Part shown: in pieces, positions 1 through 64,000 of the stretch
How positions within the stretch are numbered: position 1 is the stretch's first letter
Layout of the letters: the number at the start of each line of letters is the position of its first letter
Assembly: GCF_026343185.1 (NCBI RefSeq)
Contig: NZ_JAPEMA010000002.1
Coordinates: forward strand, 186,001 to 250,000
DNA: 64,000 bases
Source of the DNA: Streptomyces sp. NBC_00091
Lineage (GTDB): Bacteria; Actinomycetota; Actinomycetes; Streptomycetales; Streptomycetaceae
Direction of reading: 5' to 3'
Notes under the pieces: generated by a model
What the model was told of the DNA's origin: nothing
Seen by the model: only the letters and a program-made list of their open reading frames with translations
The model's database searches: none
Made by a program: the position numbers and the translations under genes

Positions 1-243
1 CTCAAGCCGGAGTCGGCGGCCTACATCGCCATGGTGATCGACGCCTTCGCCGGACTGCGCGGCGCCGACGCAGGCCTTGCCGGCGGCAGCCTGGCGACCG
101 TGCTCGAGGGCGACGCCGACCAGCTCGTCCGGCTCTCCGGCGCACTGCCCCCTCTGCCGGTCCCTCCGGGTGAAACCCCCCGGAGATCCGGCCCCTCGCC
201 GGTTCCCGCGACCCGCGCACCAGGCGGGCCGGGGGCTCAGTGA
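1..243 (+). CDS. 3' end of an unidentified CDS, cut by the window edge
   Basis: The frame is open from base 1 to a TGA at 241-243 and has strong G/C bias at third codon positions. The visible 80 residues run from LKPESAAYIAMVIDAF to a Pro- and Gly-rich tail. The tail, after about residue 52, looks like non-conserved C-terminal extension. I do not recognise the family. Internal ATG and GTG codons exist (for example at 31), but the open frame upstream suggests the true start lies outside the window. Confidence 0.45.
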   Translation, partial: LKPESAAYIAMVIDAFAGLRGADAGLAGGSLATVLEGDADQLVRLSGALPPLPVPPGETPRRSGPSPVPATRAPGGPGAQ

Positions 244-377
244 GGCGCCCGACGCCGTGTTCTGGAGCGGCCGAGCGGAGGCACCGCTGAGCTGCGGGCC
301 GGCTTGCAGCTGGATGGCCCCTCCCAACGCTCTGACCCCGGGTACTTCCCTGCAGGACCGCTCGATAGCCTCTGGGT

Positions 378-896
378 GTGAAGAACGAGTCCGTGGTCCC
401 GATCCCGGAAACCGAGTACCGCCGCGTGTGGGACCGCTTCCACGCGGAGTTCGGGTTTCGGCCCAGCGTGAACCCAGCGCAGTGGCCGTCCATCGAGGAA
501 CCCGTGGCCTCGGCCACCTGGAGCTTGGCGTCGCTGGATGACGACCCTGGCGACGAGGGGCTCGACCGACTGGTCGATGCGGTCCGGCAAGGACTGACGG
601 CCTGCGTTCCTCCGCAGGGCAGGCTGTTCGCGCTGGACTGGCAACACGTCTCGTTCCAGTTTTCGCCCCACCTGGCCGGAAAGCCAGGACAGAAGCCGTG
701 GCCGCTGAGCCCGTATCCCGATGGCGACTACTACATCTACCTCACCGAAGACTTCTCGACCGGCAGCTTCGGGCACCCCTGGGAGGGGACGCTGTGCCTG
801 TTCGGGCAGGGGCTCCTCGATCTCGTGGGAGCGCAGGTCGATGAGGTTCTCGGCGCGCCGATACGCAGAGCCGGTCGGCCTGTTCATCGTCAGTAG
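378..896 (+). CDS. DUF2716 family protein
   Basis: A 172-residue protein starting at GTG 378. The sequence matches what I know of DUF2716, a family of unknown function common in Streptomyces. Landmarks are YRRVWDRFHAEFGF near residue 14, DWQHVSFQFSPHLAG near residue 90, SPYPDGDYYIYL near residue 110 and FGHPWEGTLCLFG near residue 130. Length is normal for the family. No membrane or signal segment is visible. The last 7 bp overlap the convergent regulator gene. No function can be assigned. Confidence 0.85.
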   Translation: MKNESVVPIPETEYRRVWDRFHAEFGFRPSVNPAQWPSIEEPVASATWSLASLDDDPGDEGLDRLVDAVRQGLTACVPPQGRLFALDWQHVSFQFSPHLAGKPGQKPWPLSPYPDGDYYIYLTEDFSTGSFGHPWEGTLCLFGQGLLDLVGAQVDEVLGAPIRRAGRPVHRQ

Positions 897-2218
897 TGCA
901 AACCGATGGCTCGGAGGCGTTCGAGGAGCTCGGCGACGGGAGTTGTCCGGGCGTAGCGGGTGAGTTCGGGTTCGAGGTCGCGGATCATCGTCACGCACCT
1001 GGGGGCGTCGATCCGGCCGGCCAGGTCGAGGGAGCGGGTGGCTGTTTCCGCCGCGATGTCGGGTTCGCCGTCGCGGAGGTAGGTCTCGGCCTGGTAGGTC
1101 AGGAACACCGAGGTGGTCTTGGCGCGGGTGGCGGGCAGCAGGGCGATGCCCTCGTCCATGAGCTGGTGGGCCTGGCGGCGCCGGCCGAGGTCCGCGAGGC
1201 AACGGCCGCTGTCCGCGGCCAGGTCGGCGTGTGACATCCACGAGCACCAGGCGGGGGCGGGATCGTACGACGGGGCCTCCAGCGCCTTCTCCGCGGCGGT
1301 GAGGGCCCGGCGGCACAACCCGTCCTCGTCGAGGACGGCGAGGGCGCGGGCCTGGCGCAGGTGGAGGAGGGACCGGGCGGTGGGGTGCCGGGTGCGGGGG
1401 ATGGCGTGCTCGAGGATGGCCGCCGCGGTGCGGGCGTCCTTGAGCCACAGCAATTGGTACGCGAGGTCGGACAGGATGCCCGCGCCGAGGTCGCGCTGGT
1501 GGGCGGTGTGAGCGTTGTGGAGGGCGGCGTGCCAGAAGCGGCCGGCGGAGGCGTGGCGGCGTTCGTCGAAGTGCTGCCAGGCGATGGCCTGCGAGAGGGA
1601 GGCGGCCAGGGTGTGCAGCCGCTGCCCGGCAACGGGGGTGTAGCGGGACTCGCTGATGAATTCGGTGACGGTGGTCAGGTGCGCGTCGAGCAGATGGCTG
1701 GTGCGTCGCCTGCGTTCGGTGGCGAAACGGATCAGCTCCGCCCCGGTCGCCTCCAGCCAGTCGAGCATCTCCGCATCGACTTCACCGGGCGCGGCGAAAC
1801 GCGGCAGCCGGCCGGGCTCGGTGATCGTCCACTGGTGGGCGAGAACGGCCAGCGAGGCGCTGGCGTAGGCGAGGAACGACCGGCGGTCCAGGGAGGTCAT
1901 CAGGGCCTCTTGCAGTGAGGGAACAGCATTCTGCGGGCCGAGCGGAAGCGGCTTGTCCTGGCCCGGGAGCCAGTTGGGCCAGCCGAGCTGGGCGACGGCC
2001 GCGTAGTCGATGCCGAAGACCTCGGCGATGAGCGGCTGGGATTCGTCTTCGTCGGGGGCGGCGCGGCCGGTCTCCCATTTGGAGACCCGCGACCCCCTGG
2101 TACCCGAGCGCAGGCCCCGGCGGGCGGCGGCCTTGCGGATTCGGCGGGCCAGCTCCTCCTGCGACCATCCGCGTTCGTTTCGGGCGTGCGCGAGGGGGTG
2201 GCGGATTTCGTCGTCCAC
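890..2218 (-). CDS. XRE-family transcriptional regulator, large type
   Basis: A 442-residue protein. An N-terminal helix-turn-helix (residues about 5-45, with SQEELARRI and SRVSKWETG) fits the XRE/Cro-CI family. A Ser-Leu-Asp-Arg-Arg-Ser-Phe stretch near residue 110 precedes a long all-helical, tetratricopeptide-like C-terminal half, as in Streptomyces regulators of this size. I chose GTG 2218 because the helix-turn-helix starts directly after it. The open frame continues upstream, but that part has no domain and crosses a repeat array. The gene diverges from the MSYDH/P450 operon across about 290 bp carrying four G-rich repeats, so a role as cluster regulator is an inference from position. 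The stop overlaps the end of the DUF2716 gene. Confidence 0.85.
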   Translation of the reverse strand: MDDEIRHPLAHARNERGWSQEELARRIRKAAARRGLRSGTRGSRVSKWETGRAAPDEDESQPLIAEVFGIDYAAVAQLGWPNWLPGQDKPLPLGPQNAVPSLQEALMTSLDRRSFLAYASASLAVLAHQWTITEPGRLPRFAAPGEVDAEMLDWLEATGAELIRFATERRRRTSHLLDAHLTTVTEFISESRYTPVAGQRLHTLAASLSQAIAWQHFDERRHASAGRFWHAALHNAHTAHQRDLGAGILSDLAYQLLWLKDARTAAAILEHAIPRTRHPTARSLLHLRQARALAVLDEDGLCRRALTAAEKALEAPSYDPAPAWCSWMSHADLAADSGRCLADLGRRRQAHQLMDEGIALLPATRAKTTSVFLTYQAETYLRDGEPDIAAETATRSLDLAGRIDAPRCVTMIRDLEPELTRYARTTPVAELLERLRAIGLHY

Positions 2219-2269
2219 CCGCCCATTGCACCACCCGTTCCGCGCCCCGGGGAGCTGTTCCGGAGGACC

Positions 2270-2315
2270 GGGGATAGGGCGGGGATAGGGCGGGGGGGAT
2301 AGGGCGGGGATAGGG
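2270..2315. repeat. four tandem copies of GGGGATAGGGC upstream of the RiPP operon
   Basis: Four copies of the 11-mer GGGGATAGGGC (the third preceded by extra Gs, the last ending in a T-rich flank) lie in the divergent promoter region between the XRE gene and the MSYDH gene. Such phased repeats could be operator sites for the regulator. The repeated G-runs could also fold as a G-quadruplex. Neither is shown by the sequence alone. Confidence 0.8.
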
Positions 2316-2510
2316 ATTTGGCCTGGGCATCGCGGCTGGCGGCCGCTGTACTCGTCGTGTTCCGTCCGGCGCCCCGCGCGCGACTGGGCGGAGCGGAGCG
2401 CGGTGACGAAGTCGCCCCCGGCCGCCTCGTCATGCCCGCCGGGCGAGGCCGGCCGGAGCCTTCGCCGTCGCCGGACGCCCACCGCCGCCGACGCACAGGG
2501 AGGGGCTGCC

Positions 2511-2528
2511 ATGTCGTACGACCACTGA
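2511..2528 (+). CDS. pentapeptide precursor MSYDH of a biarylitide-like minimal RiPP
   Basis: An 18-bp gene, ATG TCG TAC GAC CAC TGA, encoding Met-Ser-Tyr-Asp-His. A strong Shine-Dalgarno sequence (AGGGAGGGG at 2497-2505) ends five bases before the ATG. The gene lies 66 bp upstream of a cytochrome P450 start on the same strand. Established knowledge: biarylitides come from genes of exactly this size, such as bytA of Planomonospora encoding MRYYH, whose Tyr and His are joined by the adjacent P450. This peptide keeps Met1, Tyr3 and His5. Residue 2 is Ser and residue 4 is Asp. If maturation is similar, Met-Ser is the leader and Tyr-Asp-His the core. Asp4 is notable because an Asp/Asn-beta-hydroxylase-like gene lies in the same operon. 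Chance occurrence of a short reading frame is the main alternative. Confidence 0.8.
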   Translation: MSYDH

Positions 2529-2541
2529 GCCCGAGGAACCC

Positions 2542-2572
2542 GGGGCGGGCCCGCTGAGGGCGGGCCCGCCCC
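2542..2572 (+). terminator. perfect 13-bp hairpin between precursor gene and P450
   Basis: Arms GGGGCGGGCCCGC (2542-2554) and its exact complement (2560-2572) flank a 5-base loop TGAGG. A C/T-rich stretch, but no T-run, follows. The hairpin lies 13 bp after the MSYDH stop and 22 bp before the P450 start. It could be a partial terminator or an RNA-stabilising structure that sets the precursor:enzyme ratio, as is common in RiPP operons. That role is inferred. Confidence 0.7.
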
Positions 2573-2594
2573 TCCCACTCCGGAAGGACGCGAG

Positions 2595-3764
2595 ATGCCG
2601 TCTGCGACCGACCGCTACGACCCCCTGGCCGCGGAGATCCTGCGCGACCCGTACCCGGTGCTGGCCGAACTGCGTGAGCGCGAGCCGGTGTTCTGGCACG
2701 AGGGCATGGACTCGTGGGGGCTGACCCGGTACGCGGACTGCGTGCGGGTGCTGCGCGACCACGAGACCTTCGCACGCGACCCGCGGCGCACCGGAGGCAC
2801 GGTGCCCGTGCCGAGCCTGAGCGTGCAGACCCTCGACCCGCCGCGGCAGAGCCGGGTCCGCTCCCTGTTCATGAGCGCGCTGCGCGCCCAGGACCTGGGT
2901 GCGGTCGAGGAGCGTGCCCGCCTGCTGGTGCTGGCCCGGCTGGGCGAGCTGGCGGGTGCCGGCCCGTTCGATGTGGTGGCCGAGATCGCGGTGCCGCTGT
3001 CCGTGGCGGTCGTGGCCGATCTGCTGGGCGTCGAGGCCCCGCCGTACGGGGAGTTCGCCGCGGTGTCGGACGCGATCATGCGGAGCATGGACGGCGGCCT
3101 CAACCCGGCCCTCGTCGAGCCGGGCCGCGTCGCCCGCCGGCAGCTGAGCGACCTGGTCGACTCCTGGTTCGCGGCCTCGGCCCGGCCCGGCCTGCTGGCC
3201 CGGGTGCGGCAGGCCACGGTGCGTGACTCCGACGCGCTCACCCGGCTGTACGTGAAGAACACGGCGCGGGTGATGTTCCAGGGCGGGTACAGCACGCTGG
3301 CGGCCGCCGTCGGCAACGCCGTGCACACCCTCCTCGCCCACCCGGGGGCCCTGCACCAGATGCGCGGCCGGACACTACTGGCCACGGGCGCTGATGAACT
3401 GGTGCGCTTCGACGGGCCGGTGCAGGGCACCACGCGTACGGCGGTGCGGGCGTGCCGGATCGGCACGGTGCACATCACACCCGGGCAGAAGGTCGTCCCG
3501 CTGTTCGCGGCGGCCAACCGCGACCCGGCCGCCTTCACCCGGGCGGACGAGCTGGTGCTGGACCGCACCCCGAACCGCCACCTCGGCTACGGGTGGGGGC
3601 CGCACTCCTGCATCGGGACATCCGTCGCCCAGGCAGGGCTGCGCGCCCTGATCGCAGCCCTGAACGGCCACCCGGCCCGGCCGGCCGCCGCCGGCGAGGG
3701 CGTACGGCGCCGCACGGCGACCATGCGGGCCTTCGACACGCTGCCCGCAGTGCTCCTTCCCTGA
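2595..3764 (+). CDS. cytochrome P450, predicted biarylitide-type Tyr-His cross-linking enzyme
   Basis: A 389-residue bacterial P450. The haem loop GYGWGPHSCIG puts the Cys ligand at residue 339, and the K-helix E-x-x-R is at 268-271. The I-helix region around 225-236 reads RVMFQGGYSTLA, so the usual Ala-Gly-x-(Glu/Asp)-Thr oxygen-activating pair is absent. Such loss is known in P450s that couple aromatic rings instead of hydroxylating. ATG 2595 has GGAAGG at good spacing. The gene directly follows the MSYDH gene, the arrangement of biarylitide clusters, where the P450 forms a biaryl bond between Tyr and His of the pentapeptide. It starts an operon-like run of five same-strand genes. The cross-linking role is inferred; the P450 fold is clear. 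Confidence 0.9.
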   Translation: MPSATDRYDPLAAEILRDPYPVLAELREREPVFWHEGMDSWGLTRYADCVRVLRDHETFARDPRRTGGTVPVPSLSVQTLDPPRQSRVRSLFMSALRAQDLGAVEERARLLVLARLGELAGAGPFDVVAEIAVPLSVAVVADLLGVEAPPYGEFAAVSDAIMRSMDGGLNPALVEPGRVARRQLSDLVDSWFAASARPGLLARVRQATVRDSDALTRLYVKNTARVMFQGGYSTLAAAVGNAVHTLLAHPGALHQMRGRTLLATGADELVRFDGPVQGTTRTAVRACRIGTVHITPGQKVVPLFAAANRDPAAFTRADELVLDRTPNRHLGYGWGPHSCIGTSVAQAGLRALIAALNGHPARPAAAGEGVRRRTATMRAFDTLPAVLLP

Positions 3765-3847
3765 CCTGACCTCACCCCGGCCCCGGTGCCGCGAGGCGCC
3801 GTACGGAGCGTCCGTCCGCGTCCGTCCACCTCTTCAGGAGTCCCGCT

Positions 3848-5254
3848 GTGCGCATCCTCATCGGCAACCACATCGATCCCTCGATCCGCGAGCGCGGCGA
3901 CATGCGGGCCTGGACGCAGCGCCTGCTGTGGTTCGCGCGCCCCGGGGACCTGCTCATCCTGTGCTGCGAGCCGGACGCGGCGTTCGTCGACCACGCCCTG
4001 GCCCACACCGGTGTGAAGCGCGAGGAGCTGACCGTGCTGGCCGCACCGGCCGGGGCGTGGGGCGAGCGGCTGCTCGATCCCGCCTCCCTGACCGTGCCCG
4101 CGTTCGTGGAGCAGGTGCGGGCCGCCCTCGCTCCGGCCGGGGCCGACGCGGTGAGCGAGGTGTTCGCGCTGTGGCCGTCGGCCGCCGTGGCGCGGCTCGC
4201 AGACGCCCTGGGCGTGGCCGACCGCCTCCCGGGGGCCGCCTTCTTCGGGCAGGGCGGCGGGGAGATCGGCAACAGCAAGGCGAACTTCCGGGCCCTGGCG
4301 GCGGCGGCCGGGGTGCCGATCCTGCCGGGCCGGGTCTGCCGCTCGGTCTCCGAGGCGGTCGACGCGACGGGCGCGCTGCTGGAGCACTCCGCGTCCGGGG
4401 CCGTCGTGGTCAAGCAGGCCCACAACGGGGCCGGAGTCGGCAACCAGCTGCTCGTACGCGAGCCGGAGACGGCCGTGGACCACGTCGGTGCCCGGCACCT
4501 GCACCACCTGGCCCCGGGCCCGGACGGCATCGCCGCGTACTGGGCCGAGCGGTGGCCGTGGGCGAGCGGGGAAGGCCGGTGGCCGGTCGTCGTCGAGGAG
4601 TTCGCGCCCGGCGCGGAGGCGGTGTACTCCGAGCACTACGCCGCCGACACCGGCACCCGGGCCACCGAGATGGGCCGCCTGCGGTACGTCGGGCGGCGTC
4701 TGAGCCACCAGGTCGTGCCGCTGGACGGCGTCACCGAGCAGGTGCGGGCGGCCCTGCTGGACGGCGGTGCCCAGCTGGCCGAGGCGTACCGGGCGATGGG
4801 CTACCGCGGGTACCTGAGCGCGGACGCCCTGGTCCTGCCCGGCGGCGCCGTGGTGTTCACCGAGGTCAACGCCCAGGTCAGCGGGTCGCTGCACATCTAC
4901 CGGTCGATCGCCCACGGCATCGTCGACATCGCCGCCGCCCCACCGAGGCAGGTGGTCGAGTACCACGTCCCGCCCACCTGGGCCGTGCCCTCGTTCGCCG
5001 CCTTCCTGGCCGCGCTCGACGAGCTGGGCCTGATGTACGACCCGGCCGCCCGGACCGGGGTGATCGTGTCGATGCCCGCCCTGCCCCTCTCCCCCGGGGC
5101 GCCGGTGCAGTTCGTGTTCTGCCTCGCCTACGACCCCGCCGAGGGCCACGCGGGCGTGTTCGACCGGCTCGACGCGCGGTTCGCGAGCGTATCCGCCGGC
5201 ACTTACGACGCCAGCCAGCACGTCGGCACCGGCGCCGTGTCCTTCTCCTCCTGA
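3848..5254 (+). CDS. ATP-grasp peptide ligase, PGM1-like
   Basis: A 468-residue protein starting at GTG 3848 after TTCAGGAGT. It resembles the pre-ATP-grasp/ATP-grasp ligases of the pheganomycin PGM1 and ketomemicin type. Landmarks are an N-terminal Rossmann-like half (to about residue 150), SKANFRALAAAAGV near residue 142, GAVVVKQAHNGAGVGNQ near residue 190 (Lys and Gly-rich loop for ATP), and a late acidic metal-binding strand FTEVNAQVSGS near residue 338. In pheganomycin, PGM1 couples an N-terminal guanidino amino acid to a ribosomally made peptide. Here the gene sits in a run with a ribosomal pentapeptide and an amidinotransferase, so the same chemistry is an attractive inference. Substrate identity cannot be read from sequence. 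Confidence 0.82.
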   Translation: MRILIGNHIDPSIRERGDMRAWTQRLLWFARPGDLLILCCEPDAAFVDHALAHTGVKREELTVLAAPAGAWGERLLDPASLTVPAFVEQVRAALAPAGADAVSEVFALWPSAAVARLADALGVADRLPGAAFFGQGGGEIGNSKANFRALAAAAGVPILPGRVCRSVSEAVDATGALLEHSASGAVVVKQAHNGAGVGNQLLVREPETAVDHVGARHLHHLAPGPDGIAAYWAERWPWASGEGRWPVVVEEFAPGAEAVYSEHYAADTGTRATEMGRLRYVGRRLSHQVVPLDGVTEQVRAALLDGGAQLAEAYRAMGYRGYLSADALVLPGGAVVFTEVNAQVSGSLHIYRSIAHGIVDIAAAPPRQVVEYHVPPTWAVPSFAAFLAALDELGLMYDPAARTGVIVSMPALPLSPGAPVQFVFCLAYDPAEGHAGVFDRLDARFASVSAGTYDASQHVGTGAVSFSS

Positions 5255-5268
5255 CCGGGAGCCTCACC

Positions 5269-6237
5269 ATGACCACCTCCCCCACCGAAGCCGCCGGGGC
5301 CGCCGGGGCCGCCCAGCTCCTCCCCGTCTTCGACGCCGGCCGGCTCGCCGACGAACTCGCCGCCGTCACCGCCCACACCTGGAACGTGCAGCGCACGCAC
5401 ACCTACGGCGGCCAGGTCGGCCTGCCCGCCACGATCGACTGGCGGGTCCTGCCGCTGCGCAGCCTCGGCGGCGATCCGGAGCGCACCGACCCGGGCGGCC
5501 CCGGGCCGCAGCCGTTCGCGGCGACGCGCTGGCTCGGCCGGCTGCCCTACCTCGCGGAGATCCTGGACTCGGTCCCGGCCCCGCTGAACGCCGTCCGGCT
5601 GATGGCGCTGGGTCCGGGCGCCGTCTCGAACCCGCACTGCGACCCCAAGTACCGCCTGGACCGGGGCATCGTGCGCCTGCACATCCCCGTCGTCACCGAC
5701 CCGGGCGCCGTACTCGTCCTGGACGGCGTCAAACACTGCTGGCAGCCGGGCACCCTCTGGTACGGCGACTTCTCCCGCGAACACCTGGTGCGCAACACCA
5801 GCTGGAAGGTGACCCGGGTCCACGTAGTCATCGACGCCCTGCTCACTGCGGACCTCGCCGCCTGGTTCCCGGACTCCTGGCAGGAACTCCTCACCCACGG
5901 CGAGGTCCTCCTCAACCACACCGGCCCCGCCACGGCTCCCGCCTGGCCCGCCGAGCTGCCGTACGAGGCGCTGCTGCCGTCCGGGTTCGCGGACTTCGAC
6001 TCGGCCGCCCCGCTGGACGGCTCCCTCATCCCCGCCCGCATCGACCTCGGCGGCGACGGCGTCCTCGCCCTGACGATCGCCGGGCGCGCCTTCGCGCTCC
6101 TCCCGGTCGACGAGGCCGAGTTCCGCTTCTCCGGCTGGAGCGAGCAGCGCACCCTCCAGCCGCAGGGCGACGGCGGCCTGACCCTGCGGGTCCGGCGCGG
6201 CCGCGCGCTCGCCGACCGGCAGGTGAGCGCCAGGTGA
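5269..6237 (+). CDS. aspartyl/asparaginyl beta-hydroxylase-like Fe(II)/2-oxoglutarate oxygenase
   Basis: A 322-residue protein starting at ATG 5269, 15 bp after the ligase gene. Residues about 105-190 match the Asp/Asn beta-hydroxylase fold: NAVRLMALGPGAVSNPH with H123 and D125 as probable iron ligands, a double-stranded beta-helix core, KHCWQPGTLWYGDF, H172 in the position of the second His, then RVHVVIDA. The C-terminal 130 residues have no assigned domain. The family hydroxylates Asp, Asn or related side chains using O2 and 2-oxoglutarate. In this operon the only ribosomal substrate candidate, MSYDH, contains an Asp next to the cross-linked His. Free amino acid building blocks are the alternative substrate. 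Confidence 0.85.
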   Translation: MTTSPTEAAGAAGAAQLLPVFDAGRLADELAAVTAHTWNVQRTHTYGGQVGLPATIDWRVLPLRSLGGDPERTDPGGPGPQPFAATRWLGRLPYLAEILDSVPAPLNAVRLMALGPGAVSNPHCDPKYRLDRGIVRLHIPVVTDPGAVLVLDGVKHCWQPGTLWYGDFSREHLVRNTSWKVTRVHVVIDALLTADLAAWFPDSWQELLTHGEVLLNHTGPATAPAWPAELPYEALLPSGFADFDSAAPLDGSLIPARIDLGGDGVLALTIAGRAFALLPVDEAEFRFSGWSEQRTLQPQGDGGLTLRVRRGRALADRQVSAR

Positions 6238-6304
6238 CCGCCAGGTGACCGCCGCAGCACGCACCCCCTGAGCGCCCCGCACACCATTCGAGAGGAACAC
6301 CCCC

Positions 6305-7456
6305 ATGCCCCGCCTGAACAGCCACGACGAATTCACCCCGCTCAAGGAGGTCATCGTCGGGTCCGCCGCCAACTACGTGGGTCACGACCGCGACGTCAGC
6401 TTCGAGCTGTTCCACCACGAGAACCTGAAGGGCTTCCGGTCGGACTGGGCCTATCCGCGCCTGACCCGGGCGGCGGCCGGCCACCGGGAGAGCTGGACCA
6501 TCAAGCAGCGGTACGCCGAGGAGCTGCACGAGGACGTCGAGGCCCTGGCCGCCACGCTCGCCGCACTCGGGGTCACCGTGCACCGGCCGCTGCCCCTGCC
6601 CCCGGACGCGGCACCCATCGCGGGCCTGGGCTGGGAGGCCGCACCCACCCCCGCGCTGAACATCCGCGACAACACGCTGATCCTCGGCGACGAAATCATC
6701 GAGACGCCTCCCGCGATCCGCTCCCGCTACCTGGAAACCCGCCTGCTCGCCCCCACCTTCACCGGCTACTGGGAGAACGGCGCGCGGTGGACGACGATGC
6801 CCCGCCCCACCCTCACCGACAACTCCTTCGACCTGGCCTACGCGCGGGACACCGCGACCACCCTGGGCGGGCCGACCGAGGCCATCGACGACCCGCAGCC
6901 GAGCCCGTACGACGTCGGCCTGGAGATGATGCTGGACGGCGCGCAGGTGCTGCGGCTGGGCCGCGACCTGATCGTCAACGTCGCGCAGGAGAACCACAGC
7001 AGGGGCGCGGCGTGGCTGGAGCGGCACCTCGGCCACCGGTACCGCGTCCACCGGGTGTGGCGGATGGCGGACAACCACATCGACAGCATGGTCCTCGCCC
7101 TGAAGCCGGGGGTGTTCCTGGCCCGGCACGGCGGCATCCGGGAGCTGATGCCCGAGCCGCTGCGCTCGTGGCGCTACATCGTGCCGCCGGAGCCGGACGC
7201 GGGGGCGTTCCCGGTCTACGACGACTACGAGGACCTGGTCCTCACCAGCCCCTACATCGACCTCAACGTGCTCTCGGTCGACGAGCGCACCGTGCTGGTC
7301 AACGAGGAGTGCACCGGCCTGGTCAAGACCCTGGAGACCGAGGGCTTCGAGGTGGTGCCCGTACGGCACCGGCACCGGAGGCTGTTCGGCGGAGGGTTCC
7401 ACTGCTTCACCCTGGACACGCACCGCACCGGCGGCTTCGAGGACTATCTGTCGTGA
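6305..7456 (+). CDS. amidinotransferase (glycine amidinotransferase-like)
   Basis: A 383-residue protein starting at ATG 6305 with GAGAGGAAC upstream. It belongs to the guanidino-modifying superfamily of arginine:glycine and inosamine amidinotransferases. An N-terminal NSHDEFTPLKEVIVGS segment, DAAPIAGLGWEAAPTPALNIRDN, ADNHIDSMVLALKPG and the C-terminal GGGFHCFTLDTHR are visible. Cys367 is the expected nucleophile that receives the amidino group from arginine, with the His-Ile-Asp pair as catalytic partner. Length is normal. Guanidino groups made by such enzymes cap pheganomycin- and ketomemicin-type peptides, which also use ATP-grasp ligases. The stop overlaps the next start by four bases, so translation is coupled. 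Confidence 0.9.
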   Translation: MPRLNSHDEFTPLKEVIVGSAANYVGHDRDVSFELFHHENLKGFRSDWAYPRLTRAAAGHRESWTIKQRYAEELHEDVEALAATLAALGVTVHRPLPLPPDAAPIAGLGWEAAPTPALNIRDNTLILGDEIIETPPAIRSRYLETRLLAPTFTGYWENGARWTTMPRPTLTDNSFDLAYARDTATTLGGPTEAIDDPQPSPYDVGLEMMLDGAQVLRLGRDLIVNVAQENHSRGAAWLERHLGHRYRVHRVWRMADNHIDSMVLALKPGVFLARHGGIRELMPEPLRSWRYIVPPEPDAGAFPVYDDYEDLVLTSPYIDLNVLSVDERTVLVNEECTGLVKTLETEGFEVVPVRHRHRRLFGGGFHCFTLDTHRTGGFEDYLS

Positions 7457-8742
7457 CGGGCCGGGGGGTGCTGCTGCTGGACGCGGGCGGCCCCGAGTCG
7501 GGCGCCCTCGCCAGGGCGGCGGCGGCCCGGGGGCACCCGGTGCACGCCGCGACTGCCACCGCCGCAGCGTACGCAGGCTACGGACCGGAGTTGAAGGCCC
7601 TGCTGGCCGGGCGGGTCGTCACCGACTTCGCCCGGCCCGACCGGGCCCTCGCCGAGATCGTGGCGTACGCCCGCCGCTACGATATCGGCGCGGTGCTGAC
7701 CGTCAACGAGTACCTGACCGAGCTCACCGCGCTCGTCTGCGCCGAGCTGGGGGTACCGGGCAACGACCCGGGCCGGGCGCGGGCCGCCCGTGACAAGGCC
7801 GCCATGGCGGAGGCCTTCGCCGCGTACGGGGTGCGCACCCCGTACACGGTCCTCGTCCGGGACGACGCCGGGCTGCGGGCCGCGCCCGAGGACCCTCGTA
7901 TCGGCTTCCCGTACGTCGTCAAGCCGGTCTCCGGGGCGGGCTCCGCCGGCGTCACGGTGGTGACCGGCCCGGCCGGGGCCGCCACGGCGGCCGACGCCGC
8001 CCGGGCGGTGACCGGCATGTACGGCAGCGGGTTCCCGGGCATCCTCGTCCAGGCGTACGCCGCAGGAACGGAGTACAGCGTCGAGTCGGTCACGCAGGGC
8101 GGCACCACGACACACCTCGCGGTAACCCGCAAGCGGGTGACCGGCGGCCCGAGAAGAGTCGAGACGGGACACAGCCTCCCCATCCACCTGCCCCCGGCCG
8201 TCGAGGCGGCCGCGTACCGCGAGGTGGAAGCGGCCATCGCGGCGGCCGGCATCCGTCACGGCGCCTCGCACACCGAGGTCATCGTCGGCGCGGACGGGCG
8301 GTGCACGGTCATCGAGATCGCCGCCCGCCTCGCCGCCGGGCAGATCGGGGTCCTGATCCAGCACGCCCTGGGCATCGACGTCTGGACGGCCCTGCTCGAC
8401 ACCGCCCTCGGCCGCCCGGCCGAACTCACCCCCACCGCCGGCGGGTACGCGACCGTACGGTTCCTGACCAGCCCCCGCACCGGACGGCTGACCTCTGTCT
8501 CCGGGCTCCCGAAGCCGCAACCGGGCGTACCGTTCGTCCGCCGGCGGGCGGCGATCGGCGACACGGTCCACGAGCCGAGCACCAACAGCCACCGGCTGGG
8601 CTCGTTCGTGGTCACCGGCTCGGACGCCGCCGAGGTCGAGGAGCGGGCCGACGCGCTCCTGCGGCGGGTCCGGATCGGCGTGCAGCCGCTCCCCGGGCCC
8701 GCTCAGGCCAGGCCCGCGAGCACCTCGGCCATCGCGCCGTAG
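7453..8742 (+). CDS. second ATP-grasp ligase (L-amino acid ligase-like)
   Basis: A 429-residue protein starting at GTG 7453, inside the GTGA overlap with the amidinotransferase stop. An N-terminal Rossmann-type half is followed by an ATP-grasp domain with GFPYVVKPVSGAGSAGVTVV near residue 155, EYSVESVTQGG near residue 210 and IEIAARLAAGQIG near residue 288. It resembles biotin-carboxylase-type ATP-grasp enzymes such as dipeptide-forming L-amino acid ligases. It is distinct from the PGM1-like gene in the same operon. The pathway may therefore form two acyl-amide bonds, or this enzyme may make a building block. The last 40 bp overlap a convergent gene. Confidence 0.85.
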   Translation: MTGRGVLLLDAGGPESGALARAAAARGHPVHAATATAAAYAGYGPELKALLAGRVVTDFARPDRALAEIVAYARRYDIGAVLTVNEYLTELTALVCAELGVPGNDPGRARAARDKAAMAEAFAAYGVRTPYTVLVRDDAGLRAAPEDPRIGFPYVVKPVSGAGSAGVTVVTGPAGAATAADAARAVTGMYGSGFPGILVQAYAAGTEYSVESVTQGGTTTHLAVTRKRVTGGPRRVETGHSLPIHLPPAVEAAAYREVEAAIAAAGIRHGASHTEVIVGADGRCTVIEIAARLAAGQIGVLIQHALGIDVWTALLDTALGRPAELTPTAGGYATVRFLTSPRTGRLTSVSGLPKPQPGVPFVRRRAAIGDTVHEPSTNSHRLGSFVVTGSDAAEVEERADALLRRVRIGVQPLPGPAQARPASTSAIAP

Positions 8743-9701
8743 CTCTCGCGGACCGCTTCCGCCTTGGCCAGCCGGTGGCGCTCCAGGCGGATCGTGCCGA
8801 GGTGCCGGGCCTCGTAGACCCTCGCCCGCCACACCGCGGCGGGCGAACGGTCCAGGGCGCCGTAGGCCTCCCAGAACGCGGTCCGCTCGTCCTCCTTGGC
8901 CGTCGCCATGCGGATGGTCCAGTCTGCGGCGGGGTCACCGAACCATGTGCGGTCGAAGTCCAGGACGCCGGTGATCGTCGGCTCGGGGGCTGCCGGGTCC
9001 ATCAGGGCGTTGACGGTCCACAGGTCCCCGGTCAGCAGCATGGGTTCGGTGACCTCGTCAAGCACCGCGCGGTGGTGCGCGGCCACTGCGGCGACCTTCC
9101 GTACGTCGGCCGCATCCAGGCCGACGCCGTCCAGGTCGGCGGCGATCTCCTCCAGCGACGCGATGACGGCCTCGCTCCACAGGGCGTACCCGGGGCCGTC
9201 GACGGGCCCGAAGTGCGGGCCCCGCACGCCGTGCACGGAGCGGGCGATGGCGCCGATCTCCCGGAAGAACGTCGGCCAGACCATACGAGGATACGTCCCC
9301 AAGTGCTCCGGAGCCGGGGTGCCGTCCAAATGGCTCTGGATCATCCAGTCCCGGTCGATCACCTCGTGCGACCAGTCCGCGGCGAGCACCCGCGGCATCA
9401 GCGGCGCGATCACCGCCAGCCACGGCAGGCTCGCGTACTCGTTCCTCATCAGGTGGCGCTCACTGCGGAACTGACGCCCCTCCTCCGGCGCGACCCGCAA
9501 GATCACCGGCCCCGCCCGCCCGGCCAGGACGACCCGGTAGACGCTGTTGTACATCCCCGTCCCCAGCTCGACGGCGGACACGGGCATGGCGTCGCCGCCG
9601 AAGGCCCGACGGCAGACCTCCCCGATCTCCTCCGCGGTCAGGGACTGCTGGAACGCCTCCGAGGCGCGCTCAACGGGCTGGAAGTCCATGCCGCTCAGCA
9701 T
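8703..9701 (-). CDS. aminoglycoside phosphotransferase (APH)-family kinase
   Basis: A 332-residue protein with the small-molecule kinase fold. TGDLWTVNALMD near residue 228 is the catalytic loop, with the base Asp in GDLW; the usual preceding His is replaced by Thr. VLDFDRTWFGDPAAD near residue 250 is the metal-binding Asp-Phe-Asp segment. An N-terminal lobe with VILRVAPEEG supplies the nucleotide-binding Lys/Arg region. The gene is convergent with the RiPP operon and overlaps its last gene by 40 bp. It could modify or detoxify the product, or be an unrelated resistance-type kinase. ATG 9701 is used; an ATG four codons later is equally possible. Confidence 0.85.
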   Translation of the reverse strand: MLSGMDFQPVERASEAFQQSLTAEEIGEVCRRAFGGDAMPVSAVELGTGMYNSVYRVVLAGRAGPVILRVAPEEGRQFRSERHLMRNEYASLPWLAVIAPLMPRVLAADWSHEVIDRDWMIQSHLDGTPAPEHLGTYPRMVWPTFFREIGAIARSVHGVRGPHFGPVDGPGYALWSEAVIASLEEIAADLDGVGLDAADVRKVAAVAAHHRAVLDEVTEPMLLTGDLWTVNALMDPAAPEPTITGVLDFDRTWFGDPAADWTIRMATAKEDERTAFWEAYGALDRSPAAVWRARVYEARHLGTIRLERHRLAKAEAVRESYGAMAEVLAGLA

Positions 9702-9751
9702 GCCCGGCCCACTGGCTGTCCGTCACATACACCGCGTAGGAGGTGCGGCTG

Positions 9752-9847
9752 GAACACACCCTCCCAGGTGACGCAGGCCCGCCACGGCGCAACAGTCCGC
9801 AGCTCCCTCCACGAGATGAGCGGGTGGTTACCTCGTCGCGGCACCGG
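9752..9847 (+). repeat. dispersed repeat, copy 1 (leader-like sequence)
   Basis: About 95 bp that recur with roughly three quarters identity at 16236-16330. Shared blocks include GGTGACGCAG, GCACGGCGCAACAG (CCACGGCGCAACAG here) and ACGAGATGAGC. This copy directly abuts a CRISPR-like repeat at 9848, where an array leader would be. Confidence 0.6.
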
Positions 9848-9875
9848 GGCTCATCCCCTCGGGCGCGGGGAGCAG
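9848..9875 (+). repeat. solitary CRISPR-like 28-bp repeat, unit 1
   Basis: A 28-bp dyad-symmetric unit centred on ATCCCCTCGGGCGCGGGGA. It matches the style of type I-E repeats of Streptomyces. It differs from the unit at 16727 at three positions. No second repeat occurs 61 bp to either side, so no array is called. Confidence 0.45.
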
Positions 9876-10008
9876 GTTTTCTGACCGTCGCGCACAAGCT
9901 CGTCGAGAACTCCTGGCCACACCACCGACCCGGACCCGCCACCAAGGCCCATGCCCCAGTCAGCGAGGGCCTTCTGCGTTCCGGGGGGCGAGACTGTCGC
10001 CCGCTCGC

Positions 10009-10944
10009 TCAGGGCTTCCTGACCTCCGCGAGGATGCCCGTCGCGCCATGCGCCTGGAGTTCGGCGGCGAGGCACGCGCCGAGCTTCTCCGGGGCATCCG
10101 CCGGGCCGGCGTCGGCCGCGGTCACCTGCTTCGAGCCGTCCAGCGAGGTGACGGCCGCCGACAGGTGGAGCAGCCCGTCCTCCTCGATCCTTCCCCACGC
10201 CCCGACCGGGACGGAACACCCACCATGCAGCTCGGACAGCAGCGCCCGTTCGGCCCGGACACAGGCGTCGACGGCCGGGTCACCCGTTCCCGCGAGGAGG
10301 CGCGCCGCCTCGGAACCGGCCCGGACCTGGACGCCGAGAGCCCCCTGACCGGGCGACGGAGGGAAGACGGCCGGGTCGAGCACCTGGTGGACCTCGGGCG
10401 TCACCCCCAGCCGGTTCAGCCCGGCCGCCGCCAGCACCACCGCGTCCAGCCGGTCCCGGCCCCTGATACGGGCCAGTCGGCCGGGGACGTTGCCCCGGAT
10501 CGGCACGACCTCCAGGTCCGGCCGCAGCACCAGCAGCTGGGCGACACGGCGCGGGGCCCCGGTGCCGACCCGGGCACCCTCGGGCAGCTCATCCAGCGTC
10601 GCGCCGCACAGCACATCCCGTACGTCCTCACGCGGGCCCGGCGTCGTCAGCAGCAGGGTCCCCTCGTGCACGGACGTCGGCAGGTCCTTCAACGAGTGCA
10701 CGACGACGTCCACCCGACCGGCCACCAGGGCCGCCTCCTGGTTGGTGGAGAAGGCCGAGCCGCCAGCCGTTTTCGCCACTTCGGCGAGGGTCGGCGTGAT
10801 CCGGTCCTGGTCGCCGCCCTCCAGGATGAGCTCCCGCTTGAACCGGACGTCCGGGAACAGCTCCGCCAGCGGTGCCAGCCACTCCGCAACCTGCGTCCTG
10901 GCCAGCTTGCTCGCTCTGGAACCGATCGTCACGACGGGACCCAT
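10009..10944 (-). CDS. hemC: hydroxymethylbilane synthase (porphobilinogen deaminase)
   Basis: A 311-residue cytoplasmic enzyme that joins four porphobilinogens into hydroxymethylbilane in tetrapyrrole synthesis. Key features are HSLKDLPT with catalytic Asp87, the Arg pair in GAPRRVAQLL near residue 131, SPGQGALG near residue 197, and Cys243 in HGGCSVP, the attachment point for the dipyrromethane cofactor. The gene is complete. It stands alone, without hemA, hemD or hemB, between the RiPP locus and transposon debris, so it is probably a second copy. An accessory or resistant isozyme, or haem supply for the nearby P450, are only guesses. Confidence 0.93.
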   Translation of the reverse strand: MGPVVTIGSRASKLARTQVAEWLAPLAELFPDVRFKRELILEGGDQDRITPTLAEVAKTAGGSAFSTNQEAALVAGRVDVVVHSLKDLPTSVHEGTLLLTTPGPREDVRDVLCGATLDELPEGARVGTGAPRRVAQLLVLRPDLEVVPIRGNVPGRLARIRGRDRLDAVVLAAAGLNRLGVTPEVHQVLDPAVFPPSPGQGALGVQVRAGSEAARLLAGTGDPAVDACVRAERALLSELHGGCSVPVGAWGRIEEDGLLHLSAAVTSLDGSKQVTAADAGPADAPEKLGACLAAELQAHGATGILAEVRKP

Positions 10945-11248
10945 CAGGTCAACTCCTCGCAGTTGAAAGCAGGTTGACGCGAAAGCCTACTTGCACCAGA
11001 ACAGCTCGGATTCCGACAGATCGTCACCAAGGAAGGACCCGCGGCGTCCCGCCTACGAAGCGGCGCCCTCGCACTGCTGATGCCCCTCGCCAAACGGCGC
11101 TGCCGCAAGCCGGGGCCGTGTCCGCAGCTCAGCGGGCACTGCGCGGCGACAAGGGCGGCCGCAGCCACGGCTTCCTCGGATTCGGGTGCGTCGAGGCCTC
11201 TGATGAGACGCCCCAGACGAAGAGGAAGACCGCTTCCCGAACGGGCGG
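10945..11248. other. hemC upstream region with no gene
   Basis: It must contain the hemC promoter. No coding signal or clear operator was found. The right half probably belongs to the decayed 5' end of the ISKra4 remnant. Confidence 0.4.
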
Positions 11249-12615
11249 ATATCTACTGCAAGACCATCTGGACCTCCGCGCGATGCGCGAAGAGGAACAG
11301 GTCCGCGCCGGTAGCAGGCCTCTCGCGGTGGGGCCGGAGGGACGAGCCCGGCCCTGGTGCGAGACGGGACACTCACGCTGGCTGGCCAGCGTGTTCGGGC
11401 TGGTCCGCGTTGCCCGGGTCGCCCACCGGGGCCCGGGCGTCGGCAACGTCCACCCAGCCGACGCCGCGCTGTCGCTGCCGGCGGGCCGGCACTCGATGGG
11501 CCTGCGTCGGCTCGCGGTCACCGAAGCCGTGCGCGGCTCGTTCGACCAAGCCCAGCAGGCGGTCGAGCGTCCCTGCGGGAAGGTGCTGGGCAAACGCAGA
11601 CTCGAAGAACTGGTGGTCGCGGCCGCGGTCGACGCTGACGACTTCTACCGGACCCGGATCCCGGTCCCGTGCAGCCGGCGGATGCCGCTGGTGGTCCAGG
11701 TGGACGGCAGGGCGTGGTCATGCGGCCCGAGGCTCTGCGGGAGGCCACCCGCCGGGCCGCCGCGAAGGCTGCGGTCGGTGGTCATCGCGGCCGGCTCGCG
11801 CCGGGCGAGAAGCCGAACCGGAAGCGGATGGCGACCGTGGCCTGTGTCTTCGACACGCGCCCGGCCCCCAGGCGCCCCCACGACGTGATCCACCCGCCCG
11901 GCGGCCGAAGCGGCGAACGCCCCGCTCGCCCGGGGCCGAGGGCCGAGAACAAGTGGTGCACCGCCTCGCTGGTCCGCCCGCCCGAGCAGGTCATCGCCGA
12001 CGCATTCGACCAGGCCCAGGCGCGCGACCCGAAGCATCTGCGGCCGTGGATCGTCCTCGTCGACGGCGCGCGTCATCAGCTTGACCTGATCACCGCCGAG
12101 GCTGGCCGGCGCGGCGTCACGCTGCAGGTGCTGCTGGACTTCGTGCACGTCGCCGAGTACGTCTGGGCCGCCGCCCACGCCTTCCACAAGCCCGGCACCA
12201 CCGAGGCCGAAGGCTGGGCGGCCGACCACCTGACCGCGATCCTCGCAGGCCACGCCACCCGCACCGCCGAGGAGATGACCGCCCAAGCCGACCGGGAACA
12301 CCTGTCGGCCGGCCGACGCGAGGCCGTCGACTCCTGCCACCGCTACCTGACCGGCCACCTCGACCAGCTCCGCTACGACACTGCGCTCGACAGCGGGTGG
12401 CCGATCGCCACGGGGGCGGTCGAAGGCGCCTGCCGTCACCTGATCGCTGATCGCCTCGACATCACCGGCGCCCGCTGGGGCCTGGACGGAGCCGAAGCCG
12501 TCCTCACACTCCGCACGTTGACCGCGAACGGCGACTTCGACGCCTACTGGCGCTTCCATACCGCCCGCGAGCACCAGCGCCTCTACCCCACCCCGGACCA
12601 GCAGGACTACGGTCT
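11249..12615 (+). pseudogene. ISKra4-family transposase remnant
   Basis: Two reading frames together give most of an ISKra4-type transposase. The first frame carries LLQDHLDLRAMREE (near 11250), SFDQAQQAVER and LVVQVDGRA (near 11700). The second carries MRPEALREATRRAA, RKRMATVACVFDT, LVDGARHQLDLI and DSGWPIATGAVEGACRHL. The join near 11710 lacks one base in the VDGKG motif, which shifts the frame. The N-terminus before 11250 is lost or scrambled. Inverted repeats were not found. The element is dead. Confidence 0.85.
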
Positions 12616-12699
12616 CATGGCTTCATCAAGGACTTCCCTGAAGATACAGACACGCCCAGCAGAGTTGACGTCCGCGGCGTCCTCGGGTCTCCTGCTGCG

Positions 12700-13140
12700 A
12701 TGTCTGATCTTCGTATCGAGCAGCCGAACGGCGACGCCACGCTCAAGGACTGGCAGTACGCCCACAACGTGATCATTCCCACCCATTCCCTCTCCCTGGA
12801 CGAGGTACGGGAACGTGCCCAGCGCCACCACCTGGAGATCGCGTATCTCGATGGCGATCTCGTGGGCTGCAGCACGGTGCGCCCGCCGACCGACGAAACA
12901 CGGACGGCCACAGTCATCGCCCGCGTGCTCGCCGCTCACCGCAGGCAGGGCTTTGGCGAGGAACTCTATGCGCGCGGGCTCAACCGGGCCCGGGAACTGG
13001 GGGCCGAGGCGATCGAGACCGTCGTCCTATCCTCCAACGAGGACGGGCTTCGGTTCGCGCTGAAGCACGACTTCGTCGAGACCGAGCGATACCTGCTGCC
13101 TGGAGACACCATCCCCTGGATCGACTTGCGGCTCTCCTGA
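12700..13140 (+). CDS. GNAT-family N-acetyltransferase
   Basis: A 146-residue protein with a GNAT fold. ARVLAAHRRQGFGEELYARG near residue 72 is the acetyl-CoA pyrophosphate loop (R/Q-x-x-G-x-G/A type). It is followed by the C-terminal beta strands FALKHDFVETERYLL. The substrate is unknown. The gene sits directly after transposon debris and may have been brought in with it. The next 217 bp before the broken Uma2 gene hold nothing I can assign. Confidence 0.85.
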   Translation: MSDLRIEQPNGDATLKDWQYAHNVIIPTHSLSLDEVRERAQRHHLEIAYLDGDLVGCSTVRPPTDETRTATVIARVLAAHRRQGFGEELYARGLNRARELGAEAIETVVLSSNEDGLRFALKHDFVETERYLLPGDTIPWIDLRLS

Positions 13141-13357
13141 CCAGGGCAAACCCGACGCGCCCGCACGGCGCCCTTCCCTCCAAAGGAGCCGCACCCATCG
13201 AGGGTTTGGAACGGCGGATCCGGGCCGGAATCGACGACGGGGCACGCCCGCCGGGCAGATTGCCAAGGTGCGGCAGCGCCTCGTCCGTCCGCGCTGACCC
13301 CGGGCAGTCGCCCAGCGCACTGGGGGCTTTGACTCCGTGGCTTGTTGCTTGTTGTCC

Positions 13358-13787
13358 TCAGCGGACGTGGTTCCTGAGGATGTCGGTGTCGTCGAGGGTG
13401 ACGTTCACCGGCTCGGGGATCCTCACAGTGTCGCCGAAGAAGAACGTCTGCGTGTGATACCTGCCGTTGACGGGATCGGCGTGCAGTGCCAGCGTGCTGT
13501 TGTCCCGGTCGATGAGCAGGTAGACCGGGATCTCCTGCTCGGCGAGCGCGCCGTCCGGGCGGCGTTGCCGTCCGGGCGGCGTTGCCGTTCCCGTCGGTCT
13601 CGACGCGGAGGCCCTGCTCCGGGTACAGGCGAAGGTCAGGTCGCTGCCGCATGCAGTGTTCCAGCAACCACATGATGATCTCGCCGTGGTCGCCATCGGG
13701 TACGGGCTTGACGTCGTGTTGTGCGGCGGCTTCCGCGATGGCTTCGACGGCCTCGCGGCTCATCTGCGGCCAGTCTCGTGTGATCAC
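13358..13787 (-). pseudogene. Uma2-family endonuclease-like gene, out of frame across a 17-bp repeat
   Basis: The 5' part reads from GTG 13787 (GGGAGG upstream) with SREAVEAIAEAAAQ, HGEIIMWLLEHCM and LRLYPEQGLRVET. The 3' part, in another frame, carries RPDGALAEQEIPVYLLIDRD and ends at 13358 after FFFGDTVRIPEPVNVTL. Together these match Uma2, a PD-(D/E)XK nuclease-like family frequent in actinobacteria. The frame changes inside two tandem copies of a 17-bp unit (13551-13584). With zero or three copies the two halves would be in frame. Reversible variation is possible, but simple decay is more likely. Confidence 0.75.
13551..13584. repeat. 17-bp tandem duplication inside the Uma2-like gene
   Basis: GCCGTCCGGGCGGCGTT occurs twice in a row at 13551-13567 and 13568-13584. 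Seventeen is not a multiple of three, so copy number sets the reading frame of the surrounding gene. Confidence 0.9.
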
Positions 13788-14049
13788 GGTGTCCTCCCGG
13801 TAGGGCCTTGGCCAGGGAATCGAGCCGGGCGTCGTGGGTGCGTGGTTCGGCAGTGGCTCGACGCTCACCGAGCTGTGGCAGATGTCCAAGCGGGCAGGCA
13901 CCGGGTCGGGGTCGTGCGAGCGGGCCACTCAGGTGAACCTGTCCACTTGACCGTTCGGTGCCCAGTGCCGCATCGGGCAACGTTTGCCCGCCCCTGCGGG
14001 AGACAAATGATGTGCTGGGCAAAGTGTTTGCCGCGTAACCTGCCTGGCT

Positions 14050-14592
14050 GTGGACATGGGACGTGCTGATCAACAGCTCCGCCTGATCGCTGAGACCGTA
14101 CAGGTTGCCGGAGCGCTTGGAGTTTCGGTGCGGCTTCGCGGTGGATGGGCCATGGACTTCTTCCTCGGCGCGGTCACGCGAGACCATGAGGACATCGACT
14201 GGTTCGTCTGGGCAAACGATGCCGAGGCCCTGGCAGAGGGCTTGCTGCTGCACGGCTTTCAACCAGTCCCAGGACCGCCGCCTGACCTGCAGCTCGATTT
14301 CGCCAAGGACGGGTTGGACAACAGCTTTACGCTCCTGGACCGGGATACGGCCGGCCGTGTAGTGGTCGCCGGGGGGCCATGGGCCGGTGCGCCCTGGCCC
14401 GAGGGAATGCTCGATGCCGGGCCGGGCCGTATTGGTGGTCTGCAATGCGCGATCGTCAGTCCGCTGGCTCAGATCGAAATCAAGCGGATGATGCCCATCT
14501 GGGATCCCTCCCGGCCTCGACGGGCCAAGGACGCCGAGGACATCGCCCGACTGGAGGCGGCCCTCCGCGCACAGGGCAACCTATCTGAGTGA
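14050..14592 (+). CDS. nucleotidyltransferase, ANT(2'')/lincosamide adenylyltransferase-like
   Basis: A 180-residue protein beginning at GTG 14050. RLRGGWAMDFFLGAVTRDHEDIDWFVW at residues about 28-54 is the polymerase-beta-type nucleotidyltransferase core, with Gly-Gly followed later by the Asp-x-Asp-like pair D-H-E-D-I-D. The C-terminal IEIKRMMP and KDAEDIARLEAAL segments match ANT(2'')-like and lincosamide-type proteins. Such enzymes adenylylate antibiotic hydroxyls. The substrate here is unknown. The gene is followed at once by an IS630 remnant, in keeping with acquisition on a mobile element. Confidence 0.82.
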   Translation: MDMGRADQQLRLIAETVQVAGALGVSVRLRGGWAMDFFLGAVTRDHEDIDWFVWANDAEALAEGLLLHGFQPVPGPPPDLQLDFAKDGLDNSFTLLDRDTAGRVVVAGGPWAGAPWPEGMLDAGPGRIGGLQCAIVSPLAQIEIKRMMPIWDPSRPRRAKDAEDIARLEAALRAQGNLSE

Positions 14593-14639
14593 GGTTCTCG
14601 GGAGTCGGCCGTCCCCTACCGTCGGGCAGCGGCAGAACG

Positions 14640-14935
14640 CGTACACGTCCGTGCGATCGATGACAACGAGGGCCAGCGGCGGTTGCGGATCATCCGCAGG
14701 GGCACCGGGTCGGTGGTGGCCTGGCGGCGCGCCCAAACGGTGCTGCTGTCCGCGCAGGGCGCACTTCCTGATCGCCGAGGGGTGGTCGACGACGTCTCCC
14801 ACGAGGGCCTGCGCATCCTGTTCCGCGAGGCATCGGCGGCGAGCGACCCACAACCGCTACGGCGGGGTACGCCACCTGTTCGCGGCACTCGACCTGTCCA
14901 AGGACAAGCCGTCGACGATTCCGGGGCGGCAGCCG
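14640..14935 (+). pseudogene. internally deleted IS630-family transposase remnant
   Basis: The N-terminal piece VHVRAIDDNEGQRRLRIIRR and a later piece VVDDVSHEGLRILFRE then HNRYGGVRHLFAALDLSKDK are present in different frames with large deletions between them. The same segments occur in the fuller IS630 copy at 43035-44067. No catalytic core remains. Confidence 0.8.
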
Positions 14936-14939
14936 ACCT

Positions 14940-15968
14940 CTAGGGCCGCTTTGTCGGAACCGGCTGAAGCGTGGGCCAGCGAGCGAGCATTCGTTGGCGC
15001 ATTGCGGTGCACAGACTGCTCATGCCGCTGAGCGAGGCGCGGTCGGCCGTCATCTGGCCAACGACACCGAGCCGGTGGGCGAGCCGTTGCCTAGCTGTCG
15101 CGGTGCCCCATGTCCAGTCCCGGTATGGAATCCGGGCCAGGTGATCAGTGCTTTCGCGGCGGGCCCGCTCAACCAGCCCGTCACCGCGGAGCAGCCAGCC
15201 GGCGCACGCGTCAGTGAGGCCGTCTTGGGTTTCGGAGCCGGTCTCAGTGCGCCACACATCGCGGTATGCGCTCTCGGCCCGTTCCAGCAGGGGCCCGGGG
15301 GCTGAAGTAACACACCAGCAGGTCGGAAATCCGATGCGCAGATAGGCGAGTTCCATCAGGCCGCTGCCCAGTGACGCTTGCTCGAAGTCGATGAATCTGA
15401 CCCCCGTTGGGGTGTGGAGATCATTACCGGGGCACGGATCGCCATGGAGAAGGGCATGCCCGGATGCCTGGTCGAGCCGGTTCACGAGGTCATCGAGTTC
15501 GCCGGACACGCCAGCCGGAACAGGAACCTCCAGAGCCAAGGCCAGCCGCAGGAAGGAGTCGACATCGGCCTGGTTCGGGCCCTGCCACCGGGGAAGCACC
15601 TCAGCGTCCTCCGGACGGGCGGTGGCATGCAGCCGTGCCAACGCACCCGCATAGTCGACGATCCAGTCGCCAGCCGGGCGTCGGTGGTCCAGATGCTCCA
15701 GCACCAGAACCCGCTCACCGGGATCGGTAGCCAGCAACATGGGCACCACGGGAGTTTCAGCTCGGGCGGCGAGCCGCAGAGCGGCAACCTCGCGGGCGTA
15801 TCGCTCGTCGGCATCAGGACCGCCGACAATCTGTTTCACCACCGCCGTTGCCTCTGGCAGCTCGACCCGCCACACACGCGAGCGAGGGCTGCTGCCCAGT
15901 CTGCGAGCGCGCCTGGGCGATCCCAGCTCGGCCCGTAACCCGTCCCCGAACGGCACCCGCAACCACAT
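14940..15968 (-). CDS. APH-family phosphotransferase
   Basis: A 342-residue small-molecule kinase. LLHGDPCPGND near residue 193 is the catalytic loop, with HGD intact, and RFIDFEQASLGS near residue 212 is the metal-binding Asp segment. An N-terminal lobe with ATAVVKQIVGG holds the ATP-binding Lys. The family includes aminoglycoside, macrolide and other antibiotic kinases as well as metabolic kinases. It lies 350 bp from the nucleotidyltransferase gene, so the pair may have formed a resistance island. It is unrelated in detail to the kinase at 8703-9701. Confidence 0.85.
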   Translation of the reverse strand: MWLRVPFGDGLRAELGSPRRARRLGSSPRSRVWRVELPEATAVVKQIVGGPDADERYAREVAALRLAARAETPVVPMLLATDPGERVLVLEHLDHRRPAGDWIVDYAGALARLHATARPEDAEVLPRWQGPNQADVDSFLRLALALEVPVPAGVSGELDDLVNRLDQASGHALLHGDPCPGNDLHTPTGVRFIDFEQASLGSGLMELAYLRIGFPTCWCVTSAPGPLLERAESAYRDVWRTETGSETQDGLTDACAGWLLRGDGLVERARRESTDHLARIPYRDWTWGTATARQRLAHRLGVVGQMTADRASLSGMSSLCTAMRQRMLARWPTLQPVPTKRP

Positions 15969-16235
15969 GAGCCCATCCTTCCACGCAACCGAACGAGCGT
16001 GCGGCTACTGCACGCAATTGGCCGCCCTGCTTCACGCCTCCGAATCGCTGTCCGTTTCTCACCTATGAAGCCAGGCGACAGTGTTCGTCGCCCAGGAGAT
16101 AGCCGACCCGCACACCACCACCGTCGCCACGTACGAAGTCTGCGACCGACCCCTCCCGAGCCGGTGGCGGTCAGCTTGAGCACGCCGAAGGCGCAGCCCG
16201 CCTGGAGGAAGAGGAGGCCGACCTTGAGCCAACGA

Positions 16236-16330
16236 CAACACATCCGCCCTGGTGACGCAGTCCAGGCACGGCGCAACAGACTGCAGGCAGCCCCCTGGAC
16301 GAGATGAGCAGGTGGTCGGTCCTCGCGGTA
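16236..16330 (+). repeat. dispersed repeat, copy 2
   Basis: Partner of the sequence at 9752-9847. Shared blocks include GGTGACGCAG, CACGGCGCAACAG and ACGAGATGAGC. Unlike copy 1, it is separated from the CRISPR-like unit by about 400 bp. Confidence 0.6.
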
Positions 16331-16726
16331 CTTGGGCGCGCAGTTCGGGCATCCGGTCGTCCATCGTCAGCACCGCCACGCCTACCCGAGGTCGGGACAC
16401 CACCTACCACTTCCTTCCCTGGCAACTGGCCGGCCCGGCGAGCGCCTACCGCGGCCGCCGGCCGCGCCCCGGCCACACGAAAGGCGGCCACCGCCATGAC
16501 ACCTCTCGTGCTGGGCGACTACCTCACCGCGCCGACGACGGGCGCCCGCCGCGACGGCGTGCGGGCGCCTGCTCGCTGTGGGGCGCCGCCCCCGGACTGC
16601 CGTCGGCGTCACCGTCACCACCCGCACGATCCCCCACCACTCGACGGTCACCACCGCCCACGCAGCGGAGGCCCGAGTCCACCCACGCCTGACGGGGAAC
16701 GAGGAAGGGCGGCATGACGAGCCGTC

Positions 16727-16754
16727 GCTTCATCCCCGCGGGCGCGGGGAGCAG
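16727..16754 (+). repeat. solitary CRISPR-like 28-bp repeat, unit 2
   Basis: A 28-bp unit with the core ATCCCCGCGGGCGCGGGGA, perfectly dyad-symmetric in the stem. It agrees with unit 1 at 25 of 28 positions. The similarity extends past the unit into CTGACC. No neighbouring repeat is present. Confidence 0.5.
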
Positions 16755-17191
16755 ACTTACTGACCTGCCATTTTACGGAGCCAGGATGCCTTTCTGCAGC
16801 ACTTTCACCGAAACCGCCATCTCGGGCATACGGTTGAACTTCTGCACTGCACTGCACTGGCTCCGGCTCCATCCCCTTCACCGCGGCAACGCCGTACAGG
16901 TCAGGCCTTGCCGGGCTGTGAAGCAAACGTCGCTCACTGCCATGGCCCGCATGGGTCTCAGTCAGTGGGAGTGTCCCCAGCCAAGCAGCGCCAGCAGCGC
17001 CCAGCGGCGGGTCAGACTCAGCGCCCATAGCGACGCCGCTTCTTCGTGCCCGCACGCCCTAGCCGCGCCGACCGACCGAACGAGCTGCCACATCGGTGCG
17101 CCGTACCCGCGGCCAGCCGTCGTCGAGCTTGGCCACCCTCAGCGCCCCCAGCCTTGACGGCGCAAGGGCAGCCGCCAGCTCGGGCTCGCCC

Positions 17192-20100
17192 TCAGGCGCC
17201 CGCCGGTTGCAGGACGGCCGGCCACAGGCGCTCCTCCAGCGGGGTTCTGCGGTGGCGCACCGCCGCGTCGCGGAGGCCGGCCATCGCCGCGTCCCGGTAC
17301 GGGCTGGCTGCCAGTTCGCGGGCGGCGTCGGCCCGTACATCCTCCTCGCGGCGGCGGGCGGCGGCCGTGTCGAGGGCCTTCTGCAGCAGCGCCTGCGGGC
17401 CGTCGGCGAGGCCCCCGATCAGCCGCAGCCAGTCTTCGCGGTCCGCGGTCGAGGCCATCCGGGTCAGCGGCTTCTGCCACTTCCACCCCAGGCGGGTGAC
17501 GTGGTGGGGGTCGGTCAGGCCCGATCCCGCCGTCCGACGGGCCACCTCGATCGCCACCCCGACCGCCTGGCCGGGGTCGATCGCGCAGAGGCGCTCGGCA
17601 AGGAACCCGGCCCCCGAGTCGTGGATCGCCGCCGTGTCGCAGGAGAGCCGGACCTGTCCGGCCACGGTGTCGACCGCCGCGGCGACGGCCTCCCGCGTGG
17701 CCAGCGGCGCGAAACGGCACCGCAGGAACGAGCGGAGGAGAGCGACCTCCCCGGTCGAGGCATCCGGGACGACCGCGAAGGCCAGGGCCGCGTCCAGCTC
17801 CTCCCAGCCGGGCTCGCCGCTGACGGCCGCGACCGAGGAGACGTCGTGGCCGTTCCAGTGCCGCAGGACGTGGCATGCGGTGGGCCACTGCCGGTTGCGT
17901 ACCTTCGCCACCAGCCGGGCCTGCGCGGTGAGCGACGGCCGGTCGGCGGCGCCCATGCGGACCACATCGCCCCACAGGCGCAGCGCCGCCAGCTTGGCGT
18001 CCGTGTCCGGGCACGGGCCGACGTCCCACAGGCCGGCGCACCACTCGGCCAGTTCGGGCCCGAAGCGGTCGAACAACGCGCGTGCGGGGGCGGCGGCCGG
18101 ACCGGGCTGCTCCACCGTGCTCTTGGCCAGGGCGGCCAGCCACGGGACGTCGGCCGTCGGCACCCGCCGGCGCAGTGCCTCCAGGAGCAGCCGATGGGCC
18201 TGGGCGGCGTGATCGGTGAGGGCTGCCTGGATCACCCCGCTCATGGTGTCGCGGAACTTGGACCCGTGGTACGGCTTCCCGCCCCGGAACTCCGGCCATG
18301 CGTTGCGGCCTTGGGCCAGCTGGTCGTGCCGTAGCCCCTCGAGGGTCCGCCAGCGTTCCAGTGCGGTGAGCGCTCGGGTGTGGCCGGATGCGGCCAGGGG
18401 GACGAGGAGTTTGGTGGCGCCGTCGAGGGCCAGGAAGGTGTCGTCGATCCTGTTGTCCCCCCACCGGCCCCCTTCCGACGGCCAGCGCACGATGTCGGCC
18501 AGCCGGGCCGGCGGCAGCTTGCCCAGGCCGTTGACCGCGAACCGCAGGGCCGGGGATCCGCTGCGGCGCCCCCGGTTGGCGCGCGGGTCGAAGACGTCGA
18601 GCCGGTCGGCGCACCAGGCGGCGGCCGCACGCGTCCCGGGGTCCCCGGCGGGCTCGCGGAGCAGGGGCGGCAGCAGGAAGGCCGCGACCTGGTCGACCGT
18701 GTCCCGGCCCCGGCACAGTGCGACGGTCTCCTCCAGGAGTTCGGGCACACCCTCGGTGGCCTCGCGCAGCCGCGTGCCGACCTGCCCGAGTACCGCCCTC
18801 AGCCGTGCCTTCGGGACGTCGAACGGGTTCTTCCCCTCGGCGGCCAGGGCACGGATCACGTCCTCCAGAGACCTGAGCGACCTAAGCGACTCGAGCGACC
18901 CGAGCGACCCGAGCGACCTGTCCGGCGTGGAGAGCGCGGCGGCGAACCAGTAGGCGTCCAGCGCCGCCTGGGCCTGCCGCCACTCCTCCCCCGGCGTACG
19001 GGCCCCCCAGGCTCCGCCCCCGCTCCCCTCCTGCTCGTCGCCGCCTTCGGCCGCGAGGGCCTTGTCGGTTCCGAGCCGCTGGGCGATCCGGGCCGCGACC
19101 GGGAAGAGCGCGTCCCACTCCGGATCCCCGGCGCGCCGGTGGATGACGGCCACGCACTGCAGGGCCTGGGGGCGCGAGCGGTGGCGCTCGGCCAGCGCGA
19201 GCAACTCCCGCATGCGCTCGGCCGTCCACTCGCTCCGGTGGTCGGCCAGGGCGTCGATCAGCCGCACCGCCTGGTTGCCGTGGCTGCCGGCGCTGTTCGA
19301 GTTCAGGTTGACCAGCCACGACCACAGGCAGTCCTCGCCACCGCAGCCGGTCGGCGCGGCGTCCTCAGGGTCCGGCGCGCGCCTCAGGCAGCGCGCCGGG
19401 GCGGCGCACAGCTCGCGCAGCAGTGTCCAGACGGCGTCCGCGGTCCTGCCGTCGAGCCGCCCGAACCTGCACAGCAGGTCAAGTACGCGCGACTGCATCC
19501 GGGAACTGTGCTTGAGGACGACCCCCAGGTCCTCGGCCACCCGCACGGGATCCGTGTGCTCGCGGGTCGGCAGCAGGGCCAGCACCTCGCGCACCATCGC
19601 CGGTGAGGCCGTCTCCCGCAGGTACCGGTGGAAGACCTCGCGGATATCGCCGTACAGGTCGTCCGGGAGCAGCGCGCATGCCCGTACGGCGATCACCTGG
19701 AGGTCGACGTCCTCGCTCCCGAGGAGTTCCGACAGCAGCTCCGCCGCGTCGTCCTTTACGCGGCCCTTCGCGCGCATGCCCTGCACCAGGGCCTGTTCGG
19801 CGACCACCGCCCGCAGGTAGTCGTCCGGATTCTGCGCCAGATGCCGGCCCAGAGCCCGGTAGTACGACTGCTTCTTCTCCGCGGCGAGCCGCACCAGGCA
19901 GCGGCCGGCGGCGTACTCGAAGAGCGTCTGGTGGAAGAAGTGGACGCTCGAGCGGCGGCCGGACGTCCCCGCGACCACGCTGCGCCGGTCGAGCTGTGCC
20001 AGCTGCTCCAGCGGATCGCCGTCGCCGGCCTCGGGGTTCGCCCCGGGCATACGGCCGGCCGCGTCCGCGACGGGCAGGGCCACCGTTCCGTCGTGCAGCA

Positions 20101-21493
20101 TGAGGCGGGCCAGCGACTGGGCCGGCCAGGACAGATCCGGCGACTGGGCCGCGGCGTGGCCGGCCGATCCGTGGCGGGCGTCCTCGCGGACCCGCCGCTC
20201 CCAGTAGCGCTCGTACAGCCCTGCGGCGTCGATCTCGGCGGTCGGCGACTGCGGTGCGTACACCTCGAAGAGCATGCGCAGCGTCAGCGGCCTGGCGACC
20301 ACCTCACGGACGGGCAGCCCGCGGACCGCGGCCTCCAACAGCGCCGCCACCGCCTCCGCCCGGGCGGCAGGACTGCTCGCGGGCAGGTAGTGCAGGCAGT
20401 ACGTGGACAGCGCGCCCTCGAGCTCCTCACCGCCCTGGAAGTCGCCGACGTGGAAGACGACGTCGGACGGCGTCGCCTCCAGCACGTCGTGGAGGGCGGC
20501 GCTGTCGCGGGTGCGGCAGGTCAGGACGAGCGGTACGCCCCGCTCCTGGCAGACGGCGACCGCCCGGCGCAGCATGCCGCGCCCGTCCCTGGCGTGCAGG
20601 AGCAGGTCCGCCGTGTCGAGCAGCGCGACCCAGCCGGGCTTCAGGCTCAACTCGAAGGACTCCAGCAGCTGTTCGCCCTCCCCGGGGGCGAGCAGCTGCT
20701 CGGCCCGTAGTAGGACCGGCCGGAACGCGGCGCCCGCGCGGATCTCGTCCGAGGGCGCGTCGGTCCGCGTCTCCTGGAGCGGGGCCGCCGCCCTGCGGCC
20801 CTCGAGGAGTTCCGCCAGGTACCACAGCAGACTCGACTTGCCGGTGCCCGCTTCGCCCAGGACCACCTGGACCGGCTGGCCGGGGCTGCCGGCCAGGACC
20901 TGCTGCTGCAGGACGCGCGCCAGGCGCTCCTCGGTGCCCCGCCGCACGTACACGTCCCGCAACGACACCGGCGGGGCGCCCGCGGAGCCTTGGTCCAGGA
21001 GCAGCATGTCCTGACGGGCCCGTTCGCTGATCTCGTCGACCAGCTTCCTGTGCCCGCTGCCGCCGTCGCCGGCCCGCCGGGCGGCGAACAGCCACAGTCG
21101 CCCCGCGGCCTGCTCCAGCCCGCGGCGCAGACCGGAGGGCAGGACGTGGTCCGGCTCGCCCAGGCGCGCCAGTGCCTCCACCACCCGCTGCCGGTCTTCC
21201 GTGATGGGCCTGTTCAGCGTGATGTCGGCCCGCAGCTGCCGGAACGTCTGCCAGTGGAACGTCGCGTACCGGTCGGGCGCCGTACTCACCCCGGCCCGCC
21301 GGTCCCGCTCCATCTGCCGGGCGATCTGGGTGTGGACGTACCGCCACAGGCGGGAGTCCGGCCGCTCGCGCTGCTCCCCGCTGCGGGGCAGGGGCCGTCC
21401 GTCCACCTCCCGGGCCGCGAGGTCGTACAGCCGGCACAGGGCCCGGTGCAGGTACTCGCGCACTTGCTGTCCGACACGTTCCTCGGCGGCCAT
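17192..21493 (-). CDS. large STAND-type (NACHT-like) ATPase, possible defence protein
   Basis: A 1433-residue protein, starting at ATG 21493. Residues 1-190 are an N-terminal domain I do not recognise. A P-loop GEAGTGKSSLLW is at 213-224, a Walker-B-like VALLDTAD at 289-296 and a sensor-like strand VLTCRT near 325. Winged-helix-like and helical segments follow. The remaining 900 residues are rich in alpha-helical, HEAT-like repeats, with LSELL, VREVLALLP and LRELCA type heptads. This is the plan of signal-transduction ATPases with numerous domains, which include Avs-type antiphage sensors. The defence role is inferred from architecture only. A run of SL-rich tripeptide repeats lies near residue 865. 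There is no membrane segment. Confidence 0.8.
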   Translation of the reverse strand: MAAEERVGQQVREYLHRALCRLYDLAAREVDGRPLPRSGEQRERPDSRLWRYVHTQIARQMERDRRAGVSTAPDRYATFHWQTFRQLRADITLNRPITEDRQRVVEALARLGEPDHVLPSGLRRGLEQAAGRLWLFAARRAGDGGSGHRKLVDEISERARQDMLLLDQGSAGAPPVSLRDVYVRRGTEERLARVLQQQVLAGSPGQPVQVVLGEAGTGKSSLLWYLAELLEGRRAAAPLQETRTDAPSDEIRAGAAFRPVLLRAEQLLAPGEGEQLLESFELSLKPGWVALLDTADLLLHARDGRGMLRRAVAVCQERGVPLVLTCRTRDSAALHDVLEATPSDVVFHVGDFQGGEELEGALSTYCLHYLPASSPAARAEAVAALLEAAVRGLPVREVVARPLTLRMLFEVYAPQSPTAEIDAAGLYERYWERRVREDARHGSAGHAAAQSPDLSWPAQSLARLMLHDGTVALPVADAAGRMPGANPEAGDGDPLEQLAQLDRRSVVAGTSGRRSSVHFFHQTLFEYAAGRCLVRLAAEKKQSYYRALGRHLAQNPDDYLRAVVAEQALVQGMRAKGRVKDDAAELLSELLGSEDVDLQVIAVRACALLPDDLYGDIREVFHRYLRETASPAMVREVLALLPTREHTDPVRVAEDLGVVLKHSSRMQSRVLDLLCRFGRLDGRTADAVWTLLRELCAAPARCLRRAPDPEDAAPTGCGGEDCLWSWLVNLNSNSAGSHGNQAVRLIDALADHRSEWTAERMRELLALAERHRSRPQALQCVAVIHRRAGDPEWDALFPVAARIAQRLGTDKALAAEGGDEQEGSGGGAWGARTPGEEWRQAQAALDAYWFAAALSTPDRSLGSLGSLESLRSLRSLEDVIRALAAEGKNPFDVPKARLRAVLGQVGTRLREATEGVPELLEETVALCRGRDTVDQVAAFLLPPLLREPAGDPGTRAAAAWCADRLDVFDPRANRGRRSGSPALRFAVNGLGKLPPARLADIVRWPSEGGRWGDNRIDDTFLALDGATKLLVPLAASGHTRALTALERWRTLEGLRHDQLAQGRNAWPEFRGGKPYHGSKFRDTMSGVIQAALTDHAAQAHRLLLEALRRRVPTADVPWLAALAKSTVEQPGPAAAPARALFDRFGPELAEWCAGLWDVGPCPDTDAKLAALRLWGDVVRMGAADRPSLTAQARLVAKVRNRQWPTACHVLRHWNGHDVSSVAAVSGEPGWEELDAALAFAVVPDASTGEVALLRSFLRCRFAPLATREAVAAAVDTVAGQVRLSCDTAAIHDSGAGFLAERLCAIDPGQAVGVAIEVARRTAGSGLTDPHHVTRLGWKWQKPLTRMASTADREDWLRLIGGLADGPQALLQKALDTAAARRREEDVRADAARELAASPYRDAAMAGLRDAAVRHRRTPLEERLWPAVLQPAGA
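18875..18919. repeat. five 9-bp tandem repeats inside the STAND gene
   Basis: Five near-identical units of GAGCGACCC encode a Ser-Leu-Gly/Glu/Arg tripeptide series on the minus strand (SLGSLGSLESLRSLRSLED). The period is a multiple of three, so copy-number change would lengthen or shorten a linker without breaking the frame. Confidence 0.85.
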
Positions 21494-21752
21494 CGGCCCC
21501 TCCCCACTGACGGATCGACAGGCCGCTCAGCGTAGGGGACGCCGCCGGTCCGGCTCCCCACCCGCGGCGAACGAGACCCCGCGGGAGTTCTGCACCAACC
21601 GGCTCCGACCTGCGGTTCCACATCCCCCGGACTGAATTCTCCACGGGAGTTCGGGGCCCGCCCCACACCGGGCGACATTGGCTGCGCACGCCGGCCACCC
21701 GGGGTGCGGGCCCGCACCTCACCCGACTCGAGAAGCGGTGAGGTCACCACAC

Positions 21753-21959
21753 ATGCACCATGTCCGTTCCTTCATCCACCACGCCCTGCGGAGCGCCGCC
21801 GACCTCCTCTCCTGGCACCCGAGCCCCGAGGCGCACTTCCTGGGACAGGTCCTCGGCGACCTGGCCGCCAACGAAGCCGTACGCCTCTGGGTACGCATCA
21901 CCGCCCGGGTGTACTGGACGCGGTTCACAGCTCGGCTGCACCGCCGCGGCAACCGCTAG
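21753..21959 (+). CDS. small protein of unknown function
   Basis: A 68-residue basic protein starting at ATG 21753 with GGTGAGG upstream. It contains HHVRSFIHHALRSAADLL, HFLGQVLGDLAANEAVRLW and a basic tail, with amphipathic helices but no clear transmembrane segment. It diverges from the STAND gene after a 259-bp gap. Unrecognised. Confidence 0.5.
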   Translation: MHHVRSFIHHALRSAADLLSWHPSPEAHFLGQVLGDLAANEAVRLWVRITARVYWTRFTARLHRRGNR

Positions 21960-22066
21960 CAGCTCGCTGTCCGTCCCGTCCGCCGGTGGCTCCGCAGGGG
22001 CCGTCGGCGGACGTCGGCTGTCGCAGCACGCAGGACCTCGTCCGCAGCTGACGTCGGACCTGGAGA

Positions 22067-22396
22067 TCAGTGGCTCGCCCCTGAGCCGGCGCCGACGTCG
22101 CGCAGGACATCCCTCGGGTGGCGGCCTGGTGGGAGCAGAAGCACGTTGTCGACTACCAGCACCTGTGACACCAGATGTCCGTTGGGGCCGTCGGCACGCA
22201 CGAGCCGCAGCCCCCGCCGCTCAGCGAAGACGTAGAGCTCGGCGGCGGCCTGGATCCGTTCGTACTCCGACGACGAGATGGTGACGAGGCCGCGCCCGTC
22301 CTCGATGTCCGTGGAAACCACGGGAGGCGCAGACACCTCCTGAGCGCTCCCTTCCTCCATGTGCCTGGAGCCTGTGGTGCCGATCTCGCGCGTCAT
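22067..22396 (-). CDS. small hypothetical protein
   Basis: A 109-residue protein. ATG 22396 is preceded by GGAGGG at good spacing. The middle (TISSSEYERIQAAAELYVFAERRG) looks like a structured helix-rich domain. It is followed by VLVVDNVLLLPPGRHPRDVL. The N-terminal 40 residues are low complexity. I do not recognise the family. Confidence 0.6.
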   Translation of the reverse strand: MTREIGTTGSRHMEEGSAQEVSAPPVVSTDIEDGRGLVTISSSEYERIQAAAELYVFAERRGLRLVRADGPNGHLVSQVLVVDNVLLLPPGRHPRDVLRDVGAGSGASH

Positions 22397-22604
22397 GTGA
22401 GGTCCCTCCGTGGGGAAACGATGCGACCGGGAAGCAACAACCAACACAGCCGGTGTCGGCCCGGAACACGTCATACGCGGCTCTGCGGTTCACGGCAGAG
22501 CCGAACACCACCCGTGAGGGGGACCGGGGCAAGCCGCGCTGCGGGGGCCGGCGGGGTGCCGGTCCGCTCTCCGCCCAGCCGTTCAGGCGTCCCGCGCACC
22601 CTCA

Positions 22605-23210
22605 TCAGTGATCGTCATGCGTCCACTCTCCGCGGGCGGCCGCCACGGCCACCGTGGCGATACGGGGTGCGAGGGCCGGAGTTGGCGGCTGGGCCAGGAG
22701 GAACGCCCAGGCGAAGGCGGTGCCGAGCACCGCGGCGTGGACCAGTGCGGGGTCCGCCCGCACTGCCAGTTCGCCCCGCTCGAAGGCCCGTTCCAGCAGG
22801 TTCGCCACCTGTACGCGCTCTCCGGCGATGAAGGTCTCCTGGAAGCGCGCGGCGATCTCGGGCTGCTGCTTCAGGTCCGCGAGCAGGCCGGGGGTCGCGG
22901 CGGCGACCACTGGGTCGGAGAAGATCCCCAGGATCAGGTTCGCGAGCGCGGTGAGGTCCCCGAGCAGCGATCCGGTGTCCGGCAGCGGCTGAGGTTCCCG
23001 CCCGTGCACGAGCGCGGAGAAGACCAGTTCGCCGCGCGAGGCGTGGCGGCGGTAAATGGCCGCCTTGCCCACGCGCGCCTTGGCGGCCACGGCGTCCATG
23101 GTCAGCGCGGCGTATCCCACCTCCGGCACCAACTCGCGTACGGCGTCACGGATCGCGTCGTCCACGCGGCTGTCCCGCGGCCTGCCAGGGGGTTGCTTAG
23201 AAGGCTCCAC
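22605..23210 (-). CDS. TetR-family transcriptional regulator
   Basis: A 201-residue repressor. The DNA-binding helix-turn-helix is at residues about 15-60 (LVPEVGYAALTMDAVAAKARVGKAAIYRRHASRGEL). A helical ligand domain, of the type common with C-terminal TetR_C families, follows. The start GTG 23210 lies seven bases after a TATAAT on this strand, so the mRNA is probably leaderless. It diverges from the membrane-protein gene at 23230 and shares a 46-bp control region with it. Confidence 0.88.
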   Translation of the reverse strand: MEPSKQPPGRPRDSRVDDAIRDAVRELVPEVGYAALTMDAVAAKARVGKAAIYRRHASRGELVFSALVHGREPQPLPDTGSLLGDLTALANLILGIFSDPVVAAATPGLLADLKQQPEIAARFQETFIAGERVQVANLLERAFERGELAVRADPALVHAAVLGTAFAWAFLLAQPPTPALAPRIATVAVAAARGEWTHDDH

Positions 23211-23256
23211 AGGGCCATTATACGGAACTATGAGTATCGGAACTCGCAGTACCGTA
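23211..23256. promoter_or_regulatory. divergent promoter/operator of the TetR-DUF6463 pair
   Basis: TATAAT (23222-23217, minus strand) and TTATAC (23218-23223, plus strand) overlap. Each lies six to seven bases from a start codon, and the two starts are only 19 bp apart. TACGGAACT (23221-23229) and AGTACCGTA (23248-23256) form an imperfect inverted repeat, and CGGAACT is repeated directly at 23223 and 23238. Binding here would cover both starts. Confidence 0.65.
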
Positions 23257-23697
23257 ACTACTCCTGCCGTCGACGCGACCACCGCCGGCGCCGCCCGCAA
23301 CCGCACCCGCACCCTGACCATCTGGGCGGGGCGCAGCACCGTGCTCATCGGCATCGGCCACATCGCCGTTTTCACCGTCCAGACCTGGTCGAGCTGGGGC
23401 GACTGGGTGACCGGCCGACTGCACGGCGTCGCCGCCATCGAGGACCCCGTCAACGCCGACTCGCTCCGCCTGTTCTGGTCCCTGCCCGGCAGCTTCGCCG
23501 TACCGCTGATCCTGCTCGGCCTGCTGATCATCCAGATGGCCCGCACCGGCCAGGAGATCCCGCGCTACCTGGCCTGGTCCCTGGCAGCATGGGTCCTCCT
23601 CTGCGGCTGGATCCTCGAACCCTCCGGCTTCCCCCTCGGCCTCGTCCCGATCACACTCCTCCTCCTCGCACACCGTGCGCGCCCGTCAAAGGCCTAG
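23230..23697 (+). CDS. DUF6463-like small membrane protein
   Basis: A 155-residue protein with about four transmembrane segments (TVLIGIGHIAVFTV, FAVPLILLGLLIIQMA, LAWSLAAWVLLCGWIL, PLGLVPITLLLLA). It resembles the membrane family often paired with TetR regulators. The start ATG 23230 has no Shine-Dalgarno sequence and is probably leaderless. Function is unknown. Regulation by the divergent TetR protein is likely. Confidence 0.75.
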   Translation: MSIGTRSTVTTPAVDATTAGAARNRTRTLTIWAGRSTVLIGIGHIAVFTVQTWSSWGDWVTGRLHGVAAIEDPVNADSLRLFWSLPGSFAVPLILLGLLIIQMARTGQEIPRYLAWSLAAWVLLCGWILEPSGFPLGLVPITLLLLAHRARPSKA

Positions 23698-23876
23698 CCT
23701 CGGGCTTTCTGCTGTCCGACAGGTGACCAGGTAAGCGACAGTGCCTCTGACCGGCATGAATGAGGATTGTCGAGGCCCTCGTTCCTGTCCCGTCGGAGGC
23801 ACTTCTCAGGTCAGGACCGTGCGATTTCGGGGCACGGGCGCCGTGGCACAAGCCGTGGGGGGGTGCGTGATCCGGG

Positions 23877-24075
23877 GGAGATCCCGCTGGACGTCACGCT
23901 CGCGACGGCGTTGGGCGGGGACTGCCTCGCCGATGCCGCCGTCCTGCCGACCGAACCGCAGCTGTTCGCTCCGGCGGCCTCCGATCCGACCGCCTCCCGG
24001 CTGGTTGACGCACTGGCGAGGGCCGGCCCGAAGGGCCTGTCCGCGATCCGCGGCGCCCGCGCTGAAGTGCGGCAA
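23877..24075 (+). pseudogene. IS1380-family transposase fragment
   Basis: A 66-codon piece reading IPLDVTLATALGGDCLAD, LPTEPQLFAPAASDPTASR and AIRGARAEVR matches the N-terminal third of IS1380-type transposases. There is no start, catalytic domain or terminal repeat. Confidence 0.8.
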
Positions 24076-24224
24076 GGCGGCCGTGTCGGCTACTCCGCCC
24101 CGGGTAGGAGCCCGGTGCGGGGTGCGGTCCTGGCCTCATGGCTGCGACGGGGGCCGCATCCCGCACGGCTAGCAGCTGTCCGGCCGGTCATGTGACTGTC
24201 TAGGCTGGTCCTCTTCTGGAAGGG

Positions 24225-24455
24225 GTGGCTTTGACGGAGGTGGCTCGTGAAGCGGCCATTGCGTTGGTGCAGAAGATCATGGACGCGGACCACGTTGACG
24301 ATGCCGAGATGTGCGGTGTGATGGAAGCGTTGGGCAAGGCCCTTGGCTGTCCGAGCGGCTACGTAAGCGACTCGATCTTTTGGCCCAAGGGACGGGAGCT
24401 GACAGCTCCCGAGGTCGTCGATCAGGCTCAGGAGTACCGGCCCTTCGCCTTGTGA
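24225..24455 (+). CDS. colicin E9/Im-type bacteriocin immunity-like protein
   Basis: A 76-residue acidic protein. EAAIALVQKIMDADHVDDAEM, DSIFWPKGRELTAPEVVDQA and the final YRPFAL match the small four-helix immunity proteins that inhibit DNase bacteriocins (the Asp-x-Ile-Phe-Trp-Pro segment is typical). GTG 24225 or TTG 24231 could start it; GGAAGG suits the latter. No cognate nuclease toxin is nearby, so it is an orphan immunity gene between two transposon remnants. Confidence 0.78.
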   Translation: MALTEVAREAAIALVQKIMDADHVDDAEMCGVMEALGKALGCPSGYVSDSIFWPKGRELTAPEVVDQAQEYRPFAL

Positions 24456-24459
24456 GAGG

Positions 24460-25400
24460 GCCTCAAGCCCGTAGCCAGATGACCAGGGCGGCCGCGGTCA
24501 CAGTGCCGAGGAAGACATATCCGCGCTTGTCGTAACGGGTCGCGACGGCGCGGGAGTTCTTCAGCTTGTTGATGGCCCTCTCGACGGTGTTGCGTTTCTT
24601 CTACCGCTCCTCGTCGAACCCCGGTGGCCGTCCGCCTCGCGATCCCTTGCGCAGGCGGGCGGGCCTGGCTGTCGGCCTTCTCCGGGATCGTGTGCCGGAT
24701 GCCGCACCGCCGCAGAAACTGACGGCAAGGACCGTTGCTGTAGGCCTTGTCGGCCGCGACACTGTCAGGCTTCTTGCGGGCCTGCCCAGCCCAAGTCTGG
24801 GGACCCGGATCTTCTCGAGCACCGGCACGAACTGGGTGCAGTCGGCCCGCTGCCCCGGCGTGACGATCAGGGACAGCGGGCGACAGAAGCCGTCCGCACT
24901 CAGGTGGATCTTGCTGGTGAAGCCGCCGCGCGAGCGGCCCAGGCTCTCGCCTCCCGCACCACCTCCGCCAGCCGGCCGACGAGGCTCTGCCACGGGCTTT
25001 CGTCCCGGTGTTCCAGCGTCTCGTCCCCCTTTGAGCCGGCAAGGGCCGGCGGCGGGTCGGTGCGGGCGCCGGCCGCGTGCTGGTGGGCGCGCACGATGGT
25101 GGGGAGTCCACCGAGATGTCCCAGTCGATGTCGTCGGCCGCGTCGGCCGCGGCCTGGACCTGCTGCAGCAGACGTTCCCAGGTGCCGTCGGCCGACCACA
25201 ACCGATGGCGCTCATAGACCGTCTTCCACGGCCCGAATCTCTCAGGCAGATCGCGCCAGTGCACCCCGGTCCGGACCCGGTGCAGAATCCCGTCGATCAC
25301 CCTCCGGTGATCACGTCACCGCCCGCACCGACCGTTACTCACCGGCAGGAACGGCCGCAACCGTTCCCACTCCGCGTCCGACAGATCACCGTGTTCTCCC
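24460..25400 (-). pseudogene. IS5-family transposase with several frameshifts
   Basis: From 25400 downward the pieces are LSDAEWERLRPFLPV, then VIDGILHRVRTGVHWRDLPERFGPWKTVYERH, DDIDWDISVDS, a frame change, IVRAHQHAAGA, GGFTSKIHLSADG, SVAADKAYSNG, and finally NTVERAINKLKNSRAVATRYDKRGYVFLGTV near 24480. All are parts of an IS5/IS1182-like DDE transposase spread over three frames. It is inactive. Terminal repeats were not identified. Confidence 0.85.
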
Positions 25401-25520
25401 CGCCCCATACCGGGAAGGACGAGCAGATCAAACGACGGTTACATGATCGGCCGGACAGCTCCGGGGCTCGGGGAACTGCGAGGCCGACCGGTGGATGGCC
25501 GAACACGCGCGTAAGGCCGA

Positions 25521-26624
25521 TCACGGGGTTGGCGTCCCGGTTCTCCGAGCCCCCGATGATGAGACCGTGCCGTAGGCCCGGAGGGTGTCGGCCGGGTCGC
25601 CGGGGCGGCCTCGCAGGGTGGCGTCCAGAAAGGCGAGGGTGGCCGCGGCGACGACGCGCGGGCTCTCGGTGCGGCCCAGGGTGCCCACGATCGAGGGCAC
25701 CGGCGGCAGGTAGAGCGGGCCGTCCATGAAGGTGAGGTGCCCGGCGCCGGGGACGGTGAGCCGGTAGCTCGTCGCGGTGCTGTGCTCGAGGGCCTCGCTG
25801 AGCCGGGGCAGGTAGCGCGGGTCGGTGCCGGCGGTGATCTCCTGGGTGAGCGCGAGCGCCGGCTGCTCGAGGGCGGGCGCGGTGGGGCCGTGGGGGTAGC
25901 CGTCCAGGTCGACGACGGCGTCGAACCGGCGGTCCTGCCGGGCCGCCTGCAGGGCGGCGGCTCCGCCCAGGGAGTGGCCGGCTACCGCGGCGCGGCCGGT
26001 GTCCAGGCGTCCGGTCAGCGGGTCGGCGGTCTCGCCCCGGTCCAGCCGTTCCAGCTGGGTGAGGACGAAGCCGAGGTCGACGGCCCGGACGGCGGTCCAG
26101 CCCGCCGCCAGCTCCTCGTCCCGGTCCCGGTCCCCGCTGGAGGCGGTGGTGGCGCGGATCGTGCGGCCGTCGGCGAGGACGACGACGGTGGAGTCGTACA
26201 GATGGTCGAGGGCGGCGACCAGGTAGCCGTGACTGGCCAGCTCCTCCGCCCAGGCGGTGTTCTGGGACCGCACCCCGCCCGACTCTGGGGAGAAGAGGAC
26301 GACCGGGAACCGCTCTCCCCCGCCGGCCACCGGGGCGTCGACGACCGCGCGGCTGCGGGCCCTTCGGCCGGCACCGCGCCGCAGCAGGGGCGGGAGGGCG
26401 AACGCCGAGGCGACGGCGGCGCCGGCCAGGACCGGCAGCATCTGCCAGCGGATCCCCACGATGCCCAGCACGATCGCCGACGGTACGAGCACCGCCCCCG
26501 CCCCGATCGTGACGGGCCGGCGGGCGGCCGGGGGGAGCCAGCGCGCCGCCGCCAGCGCGAGGGCACCCAGCAGGACGAGGACTTCCGGAAGGGACAGGAA
26601 CAGCCCCGGGATGGTTTCGGTCAC
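25521..26624 (-). CDS. membrane-anchored alpha/beta hydrolase, PAF-acetylhydrolase-like
   Basis: About 367 residues from GTG 26624. An upstream ATG (26657) is also in frame. Three N-terminal hydrophobic segments (about residues 5-85) precede a hydrolase domain. It has FPVVLFSPESGGVRSQNTAWAEELASHGYLVAALDH, the nucleophile elbow GHSLGG, DLDGYPHGP as the likely acid region and a late GAGHLTFMD His. The family cleaves esters such as platelet-activating-factor-like lipids. It diverges from a sensor-kinase gene. Confidence 0.85.
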   Translation of the reverse strand: MTETIPGLFLSLPEVLVLLGALALAAARWLPPAARRPVTIGAGAVLVPSAIVLGIVGIRWQMLPVLAGAAVASAFALPPLLRRGAGRRARSRAVVDAPVAGGGERFPVVLFSPESGGVRSQNTAWAEELASHGYLVAALDHLYDSTVVVLADGRTIRATTASSGDRDRDEELAAGWTAVRAVDLGFVLTQLERLDRGETADPLTGRLDTGRAAVAGHSLGGAAALQAARQDRRFDAVVDLDGYPHGPTAPALEQPALALTQEITAGTDPRYLPRLSEALEHSTATSYRLTVPGAGHLTFMDGPLYLPPVPSIVGTLGRTESPRVVAAATLAFLDATLRGRPGDPADTLRAYGTVSSSGARRTGTPTP

Positions 26625-26881
26625 CCGGCCATGCTCGGCGCCGGGCCCGCGCCGCATCGGCCCCGGGTCGCCGCCGACTGCGACCGGAGTGGCAACCGGG
26701 CACCCCGGACCGGCGGCCGGCCTGCGACCGCGGGAGGTGGCGGGTCTCCTCCTGTGGTCGTACCCGGCACATTGCGCTCCGACGCCGGGCTCATGTGCGG
26801 CGCGGACCCGCGGCCTAGGCTGCGGCTGTACGCGGTGGCGGCCCCGGCCGGGCCGCCACGACGACCGATCGGCGGAGAGGT

Positions 26882-27697
26882 GTGACGGTGCGCCACCGGG
26901 GCCGGGTACCGCCCCTGGTGTGGGACTCGCTACTGCCGGCGCTGCTCCTGCTCAACGTCGTGACCACGTACCCGGCCCGGGAGCTGCCGGTGGCGGCGGC
27001 GCTCACCGCCGCCCTGGCGCTGCCCCTGGTGTGGCGGCGCCGGGCCCCGCTCGCGGTGTTCGCCGCCGTGGTGGCCGCGGCCTTCGTCCAGTGGCTGGCG
27101 GACGTCCAACTGCCCGGGGACATCGCCCTGCTGGTGGCCCTGTACACGGCGGCCGCGCACACGGGCCGGCGCGGCACGCTGCTCGCCGCCGCCGTCGTGG
27201 AGGGCGGGGCCGTGCTGGCCTGCCTGCGCTGGGCACCGGACTGCGCGTTCCTGACCCCGTTCGTCGCGCTCTCCGCGACGGTGGTCGCCGCCGCCGTCCT
27301 CGGGGTGAACGTGCGGACCGGCCGGGCCTACCTCGCCGCCGTGCAGGAACGGGCCGAACGGCTGGCGCTGCACCAGGAGCAGCAGGCACGGCTGGCCGCC
27401 GCCGCCGAGCGGGCCCGGATCACCCGGGAGATGCACGACATCGTCACCCACAACCTGTCCGTCATGGTCGCGCTGACCGACGCCGCGGTCTACGCGCAGC
27501 ACCGGTCGCCCGAGCGGGCCACCGCCGCGATGCTGCAGATCTCCGAGACGGGCCGGCAGGCCCTCACCGACATGCGGCGCTCGTTGGGCGTCCTGCGGTC
27601 CGACGAGCCGGACGCCGAGCGCCACCCGCTGCCCGGCCGGCCTGGAGGTCCGCGGCGGCCACGCCCATGTGCCGGCCACCGCTGGTCAGTTCTCTGA
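26882..27697 (+). pseudogene. truncated sensor histidine kinase (HisKA_3 type)
   Basis: From GTG 26882 the protein has about five transmembrane helices and a dimerisation helix with RARITREMHDIVTHNLSVMV, where His is the phosphorylation site, then ALTDMRRSLGVLR. Sequence similarity stops near 27640. The HATPase domain is absent, and there is no response regulator downstream. The last 18 codons are unrelated sequence. This is a 3'-deleted NarL/DesK-type kinase. An intact but truncated product cannot be excluded. Confidence 0.8.
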
Positions 27698-27847
27698 ACT
27701 CTGGCGCGTGCACGGCTGGGGTCGGTTGCGCATAGGCGGTCGTGCCGCTTTGCGCCTTGCGCCAGCAGGGAGTGCGCCGCACGCAGGAAGGCGGCTCATC
27801 CTGTTGGGTTGGGCCCGCTGTCAGAGGGTGTTGGCAAGATCATCGCC

Positions 27848-28717
27848 ATGAATGGCACACGTACCACCCCGCCGCGGCCGGTCGACATCGCCGCGGTCTT
27901 CCCCGCGCTGGCCTCGCTTGCCCGCCCAGCCGTCCGGTTGCACCCGCGTCCCGGCTCTCCCACGGTGCACGACAGCTCGATCGGCGGGCCCCTGCTGTGG
28001 CCCGCACAGGAACCCTGGCTGTACTGCCGTATCGAGCATGAAGGCCTCCACCCCCTGGTGCCCGTGGCCCAGTTGTACGCGCGGGACATACCCCTGCTGC
28101 GACCGCCCGGGCGGACCGACCTGCTGCAGGTTCTGTGGTGCCCTTCGGAGCACGCGCCGGACTCAAGCATTCCGATCGAATTGTCCTGGCGGACCGCCGC
28201 GGATGTCACCGACGTGCTGGCCGCGCCACCCGAGCCGTTCGACGCGGACGAGTACCTCTACGTGCCTGAGCCGTGCGTGCTCGCGCCGGAGCAGGTCACC
28301 GAGTACCCCGATTCCCTGGAACTCCCCGCGGAGTTGAAGCAGCAGATCACGGACCCCGTGCCCTGGCGGGCGGCGGGCATCGTGGTCGACAATGCCGACC
28401 CGCAGGAGCTCTATGACAACGCGCTGTCCCACGCCCCCGGCTGGAAGATCGGTGGCTGGGCCCCCTGGGGACTCACCGACCCCGTGCCGCGGTTCTGTGT
28501 GGCCTGTGGTACCGCGATGACGCCGCTGCTGACCATCGCCTCGTCCGAATGGCACCGCAACAGCACGAGTTGGATCCCGTACGAGGACCGGGTCCCCGGC
28601 GCATCCGACGACAGTTGGTCCAATCCGCCCGAGATCACGGTGCTGGACGCCAATCACCTCCAGCTCTACGCCTGCCCGGCGAGTGGAGGCCACCCGCACA
28701 CCGACCTGGTCCAGTGA
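27848..28717 (+). CDS. DUF1963/YwqG-like protein
   Basis: A 289-residue protein from ATG 27848. SSIGGPLLWPAQEPWLYC near residue 40 and a second WKIGGWAPWGLTDPVPRFCVACG near residue 205, followed by TIASSEWHR and LYACPASGGHPH, resemble the YwqG-like DUF1963 fold. A Cys-x-x-Cys pair suggests a metal site. There are no membrane segments. Function is unknown. Confidence 0.68.
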   Translation: MNGTRTTPPRPVDIAAVFPALASLARPAVRLHPRPGSPTVHDSSIGGPLLWPAQEPWLYCRIEHEGLHPLVPVAQLYARDIPLLRPPGRTDLLQVLWCPSEHAPDSSIPIELSWRTAADVTDVLAAPPEPFDADEYLYVPEPCVLAPEQVTEYPDSLELPAELKQQITDPVPWRAAGIVVDNADPQELYDNALSHAPGWKIGGWAPWGLTDPVPRFCVACGTAMTPLLTIASSEWHRNSTSWIPYEDRVPGASDDSWSNPPEITVLDANHLQLYACPASGGHPHTDLVQ

Positions 28718-28804
28718 GGGGCTGCCGCTTCTTCCCCACCCGCCGCCTGATCACCCTTGCCGGTCCGCTCTCGGCGTTGGCAGACCGAGCAGGACAGGCC
28801 CGCC

Positions 28805-29500
28805 CTATGCCGCCGCACCGATCTGGCCGATCTTGGATTCGGCGCCGGCGAGGCTGACCCTGAGCCCCTCGATCTCGCCGAGCCAGCCCTCCCGCTCAGC
28901 CTCGGCGATCCGGTCGAGCAGGTTGTCGCGGATCTCCACCAGCCGGCCGCGCTGAGCGGGATCGGGGCGTAGGAGTGAGCAGCGGACGCAGGCGTGCTCG
29001 TGGATACAGGCCGTGCCGTAGGCGCGGGCGCAGGTGCCCACGGAGAGCTTGCGGCGTTCGAAGTGGCCGAGGAAGTCCTCCCACTCGGCGTCGGTCGGGG
29101 TGCGGTACTCCTGGGCCGGGCGCAGGGTACGGCGGCTGGCGATGAAGGCCCGGTGGGCCTCGATGGTCTCGGTGGGGTAGACGGCGTTGTAGCCCATGGT
29201 GGTGTTGATGTCGGCGTGGCCGGCGATCACCTGGGCGATGTGGGGTGGCAGGCCGGTGCGGCTGGCGTCGGTGATGAACATCCGGCGGAAGTCCTGCGGC
29301 GTGAAGACCAATGGGCGGCCGGTGGCATCGGTCAGCCGCATGAAGGCGACGGTCTCTTTGAGGATCTCCCGGATGGTCTGGGAGTGGATCACGGCGGGTT
29401 CTCCGCCGCGGTTGTACTGGAAGAGCAAGGGCGCGGGCGGGTCCCACTGGCGCTCTTCGCTGTCGTAGCTAGTGACCAGGGGGATGAGGCCGGTCCTCCC
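28805..29500 (-). pseudogene. 5'-truncated tyrosine recombinase (integrase)
   Basis: Only the C-terminal catalytic half is present. FTPQDFRRMFITDASRTGLPPHIAQVIAGHADINTTMGYNAVYP gives the H/Q-x-x-R, Gly-His and final Tyr signatures, and a Cys-containing tail (GTACIHEHACVRCSLLRPD) typical of Streptomyces integrases follows. The N-terminal core-binding region is missing. The left break coincides with a CGCACCGC tandem repeat at about 29500-29530. It marks a lost integrative element. Confidence 0.82.
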
Positions 29501-29625
29501 GCACCGCACCGCCGCACCGCCGCACCGCGGTGGCGAGGCGACGGGATCCGGGGGATGAAGTGACCTCCAGGCAGGCGAAGTGCCCCACGAGCGGGGGCTC
29601 CCCCTCCGGTGTGGGCGGGGCCGTC

Positions 29626-31221
29626 TCACCGGGGTGTGCCACCGGTGCGCGGCACCTCCGGCACGGGGCGCCTAAGCCGTCCGGAGCCGCCGAAACCCCG
29701 CCGGGACCGAGAGAGGTAGGCGCGGTAGCCGGGTACGCCCGGGACGTCCGGCAGCCGGTGGGAACGCCAGCCCCGGGCCCACGACGGGGGCTGGTTCCCC
29801 TGGACGAGGACGGCCACCGGACGGGTACGGGCGAGTGCCACGAGTTCCTCCGCGGTGATGCTGCCGTCGTGGCCGCCGTGGACCTGGCGGGACGCGCACC
29901 CGGTGTGGAAGGCCACCCGGACGCCCTCGCTGCCGCTGATCACGCACGGCGGCCGAAGGCCCTGGCGGCGCAGTTCGGCGGCGACCGCCGTGAACGCCTT
30001 CCGGCTGGCCCGGCTGCGCTCCGCCGCGGCCGCGGTGATCGCGAGTTGCACGGCCAGGTGGAGGCCGGCCAGGGCGAGGCAGAGGGCGGTGAGGGCACGT
30101 GCGCCACCTGAGCCACGCGACCGCGCCCGGCCTGCCGTGATGAGCCGGGCCAGGAGGACCGAGACGGGGAGGGAGAGCAGCCCGTAGGCGGGGAGCAGGA
30201 AGCGGGGGGCCGCGTAACCGATGAGCAGGAGGTAGGGCGCCGCGAGGGACAGCCCGACGACCGTGGGTACGAGAATCACGCGCCGCCAGCCCTCCCGGTG
30301 GGCGACGATCAGGCCGCCGACGATCAGCGGCGGCAGGGCGAGCCACCACAGGCCGGTGACCGGCCGGGACCACGGTCCTTCACACGGGCGGCACAGGGTA
30401 CGGCCGTCCAGGGCACGCAACTGGTCGGCGAAGGCGGGGTTCCAGCCGAGGCCGCCCTGGATCTCGCTCGCCCGGCGCAATCGGGCGAGGAGGCCGCCGT
30501 AGCGGAGCTCGGCCTCGACGACCCATTCGATGCCACCGAGTACGGCGCCGGCCGCGAGCGCCGCGAGCAGCGCGGGCCGCCGCCAGGCGGGTACGGCGAC
30601 CACGGCGCACACCAGGGGCAGCACGAGCCATGAGGCGTCCATCGGCCGCATGAGCGCCGCGAGGGCCACGCCGGCGGTGAGGCCGACCGGCGCGAGACGG
30701 TCGGCCTGGTCGCGTGATGCCCTAAGGAAGCAGCCGACGGCGAGGAGCGCCCCGAACGCCACCCAGAGGTTCGGCATGGCCTGGGGGCCGTAGAGGAGGG
30801 TCACCCACAGTCCGGCGAACAGGCCGCCCGCGAGAGCGAGCACCGGCGCGGGCAGCAGCCTCCGCCACACCCACAGGCACAGCAGCAGCGCTGCCGACGA
30901 CAGCAGCGCCAGGTACACGCGCAGCGCTGTCGGGGACGCGGTGAGCGCGGCAACCGGGGCGACGAGGTAGGTGATGCCCCGGGCCCGGGGGGCGCTGAAG
31001 AAAGCGGCGGGCGACTGGCGGGAGACCTGGCTCACGTACACGGTCTCGTCCCAGCCCAGCCCGGTGCCCGGCACGACCAGGAGCAGTTGCACGAGGGCGT
31101 ACGCGGCGGCGACGGGCGCCAGCCAGGCCAGGTCCCCGCGGCGACCGCGCGGGCCGGCGGCGGCGGGCCGGGGCCGCGTACCCGGATGGTCCGCCATCGC
31201 GTGAGCTGGGTGACGCGCCAT
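29626..31221 (-). CDS. polytopic membrane glycosyltransferase-like protein (GT39/ArnT-type topology)
   Basis: About 531 residues from ATG 31221 (GAGG upstream; ATG 31197 is an alternative). Ten or more transmembrane helices start with WLAPVAAAYALVQLLLVV. The first loop GWDETVYVSQV contains the Asp-Glu pair used by C-type, lipid-linked glycosyltransferases. It ends with a soluble domain of about 110 residues (PPCVISGSEGVRVAFHTGC). It probably transfers a sugar from a polyprenyl donor outside the membrane. Acceptor unknown. Confidence 0.75.
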   Translation of the reverse strand: MARHPAHAMADHPGTRPRPAAAGPRGRRGDLAWLAPVAAAYALVQLLLVVPGTGLGWDETVYVSQVSRQSPAAFFSAPRARGITYLVAPVAALTASPTALRVYLALLSSAALLLCLWVWRRLLPAPVLALAGGLFAGLWVTLLYGPQAMPNLWVAFGALLAVGCFLRASRDQADRLAPVGLTAGVALAALMRPMDASWLVLPLVCAVVAVPAWRRPALLAALAAGAVLGGIEWVVEAELRYGGLLARLRRASEIQGGLGWNPAFADQLRALDGRTLCRPCEGPWSRPVTGLWWLALPPLIVGGLIVAHREGWRRVILVPTVVGLSLAAPYLLLIGYAAPRFLLPAYGLLSLPVSVLLARLITAGRARSRGSGGARALTALCLALAGLHLAVQLAITAAAAERSRASRKAFTAVAAELRRQGLRPPCVISGSEGVRVAFHTGCASRQVHGGHDGSITAEELVALARTRPVAVLVQGNQPPSWARGWRSHRLPDVPGVPGYRAYLSRSRRGFGGSGRLRRPVPEVPRTGGTPR

Positions 31222-31420
31222 CGGTCGGCCTCGACAGGGGCAGGGGGCAGAGGGTGCTCCCACCCTGCCCCACGGGTCCCGGGGCCACCACCGCAGGCGT
31301 ACGGTCGGCCGAACGGCATGCGGCCCTGCCCGGCCCGCTCACCTCCCCGGTGGAGCGGAGCCGCCCGGGGCGGGCGCGTATCCGCCCGCGGTGAGGTGGT
31401 AGACGGCGAAGGCCCGGTCG

Positions 31421-31960
31421 ATGACGGGCATGGCGACGTTCCGGACCCTGATCCCGCCCGCCGTCATACCGTGCTCGGGCATCACCGGCGGCTACGCGGT
31501 CCAGGCCCACGGCCTCGTCGACCGCCGGAGCCAGGACCTCGACGTCGCCATCGAGAACCCCGCCCCCATGGCCGAGACCGTCGGCAATCTGGAGCACGGG
31601 CTGACCGCGCACGGCTGGCGGGTGGAGACCATCGACGTGGACGCCCTGTCCGCCCGCCTCGTGGTCACCGACCGGACACCGGGCAGGAGTGCGAGGTCGA
31701 CGTGCTCAAGGAGCACTTCCGGACTCCCCCGACGCAGACCGAGTACGGCCCCGTCCTCGCCTTCGACTCCGTCATCGGCACCAAGGTCCGCGCCCTCACC
31801 GACCTCCGCGACCGTCTCGCCGGCGAGGACTGGGCCGACGACGAGGAGTTCGCCGCCTACGGCCTCACCGAAACCGAGACGGCCGGCCTACGTGCATGGG
31901 CCCTGAGTTGGGTGACCGACCTCGACCAGCGTCTGCACGACGACGCCCGAGCCTGCCCTT
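31421..31960 (+). pseudogene. AbiEii-type nucleotidyltransferase, frameshifted and deleted
   Basis: Frame one has GITGGYAVQAHGLVDRRSQDLDVAIEN and LSARLVVTDR. After a shift near 31680, frame two has GQECEVDVLKEHF, YGPVLAFDSVIGTKVRALTDL and WADDEEFAAYGL. This is the AbiEii/AbiGii toxin-like nucleotidyltransferase family. The middle helical segment is deleted. No antitoxin partner is seen. Confidence 0.8.
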
Positions 31961-32170
31961 CAAGGCCTGAGTTGGCTCCGCTCGCTGACGCTCTCGGAAT
32001 GTTTGACGGTTTTGCCCACGTCGTGGTGGGGCGCCCCTGCTGGTTCATCGAGCCGAGTGGCCGTCCCGGGCCAGGCCGTAAGGGGCAGATGAGATGCGGG
32101 CGGACGTTCCAGAACCCGCAGCGGACCCGGGCCGGGGTGAACATGCCGGGCATCGGTAGCCTGCGTCATC

Positions 32171-32608
32171 ATGATGCGCGCTTGGATCTTGCCGATGCTG
32201 CTTGTGGTCTGTGGCTCAACCGTTGCGACCGGACTGGCCTTCAGGGGAAGCCCCGGCACAACCGTAGCACTCCTGCTGATGTTTGTGCTGCTCGCAGGCG
32301 TGAACTCGCCTCTGATCTTCCCGAGGTCGATCGGTGCGCTGGAAGCACAACGCCGCAGCGCGGTCGACGGCCGACCGGTCGTCTACTGGCGGTCGGGCTG
32401 CAAGTACTGCCTCCGACTGCGCATCCGGTTGGGCCGTAGCGCCCGCCAGTTGCATTGGGTCGACATCTGGCGTGACCCGGCTGGAGCGGCAGTGGTGAGG
32501 GCGGCCAACGACGGCAATGAGACCGTGCCGACTGTCTTCGTGGCGGGCCAGCCCAACGTCAACCCCGATCCGGAATGGGTGCGCGAACAGCTCGCCCGTT
32601 CCGCGTGA
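32171..32608 (+). CDS. membrane-anchored glutaredoxin/mycoredoxin-like protein
   Basis: A 145-residue protein. Two N-terminal transmembrane helices (residues about 5-20 and 30-50) precede a glutaredoxin domain. It has VVYWRSGCKYCLRLR with active-site Cys-x-x-Cys, HWVDIWRDPAGAAVV and a cis-Pro loop ETVPTVFVAGQ. The domain faces the cytoplasm or exterior depending on topology. It likely reduces mixed disulfides, with mycothiol in actinobacteria. Confidence 0.88.
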   Translation: MMRAWILPMLLVVCGSTVATGLAFRGSPGTTVALLLMFVLLAGVNSPLIFPRSIGALEAQRRSAVDGRPVVYWRSGCKYCLRLRIRLGRSARQLHWVDIWRDPAGAAVVRAANDGNETVPTVFVAGQPNVNPDPEWVREQLARSA

Positions 32609-33044
32609 TCGGGAGCGGTCCCGTTCCAGGTGAGCCCGTAGAGCAAGACTTGATGACGCCGTGAGCATGAACCGCACGCCGGATGCGGGGAATGGGATCC
32701 GCCGGGTCATCGCCCGGGGGCGGCCGCGTTCTCGCTGATCGGGTCCCAGAGCTGTTCGACTTCGACCCCACGCCGCGGCACCGGAGTTCGCGGGCAAGGA
32801 GTTCGGGCCGCCTGCTCCCTCCCGGACCAGGGGGAAGGAGCGTCGAATCGTTGGTGTCGTGTATCGGGACGCCGACCCACCTCGTAGAAGCACCGGGTCG
32901 TGCCGTCCACCTCTTCGCGCTATCGTCGGTTTTGAGGGACAGTCGCGACCGCTATGGCCTCCGTGTTGCAGGAGGGGCCGGTGCGGCACGGACTGTCCGT
33001 CCCGCCGTCGTCACCCGCTCTCCGGTGACGAAGGGAGCGACCCC
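32609..33044. other. 436-bp gap without a supported gene
   Basis: No frame has a recognisable product. The final 40 bases contain the promoter and Shine-Dalgarno region (GAAGGGAG) of the secreted-protein gene. Confidence 0.5.
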
Positions 33045-33548
33045 ATGAACGTCCACAGTCGGCGACGCACGCCGGCCCTCTTCTGCACGGCACTGATGAT
33101 CACGGCCGGCCTGGCGGCAGCGCCCGGCGCAGCCGCGGCACAGGCAGCGGCCACGGCCCCGGAGCGACAGTGCACCATCCGTGACGGCTATCCGCCGGCC
33201 GCCCGTAACACCAGCATCGGCGGCACCCCCACGAAGTACAAGTACACCAACTCCCCGTACGTCGGCGGCCGGTACGACAGCTGCTCCCAGACCCTCAAGC
33301 TGTACTACGGCGGCTATGCCAGCCCTCGATGGGCCTACTACGAGGTTTCGTACACCTATCCGACAGGGCGCGAGTGGGACAGGTGGCAAGGGCGCATGGG
33401 AGAAAACCGCATCGTGACCTGGAACAGCCCCGAACGCGGCAGCTGGAACTTCAAGGTCCGCGCCTGCGCCCAGGCGATCGACGACGCCCAGGGGCGCAAC
33501 TGCACCTCCTGGTCCCCACAGCTCTTCGTGTACACCGGCTCCGGCTGA
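33045..33548 (+). CDS. secreted protein of unknown function
   Basis: A 167-residue protein from ATG 33045, with GAAGGGAG upstream. A Sec signal peptide (RRRTPALFCTALMITAGLAAAPGAAAAQA) is followed by about 125 residues rich in Tyr, Trp and Ser, with four Cys that could form two disulfides. The pattern (YYEVSYTYPTG, WNFKVRACAQAI) suggests a beta-sandwich. I do not recognise the family. Confidence 0.72.
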   Translation: MNVHSRRRTPALFCTALMITAGLAAAPGAAAAQAAATAPERQCTIRDGYPPAARNTSIGGTPTKYKYTNSPYVGGRYDSCSQTLKLYYGGYASPRWAYYEVSYTYPTGREWDRWQGRMGENRIVTWNSPERGSWNFKVRACAQAIDDAQGRNCTSWSPQLFVYTGSG

Positions 33549-33792
33549 CAGGGTCGGGCCGCCCGGGCACCAGCCACGCATACCGAGCCTCTCCCCCGCC
33601 ACCAGCCTGCGGTACCGCCACGCCTGCCGCTCGGACCTCCGCGCCCCTGAGCCACGCCGACGCGCAGCGCAGGCAGCCCCCGGGCAGATGGATCTCGCCC
33701 AGCGCGATGTCTGGTCTTCAGGTCGTTCGTCGGATCACCACGTCCCGCGACAGGTGATCACCGCCGATCAAGATCCACTTTCGTAACAGGCC

Positions 33793-34293
33793 CTAGCAGC
33801 CTTCGATGTCGTTGGCGCAGCCGTGGACGTCGGCGGGCTCGAGGGTCTTGAGGTTCCAGATGAGCAGGCCCTGGGGCTCGGTCTTGCCTGTCGTTGCCGG
33901 TGCGACGGTCACGGTGACAGGTGTCCCTGTGGGGAAGTCGACGCGGACGGCGTCGGTACCTGCGCAGGCAACGGCGAATTGTCTTCTCGTCGTGCCGCGG
34001 GTCACGAGGAGCGTCACGTTGGAAACTTCGTCGCTGTCGCACACGATGTCGAAGCGGTAGGGCTTGTCGCCGCCGGTCTCCAAGGTTTCGTTCAAGCCCG
34101 AAGCCACGTGCGGAGCACCCGATCCAATGAGGCGTGTAGGCGCGTCATCGTCCTTCAAGATCGCCTGAGCACTTCGCAGGGCGTCGTCGGGCTCCCATTC
34201 CGTTCCCGGTTCGTACGGTGGCGTTTCAGTGCTCGTGCACCCGGTGAGAGCAGCAGCAATGGCTAAGACCACAAGGGGCCTTGGTATCCGCAT
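33793..34293 (-). CDS. putative lipoprotein
   Basis: A 166-residue protein from ATG 34293, with GAGGACG upstream. The signal PLVVLAIAAALTGC ends in a lipobox Cys. The mature part has VTLLVTRGTTRRQFAVACAGTDAV and VTVTVAPATTG, likely beta-rich, and two more Cys pairs including the C-terminal CANDIEGC. Function is unknown. Confidence 0.75.
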   Translation of the reverse strand: MRIPRPLVVLAIAAALTGCTSTETPPYEPGTEWEPDDALRSAQAILKDDDAPTRLIGSGAPHVASGLNETLETGGDKPYRFDIVCDSDEVSNVTLLVTRGTTRRQFAVACAGTDAVRVDFPTGTPVTVTVAPATTGKTEPQGLLIWNLKTLEPADVHGCANDIEGC

Positions 34294-34729
34294 GAAGGCG
34301 TCCTCGGTTCGGGCCGTGGCGCGCCCCGCCCACTGGGGGCGGGGCCCACGGCTTCCAGTGGTTACGGCGATACAGTCCCGGTCCGCACACCTTCGCACAC
34401 GGGTCATCCCCGGTCGGACTGCGCCTTGTTCCGTGGCTGGCTGCCCGCGCCGCTGCGGGTGGGGGCACGCGCTGGTACTCGCGGCTGATGCCGCCGGCCT
34501 GGGTATTGCCGTACATGGGGACTTCGCCGGACGACCGGGGCAGGCTCGCGCGCTCGGGTCGGACCCGGCGCCGGGGAGTCGGCTCGGCGACTGCGATCAG
34601 GCTTCCACCGCCCAGTCGGCGCTGGTTGACCCGTCGACCGTCCAGGGAAGGCCGGAAAGCACCGTGTCGGCTGAGCCGCTTATGGGGAGATACGAGCGGT
34701 CCGGCAACTGAGCGTAGTCAGGGAGTCAC
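34294..34729. other. 436-bp gap between divergent genes
   Basis: It holds the promoters of the lipoprotein gene and of the coiled-coil gene. No coding frame is supported. A strong hairpin is annotated at 34314-34351. Confidence 0.5.
34314..34351. terminator. GC-rich hairpin upstream of the lipoprotein gene
   Basis: CCGTGG-CGC-GCCCCGCCC pairs with GGGCGGGGCCCACGG around a short loop, leaving a 3-base bulge. It may be a 5'-leader structure of the lipoprotein mRNA or a terminator of transcription from the other side. Confidence 0.45.
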
Positions 34730-35698
34730 GTGGGGTGGAAACGCGAGTTCGATGAGACAGCGTTGGGGGAACTGCGGGAAGCACGCAAGCAGCTGGAGCG
34801 CCTGGACGACCCGACCGTGGGCCTGTCCGCGCTGCACGGCGAACTCTCACAGGCCCGCATGAAGATCCAGGAAGTCGTACAGAACGGCGTCACCGGGCTC
34901 CGCGAGGAGAACCGGGAACTGCGCCGCCGCCAGGACAAGATGATCGCCGACCTGCAGGAGAGCCGGGAGGAAACACGGGAGGAGATACAGCAGCTGCGTG
35001 AGCTCGCCGAGATCCTGCGCGGCCTCGCCGCAGAGCCGGCCACTGCCCCTCCCCAGCCGCCCCAGCCCGGGGAAGTCGCCCTGCCAGGGCCGGCCAGCGG
35101 CGCGGAGATCACGGGACCATCCCGGCAGACAGTGCCCGACCGTGAAGACCAGGGGGAGAGCATGCAGCACACCGAAGGCCACGATCCGCGGAAGGCGATC
35201 GGGAGCGAGGGGGCGGAAGCCGAGCTCAAGAACGCCATCGAGGCCGCCTATCGCGGTACGCCCGCCAGGCCCATACCCGCGCCCACCGCCGCCGGGCAGA
35301 CCCCCCAGTCCCAGCCCGAGGACCCGAAGACCGCTCACGGCGTCCTGCTGCTGAAGGCGGCCGGCGTCGCCTCAGCCGAACTGGTCCTGCACCGCGACAC
35401 CTGGGAATTCCTCTCCTCCCTCGCCGTCGACCACAGCCACTTCCGCACTCCGCCCGCCGTGGAGGACGTCAAGGAGGGCCGCATCCAGGCCGCTCTCTCC
35501 GGGCGCTCGCTCATCGCCGTGCTGATCGAGCTCTGGAACACCCGAACCACCGCCACCGTCCTGGAAGCCGACTGGGCGCTGGCCACCACCGCCTACAACC
35601 GGATCGCGGCCGGGCTCGCCGGCGCCACCGGCTCCGGGGAGACCATCCGCATCACCCTTGACGACGGACTGGGACACACCGGTATCGCCGAGGACTGA
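34730..35698 (+). CDS. coiled-coil protein of unknown function, first gene of a pair
   Basis: A 322-residue protein from GTG 34730. Residues about 8-100 form a long coiled coil (LGELREARKQLERL, GLREENRELRRRQDKMIADLQ). A Pro-rich linker follows (about 105-210). A C-terminal domain contains HGVLLLKAAGVASAELVLHRDTWEFL, then RSLIAVLIELW and WALATTAYNRIAAGL. No known domain was recognised. It probably forms an operon with the 613-residue gene 177 bp downstream. Confidence 0.7.
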   Translation: MGWKREFDETALGELREARKQLERLDDPTVGLSALHGELSQARMKIQEVVQNGVTGLREENRELRRRQDKMIADLQESREETREEIQQLRELAEILRGLAAEPATAPPQPPQPGEVALPGPASGAEITGPSRQTVPDREDQGESMQHTEGHDPRKAIGSEGAEAELKNAIEAAYRGTPARPIPAPTAAGQTPQSQPEDPKTAHGVLLLKAAGVASAELVLHRDTWEFLSSLAVDHSHFRTPPAVEDVKEGRIQAALSGRSLIAVLIELWNTRTTATVLEADWALATTAYNRIAAGLAGATGSGETIRITLDDGLGHTGIAED

Positions 35699-35875
35699 CG
35701 CCCCACGGGAAGGCCCGCCCCGACGGGCCTTCCATCAGCCGCCGTTCGATCCCTCCCAGTGGCCGACGGACTTCACTGAATCGCGTCCGCTCGCCCCCGA
35801 GATCCCCGTACGGTCGTTTCACCGATGGCGACGGGCTGATGACGCCCAGTCAGGCAGTGGGAGAGGGTCCGAGGG

Positions 35876-37717
35876 ATGGTCAATGCCCGTACGTACCTGT
35901 TGTGGCGGGACCTCGCGATGAGTGTGGACCTCCCCAAGGAAGCCCTCAAGACGGTGATCGAAGCCCTCTGCACCCCGGCGAGGAGCCCGCACGGCTTCGA
36001 CCGACGGGACGAGCAGTGGCGGGAGGAGGCACTGCGGGCCGCGATGCCCGCGCTGCTGGCCCGTACGACGGCCAAACGGCTGCGGGCCCGGATCCTGCTG
36101 CACGCCGACCAGACGATGCTGGCCTCTCTGGCGGCTGCGGGCACGGTGACCACCGCCGACCTGCCCGGCATCCTGCGCACCTACCGGCCCTGGGCCGGGC
36201 TGATCATCGGCCTGGCACGGCACCCGCACCAGGTCGATGAAGCCATCGCTCTGCTGCCCCGCCTCGCCTGCGCCGAGATGGAGCAGGTCATCCGGGGCTG
36301 GGACCCCGATCGCCACACCCGCAGGGAAGGGGCCGCAGCGGCCCCGCCCGTTCCGCAGGCCCTGTTCGACGCCGTTCTGGAGGCCTCTCTCACTCCCCTC
36401 GCGGCGTTCCTGCTCCACCCGCAGCGCGAAGAGGGCTGGGAGGAGATGTCCTCCTACTTCAAGGACTGGTCGCTGGAGCTGGGCAGCCACGTCGGCTGGG
36501 CGATGCTGGCCAGGTGCCCCGAGCGGTGGGTGGAGCTCGTCGCAGACCCCACGCTCGGGGCGGCCGTCCAGCATCTGCTGCTGGACCGGGCCGAGACCCA
36601 GGCCCTCGAAGACGCCCGCGACCGCGCCGCCACCAGCTCCTACCTCGGCGACGAGGAGCCTCCGACCGACGAAGACCCGGCTCCCGCCCTCAGCGATGAG
36701 CTGCTGCTCGCCTGCCTCCCGGCTTTGTGCCTGCCCGAGCTGTCCGAGCTGCCCAACCCGACGGTGACCGCCCGCAGGACCCTGCACCACATCGCCGACC
36801 GGGTCCGCGACAACCCGCGCCTGGCCGAGCTCGCCACCGACCAGCTGCACGCGGCCGCCGACGCCCTCGTGCGCCGCGGCCGGCTGCTGAGCCGGCCCGA
36901 GAAGCAGGCCGACGACTACGAATCCGACGGCCGCGTCCTGCGTTTCGCCCAGGACCTGGCGCTCCTTGGCGCCAACCCCGACCACCTGGCCGGGGCATGC
37001 GTCCAGCTCGCCTCCCTGGATCAGCCGGCCGTCGTCTCTCCCGCGCCGAGCCGGGTTGTGATCCGCGTGGTCGGCGACGACACCGACCGGGACCGTCCTG
37101 CCGCCCTCCTGGAACGCCATTCCGAGCACCGCCGGGTCCAGGCACTGGCAGCCCTCGCTGCCAACCCGCACACCCCGCACGCCGCCGTCAGCGATGTTCT
37201 CACCGGCCTGCACCCCGCCGAGTTGGCCTGGATCGCCGAGAAGGCCGACGGACCCGACTGGTTCCTGCACGCGGCGGCAGCCGTCCCGGCCGAGGACGAG
37301 GAGGACGACGGTGTGCTGCGGCTGCTGACCGACGACGACCTCGACAAGCACCCCGACCCGGCGGCCGTCCTGCAGTCCTGGCTCGACTCCCCCGCGGTCG
37401 ACGAGATCCTCTCCCGCTCCGAGGTCTACCGGACCGTCATCAAGTCCCGCCACCGCACGCTCGACCACCTGCTCCAGCTGCCGGCCGACGAGGTCCTCTC
37501 CCTCAACGAGCCCGAGATCTCGCTGCAGATCCTGCTGGACCGCTGCGGGCGCAGCAGCGAGCGGTGGGCGGCGCTCGCCGCCGCGATGACCTTCGAGTAC
37601 AACGAGGAGAAGATCACCTTCGGCGCGCTCCTCGATTCCCTGGACGACACCCCCGCCCGGCCGGCACCCCGAGCAGGTCGATCAACTCCTGCCGTTGATC
37701 ACTCGACAGCTGGGTGA
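35876..37717 (+). CDS. large helical protein of unknown function, second gene of the pair
   Basis: A 613-residue, mostly alpha-helical protein from ATG 35876. It has HEAT-like stretches such as REEALRAAMPALLARTT, LLACLPALCLPELSEL, RRVQALAALAANPHTPHAAVSDVLTGLHPAELAWIAE, and DHLLQLPADEVLSLNEPE. There is no catalytic motif or membrane segment. The last 20 codons (after about 37655) look like a frameshifted tail. Another frame continues with QVDQLLPLITRQLGEQMGDAL, which fits the helical style better. Together with the preceding coiled-coil gene it may form a complex. Role unknown. Confidence 0.65.
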   Translation: MVNARTYLLWRDLAMSVDLPKEALKTVIEALCTPARSPHGFDRRDEQWREEALRAAMPALLARTTAKRLRARILLHADQTMLASLAAAGTVTTADLPGILRTYRPWAGLIIGLARHPHQVDEAIALLPRLACAEMEQVIRGWDPDRHTRREGAAAAPPVPQALFDAVLEASLTPLAAFLLHPQREEGWEEMSSYFKDWSLELGSHVGWAMLARCPERWVELVADPTLGAAVQHLLLDRAETQALEDARDRAATSSYLGDEEPPTDEDPAPALSDELLLACLPALCLPELSELPNPTVTARRTLHHIADRVRDNPRLAELATDQLHAAADALVRRGRLLSRPEKQADDYESDGRVLRFAQDLALLGANPDHLAGACVQLASLDQPAVVSPAPSRVVIRVVGDDTDRDRPAALLERHSEHRRVQALAALAANPHTPHAAVSDVLTGLHPAELAWIAEKADGPDWFLHAAAAVPAEDEEDDGVLRLLTDDDLDKHPDPAAVLQSWLDSPAVDEILSRSEVYRTVIKSRHRTLDHLLQLPADEVLSLNEPEISLQILLDRCGRSSERWAALAAAMTFEYNEEKITFGALLDSLDDTPARPAPRAGRSTPAVDHSTAG

Positions 37718-37835
37718 ACAGATGGGCGATGCGCTCGCTCCAGCACCTTCACGGCGTTGTCCGTGAGCCTCCGCAGGAAGTGGGCCAGAGCGTTCAAGAG
37801 GTTGGACGGCACGGTGGGTGGGGCCGGGCCTGGGC

Positions 37836-38240
37836 TTATGGCCGTGTGGGGGTGAGGATGGTGCAGATGTCGTCCGCGGCGCAGGCGGCGGGGTCGGTGG
37901 TGGTGGCGCGGGCCGCCAGGGTGCGTAGTACGTCGCGGGTGGCGGCGAGCTCGGCCATGCGCCGGTTGATGTCGTCCAGGTGCTCGTGAATGAGGCCGGT
38001 GACGTGGGTGCAGGGGGCGTGGCCGGCGTCACGCAGGGCGAGGACCGAGCGGATCTCGGCGAGGGTGAGGCCGGCCCGCTGGGCGTCGCGGACGAAGCCG
38101 AGCCGCGCCACCGTGTGCTCGGGGTAGTCGCGGTAGCCGCCGGGAGTACGCGGCGGCGCCGGCAGCAAGCCGCTGTCCTCGTAGAAGCGGAGGGTCTTGG
38201 TCGTCAGCCCGGTGCGGGCGGCGAGGTCGCCGATGCGCAT
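37836..38240 (-). CDS. merR: MerR-family mercury-type regulator
   Basis: A 134-residue MerR protein. The helix-turn-helix and wing are at residues 1-70 (MRIGDLAARTGLTTKTLRFYEDSGLL, GGYRDY). A dimerisation helix follows, and three Cys (GHAPCTH, PAACAADDIC) sit where mercury-binding MerR proteins have theirs. It diverges from the merB-like gene across a perfect 30-bp palindrome. Confidence 0.85.
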   Translation of the reverse strand: MRIGDLAARTGLTTKTLRFYEDSGLLPAPPRTPGGYRDYPEHTVARLGFVRDAQRAGLTLAEIRSVLALRDAGHAPCTHVTGLIHEHLDDINRRMAELAATRDVLRTLAARATTTDPAACAADDICTILTPTRP

Positions 38241-38255
38241 ACCTCCACAGTAGCC

Positions 38256-38285
38256 CTTGACCTTCCAGTGCACTGGAAGGTCAAG
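38256..38285. promoter_or_regulatory. MerR operator: perfect 30-bp palindrome
   Basis: The arm CTTGACCTTCCAGTG (38256-38270) is followed directly by its exact complement (38271-38285). CTTGACC and the central dyad are the classical MerR-operator form between overlong-spaced promoter elements. It lies 15 bp from the merR start and 46 bp before the merB start. Confidence 0.92.
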
Positions 38286-38331
38286 CCTCGGGGTGCAGAA
38301 GGCGAAGAGCGGTACGGAAGGTCCGGTCGGG

Positions 38332-39300
38332 ATGAGGATCAGGGTGTTGGCGGTGGCCAGCTGCCCGAACGCGCAGCCCGCGCTGGAGCGGGTCACCACG
38401 GTGCTGGACGGACGAGAGGCGCAGGTCGAACTGGTCGAGGTGGCTGACGAGGCCGAGGCTGCCCGGCTGGGGATGTGCGGGTCGCCGACGATCCTGGTCG
38501 ACGGCACCGACCCGTTCGCACAGCCCGGGGCGACACCGAGCCTGTCGTGCCGCCTGTACCGGGACGCCGGCGGCACCGTGTCCGGCGTCCCTGACGAGGC
38601 CGCCCTGCACCAGGCCCTCGCCGGGACCTCGGACTGCTGCACCCCCACGACGCCGGAGGCGCTGGAGGTGCTGAATGTGGTCGGCAGGGCCGGCCGCGGG
38701 CGCCGTGCCCCAGCCGAGCGCGGCCTGCGCGCGGTGCACCAGCAGGTCCTGCGCCACTTCGCAGCCACCGGAACCGCTCCCGGCGCGCGGACGCTTCAGC
38801 CGGTGGCGGCCGAGGCCGGACGGAACGCCACCGCAGTGCTCACCGAGCTTGCGGCGGAGGACTTCCTCACCCTGGACGAGGCCGGGAACATCCGTGCCGC
38901 GTACCCCTTCTCCGCCGCCCCCACCCGCCACAGGGTCCGCCTCGAAGGCGGTACGGAGGTGTGGTCGATGTGCGCCATCGACGCCCTGGGCGTTCCCGCG
39001 ATGCTCGAGCAGGACGCCGTCATCTCCTCCACCGACCCGGTGACCGGCGACCCCATCACCGTGACCTTCACCGATGGCACCGTGCGGTGGGAACCGGCGA
39101 GCACGGTGGTCTTCGTCGGGCAGCGTCCCGGAGGCGGCCCCGCGGCCTCCGCCTGCTGCGACGCGCTGAACTTCTTCACCAACACCGACAACGCCCGCAC
39201 CTGGACGGGCCGGCACCCAGACGTTCCCGGCCGCGTCGTCCACCAGCCGGAGGCCGAGCACATCGGCAGGCAGACCTTCGGCCCGCTCCTAGCCCCTTGA
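38332..39300 (+). CDS. merB: organomercurial lyase with N-terminal thioredoxin-like domain
   Basis: A 322-residue protein from ATG 38332 (GGAAGG upstream). Residues about 1-100 form a thioredoxin-like domain (VLAVASCPNAQPAL, GMCGSPTILVDGTDPF). Residues about 130-322 are alkylmercury lyase. It has WSMCAIDALGVPAML with Cys214 and Asp217, spaced as Cys96 and Asp99 of the E. coli plasmid enzyme, and SACCDALNFF supplying the second active Cys (275/276). It protonolyses carbon-mercury bonds, releasing Hg(II). No mercuric reductase (merA) is present in the window. Confidence 0.88.
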   Translation: MRIRVLAVASCPNAQPALERVTTVLDGREAQVELVEVADEAEAARLGMCGSPTILVDGTDPFAQPGATPSLSCRLYRDAGGTVSGVPDEAALHQALAGTSDCCTPTTPEALEVLNVVGRAGRGRRAPAERGLRAVHQQVLRHFAATGTAPGARTLQPVAAEAGRNATAVLTELAAEDFLTLDEAGNIRAAYPFSAAPTRHRVRLEGGTEVWSMCAIDALGVPAMLEQDAVISSTDPVTGDPITVTFTDGTVRWEPASTVVFVGQRPGGGPAASACCDALNFFTNTDNARTWTGRHPDVPGRVVHQPEAEHIGRQTFGPLLAP

Positions 39301-39396
39301 ACACCCCGGGCGGCATCGAAGCGAGGGCCCAAGAAGGGGATTCCTCGGGGTGGTCCAGGTCAGAGCCGGCCGGCCGACCTGATGGTTCCCGGCGTT

Positions 39397-39780
39397 TCAC
39401 TGGCCCGAGAGCGCTGATCGTGCGGTTGCGTGGAACTGCACGTACTCGATGGTCGCGCCGCCAGGGTGTCGCACGGTCAGGTTGCGGCCGGTCGGGACCT
39501 CGTTGGGGCCGTCGAGGACCTCCCCACCGTGTTGCTCGGTCATGCGCAGGACCTGGTCGATGGACTCCACGATCGTGGTGGCGTGCGTGCCGCGGTAGGG
39601 GGCGAGAGCTTCCTCCGAACCTGCCAGAAGCAGATAGCCGCCGACACTCGCGAGTTCCAGGTCGCGATAGGTGAACCGCAAGCGTGGCTGCTCGCCGGTG
39701 AGTTCGACGAAGGTCGGCAGCGCGACGTCCAGGTCGTCGACGTAGACGCGGGCGAGGGTGGCGAGCACTGGCACGCCCAT
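39397..39780 (-). CDS. VOC (glyoxalase/bleomycin-resistance) family protein
   Basis: A 127-residue protein with the paired beta-alpha-beta-beta-beta VOC fold: LARVYVDDLDVALPTFVELTG at the N-terminus, ELASVGGYLLLAG in the middle and NLTVRHPGGATIEYVQF at the C-terminus. Members bind metals or act as drug-sequestering or lyase proteins. It diverges from an ArsR gene across a palindrome, so it is probably controlled by it. Confidence 0.85.
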   Translation of the reverse strand: MGVPVLATLARVYVDDLDVALPTFVELTGEQPRLRFTYRDLELASVGGYLLLAGSEEALAPYRGTHATTIVESIDQVLRMTEQHGGEVLDGPNEVPTGRNLTVRHPGGATIEYVQFHATARSALSGQ

Positions 39781-39786
39781 CTCCTA

Positions 39787-39821
39787 GATCATTTCGATTT
39801 TCCCGAAACATCGAAGTGATC
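39787..39821. promoter_or_regulatory. palindromic operator between VOC and ArsR genes
   Basis: GATCATTTCGAT (39787-39798) and ATCGAAGTGATC (39810-39821) are complementary at 11 of 12 positions around an 11-bp spacer. It lies seven bases from the VOC start and 43 bases from the ArsR start, a typical ArsR-type operator position. Confidence 0.75.
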
Positions 39822-39863
39822 TGCATACTACGGCTATCACGTGGGCGAAGACGAGGAGGGCCA

Positions 39864-40172
39864 GTGGGACAGCTCGACCTTGAGGACTTGGACTTGGACC
39901 TGGCTGTGGTGCTGCACGCCTTGGGCGATCCGGTTCGGTTGGCACTGGTCCGCCGGATGGCCGAGGACGGCGAAAGTGCGTGCAGCCCTGACGGCGTGGA
40001 CGCGCCCAGATCGACGCTGTCCAATCATTGGCGGATCCTGCGCGAAGCCGGAATCACCCAGACCCGCCGAGCGGGAAAGGCTCGCCTGATGACTCTGCGC
40101 CGCGCCGATCTCGATGCCCGCTTCCCGGGACTCCTCGCCGCTGTCTTGGCCGCCGGAGACCGAACTCACTGA
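39864..40172 (+). CDS. ArsR-family winged-helix regulator
   Basis: A 102-residue protein from GTG 39864, with GAGGAGGG upstream. LAVVLHALGDPVRLALVRRMAEDGE, the recognition region SACSPDGVDAPRSTLSNHWRILREAGI, and a wing ARLMTLRRADLDARF match ArsR/HTH_20 proteins. There is no obvious metal-binding Cys cluster. It probably represses its own gene and the divergent VOC gene. Confidence 0.88.
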   Translation: MGQLDLEDLDLDLAVVLHALGDPVRLALVRRMAEDGESACSPDGVDAPRSTLSNHWRILREAGITQTRRAGKARLMTLRRADLDARFPGLLAAVLAAGDRTH

Positions 40173-40193
40173 GGAGTGGTCTGAAGCGTGATG

Positions 40194-40509
40194 CGAACGA
40201 ACGCTCGGCGAACTCCACGGAGCCCAGAACATCCGACTGGTCGTCTGGGACCGGCTGTCGCGCCGGATGTGCACCAACATCCTGGTCACCGTGACCTCTC
40301 CGGACACGGCCACTACCACCACCTACTTCGCCACGTACCGGGTCGACGGCTACTCCGAGGGCATGGTGCCGCCCCGGACCCCGGCTCAAGTGGGGCATTA
40401 CGAAGACACGTTCCGTACGTTGGACGGAACCTGGCTGCTCGCCACGCGGACCCTGTTCCTGTCCTTCGCCGGTCCCACGCAACGCCTCGACCACCCGGGC
40501 CGGTCGTGA
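40194..40509 (+). pseudogene. 5'-truncated NTF2/SnoaL-like protein
   Basis: The open frame begins right after a TGA and reads ERTLGELHGAQNIRLVVWDR, then TTTTYFATYRVDGY and DTFRTLDGTWLLATRTLFL, the second half of a SnoaL-like cone-fold protein. No proper start or N-terminal helix exists. Such genes often accompany ArsR regulators. Confidence 0.7.
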
Positions 40510-40558
40510 CCACGACCTGCTGAGCTCCAACCGGTCGGCCGCGCGCAAGCCGCCTGAC

Positions 40559-40813
40559 CTACTTGCCGACCACGAGCGCTTCCTCCGTGGCGAGGGTGTC
40601 GGTTTCGGTCTCGCCGGCGATGGCGCACACGCAGGTGTCCTTGGCGGAACCGCGATCGTGCACTGTGCCCTTGGGGCAGGGCGCTGCCGCCGCTGCCAGG
40701 CCGGCCCGGGCGGCCGACACCGGACGACCGTCGAACCACACCCCCTGAGCGTTCGCAGCCGTAGCAGCCAGAGCCAGCGCGGGCGTCGACGCGGCGAGAA
40801 CGAGCCGCCCCAT
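40559..40813 (-). CDS. small exported protein, start uncertain
   Basis: An 84-residue minimum from ATG 40813. A signal peptide MGRLVLAASTPALALAATAANA is preceded in frame by Arg-Arg-Ser, suggesting a Tat signal whose upstream part continues in another frame (a possible MPRSRRSGRREG start near 40888). The mature part is short, with AAPCPKGTVHDRGSAKDTCVCAIAGE and three Cys. A frameshift in the signal region is likely. Confidence 0.5.
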   Translation of the reverse strand: MGRLVLAASTPALALAATAANAQGVWFDGRPVSAARAGLAAAAAPCPKGTVHDRGSAKDTCVCAIAGETETDTLATEEALVVGK

Positions 40814-40887
40814 CGATCGCCGCGACGGTACCGCAGCACCATCTCCACAAGGCCTTCCCGTCGGCCGGACCGACGGCTTCTCGGCAT

Positions 40888-41740
40888 CAGGTACCTCTTC
40901 CGCGGTATGCCGCAGTAGCTCACCGCAACGTGAATGACGAATTTGCTCCCGTTCGTTCACGGTCAGCGCCTCGCTCGAACCCTGCGCCGCCGAACGGCGG
41001 ACGCCCTGACGTAGGAGGCCCAGACCTGCTGTATCCCGCCGCCTCACCTTCTTCTGCTGCGGAGGCATCGCCGACACCAGAGCCTTCTGCACAGTCTCGA
41101 AGCCGACGTCTCACTTCCGCATGACAGCCCGCATCGACCTGCCGGCCATGGCACACCGCGGCGGCATGGACCAATCGAAAGTCACCCAGCTCCGAGAGGG
41201 AAACAGCCTTCTCCGTCTCAGACCTCAACCCTGGCTGTGGCGCCTGGCGACAGCTCCAGACTTTGCCCCCGGACAAAAGTCTGGGCATCACCGGCCCGGG
41301 CAAGAGACTCCGGAATGAGGCTCACCGCAGCCGTTGTCCAAGTCGGCCGGAGCGCAGCCCCACCCGGTCATGGCTGCCGAATCAGCGGGCTTGGGTGCGG
41401 CCAGCGAGACGGCCGGAGGAATGGGTGGCTGCTCAGAGGCCCCACGCTGAGGTTCCGGCGACGGCGGCTACGGGTGCCCCGATGTTGGCCTTGTGGGACC
41501 CGGAGCGGTTCAAAGCCCTCGTCGACTACGGCATCTGGAGGGTTCCCGGAGGACGTCGTCCATCCGATCCAGGCAGGTGGTCTCGTCCCGCTCAACGTCA
41601 GTCGAGGTGGTTCTTTCGGGACTCTGTGCTCAGGCTCCGGCGCGGGAGACGACCTGGGCCGCTTCGGGCCGCCCGGTCGGGAGCGGCGCTGACCTAACTC
41701 CCATCGGAGGGTGTCAGTGGCCGCTGGCAGGATGCGCCGT
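40888..41740. other. region without an intact gene, contains decayed duplicate A
   Basis: Apart from the decayed duplicate at 41163-41660, described separately, no frame shows a recognisable product. The last 40 bases form the upstream region of the DUF6461 gene. Confidence 0.5.
41163..41660 (+). repeat. decayed duplicate A (partner at 44823-45240)
   Basis: Blocks CACCCAGCTCCGAGAGGG, GACGGCGG, and a coding remnant FKALVDYGIW followed after a shift by EDVVHPIQAGGLVPLNV correspond in order to the sequence at 44823-45240. The remnant protein is related to a small immunity-like family of Streptomyces that I cannot name firmly. Confidence 0.6.
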
Positions 41741-42460
41741 ATGAACACAGCCACCGCAGCCGACTACGGCTGGATACGGTCCTCGTCCTCCCTGTTCATG
41801 TTCGCTCTGGAGGCCGGCTACACCATGACGCTGGTCCGGGGAGTTCTGCCCGAGGAGGTGTTCAGGCTGGCGCGCGCCGAGCCCGGCGAGGTGTGCCAGG
41901 GACTCCACGCACTGATCCAGCGGCACCTGGAGCTGCTGGACGAATCCGACGACTGGCCCGAGTCCTTCCTTACCGGAGCGTTCACGGTTCCGGGTCCGAG
42001 GCCCGACTGGACCGTGATCCTGGAGTTCGGTGGCGAGCTGGGCATGCGGTCCGGCTTCATGGAGCCCCTCTCGAACGGCACGCGGGCGGTCTCGCATTCC
42101 AGCAACGGCGGCAAGCCCATGGACTTCTTCCACTGGTACGAGAACGGGGAGTTGCGCACCACCTTCGAATGGCCCGGCGACAGGACCGGCAGGACGCCCG
42201 ATGATCTGAACCCGCTGATGCGCGAGGTCGGCCTCGACCCCTCGGGCGACGAGGATCCGGAGGTCGACCGCAAGGCCGCAGTGCTCGCGCTGACCGAACG
42301 CCTCACCGGCGTACGGCTCACGGAGGACCTGCTGCGAGACGCCGAGTACCTTACGGCCGAGGTCCCCGAGGAGCCCAGCGAGGAGTGGCCGGCCGTCGTC
42401 GACATCACGAACACCTGCGGCGAGCAGACATACGTCGAGCGGCGCGAGGACCAGTTCTGA
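41741..42460 (+). CDS. DUF6461 family protein
   Basis: A 239-residue protein from ATG 41741. TAADYGWIRSS near the start and YTMTLVRGVLPEEVFRLARAEPGE are the family hallmarks. SFLTGAFTVPGPRPDWTVILEFGGELG, SHSSNGGKPMDFFHWYENGELRTTFEWPGDR and ALTERLTGVRLTEDLLRDA follow. The family is common in Streptomyces arms, in arrays of immunity-like genes. Function unknown. No signal peptide. Confidence 0.82.
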   Translation: MNTATAADYGWIRSSSSLFMFALEAGYTMTLVRGVLPEEVFRLARAEPGEVCQGLHALIQRHLELLDESDDWPESFLTGAFTVPGPRPDWTVILEFGGELGMRSGFMEPLSNGTRAVSHSSNGGKPMDFFHWYENGELRTTFEWPGDRTGRTPDDLNPLMREVGLDPSGDEDPEVDRKAAVLALTERLTGVRLTEDLLRDAEYLTAEVPEEPSEEWPAVVDITNTCGEQTYVERREDQF

Positions 42461-42462
42461 CC

Positions 42463-42953
42463 TCAGGCGAGGGTGGCGGCCAGCCGTGTTCCAGTCGTGG
42501 CCCAGACCTCGGGGGCGCCATGGGTTCGTCGTGCAGCACCTCGATGCGTACCAGGGCTTCGGGATGGTCCGGCGCGTGGACGGTATCCGGCAGTCGGGCT
42601 CGCTCCTCGCTGTCCCAGAAGGACTCGCTGTCGGCGTAGTCCAGTCCGGCTGGGTCGATCAGGGCCAAGGCTTCCAGGTAGGCGGCCCGCTCGTACGAGT
42701 ACGGGGTGTGCGGCCATAACCGGGGGAGGTCCGCCACGGCCCGGCGGCCGACGGTCCGAAACGGGCCGGCCGCCTCGCCGCGGTGTCGTTCCCGGGCCAG
42801 GTCCCAGCCAGCAGGTCGAGCAGCTCGCCGTCTGCGAGTCTGGTCAGATCGTGAAGGGTCCGGCCCGGGTCGGCTCGGTGGACCTCGATCCCGAAACGGG
42901 TCAACGGCTCGGTGAACGACGGCGACTCGGGCTCCTCCCCGATCCGGGCAAAC
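42463..42953 (-). pseudogene. broken hypothetical gene in three frames
   Basis: From 42950 downward: TRFGIEVHRADPGRTLHDLTRL and LLDLLAGTWPGN (frame one), then WPHTPYSYERAAYLEALALIDP and LPDTVHAPDHPEALVRIEVL (frame two), then EVWATTGTRLAATLA to a stop at 42463 (frame three). The pieces fit one Streptomyces protein of unknown function. At least two indels break it. The IS630-like element begins at its 5' end. Confidence 0.65.
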
Positions 42954-43034
42954 TAGTGCCGTGTCAGTCAACGTTTGCCCTGTTGTGATGGGACGCGCCG
43001 CCCGGGGTCCTCCGCCGGATGACGGGCGGCGGTC

Positions 43035-44067
43035 ACCGTGTGCGGGTCGCGGAACGAGTTCGCGTACGCGAGATCGATGATGACGAGGGCCGGCGGCTGC
43101 TGCGGATCATCCGCCGGGGCAGCGGATCGGTGGTGACTTGGCCGACGGCTTCGACTCGCTGCATCCGAAGTACAAGGGCGGGCGGCCGAAGACGTTCACG
43201 TTGCCCGAGCGGCGTGAGATCAAGAAGATCGCGAAGTCCAAGCCGGCCGAGCACGACCTGCCTTTCCCCACCTGGAGTCTGACCAATCTGGCGGACTTCC
43301 TGGTCACCGAGGGGGTGGTCGACGACATCAGCCACGAGGGCCTGCGCATCCTGCTCCGCGAGGAAGGCGTCTCCTTTCAACGCCTGAAGACCTGGAAGAC
43401 CTCCCACGACCCCGACTACGCGACCAAGAAGGCAAGGGTCGAGCACCTCTACGCGATCGCCGACGGCGAGGTCATACCCGAGGAGGGCGAGCCCGAAGTC
43501 ATCTTCTGCCTGCACGAGTTCGGCCCGCTCAACCTCATGCCGCACCCCGGCCGGCGGTGGTCCGAACGCGGCGGCAAGCACAAGAACCCCGACCGTGAGC
43601 CACGCCGAAGGCGCCGGGCCACCTACAACCGCTACTGCGGCGTGCGCCACCTCTTCGCCGCCCTGGACCTGGTCAAGGACAAGCTCTACGGCCACATCAA
43701 GCCGGTCAAGAAGCGCACTCAGTTCCTGAAGTTCTGCCGCTACCTGCGCACCCTCTACGCGCCGTCGATACGGATTGCGATCGTCTGTGACAACTTCTCC
43801 CCACACCTGACCCCGAGGACGTGCCAGCGCGTCGGCGACTGGGCCACCGCGAACAACGTCGAAATCGCCTACACGCCGACGAACTCCTCCTGGGTCAACC
43901 ACATCGAGGCCCAGTTCACCGCCCTGCGCTACTTCACCCCCGACGGCACCGACCACGCCACCCACAAGGAACAGGGCAGCATGATCCGCCGCTACATCAT
44001 CTGGCGGAACCGCCACGCCGACGACCGGCGCCTACGCGCCGTCGTCGGCAGGGCAAACGTCGCCTGA
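43035..44067 (+). pseudogene. IS630-family transposase lacking its DNA-binding segment
   Basis: The N-terminal piece RVREIDDDEGRRLLRIIRRGSGSVVTW ends near 43139. The sequence then jumps, out of frame, to ADGFDSLHPKYKGGRPKTF. About 35-40 residues with the helix-turn-helix are missing compared with IS630 relatives. The catalytic part is intact: first Asp in FAALDLVKDKLYG, second in IAIVCDNFSPH, Glu in NHIEAQFTAL. A 309-residue product could start at TTG 43138. Whether it transposes is doubtful. Confidence 0.82.
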
Positions 44068-44070
44068 GGC

Positions 44071-44559
44071 TCAGCCGAGTTTCTTGCGCATCTTCACCGA
44101 GGTCGTCTCGTAGCCGAGCGACTCGTAAAGGCCACGTGCGCCGGTGTTGAACCCGGCGACGCTGAGACCCAGAGTATGAGCGCCCCGCGCCCGGGCGTAT
44201 TCCTCGCCGAGGAGCATGGCCATTCGGCCAAGGCCCCGACCACGCTTGTCGGCGTCGATCGCAATGTCCCAGACCCACCAGGCACCGGCGTCGTCACTCC
44301 TGTCCGGTCCGATCCAGAGGTAGCCGACAGCTACCCCGGCATCGTCGACCACGTCGAAGACCGCGTGATCCGGGGTCGGTGTCCCGGACGGAAAGGAGTG
44401 CGCCATGGTCTCGTCCGCCTGCCGGTAGGCGTCCTCGGACGTCTGCCCCAGAGCAACGAGCTCCTTGGCGTACTCGGCTCGACAGCGTTCGAGCCAGGCG
44501 GGGAAGTGCTCGGCGTCCAGAGGACGGAGGGTCGCAGGCATTGGCCCAGCCTCCCACAC
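44071..44559 (-). CDS. GNAT-family N-acetyltransferase, passenger of the IS element
   Basis: A 162-residue protein with VWDIAIDADKRGRGLGRMAMLLGEEYARARGA near residue 92, the acetyl-CoA loop, and FNTGARGLYESLGYETTSVKMRKKL at the end, typical of GNAT enzymes. Its stop is three bases from the transposase stop, and its start is about 40 bp inside the right terminal repeat. The gene is therefore wholly within the element. Substrate unknown; antibiotic or protein targets are both possible. Confidence 0.88.
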   Translation of the reverse strand: MWEAGPMPATLRPLDAEHFPAWLERCRAEYAKELVALGQTSEDAYRQADETMAHSFPSGTPTPDHAVFDVVDDAGVAVGYLWIGPDRSDDAGAWWVWDIAIDADKRGRGLGRMAMLLGEEYARARGAHTLGLSVAGFNTGARGLYESLGYETTSVKMRKKLG

Positions 44560-44639
44560 CGCCGATGCCTGAGCGGTGTCACCCCCGCTCAGGCGTCACG
44601 GCCCATCAACAGGGCAAACGTTGACTGAAATGGCACTAG

Positions 44640-45508
44640 CAGTGCTCGTACGACGCCTCGGCCGTGCCCCCGTTGCAGCCGGCCTTCGACCGAGTCGAGG
44701 CCAGGGCCCCGGGCGCTTCCCGCAGTCGGAGCAGAACTGGAGGGCCTCGGGTGGCGACCCCATCCCACGCAGAGCTCGATTCTCAGGTACAAGAAGTCCG
44801 GCTGGAGCCTGCTGCTCAGCCCCATGGCCCAGTCGGAAATCACCCAGCTCCGAGAGGGAGACAGCCTGCTCTCTGTAGTCGTCTCGGACCTCAAACCTGG
44901 CTGAGGTGCCTGGCGTGGTCGCGAGCGAAGCCCCGCCCGGTCATGGCCGGGAGAATCAGCGACCTGCATGCGGTCAGTGAGACGACTAGAGAAACAAGTG
45001 GCTGCTCACCACCCCCACGATGAGGTTCCGACGACGGCGGCCAGAGTGTCGGAATGCCTGTGCCCTTGGGGACCCGAAGCGATTCAAGGCCGTCGTCGAC
45101 TACGACACCTGGGAAGCCGAGCTTATGGAGGACGAGAACATCGTCCGTCACATGCGGGCAGGTAATCCCGTCCCGCTCAACCTCGGTGGAGATGGTGCTT
45201 TCGGTGCGTTGCTCCGCGCTGGCACTGTGAAGGCCGGACGGACGCCCACAACGAGCAGCGGCGGGCCCGCACCGGGCGCGGACCCGCCGCTGCTCGGCAG
45301 GATCTGCCATGAGTACGAGGAGCACCTCCGGGCCGAGGCGGTCGGCGAGGGCCTCCAAGCTCAGGCCGCCGACCGGCGCTTCCGTCCGCCACCCGCCCAG
45401 CGGCGCGGGCGGCCAGTAGGGCCAAGGCGCCGAGGCAGTCGGCGGCCGGCCTGCGCAGGGGCAAGCGGAGCCCGAGGAGCCCGGCTGCGTGCCCGGCGGG
45501 ACGGCGTG
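44640..45508. other. region without an intact gene, contains duplicate B
   Basis: The recognisable part is the duplicate at 44823-45240. The stretch 45240-45508 is GC-rich with no supported frame and is downstream of the TetR gene. Confidence 0.5.
44823..45240 (+). repeat. duplicate B (partner at 41163-41660), with immunity-like coding remnant
   Basis: It shares block order with duplicate A and keeps a better coding remnant: PKRFKAVVDYDTWEAELMED, ENIVRHMRAGNPVPLNLGGD, GAFGALLRAG. No convincing start codon or N-terminal part exists. The copies flank the DUF6461 gene, a pseudogene and the IS630-like element. Confidence 0.6.
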
Positions 45509-46087
45509 TCAGACCATGGCGAGCCGGTCCACCAGCAGCTCCACCCTCCGCTCGGCGTCCTCCGGCGGCAGCCGTCCCGCACGGGTCAGGGTGGCCAGCC
45601 CGTGCAGGGCCGCCCAGAACACCTCGGTGAACAGTCCCGGGTGGACGCCGTCCCCGGCGACCTCGCCGAGGCTCTCCAGCAGGGCGGCGAAGGCGTCCTT
45701 CAGCGGCTCCGGGGTGTCCTCGTGCGCGAAGGCCAGGCCGCCGTCGAGCTCGAACATGGCGTCGTAGACCGCCGGGTTGCGTGCGGCGAACTCGAGGTAG
45801 GTGCGGGCGAGGGCAGTGACCCGGGTGCGAGGTCCGTCCGCGGCGGAGGTCGCGGCCCGCAGCGCCGCGGCCATCTCGGCGGCGCCCTCGAGGGCGACGG
45901 CGCCGATGATCTCGCGCTTGCCGCGGAAGTGGCTGTAGAGGACGGGCTGGCTGTATTCGATGCGCTCGGCGAGCCTGCGGGTGGTGACCGCGTCCCAGCC
46001 CTGCTGCTCGGCGAGTTCGCGGGCTGTCGCCACGATGAGGCGCTCGCGCTCCACCCGTTCGCGCTGCTTGCGTTCCTGTACCGACAT
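45509..46087 (-). CDS. TetR/AcrR-family regulator
   Basis: A 192-residue protein. The helix-turn-helix is at about residues 15-60 (ARELAEQQGWDAVTTRRLAERIEYSQPVLYSHFRGKREI). A C-terminal ligand-binding domain with RTYLEFAARNPAVYDAMF and LFTEVFWAALHGLATL follows. It diverges from a DUF1772-type membrane gene, and two copies of a 13-bp palindrome lie between them. Confidence 0.9.
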   Translation of the reverse strand: MSVQERKQRERVERERLIVATARELAEQQGWDAVTTRRLAERIEYSQPVLYSHFRGKREIIGAVALEGAAEMAAALRAATSAADGPRTRVTALARTYLEFAARNPAVYDAMFELDGGLAFAHEDTPEPLKDAFAALLESLGEVAGDGVHPGLFTEVFWAALHGLATLTRAGRLPPEDAERRVELLVDRLAMV

Positions 46088-46096
46088 GATTCGATC

Positions 46097-46160
46097 CTAG
46101 CACCGCTAGACAAGCGAGCGACAGCAGTACTAGCGTTGCCTCATCAGCTAGCAACGCTAG
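46097..46160. promoter_or_regulatory. TetR operators CTAGCANCGCTAG, two copies
   Basis: CTAGCACCGCTAG (46097-46109) and CTAGCAACGCTAG (46148-46160) are near-identical dyad sites. Between them, CTAGCGTTGC (46130-46139) forms a further inverted match to the second site. They lie 9 bp before the TetR start and 18 bp before the membrane-protein start. Confidence 0.88.
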
Positions 46161-46178
46161 ATTTCAGGAGGGGTCATC

Positions 46179-46625
46179 ATGCTCAACGCACTCGAGGTGT
46201 TCACCACCGTGGTCGTCGGCGTGATGGTGGGGGTGGAGTTCTCCGTCGCCTTCGTCATCAACCCGATCCTCAACGCGCTCCCCGACGACAGCGGCCAACT
46301 CGGCCGCGCCCACGGGGGCCGGATGCTCGGCGCCGTCATGCCGGTCTGGTACATCACCTCGCTCATCCTCGTCGCGGTCTGGGCCATCGCCGGATGGCAC
46401 CACCACGGCACCAGCCTCGTCGTCACCGCCGGCGCGCTGCTGATCCTCAGCGTGATCATGTCGGTCCTGCTGCTCGTCCCGATCAACAACCGGAGCAAGA
46501 CGTGGACTCCTGACAACCGGCCCGCCGACTGGAAGCAGCAGATGAACCGCTGGGACCGCCTCCACTACGTCCGCGTCGCCGTCATCATCGCCGCCTTCGC
46601 CCTGCTGGTCGCCGCCCTCGTCTGA
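46179..46625 (+). CDS. DUF1772-type membrane protein
   Basis: A 148-residue protein from ATG 46179, with AGGAGG upstream. Four transmembrane helices (about 5-27, 50-72, 80-100, 130-148) and a loop with NRSKTWTPDNRPADWKQQMNRWDRLHYVR match DUF1772, a family related to anthrone-oxygenase-like membrane proteins. It is probably repressed by the divergent TetR protein. Substrate unknown. Confidence 0.85.
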   Translation: MLNALEVFTTVVVGVMVGVEFSVAFVINPILNALPDDSGQLGRAHGGRMLGAVMPVWYITSLILVAVWAIAGWHHHGTSLVVTAGALLILSVIMSVLLLVPINNRSKTWTPDNRPADWKQQMNRWDRLHYVRVAVIIAAFALLVAALV

Positions 46626-46714
46626 CCCCGCGGGCCGACACCGCGCACGCGGCGCACAGCCGCGCGGAGCCCGCAACTGCGATCCCGACAAGCTACGCCC
46701 CTCGATGACCTGCA

Positions 46715-46905
46715 CGGCTCTCGGCTCTGGTTCGGGTGAGGTCTTTGATCCAGATCACCGAGGCGGCACGCAGGTGAAGCCCGGCGAGGTGGCGTTCCGG
46801 GGTCCTGTCGTAGCGGGTCGCGATGCCCCGCCACGCCTTGAGCTCGTCGATCAGGCGCTCGACGGTGTTCCTCTCCTTGTAGAGCTCGGCGTCGTGGTCG
46901 CTACC
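46715..46905 (-). pseudogene. C-terminal fragment of an IS5-type transposase
   Basis: On the minus strand: ELYKERNTVERLIDELKAW, then GIATRYDRTPERHLAGLHL and RAASVIWI, the last 60 codons of an IS5-like DDE transposase including the catalytic Glu region. The rest of the element is gone. Confidence 0.8.
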
Positions 46906-47251
46906 GGGCGGCCATCACCACCGTGAGCCCTCCCGCCAGCCTGGCCAGGCCCGACCGTCACGACAACCAACACGCCTAGCCGTAACGGATATCTCGACCA
47001 CAGCACCCGGACCATCAGACGACATGACAGCTCGGCGCGGCCTTGAAGCGGGCGGCACGAATCCAGAGGCACGCCTTGGGCCCGATGCCGCGGGGGCTCT
47101 GCCGGGAGCGGGCGGTGCGGGGCCGGGAGTGTTTGTGGCGGTCGCGCCGGCTATGCCCTGGATGTCGTCGAGCGACACCCGGGATCGCGTGAGGCCGGAT
47201 CGAGCGCTTACGATCTTGGGCGGCGCAGCACGACCCTGGGGAGGGACTCTT
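46906..47251. other. 346-bp gap upstream of the restriction endonuclease gene
   Basis: In-frame codons extend upstream of 47252 but have no recognisable content. The Shine-Dalgarno sequence for 47252 lies at the right edge. Nothing else was found. Confidence 0.5.
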
Positions 47252-48301
47252 TTGACCGGGCACTGGACCACACAGCCAGACTCCGGGCGATCCGAGGCTG
47301 CGGGCCTCTTCGCCCCACAGGAAGTCTTTCCCGGCATGGAGTTGGGCGCGGAGGGCATCCGTCAGCGGTTGGTGATCGTCCAGAAGAAGTTGAACCGTGG
47401 CCTCGCCGGCCTCCGGGTGCACGACGAGACCGTCGCCCGCGTGCCGAAGTCCGATGTGCTGGAGCTTGACCGGGTGAGGTTCGAGGTCGCCCTCCTGCGC
47501 GATGTCGAGACGCTCGGGATCCTGCTCAACCAGCTCGTTGGCGCCGCTCGTGAGTCCCTCGGAGACCTCACGTCGCTGGACCTGCGGTCGGTGCGCCGCA
47601 AGGAGGAGGCCGAGCGGCTGCTCCTCGCGTTGGACGGCCCGGCCTTCGAGGATTCGCCGCTGTGGGACATGACGAAGGAATTCGCCGCCACGTTCACGTA
47701 CGCGTCCGACCCCTTGCTGAGGGCCGGGGGAGGTCGTTTCTTTGGTCCGACGGCTCTTTTCATCCAGCAGTACGCCCAGCATGCGGGGCTTGTTCGGGTT
47801 CTTCACCGGGAACTGCGGAGCCGGTGGCATTCGCTGTGGCAGGTGGTGAAGGAAGCCCTGGACGGGTCGGTCCTGGACGAGCCGGCGGGGCTTCCGATGG
47901 ACCAGGTCGACACCCTGCACCACCAGGCGTTCGAGCAGCTCATCGCGGATCTCCTGGACCGCGACGGGTATCGGATCGTGCGGTCCGGCGGCGGTTCCGG
48001 TGACCAGGGGGTCGATGTCCTCGCTGTCGACCCGCTCGGCAACCACCTCGCCGTCCAGTGCAAGCACTTCGCCGCGGGCAACGGGCGCGTCGGGCAGCCG
48101 GTCGTGCAGCACCTCGTGGGCGGAGCCCATCCTCCCCGGACCTTGCCCATCGTCGTAACGAACGGCCAGTTCGTCGGCGGCGCGAAGGTGTGGGCCATGG
48201 AGAGCGACAGGGCCCGGCTGATCGACCGGCAGGCGCTCAAGCTGTGGAGCGAGGACGGGGAGACGCTGGGCGTCGTCATGCGAGCCGCGGGTACGGCGTA
48301 G
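47252..48301 (+). CDS. Mrr-type restriction endonuclease
   Basis: About 349 residues. TTG 47252 is chosen because GGGGAGGGA precedes it. Residues 1-215 are a helical domain of unknown role. Residues 220-349 form the PD-(D/E)XK nuclease of the Mrr type, with Glu228 in HHQAFEQLIADLL, Asp255 in GSGDQGVDVLAVD and Gln-Cys-Lys 269-271 in LAVQCKHFA. Such enzymes cut modified or foreign DNA. No methyltransferase or ATPase partner is adjacent, so it may be a stand-alone type IV-like nuclease. Confidence 0.85.
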   Translation: MTGHWTTQPDSGRSEAAGLFAPQEVFPGMELGAEGIRQRLVIVQKKLNRGLAGLRVHDETVARVPKSDVLELDRVRFEVALLRDVETLGILLNQLVGAARESLGDLTSLDLRSVRRKEEAERLLLALDGPAFEDSPLWDMTKEFAATFTYASDPLLRAGGGRFFGPTALFIQQYAQHAGLVRVLHRELRSRWHSLWQVVKEALDGSVLDEPAGLPMDQVDTLHHQAFEQLIADLLDRDGYRIVRSGGGSGDQGVDVLAVDPLGNHLAVQCKHFAAGNGRVGQPVVQHLVGGAHPPRTLPIVVTNGQFVGGAKVWAMESDRARLIDRQALKLWSEDGETLGVVMRAAGTA

Positions 48302-48469
48302 GCACGGCATAGGCACGGCATAGGCAACCTCCCGCCGCGCGCCTGAAGGGTCCGGATACCTGTCCAGCCGTCCGTTCGGGGCCCTCGGCGACACCTGCGC
48401 GGCTGCGGCGCAAGGTCTGATCCACATCTGTTCACACCTTTTGCCCAATAATTCCGAAGGCGGTTCGGC

Positions 48470-48769
48470 ATGTTCGCAGTGATCTATCGATGGCGGTTGC
48501 AGCAGGGGAAGGAGGAGCAGTTCGGGGCTGCCTGGCACCGCATGACCGACGCCATCCACCGAAGCTGCGGCAGCTACGGGTCACGGCTGCACCAGGCCGA
48601 CGACGGCACCTGGCTGGCCTACGCGCGTTGGCCCGACGCCGCCACCCGGGAGCGGTGTCAGGGAGCCGACCCCGAGGCGCTCGAACTGATGCGCGCGTCG
48701 ATCGCGGAGTCCTTCCCGGAAATCCGCTGTGCGATAGTCGACGATCTGCTGGCGGAGCCCGGTCGCTGA
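48470..48769 (+). CDS. ABM-like (antibiotic biosynthesis monooxygenase fold) small protein
   Basis: A 99-residue protein from ATG 48470. FAVIYRWRLQQGKEEQFGAAWHRMTDAIHR and GSRLHQADDGTWLAYARWPDAATRE fit the dimeric alpha+beta barrel seen in monooxygenase-like and stress-response proteins. It is stand-alone. Activity unknown. Confidence 0.75.
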   Translation: MFAVIYRWRLQQGKEEQFGAAWHRMTDAIHRSCGSYGSRLHQADDGTWLAYARWPDAATRERCQGADPEALELMRASIAESFPEIRCAIVDDLLAEPGR

Positions 48770-48867
48770 CCTGCGCGGTAACTGCCCGAGCGGGGCCGGC
48801 TTCTGGAGAACCCGTCCCCGCTCATGCGTTTGGAGGAGAAGCTCACGCCCTTGTATGACGTGGTGCT

Positions 48868-49311
48868 TCAGCTCGCGCCGACCGCGTACCGGTACGACAG
48901 CTGGATGATCTTCCAGACCGTCTCCAACTCCGCTGCGGTCCTGGGCCCGTAGACGAGGGTCACCGACTGGACCGGGTGGTGCACGCCCCAGCCCGCGGCG
49001 ATGACCTCGTCCTCGGCCTCCGGCGGGAGGGTGAGGTGGAGCGAGCCGTCGTGGTGGGGATGGATGTGGGCCCACTCCCTACCGCTCTGGAAGGCCTCGG
49101 CGGGGCCCGTGCCGATGCCCTCGGGCAGGAAGAGCGCGCGGGCGTGCGGGACCGAGACGCGCGTGGGGGCCATGTATACGTAGGGCAACGCGCGCATCCG
49201 TTCCCACAGTTCTTCCTGCAGCATGATCGGGGAGATCTGGGAGCCCTGACCGTGCGGGGCCGGGCCGAAGACATACGGGGCTGCGCCGCTGCGGGGAGTC
49301 AGGGTGAGCAT
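48868..49311 (-). CDS. luciferase-domain (DUF5519) family protein
   Basis: A 147-residue protein. RVSVPHARALFLPEG, then REWAHIHPHHDGSLHLTLPPEAEDEVIAAGWGVHHP and VWKIIQLSYRYAVG match the luciferase/DUF5519 family, named for similarity to part of some luciferase-type proteins. The HIHPHHDGS run is the conserved core. Function in actinobacteria is unknown. Confidence 0.8.
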   Translation of the reverse strand: MLTLTPRSGAAPYVFGPAPHGQGSQISPIMLQEELWERMRALPYVYMAPTRVSVPHARALFLPEGIGTGPAEAFQSGREWAHIHPHHDGSLHLTLPPEAEDEVIAAGWGVHHPVQSVTLVYGPRTAAELETVWKIIQLSYRYAVGAS

Positions 49312-49378
49312 GGTGCTCCTTTCCGGCCGGTGAGCCGGCCGAGGCGTGAATGGTCAACGGAGTTGAAGCATGCGCGCT

Positions 49379-49860
49379 TCAGGCGTTCGCCTCGGTGGAG
49401 AGCTGGTCGAGGATGCGGCGGAGTCCGGTGGCCACCTCGGTGTCGTCAGCGGGGTGGGTGGTGGCGAAGCGGGGTCAGGGATGCGGGGACGGAGAGCAGT
49501 GCCTGTTCGAGGACGGTGCCGCCGGCGATGCCGACGGACTTGCGGGCCTCCTCCTGGGCCCAGACTCCTCCGTAGCTGCCGAAGGCGGTGCCGATGACGG
49601 CGACCGGCTTGCCGGTGATCGCGCCGGTCCCGTACGGGCGGGAGATCCAGTCGATCGCGTTCTTCAGGACAGCGGGGATGGTGCCGTTGTACTCGGGTGA
49701 GACGAGCAGGAGCGCGTCCGCCCGGGACACCGCCTCCCGCAGTACCGTCGCCGATTCGGGGACGGCGCCCTCGACGTCGATGTCCTCGTTGTAGAAGGGG
49801 ATCTCGGCGAGGCCCCGTGGATCTCGACGGAGACGTGCCCGGGCGCGTGCTTGACGGCCG
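49379..49860 (-). pseudogene. NADPH-dependent FMN reductase, truncated and frameshifted
   Basis: Pieces on the minus strand: AVKHAPGHVSVEIH (frame one), then after a one-base loss LAEIPFYNEDIDVEGAVPES, LLLVSPEYNGTIPAVLKNAIDWISRPYG and GKPVAVIGTAFGSYGG (frame two), then after a second shift DDTEVATGLRRILDQLSTEANA to a stop at 49379. The first 30 codons with the flavin-binding start are missing, replaced by a LuxR gene fragment on the other strand. Confidence 0.82.
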
Positions 49861-49885
49861 CTTCGGCGCTGGCCGCCATCGGACC

Positions 49886-51183
49886 GGACGCCTCGGTGGC
49901 CGAGGAAGTCGCCCGGGCGGCGGACCGCGCCCGGGACCGTGCCGCCCCGGCCATCGCCTGCGACCTCTACCAGCGCGCCGCGGCTCTCACCACGTCGCTG
50001 CCGGACCGCGGACGCCAGCTGCGCCGTGCGGCCGCCGCGGCGGTGGCCGCGGGGGACCTGCCCCTGGCCGGCACCCTGGCCGAACAGGCCGGCCCGCTCG
50101 CCACCACCGGAGCGGAACGGGCAGCCCTCGCCGAGGTCCGCGCCGCTGTGGAGTTCGAGCGCGGCGATCAAGCCGTCGCGGCGCGTCTCCTGGTCGCCGG
50201 CGCTCCGGAAGCCGATCCCGGGCCGTCAGCGTCGATGCTGCGCACCGCGGCGACGTACGCGTGGTTCCCGGGAGACGCCGATTCGGTGCGCGCCTGCGCG
50301 GAACTCCTCCCGGGCGACCACACCGTCCGGGGCATGGCCAGGCTGGTGGACGGCGACCATCCGGCCGGTCTCGCCGCGCTCACCGCGGCCGCCGCCGAGG
50401 GCGGACCGGGCATGCGCCCGGTCTACGCCGCGGCCCTGCTCGGTGATGACGACCGGGTGGAGGAACTGGTCACCGCCGAAGTGGCCCGCAGGCGCCGGGC
50501 CGGCCTGGTGGGCGGACTCCCGGAGGCGCTGCAGATGCCGGCCCGGCTGCAAGTGCTCCAGGGCCGGCACCGCGATGCGGAGGCGTCGGCGGCCGAGGCC
50601 AGGGCCGTGGCCGAGGACTGTGGCATGCCGCAGCGCATCGGCCATCTGGACGTGGCCCTCGCCCGGATGGCCGCGATCGAGGGAGACCCGGAGCGCTGCC
50701 GGCCGGTGGCCGGGGGGGGACCGTCGACGGCGGGATCTCGGTGGCCTGCCTGCTCGGCCTGCTCGACCTGGGCCTGGGCCGCTACGAGGACGCACTGGTG
50801 CGCCTGGAGTCGGCGTGGACCCGCCCCGGCCACTACATGACAGCTCTGGTGGCCGCGACCGGCGACCTGGTCGAGGCCGCGGTGCGACTCGGCGTCCCTG
50901 AGCGGGGCCGACTCCCGTGGCAGCGCCTCGTGTCCTGGGCGGAGGCCGGGGGTCAGCCCTGGGCCCGGGCCATCGCGCCGTCTCGACCGCCCGCGCGCTT
51001 GCCGACCGCCTGACTCCGCAGGAGTTGCAGGTGGTCCGGCTGGCGGCCGAGGGCCGCAGCAGCCGCGAGGTCGCCGCGCTGCTCTTCCTGAGCCGGCGCA
51101 CGGTCGAGCACCACCTCTTCAAGGCCTACCCCAAGCTCGGCATCCGCTCGCGCACCAAACTCGCCCGCCTCGACCTGGACTGA
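49886..51183 (+). pseudogene. LuxR-family (LAL-type) regulator, 5'-truncated and frameshifted
   Basis: The sequence lacks the AAA ATPase N-terminus and starts within a TPR-like region (EEVARAADRARDRAAPAIACDLYQRAAALT). A first shift occurs near 50720, where GISVACLLGLLDLGLGRYEDALVRL continues in another frame, and a second near 50980. The C-terminal helix-turn-helix is readable: LTPQELQVVRLAAEGRSSREVAALLFLSRRTVEHH. It is a dead large LuxR regulator joined to the FMN-reductase fragment. Confidence 0.82.
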
Positions 51184-51334
51184 CCGAGCTGCGGCGTCGG
51201 GCCGGTGGGCGCGGCAGCACGCCGGGACGGCCAGGCCCAGAAGGGACCACCTCGGCCCAGGGGATCCCGCGAGCCGCCAGTCCCGCGGCGTCCGGCGGTC
51301 GTACTGTCGAAGCCGTCACCGAGGAGGACTCCTG

Positions 51335-51898
51335 ATGCGCAGCGTGACCTATTCGATGGGCGTCTCACTTGACGGCTACATCGTCGGGCCGGACGGCGAC
51401 TTCGACTGGACGGATCCCGACGAGGAGCTCTTGCGCTTCGTCACCGACGAGATTCGAGGGGTCGACGTCTACGTGTTGGGACGGCGCCTGTACGAGACGA
51501 TGCTGTACTGGGAGACCGCCGACCAGGATCCATCGCTCGACGACTCGATGCTGGAGTGGGCCGCGGTCTGGAATCCGCTCCCCAAGGTGGTGTTCTCCAC
51601 CACTCTGTCCGCGGTCCAGGGCAATGCCCGCCTGGCTTCCGGCGGCCTGACGGAGGAGATCGAACGGTTGCGGGCCGAGCCGGGCGCGGGCGACATCGCG
51701 ATCGGCGGCGCGACTCTCGCCGCCGAGGCGGCCGCGTTGGGTCTGATCGACGAGTACCGGGCCAGGGTCTACCCGGTGCTGGTCGGCGGCGGCATTCCGT
51801 TCTTTCCCCACCGCGAGCGCCGGGTGTATCTCGAACTCCTCGAGACCCGCACCTTCAGCTCAGGGGTCGTCTACCTCCACTACCGCGTGGCGCGCTAG
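51335..51898 (+). CDS. dihydrofolate reductase-fold (RibD C-terminal) protein
   Basis: A 187-residue protein from ATG 51335. VTYSMGVSLDGYIVGPDGDFDW at the start, DVYVLGRRLYETMLYWE in the middle and GDIAIGGATLAAEAAALGLIDEYRARVYPVLVGGGIPFF near the end match the DHFR-like RibD_C family of NADPH-dependent reductases. Substrate unknown. Length is normal. Confidence 0.88.
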   Translation: MRSVTYSMGVSLDGYIVGPDGDFDWTDPDEELLRFVTDEIRGVDVYVLGRRLYETMLYWETADQDPSLDDSMLEWAAVWNPLPKVVFSTTLSAVQGNARLASGGLTEEIERLRAEPGAGDIAIGGATLAAEAAALGLIDEYRARVYPVLVGGGIPFFPHRERRVYLELLETRTFSSGVVYLHYRVAR

Positions 51899-52031
51899 AC
51901 GAGTAGCCGCGGGCCGCCGATCCCGGAGGGCTCGGCATGCCAGGGGTCCGGTAGCCTGGCGGGGCTTGGCCGGGGGGACCAAGGTGCTTCGGCTTTCCCC
52001 GGATCGACCACACACGGGGAACCGAACACAC

Positions 52032-52895
52032 ATGTCTGCTGCCTTCTTCCGGCGTTCGGCGTGGGCGGCGGCGGCCGTTCTGGCGCTCGCCACGCTGTCC
52101 GCCTGCTCCGGCGAGTCCACCTGCAAGATGCCCGAGGGCGTCAAGACCTGTCTGACGGCGGCGGAGGTCAAGGAACTGGACACCGTGCGCGCCGCCGGCC
52201 AGGCCCTGCTGGACTCCCCCGGCACGACGTCCGAGGTGCTGTTCACCCCGCCGAAGGACCTCAGCGGCGGCGTCCCGAGCCCGATCCCCGGCACCGGCCG
52301 GTACCGGGGGGACGCGGCGGAGGCCGCCGTGGGCGGGTCGTACGAGATGCAGTTCACCGAGGACGGGCACACCGACGCCGCCCGCTACGCCGGCGGGCAG
52401 ACGTACGTCCGGTACTGGAGGGCCGTCGACCAGACGGGCAAGCCGGCCTGGGTGGCCATGTCGCAGGGGCAGCTCGCGAAGAGGGGCGACGAGATGGGCG
52501 TCGTGGCCTGGCGGGCGCGCGCCGCGAACCCGCTGATGACCGCACGGCTGCTGGCGGCCTTCACCCCCGGCCCCCTCGACACCCTCACCAGCTCCGGGGC
52601 CGACGGGCGCGAACTGCACCTCTCCATCAGCTCCATGGGCATGTCCTCGGCCAGCCACGACATGCTGACCTCCGCCTTCCCCGACCACAGCCCGAACGAG
52701 GTCAACGTCGACCTACGGCTGGACGAGCAGAAGCGGATCACCTGGTTCGAGGTGACCATGAAACTCACGCACATCGGCGGCTCGGGCGCCCAGCTGCGGG
52801 TCATGCACACCTTCAAGCCCGCCGGCGCCCCCGTCACCCTGGGGCCCCCGGAGGGCCTGCTCAACCCGCCGAAGGCGGCCCCGACGGGGAGCTGA
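52032..52895 (+). CDS. putative lipoprotein
   Basis: A 287-residue protein from ATG 52032. The signal WAAAAVLALATLSAC provides a lipobox Cys. The mature protein has two early Cys and a large beta-rich domain (SYEMQFTEDGHTDAARYAGGQTYVRYW, HLSISSMGMSSASHDML, RITWFEVTMKLTHIGGSGAQLRVMHTF). It resembles outer-surface lipoproteins of actinobacteria. Specific role unknown. Confidence 0.78.
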   Translation: MSAAFFRRSAWAAAAVLALATLSACSGESTCKMPEGVKTCLTAAEVKELDTVRAAGQALLDSPGTTSEVLFTPPKDLSGGVPSPIPGTGRYRGDAAEAAVGGSYEMQFTEDGHTDAARYAGGQTYVRYWRAVDQTGKPAWVAMSQGQLAKRGDEMGVVAWRARAANPLMTARLLAAFTPGPLDTLTSSGADGRELHLSISSMGMSSASHDMLTSAFPDHSPNEVNVDLRLDEQKRITWFEVTMKLTHIGGSGAQLRVMHTFKPAGAPVTLGPPEGLLNPPKAAPTGS

Positions 52896-52993
52896 CCGAG
52901 CCCGACGCAGGCGGGTCTTCAGGCGATCGCCGAAGCGGTCACCGCCGCGATGCGCTGAGGGGCCGCGCGGCGGTAGCCGCGCGGCCCACTCGG

Positions 52994-53503
52994 TCAGGAG
53001 CGCGGCGACACCAGCGCGACGGCCTCGATCTCCACCAGCTGGTCGGCGAACGCCAGGTCGGAGACGCCGAGGATGGTGTCGGTCGTGCGGTGGTTGCCGA
53101 CGTACTCCTTGTGCAACCGCGCGGCCGTGTCGAAGTTCTTGCGCAGGTCCTTGGTGTAGATCTTCATGCTGATGATCTGGCTGCGCGGGATCCGGTAGTG
53201 CGCGAGCACCTTGTCCATGTTGTCGAACGACGTGCGGACCTGCTTCTCGAAGTCGCCGACGCCCACCAGGTTCCCGGCCGCGTCATGCGACAGCTGCCCC
53301 GAGATGTAGACCGTGTCCCCGGCCCTGATGGCCTGCGAGTAGCCGTAGGACCCCTCCCACGGCACCCCGAACCCGAAGTGGTCCCAGCCGCGGCGCGCCT
53401 GGTCCTGCGCGCTGGCTCCCTGCGGTCCCGCAACGGTGATCATCGTGGCCACCAACGCAGCCACTACAGCGGCGATGCCGAACCTGCGCCCTGACTTGGT
53501 CAT
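52994..53503 (-). CDS. secreted RidA/YjgF-family protein
   Basis: A 169-residue protein from ATG 53503, with GAAGGGAC upstream. A signal peptide (RFGIAAVVAALVATMITVAGPQGASA) is followed by a RidA-like trimeric barrel domain: GYSQAIRAGDTVYISGQLSHD, QVRTSFDNMDKVLAHY, SQIISMKIYTKDL and FADQLVEIEAVAL. Most RidA proteins are cytoplasmic enamine deaminases, so export is unusual. It follows the ECF41 sigma-factor gene on the same strand. Confidence 0.86.
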   Translation of the reverse strand: MTKSGRRFGIAAVVAALVATMITVAGPQGASAQDQARRGWDHFGFGVPWEGSYGYSQAIRAGDTVYISGQLSHDAAGNLVGVGDFEKQVRTSFDNMDKVLAHYRIPRSQIISMKIYTKDLRKNFDTAARLHKEYVGNHRTTDTILGVSDLAFADQLVEIEAVALVSPRS

Positions 53504-53667
53504 TCCCGTTGTCCCTTCGTTGCCAGTGGAGCCTCGAGCCATGACGCTGCCAGAGCACGAGCGAGAACTCCTCGAACGGGAATCGATTGGCCATCGAATC
53601 GCTTGCCTGAATTCTGTGCGCACGGCTGTTCCACCACCCGAAGGTGCATTCACCGACGGGCCCGACC

Positions 53668-54570
53668 TCAGCGGCTCACCACGGTCTCGCGCTCCATGTG
53701 CGTCAGCTTCTCGGGGTTGCGCACGGTGTAGAGCCCGGTGATGAGACCGTCGTCGATCCGCATGGCCACGACCATGTCGATCTCCCCGTCGATCCGCATG
53801 ATCAGAGCCGGGTGGCCGTTGACCTGTGTCGGCTCCACCGTCACCTGGGGGCCGAACACCGCGACGCCGGCGGCCAGCGCGCGGGCCACCTTGTCGGCTC
53901 CCACGACGGGCCGCGGCATGGCCTGCTTGATGCCGCCGCCGTCGCCCAGGGCGACGACGTCCGGCGCGAGGAGGTCGAGCAGGCCCTGCAGATCGCCCGT
54001 CTCCAGCGCCCGTTGGAAGGCCCCGAGCGCGGCCCGGGTCGCGGCCGCGGAAACGACACCGCGGGGTCGGCGCGCGGCGACGTGCGACCGGGCCCGATGG
54101 GCGATCTGGCGGACCGCGGCCGGCGTCTTGTCGACGGCCTCCGCGATCTCGTCGTACCGGAGGTCGAACACCTCGCGCAGGACGAACACCGCCCGCTCGA
54201 TCGGCGCGAGCGTCTCGAGGACCAGCATCATCGCCATCGACATGCTCTCGGCCAGCTCGATGTCCTCAGCCACGTCCGGCACGGTGAGCAGCGGCTCGGG
54301 CAGCCAGGGGCCCACGTACGACTCCTTGCGCCGGCCCAGCGCACGCAGCCGGGCGAGCGCCTGCCGGGTGGTGATCCGGACCAGGTACGCGCGCTGCTCC
54401 CGGACCGTGTCGAGATCGACGCGAACCCAGCGCAGCCATGTCTCCTGGAGGACGTCCTCCGCGTCCACCGCCGAGCCGAGCATCTCGTAGGCAACGGTGA
54501 AGAGCAGGTTGCGGTGGGCGACGAACGCCTCGGTGGCGGGGTCGGGGCGTCGGCCGTCGTCGTCGCTCAT
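53668..54570 (-). CDS. ECF41-type (SigJ-like) RNA polymerase sigma factor
   Basis: About 300 residues from ATG 54570, with AAGGAGA upstream; an in-frame ATG lies at 54609. Sigma region 2 (RNLLFTVAYEMLGSAVDAEDVLQETWLRW) and region 4 (LAPIERAVFVLREVFDLRYDEIAEAVDKTPAAVRQIAHRAR) are followed by a SnoaL-like C-terminal domain of about 100 residues. In ECF41 proteins that domain replaces an anti-sigma factor. ECF41 genes usually sit next to an oxidoreductase or carboxymuconolactone-type gene. Here a quinone-oxidoreductase-like gene lies upstream and a RidA-like gene downstream on the same strand. Confidence 0.92.
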   Translation of the reverse strand: MSDDDGRRPDPATEAFVAHRNLLFTVAYEMLGSAVDAEDVLQETWLRWVRVDLDTVREQRAYLVRITTRQALARLRALGRRKESYVGPWLPEPLLTVPDVAEDIELAESMSMAMMLVLETLAPIERAVFVLREVFDLRYDEIAEAVDKTPAAVRQIAHRARSHVAARRPRGVVSAAATRAALGAFQRALETGDLQGLLDLLAPDVVALGDGGGIKQAMPRPVVGADKVARALAAGVAVFGPQVTVEPTQVNGHPALIMRIDGEIDMVVAMRIDDGLITGLYTVRNPEKLTHMERETVVSR

Positions 54571-54697
54571 GCCGGTGTCTCCTTGATTCTTCGCTCTCGG
54601 CTGGGTCATTCACAGGACACCGGACGCCGTCGTTCTGTGACGCCTGCCTCCTGTGACGCGCGACACGCCAGGCGTCGGTCCGCACCGCCACACCGGC

Positions 54698-55627
54698 TCA
54701 GGGAATGATCAGGACCTTGCCCCGGGTCCGGCCGGCTTCGCTGAGGAGGTGGACCTCCGCGAGGTCGGTGAGCGGGCGTGACTCGCTGATGTCGACGGTG
54801 ACCACGCCCGCGTCGACGAGTTCCACGAGCGCCGCCAGATGCGCCGCATCGTTGCGGGCGACCATGTGCATCGCGGTCACCCCTGCGCCGGCGGGCGGCT
54901 CGACCGGGGTCGCGATGGAGACGATCCGCCCGCCCGGCCGCACCGAAGACGCCAGAGCCGCGGCGTCCGGCGGGCTCAGCGGGACCAGATTGAGCAGGGT
55001 GTCCACCTGACCGTCCAGAGCGGCACCGACCGGGCGGGCGGTGTAGTCGACCACTCGGTCCGCCCCGTGCCGCCGGACCAGTGCTGCGCTGCGAGCGCTG
55101 GCCGTGGCCGTCACCGTCGCGCCGGCGTGCTTGGCGAGCTGGGTCACGAAGCCGCCTACGCCTCCACCTGCGCCGTTGACCAGTACCCGTTGGCCGGTGG
55201 TCACCAGCCCGTGCTCGAAGACCGCCTGCCATGCCGTCAGGCCGGCCACGGGAAGAGCCGCGGCGTCCGCGAGGGGGATGGAGGCCGGCGCCGCGACCAG
55301 GGTGGCGGCGGGGGCCCGTACGTACTCGGCGGCCCCGCCCGCGCTGTCCAGCCGCCCGATGACCCTGTCGCCGACAGCGAACCCCTCTGCGCCCGGGGCG
55401 ATCCCGGTCACCGTGCCGGCGACGTCCCATCCGAGGGTGTACGGGAACTCCAAGGGGAAGAACGTCCGCAGCAGTCCGGCACGCAACGCGGCCTCGGTGG
55501 GATTGAACGAGGTCGCTGCGACACGGATGAGCACCTCGCCGAAGGCGGGCTGAGGGAGCGGAACGTCGTCGTAGCGGATCACGGATGCATCGCCGTACTC
55601 GTGGATACGTGCTGTCTTCATCGTCAT
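54698..55627 (-). CDS. NADPH:quinone oxidoreductase-like (zinc-free MDR) protein
   Basis: A 309-residue medium-chain dehydrogenase/reductase. ARIHEYGDASVIRYDDVPLPQPAFGEVLIRV at the N-terminus, NPTEAALRAG, GWDVAGTVTGIAPGAEGFAVGDRV, and the NADP-binding loop NGAGGGVGGFVTQLAKHAGATV are visible. It lacks the structural zinc Cys cluster. It lies 128 bp upstream of the sigma-factor gene, and its start faces the divergent AraC gene. Confidence 0.9.
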   Translation of the reverse strand: MTMKTARIHEYGDASVIRYDDVPLPQPAFGEVLIRVAATSFNPTEAALRAGLLRTFFPLEFPYTLGWDVAGTVTGIAPGAEGFAVGDRVIGRLDSAGGAAEYVRAPAATLVAAPASIPLADAAALPVAGLTAWQAVFEHGLVTTGQRVLVNGAGGGVGGFVTQLAKHAGATVTATASARSAALVRRHGADRVVDYTARPVGAALDGQVDTLLNLVPLSPPDAAALASSVRPGGRIVSIATPVEPPAGAGVTAMHMVARNDAAHLAALVELVDAGVVTVDISESRPLTDLAEVHLLSEAGRTRGKVLIIP

Positions 55628-55716
55628 GCCGCGAATCTACGATCGCGTGCGGAGACGATCCATGCGCCAGAGTGCCCAGTTCATACGCATCCGTCTCGCG
55701 TGCGTACTCTCACGGC

Positions 55717-56727
55717 ATGGATGTACTCAGCGACGTGCTCGCGGTGACGCGGACCGGTCGGCCCCTGTCGGCTCATGTGCGGTGGCACGCCCCCTGGGCG
55801 CAGGAGTTCGCCTCCGTACCGGGCTCGGCCGGCTTCCAGGTGGTCCTGCAGGGTTCCTGCTGGCTGCTGTCCCCGGACGGGGAGCCCGTGCGGCTGGGCG
55901 CGGGGGACGTGGTGTTCCTGCCGCACGGCAGCGGGCTCACCCTCGCCGACAGCCCCCACACGCCGGTGGCGGCCCCCGCGTGCGGCCCCGGTGACCCCGC
56001 GCTGTCCGCTCCCTACGCGTCGGACTCCGTGGACCGGAGCGGAGACGGGGGGCCGGTCACCGTGGTGCTCTGCGGGGCGTACCAGCTGGACCCGGCTCGT
56101 ACTCACCCGCTTCTGCTGGCCTTGCCCGACCTGATCCACTTGCCGGCCCACGGCTTGCGCCGTCCGGAGTTGCGCTCGGCCGTCGAGTTGCTGGCCGCGG
56201 AGGTGGCCGAGCCGCGCCTGGGCACGGACGCGGTCGTCCCGGCCCTGCTGGACACGCTGCTGCTGTACATCCTGCGGGTCTGGTTCAGCGAACAGGCTTC
56301 CCAGGGCTCTGCGACGGGCTGGGCCGCCGCCCTGAACGACCCGCCGGTCGCTGCCGCCCTGCACGTGATCCACCGGAACCCCGCCGCTCCTTGGACGGTG
56401 GCGAAACTCGCCGACGAAGCAGGGCTTTCCCGGGCGACGTTCGCCAGGCGCTTCCGGGAGCTGACCGGTCAACCGCCCCTCGGCTACCTGACCTGGTGGC
56501 GGATGACCACCGCGGCACGCCTGCTGCGGAGTTCGGACGCGCCGTTGAGATCCATCGCCGAGCAGGTCGGCTACGCGGCCGAGTTCGCCTTCGCCAACGC
56601 GTTCAAGCGCATGTACGGGGTGGCCCCGGGTGCCTATCGCCGGCTCTGCCCGGTGGACAGGAACTGCCGGAACACCCGTGTGGAGCGCGGGTTCTCGCTG
56701 CACTGCCACACGCCGTGCGGGCAGTAG
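55717..56727 (+). CDS. AraC-family regulator with cupin-type sensor domain
   Basis: A 336-residue protein from ATG 55717. The N-terminal cupin domain (GFQVVLQGSCWLLSPDGEPVRLGAGDVVFLPHGSG) and C-terminal double helix-turn-helix (PWTVAKLADEAGLSRATFARRFRELTGQPPLGYLTWWRMTTAARLLRS, then SIAEQVGYAAEFAFANAFKR) match AraC_binding_2-like regulators. It diverges from the oxidoreductase gene and likely controls it. The C-terminal 30 residues overlap the convergent GH26 gene by 94 bp and are probably an extension. Confidence 0.88.
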   Translation: MDVLSDVLAVTRTGRPLSAHVRWHAPWAQEFASVPGSAGFQVVLQGSCWLLSPDGEPVRLGAGDVVFLPHGSGLTLADSPHTPVAAPACGPGDPALSAPYASDSVDRSGDGGPVTVVLCGAYQLDPARTHPLLLALPDLIHLPAHGLRRPELRSAVELLAAEVAEPRLGTDAVVPALLDTLLLYILRVWFSEQASQGSATGWAAALNDPPVAAALHVIHRNPAAPWTVAKLADEAGLSRATFARRFRELTGQPPLGYLTWWRMTTAARLLRSSDAPLRSIAEQVGYAAEFAFANAFKRMYGVAPGAYRRLCPVDRNCRNTRVERGFSLHCHTPCGQ

Positions 56728-57632
56728 TCGGTGATGCTGTGGTAGAGCGGCCTGTGCTCGGCGATCCATTCCAGCATGCGCCCCATGTACTCGGGGTTGT
56801 CGCCGTGGCGGAACAGCCCCCACTCGGGGTACGAGATCCGCTTGCCGTGCGCCTTCGCGAAGTCGACGTGCTGCTGGAGTCCGTAGGGCTGGGTGACCTG
56901 CTCGTCGAAGGTGCGGCCGGGCTCCTGGTCGTAGGAGTCCATGCCGATGATGTCGACCACGTCGTCGCCGGGGTAGCACCTGGTCCAGGGGATCGCGTCA
57001 CTGCCACGGTTGGGGGCGAAGTCGAAGCGGAACCGCTGTCCCTCCACCGAGCGCATGGCGGCCACGATGCGCCGCCAGTACCGCTTCCAGTTCTCGGGGT
57101 CGGGCCCGCATCGGTGGGTGTAGTTGAAGCCGTTCATCTCCCAGCCGAGCACGATGACCGTGTCCGGCACCCCGAGGGCGACCAGGCGCCTGGCCAGGCG
57201 TCGGAAGTGGTGGTCGTACTCCCCCTGCGCGCCGGAGCGGATCAGCTCGGCGACCCGGTCGTCGGGGACGTCGGCCTCGTTGCGCTCCAGCATGGGCACG
57301 TTCAGGACGAACAGGCGATCGGCTCGCGCCCTGCGCCACCGTGCCCAGCTGTCCAAGGAATCGGGTGCCCCCTCGATGTTCGACCAGGTGTCGCCGGGCA
57401 GGTAGGTGTGCCCGGCGCGCAGCTCGGCGCCTCCGAGCCAGCGTGAGAGTTCGTGCATCCTCTCGACGCCGGGCGTGCCGTAGTGGAGATAGGCGCCCAC
57501 TGCGACCTCGGTCCTGGGTCTACTGCCGGATGCCGCTTGCGGCGGCGTGGCGGGGGCTCCCCCGGGGGCGAGCAGGGCGACGATGACCGTACTTACGCAG
57601 GCGCCCGCCAGCCAGCGGCCTCGATGGGACAT
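56634..57632 (-). CDS. secreted GH26-like glycoside hydrolase
   Basis: A 332-residue protein. A signal peptide (WLAGACVSTVIVALLAPGGAPA) is followed by a TIM-barrel domain. VLGWEMNGFNY carries the probable acid/base Glu165 and KRISYPEWGLF the probable nucleophile Glu270, as in GH26 beta-mannanase-type enzymes. It probably degrades an extracellular polysaccharide. Substrate is unproven. Confidence 0.82.
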   Translation of the reverse strand: MSHRGRWLAGACVSTVIVALLAPGGAPATPPQAASGSRPRTEVAVGAYLHYGTPGVERMHELSRWLGGAELRAGHTYLPGDTWSNIEGAPDSLDSWARWRRARADRLFVLNVPMLERNEADVPDDRVAELIRSGAQGEYDHHFRRLARRLVALGVPDTVIVLGWEMNGFNYTHRCGPDPENWKRYWRRIVAAMRSVEGQRFRFDFAPNRGSDAIPWTRCYPGDDVVDIIGMDSYDQEPGRTFDEQVTQPYGLQQHVDFAKAHGKRISYPEWGLFRHGDNPEYMGRMLEWIAEHRPLYHSITDYCPHGVWQCSENPRSTRVFRQFLSTGQSRR

Positions 57633-57887
57633 GGCGTCTCCACACTTCGCGAACCGATGTGTCTGGCAACGACGTTAGACATCTCATCCGACTCATTGCC
57701 TGTCCGGTGTCCCGATGCTGGGCCATTCGCACCAGCCGGCCGCCTTCGGCTGGCCCGACCAGGTGACAGCCGACGCCCTCCTCCGCACGTCGGTGGCCGA
57801 CACGCCGGCCGGTGTGCTGGGGCACGGCCCGGGCCGGGCCACCCGCCTGGCGGGTGGGATGTCAGTGGGTGGCTCTAGCGTTGCGGC

Positions 57888-59357
57888 ATGATCTGGAACG
57901 CCGTTCAGGACGACCTTCCGTCCGTGCCCCGCGTGCGGCGGCTCGTCCCCGCGCCTGCGGGGCTTGCCGGGACCGTCGAGCTCACGGCGGCTCATCTCGA
58001 TGCCCGCGCACACACCGTGACGGAGTTCGAGCGCTCCCTCGACGGGCTCGTACGGCAGGCGCACCTCGGCCGTCACGCGCTCGTGGCGGCCCTGTCCACC
58101 GCGCTGGGGGACCGCTACGGCGAGGAGGAGATCGAGGCGCACCGGCTCGGCGGGGTGGACGTCGTGGTGGCCACGCTGTTGTGGCGGGTGCCCGGCTACA
58201 GCCTGAGGCCCGAGTACGTGCGGCGGCACCGGGGGCACGAGGAGTGTGCGCAGGGCGGGCTGGAGCTGGTGGTGGCGGCGCGGGTGCGCGAGATCGGGTA
58301 CGCGCTGCTGTCCGGCGACCTCCTGCCGTTCCTGCTGGCCACGCCGACCTGGGAGACGGGCGCACTGGAGGCGGGCGAGCTGGTCGGGCGGCTCGCGGAG
58401 TACCGGAGGCTGGGCGCCCGGCCCGGGCCCGCCGACTTCGGGCAGGCGCTGCTGCGCGTACGCCGCGACGATCCGGTGGCCGCCGAGGCGGCGGCCCGGC
58501 TCGGGACCCCCGAGGGGGAGCGGCTCGCCGCCTGGCTCGGCCCGGAGGGGGAACCGGGAACCGCACGGCGCCGGGTGGTCGAGCCCGGTCCGTCGGCGCA
58601 CCGGGCCTGGGCACGGGCCGGTGCCGCTATCCCGCAGGTCGCCTTCGTCAGCGGTGAACGGTCCGTACTGCGGCGGGAGTTCCCGGAGGCCTTCCACTGG
58701 CTGGGTCACCCGCACGAGGGATTCACCCAGTGCTACCACTGGCACGAAGGGCATGCCGTACGGGCGGCGGTGCTGCCCGAGGACCGGGACGCCCAGGCCG
58801 CGTGGCTGCTCCCGGCGGTGACGCTGGCCGCGACGGCCGGGGACCACGGCGGCTCCTGGATGCTGCCGCGCCTCGCCCGGCTGGGCGGGTTCGCGGGACC
58901 CGCGCTGCACGCCGCCGTGGCGGCCGGGCTGGGTGGGCGGTACCCGGAGAGCCGGCGTCCGGCGGTGGAGGCCCTGCTGGTGCTGGCCGCCCGGGGCGAG
59001 CTCGACGCCCCGCTGCTCGGACGCGAGCTGGCCGCGATGGTGGCGCTGGGCACGGTCAAGCCCAACCGGCTCGCGGACGCGGCCCGGGCGGCCGTGGCCG
59101 CGGGCGCGTACGCCACCCTGTGGGCCGTCCTCGCCGAGGTGCTGCCGGCCCTCCTGCCCTCCGCGCGGGGAGCGGGCGAGATACTCGCCGTCGCCGCCGA
59201 GTGCGTGGAGCGGTGCGGGGCGACGGGACCGGTCCCGGAGGGGGTGGCGGCCGTCGCGGCCCGCCCCGGGTCCTCCCGGCTGGTGGCCCAGGCCCGCCGC
59301 CTGAGCTGCGCCCTCGCCGGCGACCGACCGTCCGGTGCCGGGCACGGCGGACAGTAG
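57888..59357 (+). CDS. DUF6493-like helical repeat protein
   Basis: A 489-residue protein from ATG 57888. A TAGCGT hexamer ends seven bases before the ATG, so the transcript may be leaderless. HEAT-like segments occur throughout: LRPEYVRRHRGHEECAQGGLELVV, LLPFLLATPTWETGALEAGELVGRLAEYRRL, RPAVEALLVLAARGELDAPLLGREL and LWAVLAEVLPALLP. It resembles the C-terminal part of DUF6493-type proteins that accompany MoxR/VWA gene clusters in Streptomyces. No such partners are here. Function unknown. Confidence 0.7.
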   Translation: MIWNAVQDDLPSVPRVRRLVPAPAGLAGTVELTAAHLDARAHTVTEFERSLDGLVRQAHLGRHALVAALSTALGDRYGEEEIEAHRLGGVDVVVATLLWRVPGYSLRPEYVRRHRGHEECAQGGLELVVAARVREIGYALLSGDLLPFLLATPTWETGALEAGELVGRLAEYRRLGARPGPADFGQALLRVRRDDPVAAEAAARLGTPEGERLAAWLGPEGEPGTARRRVVEPGPSAHRAWARAGAAIPQVAFVSGERSVLRREFPEAFHWLGHPHEGFTQCYHWHEGHAVRAAVLPEDRDAQAAWLLPAVTLAATAGDHGGSWMLPRLARLGGFAGPALHAAVAAGLGGRYPESRRPAVEALLVLAARGELDAPLLGRELAAMVALGTVKPNRLADAARAAVAAGAYATLWAVLAEVLPALLPSARGAGEILAVAAECVERCGATGPVPEGVAAVAARPGSSRLVAQARRLSCALAGDRPSGAGHGGQ

Positions 59358-59420
59358 CCGCCGGAGTGGGCGGCCTCGGCCTTGACTGCGTCCGGGCGTC
59401 AGGCAGGCGGGGCCGGAGGT

Positions 59421-59705
59421 TCAGAAGCCGGGCAGTGCGCCGACGAGGCGGTTCCACAGGGAGCGGGTCGCACCGAAACCGGTCTCGTGCACCCAGACGT
59501 GGGTGCACGCCGGGCACTGGAGGTGGAGCAGGCTGCCGGTGTTGGTCAGCAGGTAGCGCCAGTGCGTGGAGCAGGTCCGCCCCTGCTCGCAGGGGTCGCA
59601 GTCCTGTGCGTCCTCGCATTCGGGGCAGGCCACCCAGGCACGGCGCCCGGGGTCGGCCTGCGGGTCAAGCGGCAGCACGGCCGTCACCCCTCGCGGGCAG
59701 CACAC
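59421..59705 (-). CDS. small Cys-rich zinc-ribbon-like protein
   Basis: Up to 94 residues; GTG 59705 or GTG 59687 may start it. Cys pairs in VACPECEDAQDCDPCEQGRTCS and LHLQCPACTHVWVHETG suggest two zinc-binding knuckles. Its 5' end overlaps the preceding small gene by 41 bp, so the two are translationally coupled. Role unknown. Confidence 0.65.
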   Translation of the reverse strand: MCCPRGVTAVLPLDPQADPGRRAWVACPECEDAQDCDPCEQGRTCSTHWRYLLTNTGSLLHLQCPACTHVWVHETGFGATRSLWNRLVGALPGF

Positions 59706-59931
59706 CGGCCGCGACCAGGTCGTCGTAGAGGCGCTGCTGCTGCGCGTCGAGTCCGGAGTACAGCAGGTCGTACGCGGCCTCCTCGCCGAGCAGCACCTCG
59801 ACGGGATTCCAGTCCGGGCCGAGGGCGGCCATGACCTGGGCGCGCCGGAGCACCTCCTGTGAGGTGAGGTCGACCGTGAAGTCGGTCAGCGCGGACGCGT
59901 CGGGGGAAGGCGTCGGGTCGTGGGGAGCCAT
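59665..59931 (-). CDS. DUF6400-like small protein
   Basis: An 88-residue acidic protein. FTVDLTSQEVLRRAQVMAALGPDWNPVEVLLGEEAAYDLLYSGLDAQQQRLYDDLVAAGVLP is one structured helical unit typical of a small Streptomyces family (DUF6400). It is the first gene of a two-gene run with the zinc-ribbon gene. Function unknown. Confidence 0.72.
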   Translation of the reverse strand: MAPHDPTPSPDASALTDFTVDLTSQEVLRRAQVMAALGPDWNPVEVLLGEEAAYDLLYSGLDAQQQRLYDDLVAAGVLPARGDGRAAA

Positions 59932-60066
59932 GCCATTGAAGTTAGGTAACCCTTCCTTTCCGGGTCAAGGGAGGGTGGGCGGAGTCACAGGACGGACCGG
60001 TTGTCGGCGGGACCCGTTTCCTGACGGTCGCCGGAATGTCGGTGGGACGTAGAAGCAGCCCGCACC

Positions 60067-60229
60067 TAGTGCTGTGGCCGGAAAGGTTTGCCGGGGCGCG
60101 GCGTCCGGTGCGGTGCATCGCAAGGCGGAGGGCCGCGGCTCGTACTGGACGTACTTGCGCGGTCCGACAACGCAGTGAGGTGCCGTGCCGGGCGTGGCGA
60201 CCCGGTGAACCTTGCCGGTCACAGCACTA
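60067..60229. mobile_element. MITE-like element of about 160 bp
   Basis: Left end GTGCTGTGGCCGGAAAGG (from 60069) and right end, on the other strand, GTGCTGTGACCGGCAAGG (from 60227) are inverted repeats flanked by TA on both sides. There is no coding capacity inside. The ends share the pattern GTGCYGTG and the downstream GTTTGCC with the IS630-like element at 42954-44638, so an IS630-type transposase probably moved it. Its right end forms the stop codon of the neighbouring small gene. Confidence 0.82.
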
Positions 60230-60484
60230 GCAGTTTTCGCTGATCACGCTCTCCAGATCCGAGAGTGATGCACGCTCTTCCTCGATCTTCTTCGTGAGGA
60301 CTTCCAGCGTCTGCTTGAGGGCACCGATCTGCTGCTCGTCCGGATCAGGCTGCGCCTCCAGCTCCGCGATCCTGCGCGAAACCTCGTCCGCGTGCTTCTC
60401 GGTGGCACGGATGCTCGCCTTGAGCTCCTTCGCGAGGCGCTTCATCAGCTCGCACCCGGATTCCCCGGCCGTCGGTGAGTTCAC
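60227..60484 (-). CDS. small coiled-coil protein ending in a MITE
   Basis: An 85-residue protein from ATG 60484. Residues about 12-80 are a strong coiled coil (KRLAKELKASIRATEKHADEVSRRIAELE, then LKQTLEVLTKKIEEERASLSDLESVI). The stop TAG lies in the terminal TA-G of the MITE, so the original C-terminus may have been longer. Function unknown. Confidence 0.7.
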   Translation of the reverse strand: MNSPTAGESGCELMKRLAKELKASIRATEKHADEVSRRIAELEAQPDPDEQQIGALKQTLEVLTKKIEEERASLSDLESVISENC

Positions 60485-60569
60485 GTCAGCACTCCTTCGT
60501 CATGGCGCCCCGTCGTCGGCACCTCACGCGGCCAGCTTCAAGGCCCCGACCTGCCCGCACACGGCGAAG

Positions 60570-60964
60570 TAGCCCATGTGGACCATGATCCGCCGGACAC
60601 CCGCAGCCGGTGTCCTGTGACGGCTCGACCAGGTCCGCTCCCCCGCCCGTGGGCGCGACGGGCTCCTCAACGTGTTCACCCCGCATGCGACGGCCGGGCT
60701 CGCGGTCGTCGAGACGGGCGCGGGCAGCGACGAGGACCTGCTGGACGCGCTGGGAGGCTACTGCCCGCCGACGACCGCTGGCGGCACCGGCACGGCTCCC
60801 CCGGCCACGGCCGCGACCACGTACTCCCGGCGCTCGTACCGCCGCATGCCATGCTGCAGGTCGTCGGCGGTGAACTCCCGTTGGGTACCTGGCAGTCGGT
60901 GGTCCCGGTGGACACGAACCGGGACAACCCGCGGCGTACCGTACGGCTCTCCTTCCTCGGCTGA
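60570..60964 (+). pseudogene. YjbQ-family (UPF0047) gene, frameshifted
   Basis: LDQVRSPARGRDGLLNVFTPHATAGLAVVETGAGSDEDLLDALGG is followed, after a one-base shift near 60765, by LLPADDRWRHRHGSPGHG, DHVLPALVPPHAMLQVVGGELPLGTWQSVVPVDTNRDNP. This is a complete YjbQ/secondary thiamine-phosphate synthase-like domain. A TGA also interrupts the 5' end, so the N-terminus is lost. Confidence 0.82.
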
Positions 60965-61300
60965 GGTCGTACGTACAGCCCGGCGACGGCTGGGGTGTCC
61001 GACGGGCGCCCCGGAAGTCGGGATTCGCGGACCGCAGTTCAGGTGGACCCGCCACCAATGACGCGGGTGTCGTTGCCCGTTCGGACCAGCTGCGAGGCGG
61101 CGAACGGGGGATTGGTCGGAGGAAATCTAGGCATATCATCTCGGTTCGCTTTACCCAACCGAGACATTTCACATCGTGTCCGACATCCCAATGATGGACA
61201 TTTCGTGCAAAATGGGCGCTCGTCGGGAGCCGTTACGCAGTCACCGAGAACAGTCACCATCGCGGTCTTGTTCCTGTATCTGAATGCGGAGGTATCACGA
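60965..61300. other. 336-bp A/T-richer upstream region of the NlpC/P60 gene
   Basis: The stretch is markedly less GC-rich than its surroundings. It contains CTCGGTT/AACCGAG (61140-61163), a 7-bp inverted repeat, and a direct repeat CAGTCACC near 61232. GGAGG lies eight bases before the TTG start. I do not see the conserved core of the ydaO/c-di-AMP riboswitch that precedes some wall-hydrolase genes. Confidence 0.5.
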
Positions 61301-61762
61301 TTGCCGAAAATGAAAAGACGTTGGGCGAGCCATCGCTCCCCCACCTATCTCCTCGCCATCTCCGTGACGGCCGCCCTGTTCACCCCTACCAGCCCCGCTC
61401 AGGCCGCTTCGCTCTACGGCATAAAGGCCGTTGCCGTTGCCGCCTCCAAGAAGGGCGCCCCTTACGTCTACGGCGCCACCGGGCCCAACGAATTCGACTG
61501 TTCAGGCCTTACTCTCTACGCCTTCCGAAAGGCCGGCCGGGCTCTCCCCCGCACTGCGAAGGCCCAGTACGAGAGCACCCTCCATATCCCGCGCACCCAG
61601 CGCGCACCCGGCGATCTGGTCTTCTTCCCCACTGGGCAGACCATCGGCCACGTCGGCATCTACGCGGGCCACGACAAGATCTGGCACGCCCCCCAACCCG
61701 GCACCCGCGTAAGGCTCGAACGCATCTGGACCGGCACCGCCCGCTACAGCCGGGCCAATTGA
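61301..61762 (+). CDS. secreted NlpC/P60 cell-wall endopeptidase
   Basis: A 153-residue protein. TTG 61301 is preferred because GGAGG is eight bases upstream; ATG 61310 is in frame. A signal peptide (SPTYLLAISVTAALFTPTSPAQA) is followed by a single NlpC/P60 domain. It has Cys67 in NEFDCSGLTLYAF, His117 in IGHVGIYAG and His129 in IWHAPQPG as the catalytic triad. It cleaves peptide cross-links of peptidoglycan. The protein is short, with no extra binding domain. Confidence 0.9.
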   Translation: MPKMKRRWASHRSPTYLLAISVTAALFTPTSPAQAASLYGIKAVAVAASKKGAPYVYGATGPNEFDCSGLTLYAFRKAGRALPRTAKAQYESTLHIPRTQRAPGDLVFFPTGQTIGHVGIYAGHDKIWHAPQPGTRVRLERIWTGTARYSRAN

Positions 61763-61876
61763 GCCACCATCTCCTGACTCCCGGCGACCCCCGCGCCCTA
61801 CGGGACCCTCCACGGCTGCTCCTTGCCGTACGTACGGGGCGCCCCCAGTCGATGTCCGCCTACGGCTCACGTGGTG

Positions 61877-62041
61877 TCAGTCGCCGCCGCCTCCCCCGCA
61901 GGACGAACCGCCCGACGAGCCACAGGAGTCGCCCCCGCCGTCGCCCCACGAGGTCTTGCGCCGCCGCGGCCGCTTGCGCCCGCACAGCACCTGGAGTGCC
62001 ACCACGAGGATGACGAATGCCATGGTCACTACGACTTCCAT
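61877..62041 (-). CDS. small membrane protein with Gly-Cys-rich tail
   Basis: A 54-residue peptide from ATG 62041 (a second ATG six codons later). Residues about 4-20 form one transmembrane helix (VVTMAFVILVVALQVLC), followed by a basic stretch GRKRPRRRK and a tail GGGDSCGSSGGSSCGGGGG. Such Gly/Ser/Cys tails occur at the ends of some actinobacterial membrane proteins. It was found by direct reading and has no assigned family. Confidence 0.6.
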   Translation of the reverse strand: MEVVVTMAFVILVVALQVLCGRKRPRRRKTSWGDGGGDSCGSSGGSSCGGGGGD

Positions 62042-62353
62042 CGCGCTCTCTTCCGTTCCTCTGCGTTCCGCTCTCGTTCCGCTCGTGCGACCACGATGCC
62101 CTGACCAGGGGCACCTCCAACCCCGGGTTGAGCAAGCTCAGAGCTTTGGTCGGCCTTCGCGCAGGCGGCCGGCAGGGTGTCCGCTCGGAAACGTGGTGTG
62201 CGCCGGTGCACCGGCGTGCGCCACGGGCGACCATGTGCGCGCCGTTGTGACGGCCGGGCCGGTTCCCTAGCGTGCTGGACGCAGGTCCGGCGGGGATGGG
62301 GAGGCCTCGGCTTCTCTGCCGGACCGTCGTACGGACAGGACTCGAGGGGGAAC
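62042..62353. other. control region between the small membrane gene and alsD
   Basis: It contains the palindrome CGCCGGTGCACCGGCG at 62201-62216 and the promoter annotated at 62245-62273. Two CGTTCCGCTC copies lie near 62066. Nothing else was seen. Confidence 0.6.
62245..62273 (+). promoter_or_regulatory. predicted sigma-HrdB-type promoter of the decarboxylase gene
   Basis: TTGTGA (62245-62250) and TAGCGT (62268-62273) are spaced by 17 bp, as in vegetative Streptomyces promoters. The ATG follows about 80 bp downstream with GAGGGGG upstream of it. Confidence 0.65.
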
Positions 62354-63136
62354 ATGCCCGCATCGGATTCGAACCCGCCCGGCACGCCGGAGCAGCACGG
62401 GGCACGCACTCGGCCCAGAGGACGGATCTTCCAGGCCTCGACCATGACGGCCATGCTGGAAGGCGTCTACGAAGGCACGACCACCATCGCCGAGCTCCGC
62501 CAGCACGGAGACTTCGGCATCGGAACCTTCGACCGGCTCGACGGCGAGATGATCGTCCTCGACGGCCGGTGCTACCGGCTACGCGCCGACGGAACCGCCG
62601 GCGAGGCCGACCCGGCCATGCGAACGCCCCTCGCCGCGGTGACCTACTTCCACGGCGAGCACGACTGGCGGACGAAGGAGCCGGTGGACGCCGCCGGTCT
62701 GCGCACGCTGATCGACGACTGGCTGCCGAGCCCCAACCTGTTCTACGCCGTCCGCGTCGACGGGCACTTCGACCACATGATCACCCGGATGCTGCCCGAG
62801 CAGCACCGGCCGTTCCCCCGGCTGATCGACGCGGTGGCGGGGCAGGTCATTTCCACCCACACCGACCTCGACGGGACCATCGTCGGTTTCCGCAGTCCCA
62901 CCCACATGCTGGGGGTGGCCGCCGCCGGTTACCACCTGCACTTCCTCTCCCGCTGCCGCACCCGCGGAGGGCACGCCTACGACTTCGTGCTCCGCTCCGG
63001 ACGGGTGCGCGTCGACGTGGGATACGAACTGGTCCTGCGCATGCCGCGCACCCGGGACTTCAGCCGTGCTCAGCTCGGCCGGGGCGATGTCGCGGGGGAG
63101 ATCGAGGCGGTGCTCCAGGGCCGTCGCAGGCCGTGA
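62354..63136 (+). CDS. alsD: alpha-acetolactate decarboxylase
   Basis: A 260-residue protein from ATG 62354. FQASTMTAMLEGVYEGTTTIAELRQHGDFGIGTFDRLDGEMIVLDGRCYR at residues about 26-76 is the family signature. GYHLHFLSRCRTRGGHAYDF supplies the three zinc-binding His. The enzyme converts acetolactate to acetoin in the cytoplasm. No acetolactate synthase or butanediol dehydrogenase gene is adjacent. Length is normal; the first 25 residues are a disordered extension. Confidence 0.93.
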   Translation: MPASDSNPPGTPEQHGARTRPRGRIFQASTMTAMLEGVYEGTTTIAELRQHGDFGIGTFDRLDGEMIVLDGRCYRLRADGTAGEADPAMRTPLAAVTYFHGEHDWRTKEPVDAAGLRTLIDDWLPSPNLFYAVRVDGHFDHMITRMLPEQHRPFPRLIDAVAGQVISTHTDLDGTIVGFRSPTHMLGVAAAGYHLHFLSRCRTRGGHAYDFVLRSGRVRVDVGYELVLRMPRTRDFSRAQLGRGDVAGEIEAVLQGRRRP

Positions 63137-63185
63137 CGGAAGTCCGCGGGACGGCCCCGGTCACGGGGCCGGATGTCAGGGTGCT

Positions 63186-63623
63186 TCAGAACGCGAAGAC
63201 GGCGTTGCCGTTGAGGGTCGCGGACATGGCGCAGCTGTTGGAGAAGGTGTGCTTCCAGGCGACGCGGCTGCCCTGCCAGACGCCTTCGGCGGTGACGGTC
63301 ACGGGCTCGTAGTGCATCGGGCACGCGCGGTTCACGTCGGGGGCGGCGAGCAGGCGGTCGAAGGTGCCTCCGGTGGAGTTCAGGGCCGTACAGGCGGCCT
63401 CGGGGGCGGGGTGCGTGCCCTGTGCGGACGGCATGCAGCTGAGGACGGCGGCGCGCAGGACCCTGCCGCTGGCGGCCCCCTCCCCCTCGGCGATGGAGAA
63501 GACCATGGCGGACGGGGCGTACAGGCTGGTGGGCTTGGCCTCCGCCGTACCGGTGGCGCCGGCCAGGCACAGGAGGGCAGCGGCGGAGACGGCAGCGAAG
63601 CGGTAGCTCACGACAGGACTCAC
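63186..63623 (-). CDS. Streptomyces subtilisin inhibitor-type protease inhibitor
   Basis: A 145-residue protein from GTG 63623. A signal peptide (FAAVSAAALLCLAGATGTAEA) is followed by the SSI domain: SLYAPSAMVFSIAEGE, AAVLSCMPSAQGTHPAPEAACTAL and CPMHYEPVTVTAEGVW, with Cys 63, 78, 101 and 131 for the two conserved disulfides. The reactive bond would be Met103-His104. Most relatives have Val at the second position. It inhibits secreted serine proteases extracellularly. A perfect dyad lies just upstream. Confidence 0.92.
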   Translation of the reverse strand: MSPVVSYRFAAVSAAALLCLAGATGTAEAKPTSLYAPSAMVFSIAEGEGAASGRVLRAAVLSCMPSAQGTHPAPEAACTALNSTGGTFDRLLAAPDVNRACPMHYEPVTVTAEGVWQGSRVAWKHTFSNSCAMSATLNGNAVFAF

Positions 63624-64000
63624 TTTCGATACGAAGCTTGAGCGCGACAAATGCTTTCGTTGTCGCGCTCCGGTGCGGCTGAGTCTGTCGGATGTGAAGG
63701 TGGGGCACATGTTCGCGGTCGGTTTACGGACAGCTCGTTCGAATATCGGATAGCGCGCGGTCGTTCGGGCAGCTCAAGCGGCGTTCGCCGCTCCCCTGTC
63801 CGTACGGAAACGGGGGCGAGGAGGGGAACGGCGGGCCGAACGGGGGTCGCTGACCTGGCGTCGGGCGTCCCGCGTTCACCTGAAGGCCATTCAGCTTGTC
63901 CGGATCAGTGCGGTTTCCGGGCCTTCGGACCCGGCCGTGGTCGCGGGGGCGGTGGGGGCGTGGGAGGAGTCGTTCCAGTCGTCGTCGCTGACCTGGACCG
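63624..64000. other. right-edge region without a supported gene
   Basis: The dyad at 63640-63670 is annotated separately. The rest, up to the window edge, shows no convincing start or domain. Bases after 63900 may belong to a gene that continues beyond the window. Confidence 0.5.
63640..63670. promoter_or_regulatory. perfect 11-bp inverted repeat upstream of the protease-inhibitor gene
   Basis: GAGCGCGACAA (63640-63650) and TTGTCGCGCTC (63660-63670) are exact complements around nine bases. The dyad ends 17 bp from the GTG start. It is either an operator or a hairpin in the 5' leader. Confidence 0.78.

Follow-up and report, generated by a model that had tools for sequence, protein, structure and literature searches.

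The window, by which we mean the whole stretch of 64,000 nucleotides of Streptomyces sp. NBC_00091 that was analysed, contains a five-codon gene for the pentapeptide MSYDH next to a P450 gene, and the locus very likely adds one more member to the biarylitides, a peptide family described recently. Genes of this type have been called the smallest kind of gene known (PMC13417212), and the MSYDH gene is a case of this kind that was confirmed through conservation and not by eye. Of the 277 biarylitide clusters described by Padva et al. 2026, 47 have Asp at position 4 (Asp4) and a Pgm1 ligase (PMC13417212), and the window very likely belongs to that group. New here are a six-gene cassette found in 28 loci, an association of Asp4 with ATP-grasp ligases, a hairpin behind the peptide gene, and a variant precursor, MRYDHCL. 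Our best explanation of the locus, which we hold to be probable, is that the P450 joins Tyr3 and His5 of MSYDH and that a PGM1-type ligase then caps the freed N-terminus of Tyr-Asp-His with a guanidino acid. The features of the locus are collected in Table 1.

Table 1. Features of the pentapeptide locus, with positions counted from the first letter of the window
Feature	Position	Strand	Basis
NsdA-family TPR regulator, divergent from operon	890..2230	-	NCBIfam NF053720, 316 bits (cut-off 75)
Shine-Dalgarno sequence AGGGAGGGG of pentapeptide gene	2497..2505	+	Sequence; GGAGG ends 7 nt before ATG
18-bp gene, precursor pentapeptide MSYDH	2511..2528	+	ATG TCG TAC GAC CAC TGA, read from sequence; conserved in relatives
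Uninterrupted 14-pair hairpin with one G-T pair, between 18-bp gene and P450	2542..2572	+	Fold of sequence, controls
P450 of biarylitide cross-linking clade, 389 aa, predicted to join Tyr3 and His5	2595..3764	+	Pfam/alignments, tree, predicted fold
PGM1-type ATP-grasp peptide ligase, 468 aa	3848..5254	+	Pfam PreAtp-grasp and PGM1_C; 256 bits to solved pheganomycin PGM1 3WVQ
2-Oxoglutarate/Fe (2OG) oxygenase, Asp/Asn beta-hydroxylase family	5269..6237	+	Pfam PF05118; motif, fold
Arginine-dependent amidinotransferase (by family), 383 aa	6305..7456	+	169 bits to StrB1 1BWD; also AGAT, HsvA, SxtG
L-amino-acid-ligase-type ATP-grasp enzyme, 429 aa	7453..8742	+	Pfam LAL_C2, ATP-grasp_4
APH-family phosphotransferase, convergent with operon	8703..9701	-	Pfam APH

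The precursor gene and its conservation

An earlier note on this DNA had proposed an MSYDH gene with a Shine-Dalgarno sequence before the P450. The gene is confirmed at 2511-2528, 66 bp before the ATG of the P450 (2595), and neither strand of the 64 kb window has a second MxYxH 18-mer. A frame of 18 bases is too short for gene finders, and it is absent from the genes listed for three plasmid records that carry MxYDH, their gene table being incomplete.

Relatives were collected by a protein search of named genomes with the P450 alone, which gave 24 loci; the 22 full-length ones were kept, and a P450 fragment (L023) and a match of 26% identity (L024) were left out. An MxYDH frame preceded by a purine-rich stretch is found 79-134 bp upstream of the matched P450 start in 22/22 of these relatives. 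Tyr3, Asp4, and His5 are the same throughout, and residue 2 varies (16 Ser, four Phe, one Thr, and one Arg). Loss of the frame in homologous loci, which the earlier note had named as the outcome that would speak against its reading, did not occur. The hosts are Streptomyces, Kineosporia, Actinokineospora, Saccharothrix, Actinacidiphila, Catelliglobosispora, Streptomonospora, Frankia, and a Streptomycetaceae metagenome bin. No MxYxH frame arose when 21 related loci were shuffled in two-base blocks (20 times each, one strand, ATG or GTG starts, 8.45 Mb). A chance frame is rejected by the 22/22 conservation, by the shuffles, and by the frame being the sole such 18-mer in the window.

With three plasmids and nine further genome stretches that were picked by motif, the Asp4 set comprises 35 distinct loci including the window. 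The Tyr-Asp-His core is thus present near P450 and ATP-grasp ligase genes in 34 other bacterial loci; because the set of 35 was picked by motif, the fixed core counts as evidence only in the 22.

The family was also followed in four further genome searches, with cut-offs of 1e-50 or 1e-55. As a rule, 4 to 6 candidates were scored per genome, and on this basis P450 matches were found in 45/392, 2/396, 11/397, and 29/297 genomes, yielding 72 loci that partly repeat the first 24 (e.g., L033 is L002 and L127 is L016). A biarylitide-type pentapeptide lies within the 1.5 kb flanks, upstream or downstream, in 63 of the 72. Five more precursors that are farther off or longer (L044, L045, L047, L052, L088) bring the number to 68, and no pentapeptide was found after the wider search in the remaining four (L097, L118, L123, L124).

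Two loci, L068 (G212) and L070 (G049), have a seven-codon precursor, MRYDHCL, upstream of the P450 and behind a strong Shine-Dalgarno sequence; judged by its sequence, this is a biarylitide peptide of the Asp4 type, extended by Cys-Leu. Other motifs seen beside biarylitide-clade P450s are MDYPH (L092, L093), MSYIH (L095), MTYVH (L094), and MRHVH (L103), the last with His at both positions. L084 and L023 look like decayed copies: of the P450 just the C-terminal third is matched, and of PGM1 just the 137 N-terminal residues.

The cassette around the pentapeptide gene

A cassette of P450, PGM1 ligase, 2OG oxygenase, amidinotransferase, L-amino-acid ligase, and phosphotransferase genes is found in 28 core loci (the window, L001-L022, L025-L027, L065, and L079). 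Within this set, L016 and L019 lack the oxygenase and L022 has only part of it, and PGM1 reads as fragments in L004 and L022. The phosphotransferase is found in 28/28 loci, being partial in L004. An extra methyltransferase precedes it in L027 (annotated) and L002 (Pfam), and by eye the same holds for L004, L017, and L022; an extra protein of 312-326 aa, without a Pfam match, is found at this place in L015, L016, and L065.

The catalytic motifs of the oxygenase and the amidinotransferase are intact. His123, Asp125, and His172 of the oxygenase are invariant in 17/17 rows. Its fold is nearest to the proline hydroxylases and AspH, and this places it among the 2OG oxygenases without fixing a substrate. 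The HID motif of the amidinotransferase and the HC motif with its catalytic Cys are each kept in 15/15 rows, and in 24 of 25 loci this protein shows the highest identity among the six that the cassette encodes. The phosphotransferase gave no match at E 0.001 when compared by sequence with solved structures; self-protection and phosphorylation of the product are possible roles for it. The NsdA-family protein, which has a relative of at least 48% identity in 13 of 25 core loci, likely regulates the operon.

Among the seven window genes scanned with Pfam, no protease or exporter was found, and an Rfam search of 1500-10500 gave no match. In another Asp4 locus, a protein encoded beside the MSYDH gene (L071:9754-10713, minus strand) matches alpha/beta hydrolases and, more weakly, serine aminopeptidases (S33), and is a candidate leader peptidase. 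The minus-strand frame at 10009-10944 of the window resembles, by eye, hydroxymethylbilane synthase (hemC). Close to the cassette, 11256-12608 matches ISKra4-family transposase genes of Streptomyces plasmids.

Three of the core loci (L025, L026, L027) are on plasmids of Streptomyces strains, and in L025 and L026 a tyrosine recombinase gene is less than 5 kb from the P450. The presence of the cassette in several actinobacterial genera and on plasmids suggests that it has a selected function.

A hairpin follows the pentapeptide gene

The hairpin between the peptide gene and the P450 gene is likely a 3' end, an attenuator, or an RNA-stability element; it is not a textbook terminator, because no T run follows the stem. 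Its conservation was measured by comparing the 60 nt after the stop codon with 300 random windows of the same locus, a pass being a place in the top 5%. Of 35 Asp4 loci, 33 pass by stem length, 31 by folding energy, and 34 by either. The corresponding numbers for 39 other biarylitide loci are 30, 27, and 32; this set leaves out ten near-copies (P450s 91-96% identical), and 32/39 would probably be lower with them, because eight copy L054, which itself has no hairpin. The structure is tied to one site of the core loci. By the stem test, 26/27 pass after the peptide gene, 1/26 after the P450, 0/27 before the Shine-Dalgarno sequence, and 3/26 after the amidinotransferase, and the energy test gives 24, 2, 4, and 3 at the same four sites.

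A short frame with a strong hairpin in front of an operon resembles an attenuator, and the 18-bp frame could on this ground be a translated leader, with the hairpin controlling transcription of the operon and the peptide not being a product. It is extremely improbable that this is its role. Across the 22/22 loci, variation is confined to residue 2, with Tyr, Asp, and His unchanged, and activity on such peptides has been proven for P450s of the same clade (PMC13417212). Moreover, the hairpin trails the peptide gene even where this gene is downstream of the P450 (L066, L071, L125), and at these loci, as in L126, where the frame is on the opposite strand, frame and hairpin cannot attenuate the operon.

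One case appears to have been noticed earlier, since a supplementary figure legend mentions a predicted structure beside a terminator in the bytAO intergenic region (PMC8708641). No report of family-wide conservation was found by a paper search or by a search for terms in the main text of PMC13417212. As the hairpin is present in most family members tested, searches for genes overlooked by gene callers could be keyed to it.

The P450 belongs to the biarylitide clade

The 34 Asp4 P450 rows form one branch (bootstrap 100, SH-aLRT 97) that is sister to the Streptomyces MRYAY P450s (100/99 together), and all biarylitide P450s group with P450Blt and RufO at 100/100. The first tree left out 13 rows that are 87-100% identical to a kept row, including the Asp4 rows L037 and L063; six more, long or outgroup rows, were left out of the second (L094, L097, L103, L118, outB, outD). 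L097, for which no precursor was found, is inside the Asp4 branch of the first tree. Ranked by E-value, P450Blt (TM 0.92) and peptide-bound RufO (0.91) are the first P450 matches of the AlphaFold model of the window P450 (mean pLDDT 86.5). Placement far from the cross-linking P450s, the second outcome that had been named against the biarylitide reading, was thus not seen, and that reading is supported by the frame in 22/22 relatives, by the clade of the P450, and by P450Blt as its best fold match.

Residues that hold the peptide backbone in RufO are described as position 84, Arg188, and Arg231 (PMC12186263). Mapped through alignments, their equivalents are Gln78, Arg181, and Arg225 in 29/29 core rows, of which one is a duplicate (L037 is the same as L008). 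In seven outer Asp4 rows these residues are kept in 7, 4, and 0, respectively; the Arg231 equivalent is lost in all seven and the Arg188 equivalent in three. In the two MRYDHCL loci the P450 has Ser at the position of RufO Arg231. Arg61 of the window P450 is Arg in 36/36 Asp4 rows (one duplicate) and in 0/49 others, where Ser is found in 40. From this distribution Arg61 is a possible candidate for contact with Asp4; because the Asp4 P450s are one clade, the pattern is a single event.

The I-helix of the window P450 is unlike that of most Tyr-His linkers. Val226, Gln229, Ser233, and Thr234 are found where P450Blt has Ala231, His234, Glu238, and Ser239 (numbering and Glu238-Ser239 pair as in PMC10929621), so that His234 and Glu238 become Gln and Ser. 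The earlier note had described an I-helix without the oxygen-activating residues. This is correct for the acid of the usual acid-alcohol pair, replaced by Ser233, but not for the alcohol, Thr234, which is present; nor does loss of the acid mark a cross-linker, because P450Blt, a proven cross-linker, keeps both members of the pair.

This difference from P450Blt would also fit a P450 that nitrates or otherwise modifies Tyr3 on a mere carrier pentapeptide, the modified residue being excised afterwards, in the manner of RufO in the rufomycin pathway; RufO is of the same clade and acts on MRYLH (PMC12186263). We regard such a role as very unlikely. Position 169, which is Asp in RufO and Val in P450Blt (PMC12186263), is Met in 29/29 core rows (one duplicate), RufO is in another branch of the tree, and no nitric oxide synthase domain was found among the seven window genes scanned.

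Asp4 goes with ATP-grasp ligases

In a profile scan, a PGM1- or L-amino-acid-ligase-type ATP-grasp enzyme was found in 35/35 Asp4 loci. PGM1 is present in 32, and the other three (L066, L071, L126) have only the L-amino-acid-ligase type, the match in L071 being weak (26 bits, with Pfam LAL_C2 at its cut-off). The scan found PGM1 in 0/21 wide loci with other precursors or with none found. Weak ligase-profile matches in L129 and L131, located in open frames of more than 1,100 codons, probably represent other ATP-grasp enzymes. Because the Asp4 loci form one clade, the link between Asp4 and the ligases is a strong association that represents few independent events.

The conservation of Asp4 as the target of the Asp-hydroxylase-like enzyme was considered and rejected. 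Asp4 stays in loci without an oxygenase gene (L016, L019, and seven outer Asp4 loci), and the gene is also found in 3/21 non-Asp4 loci, namely with MRYAY (L069), with MRYLH (L083), and beside L136, where no precursor was found. As a ligase accompanies Asp4 in 35/35 loci and the oxygenase is missing from 9/35, it is reasoned that Asp4 follows the ligases and not the oxygenase. Asp4 may be the substrate of the oxygenase where both occur.

The pairing of Asp4 with an ATP-grasp enzyme, and with PGM1 in none of the other loci, would also be explained if the peptide were cross-linked but the ligases joined the side-chain carboxylate of Asp4 to an amine, in a graspetide-like manner and with no N-terminal cap; the persistence of Asp4 in L016 and L019 agrees with this as well. 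Such a use of Asp4 seems unlikely to us. The adjoining amidinotransferase fits capping, and pheganomycin PGM1 activates the guanidino acid, not the peptide. This enzyme, the closest characterised relative of the ligase, couples a guanidino acid with a core peptide (PMC8939145).

A model for the pathway

Capping of a cross-linked Tyr-Asp-His by the PGM1-type ligase remains our preferred reading, and the steps could be as follows. The 18-bp frame would be translated to Met-Ser-Tyr-Asp-His, and the hairpin likely serves to end or stabilise a short transcript and thereby to give more peptide than enzyme. The P450 would cross-link Tyr3 to His5 through a carbon-carbon or carbon-nitrogen bond, and an unlinked peptidase would remove Met-Ser. 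By analogy with myxarylin (PMC12951456), cross-linking probably comes first and leader removal later. The amidinotransferase of the cluster likely makes the guanidino acid with which the PGM1-type ligase likely caps the N-terminus. The L-amino-acid ligase may add a further amide bond, the 2OG oxygenase may hydroxylate, and the APH-type enzyme may phosphorylate or serve self-protection.

A guanidino-acyl cap is proposed because a PGM1-type ligase and an amidinotransferase are paired in the pheganomycin and ketomemicin pathways (PMC8939145, PMC11943689). The neutral mass of 431.144 that the earlier note gave for cross-linked Tyr-Asp-His agrees with our recalculation. The calculated values for its hydroxylated form and for MSYDH minus 2H are 447.139 and 649.217. 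Since the peptide belongs to a larger cassette, the free cross-linked tripeptide would more likely be an intermediate than the end product.

Several observations count against our explanation, namely the result with the sav cluster described below, the difference in the I-helix, the Arg losses in the outer Asp4 P450s, the four loci in which no pentapeptide was found, among them L097 from the Asp4 branch of the first tree, the three Asp4 loci without PGM1, and the lack of a protease or exporter in the scan of seven window genes. As members of one clade, the Asp4 loci also do not give independent observations of their traits. A wider proposal is offered tentatively, as one that may well turn out wrong: a mobile cassette would make a ribosome-plus-ligase hybrid, in which a P450-ringed Tyr-Asp-His, encoded by an 18-bp gene with its own conserved hairpin, carries hydroxylation, phosphorylation, and a guanidino-acyl cap built by the two ATP-grasp ligases and the amidinotransferase. 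This would be a compound class not yet isolated, with Asp4 as the substrate mark of the ligases.

Comparison with known systems

The earlier note took the Asp4 peptide for a new variant. This part of its claim does not stand, given the clusters with Asp4 and a Pgm1 ligase reported in PMC13417212. The window is like these 47 clusters in having Asp at position 4 (MSYDH) and a PGM1 homologue, the protein that scores 256 bits to 3WVQ. The strings 'MSY' and 'YDH' are absent from the main text of that paper, the Table S1 of which may list MSYDH, and so are the terms 'phosphotransferase', 'kinase', 'amino acid ligase', 'hairpin', and 'intergenic'. In a literature search with a scope that excluded supplementary tables, 'MSYDH' was found only in papers unrelated by title, and no paper had both 'YDH' and 'biarylitide'.

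RufO of rufomycin is a P450 of the same fold that acts on a pentapeptide. The window P450 differs from it in having Met162 in place of Asp at position 169 and in its separate branch of the tree, and nitric oxide synthase is lacking among the seven genes scanned. The pathways of pheganomycin (PGM1, 3WVQ) and ketomemicin (KtmD/KtmE) likewise combine a PGM1-type or ATP-grasp peptide ligase with an amidinotransferase. In contrast to them, the peptide partner at the window comes with a cross-linking P450, and no type III PKS or phenylglycine genes of the pheganomycin type were found among the seven window genes scanned.

The sav cluster of Saccharothrix variisporea (MRYVH; PMC13417212) resembles the window in combining a P450 with an amidinotransferase and an Asp/Asn-hydroxylase-like gene. 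It differs in that it is without Asp4, and the paper names two tailoring enzymes and no ligase for it. Expression of its amidinotransferase and hydroxylase gave only the plain cross-linked YVH (PMC13417212).

With the characterised biarylitides (P450Blt, BytO, SavB; MxYxH/Y) the window shares a five-codon MxYxH gene with a ribosome-binding site that is conserved near a P450, Tyr3 and His5, the clade and fold of the P450, and the backbone-holding residues. It differs from them in Asp4, in Ser2, and in the I-helix, which reads Val-Gln-Ser-Thr at P450Blt positions 231/234/238/239. To these elements the window adds a tailoring cassette with two ATP-grasp ligases. The presence of two ligases and an amidinotransferase predicts that biarylitide chemistry goes beyond the near-bare tripeptides that have been isolated.
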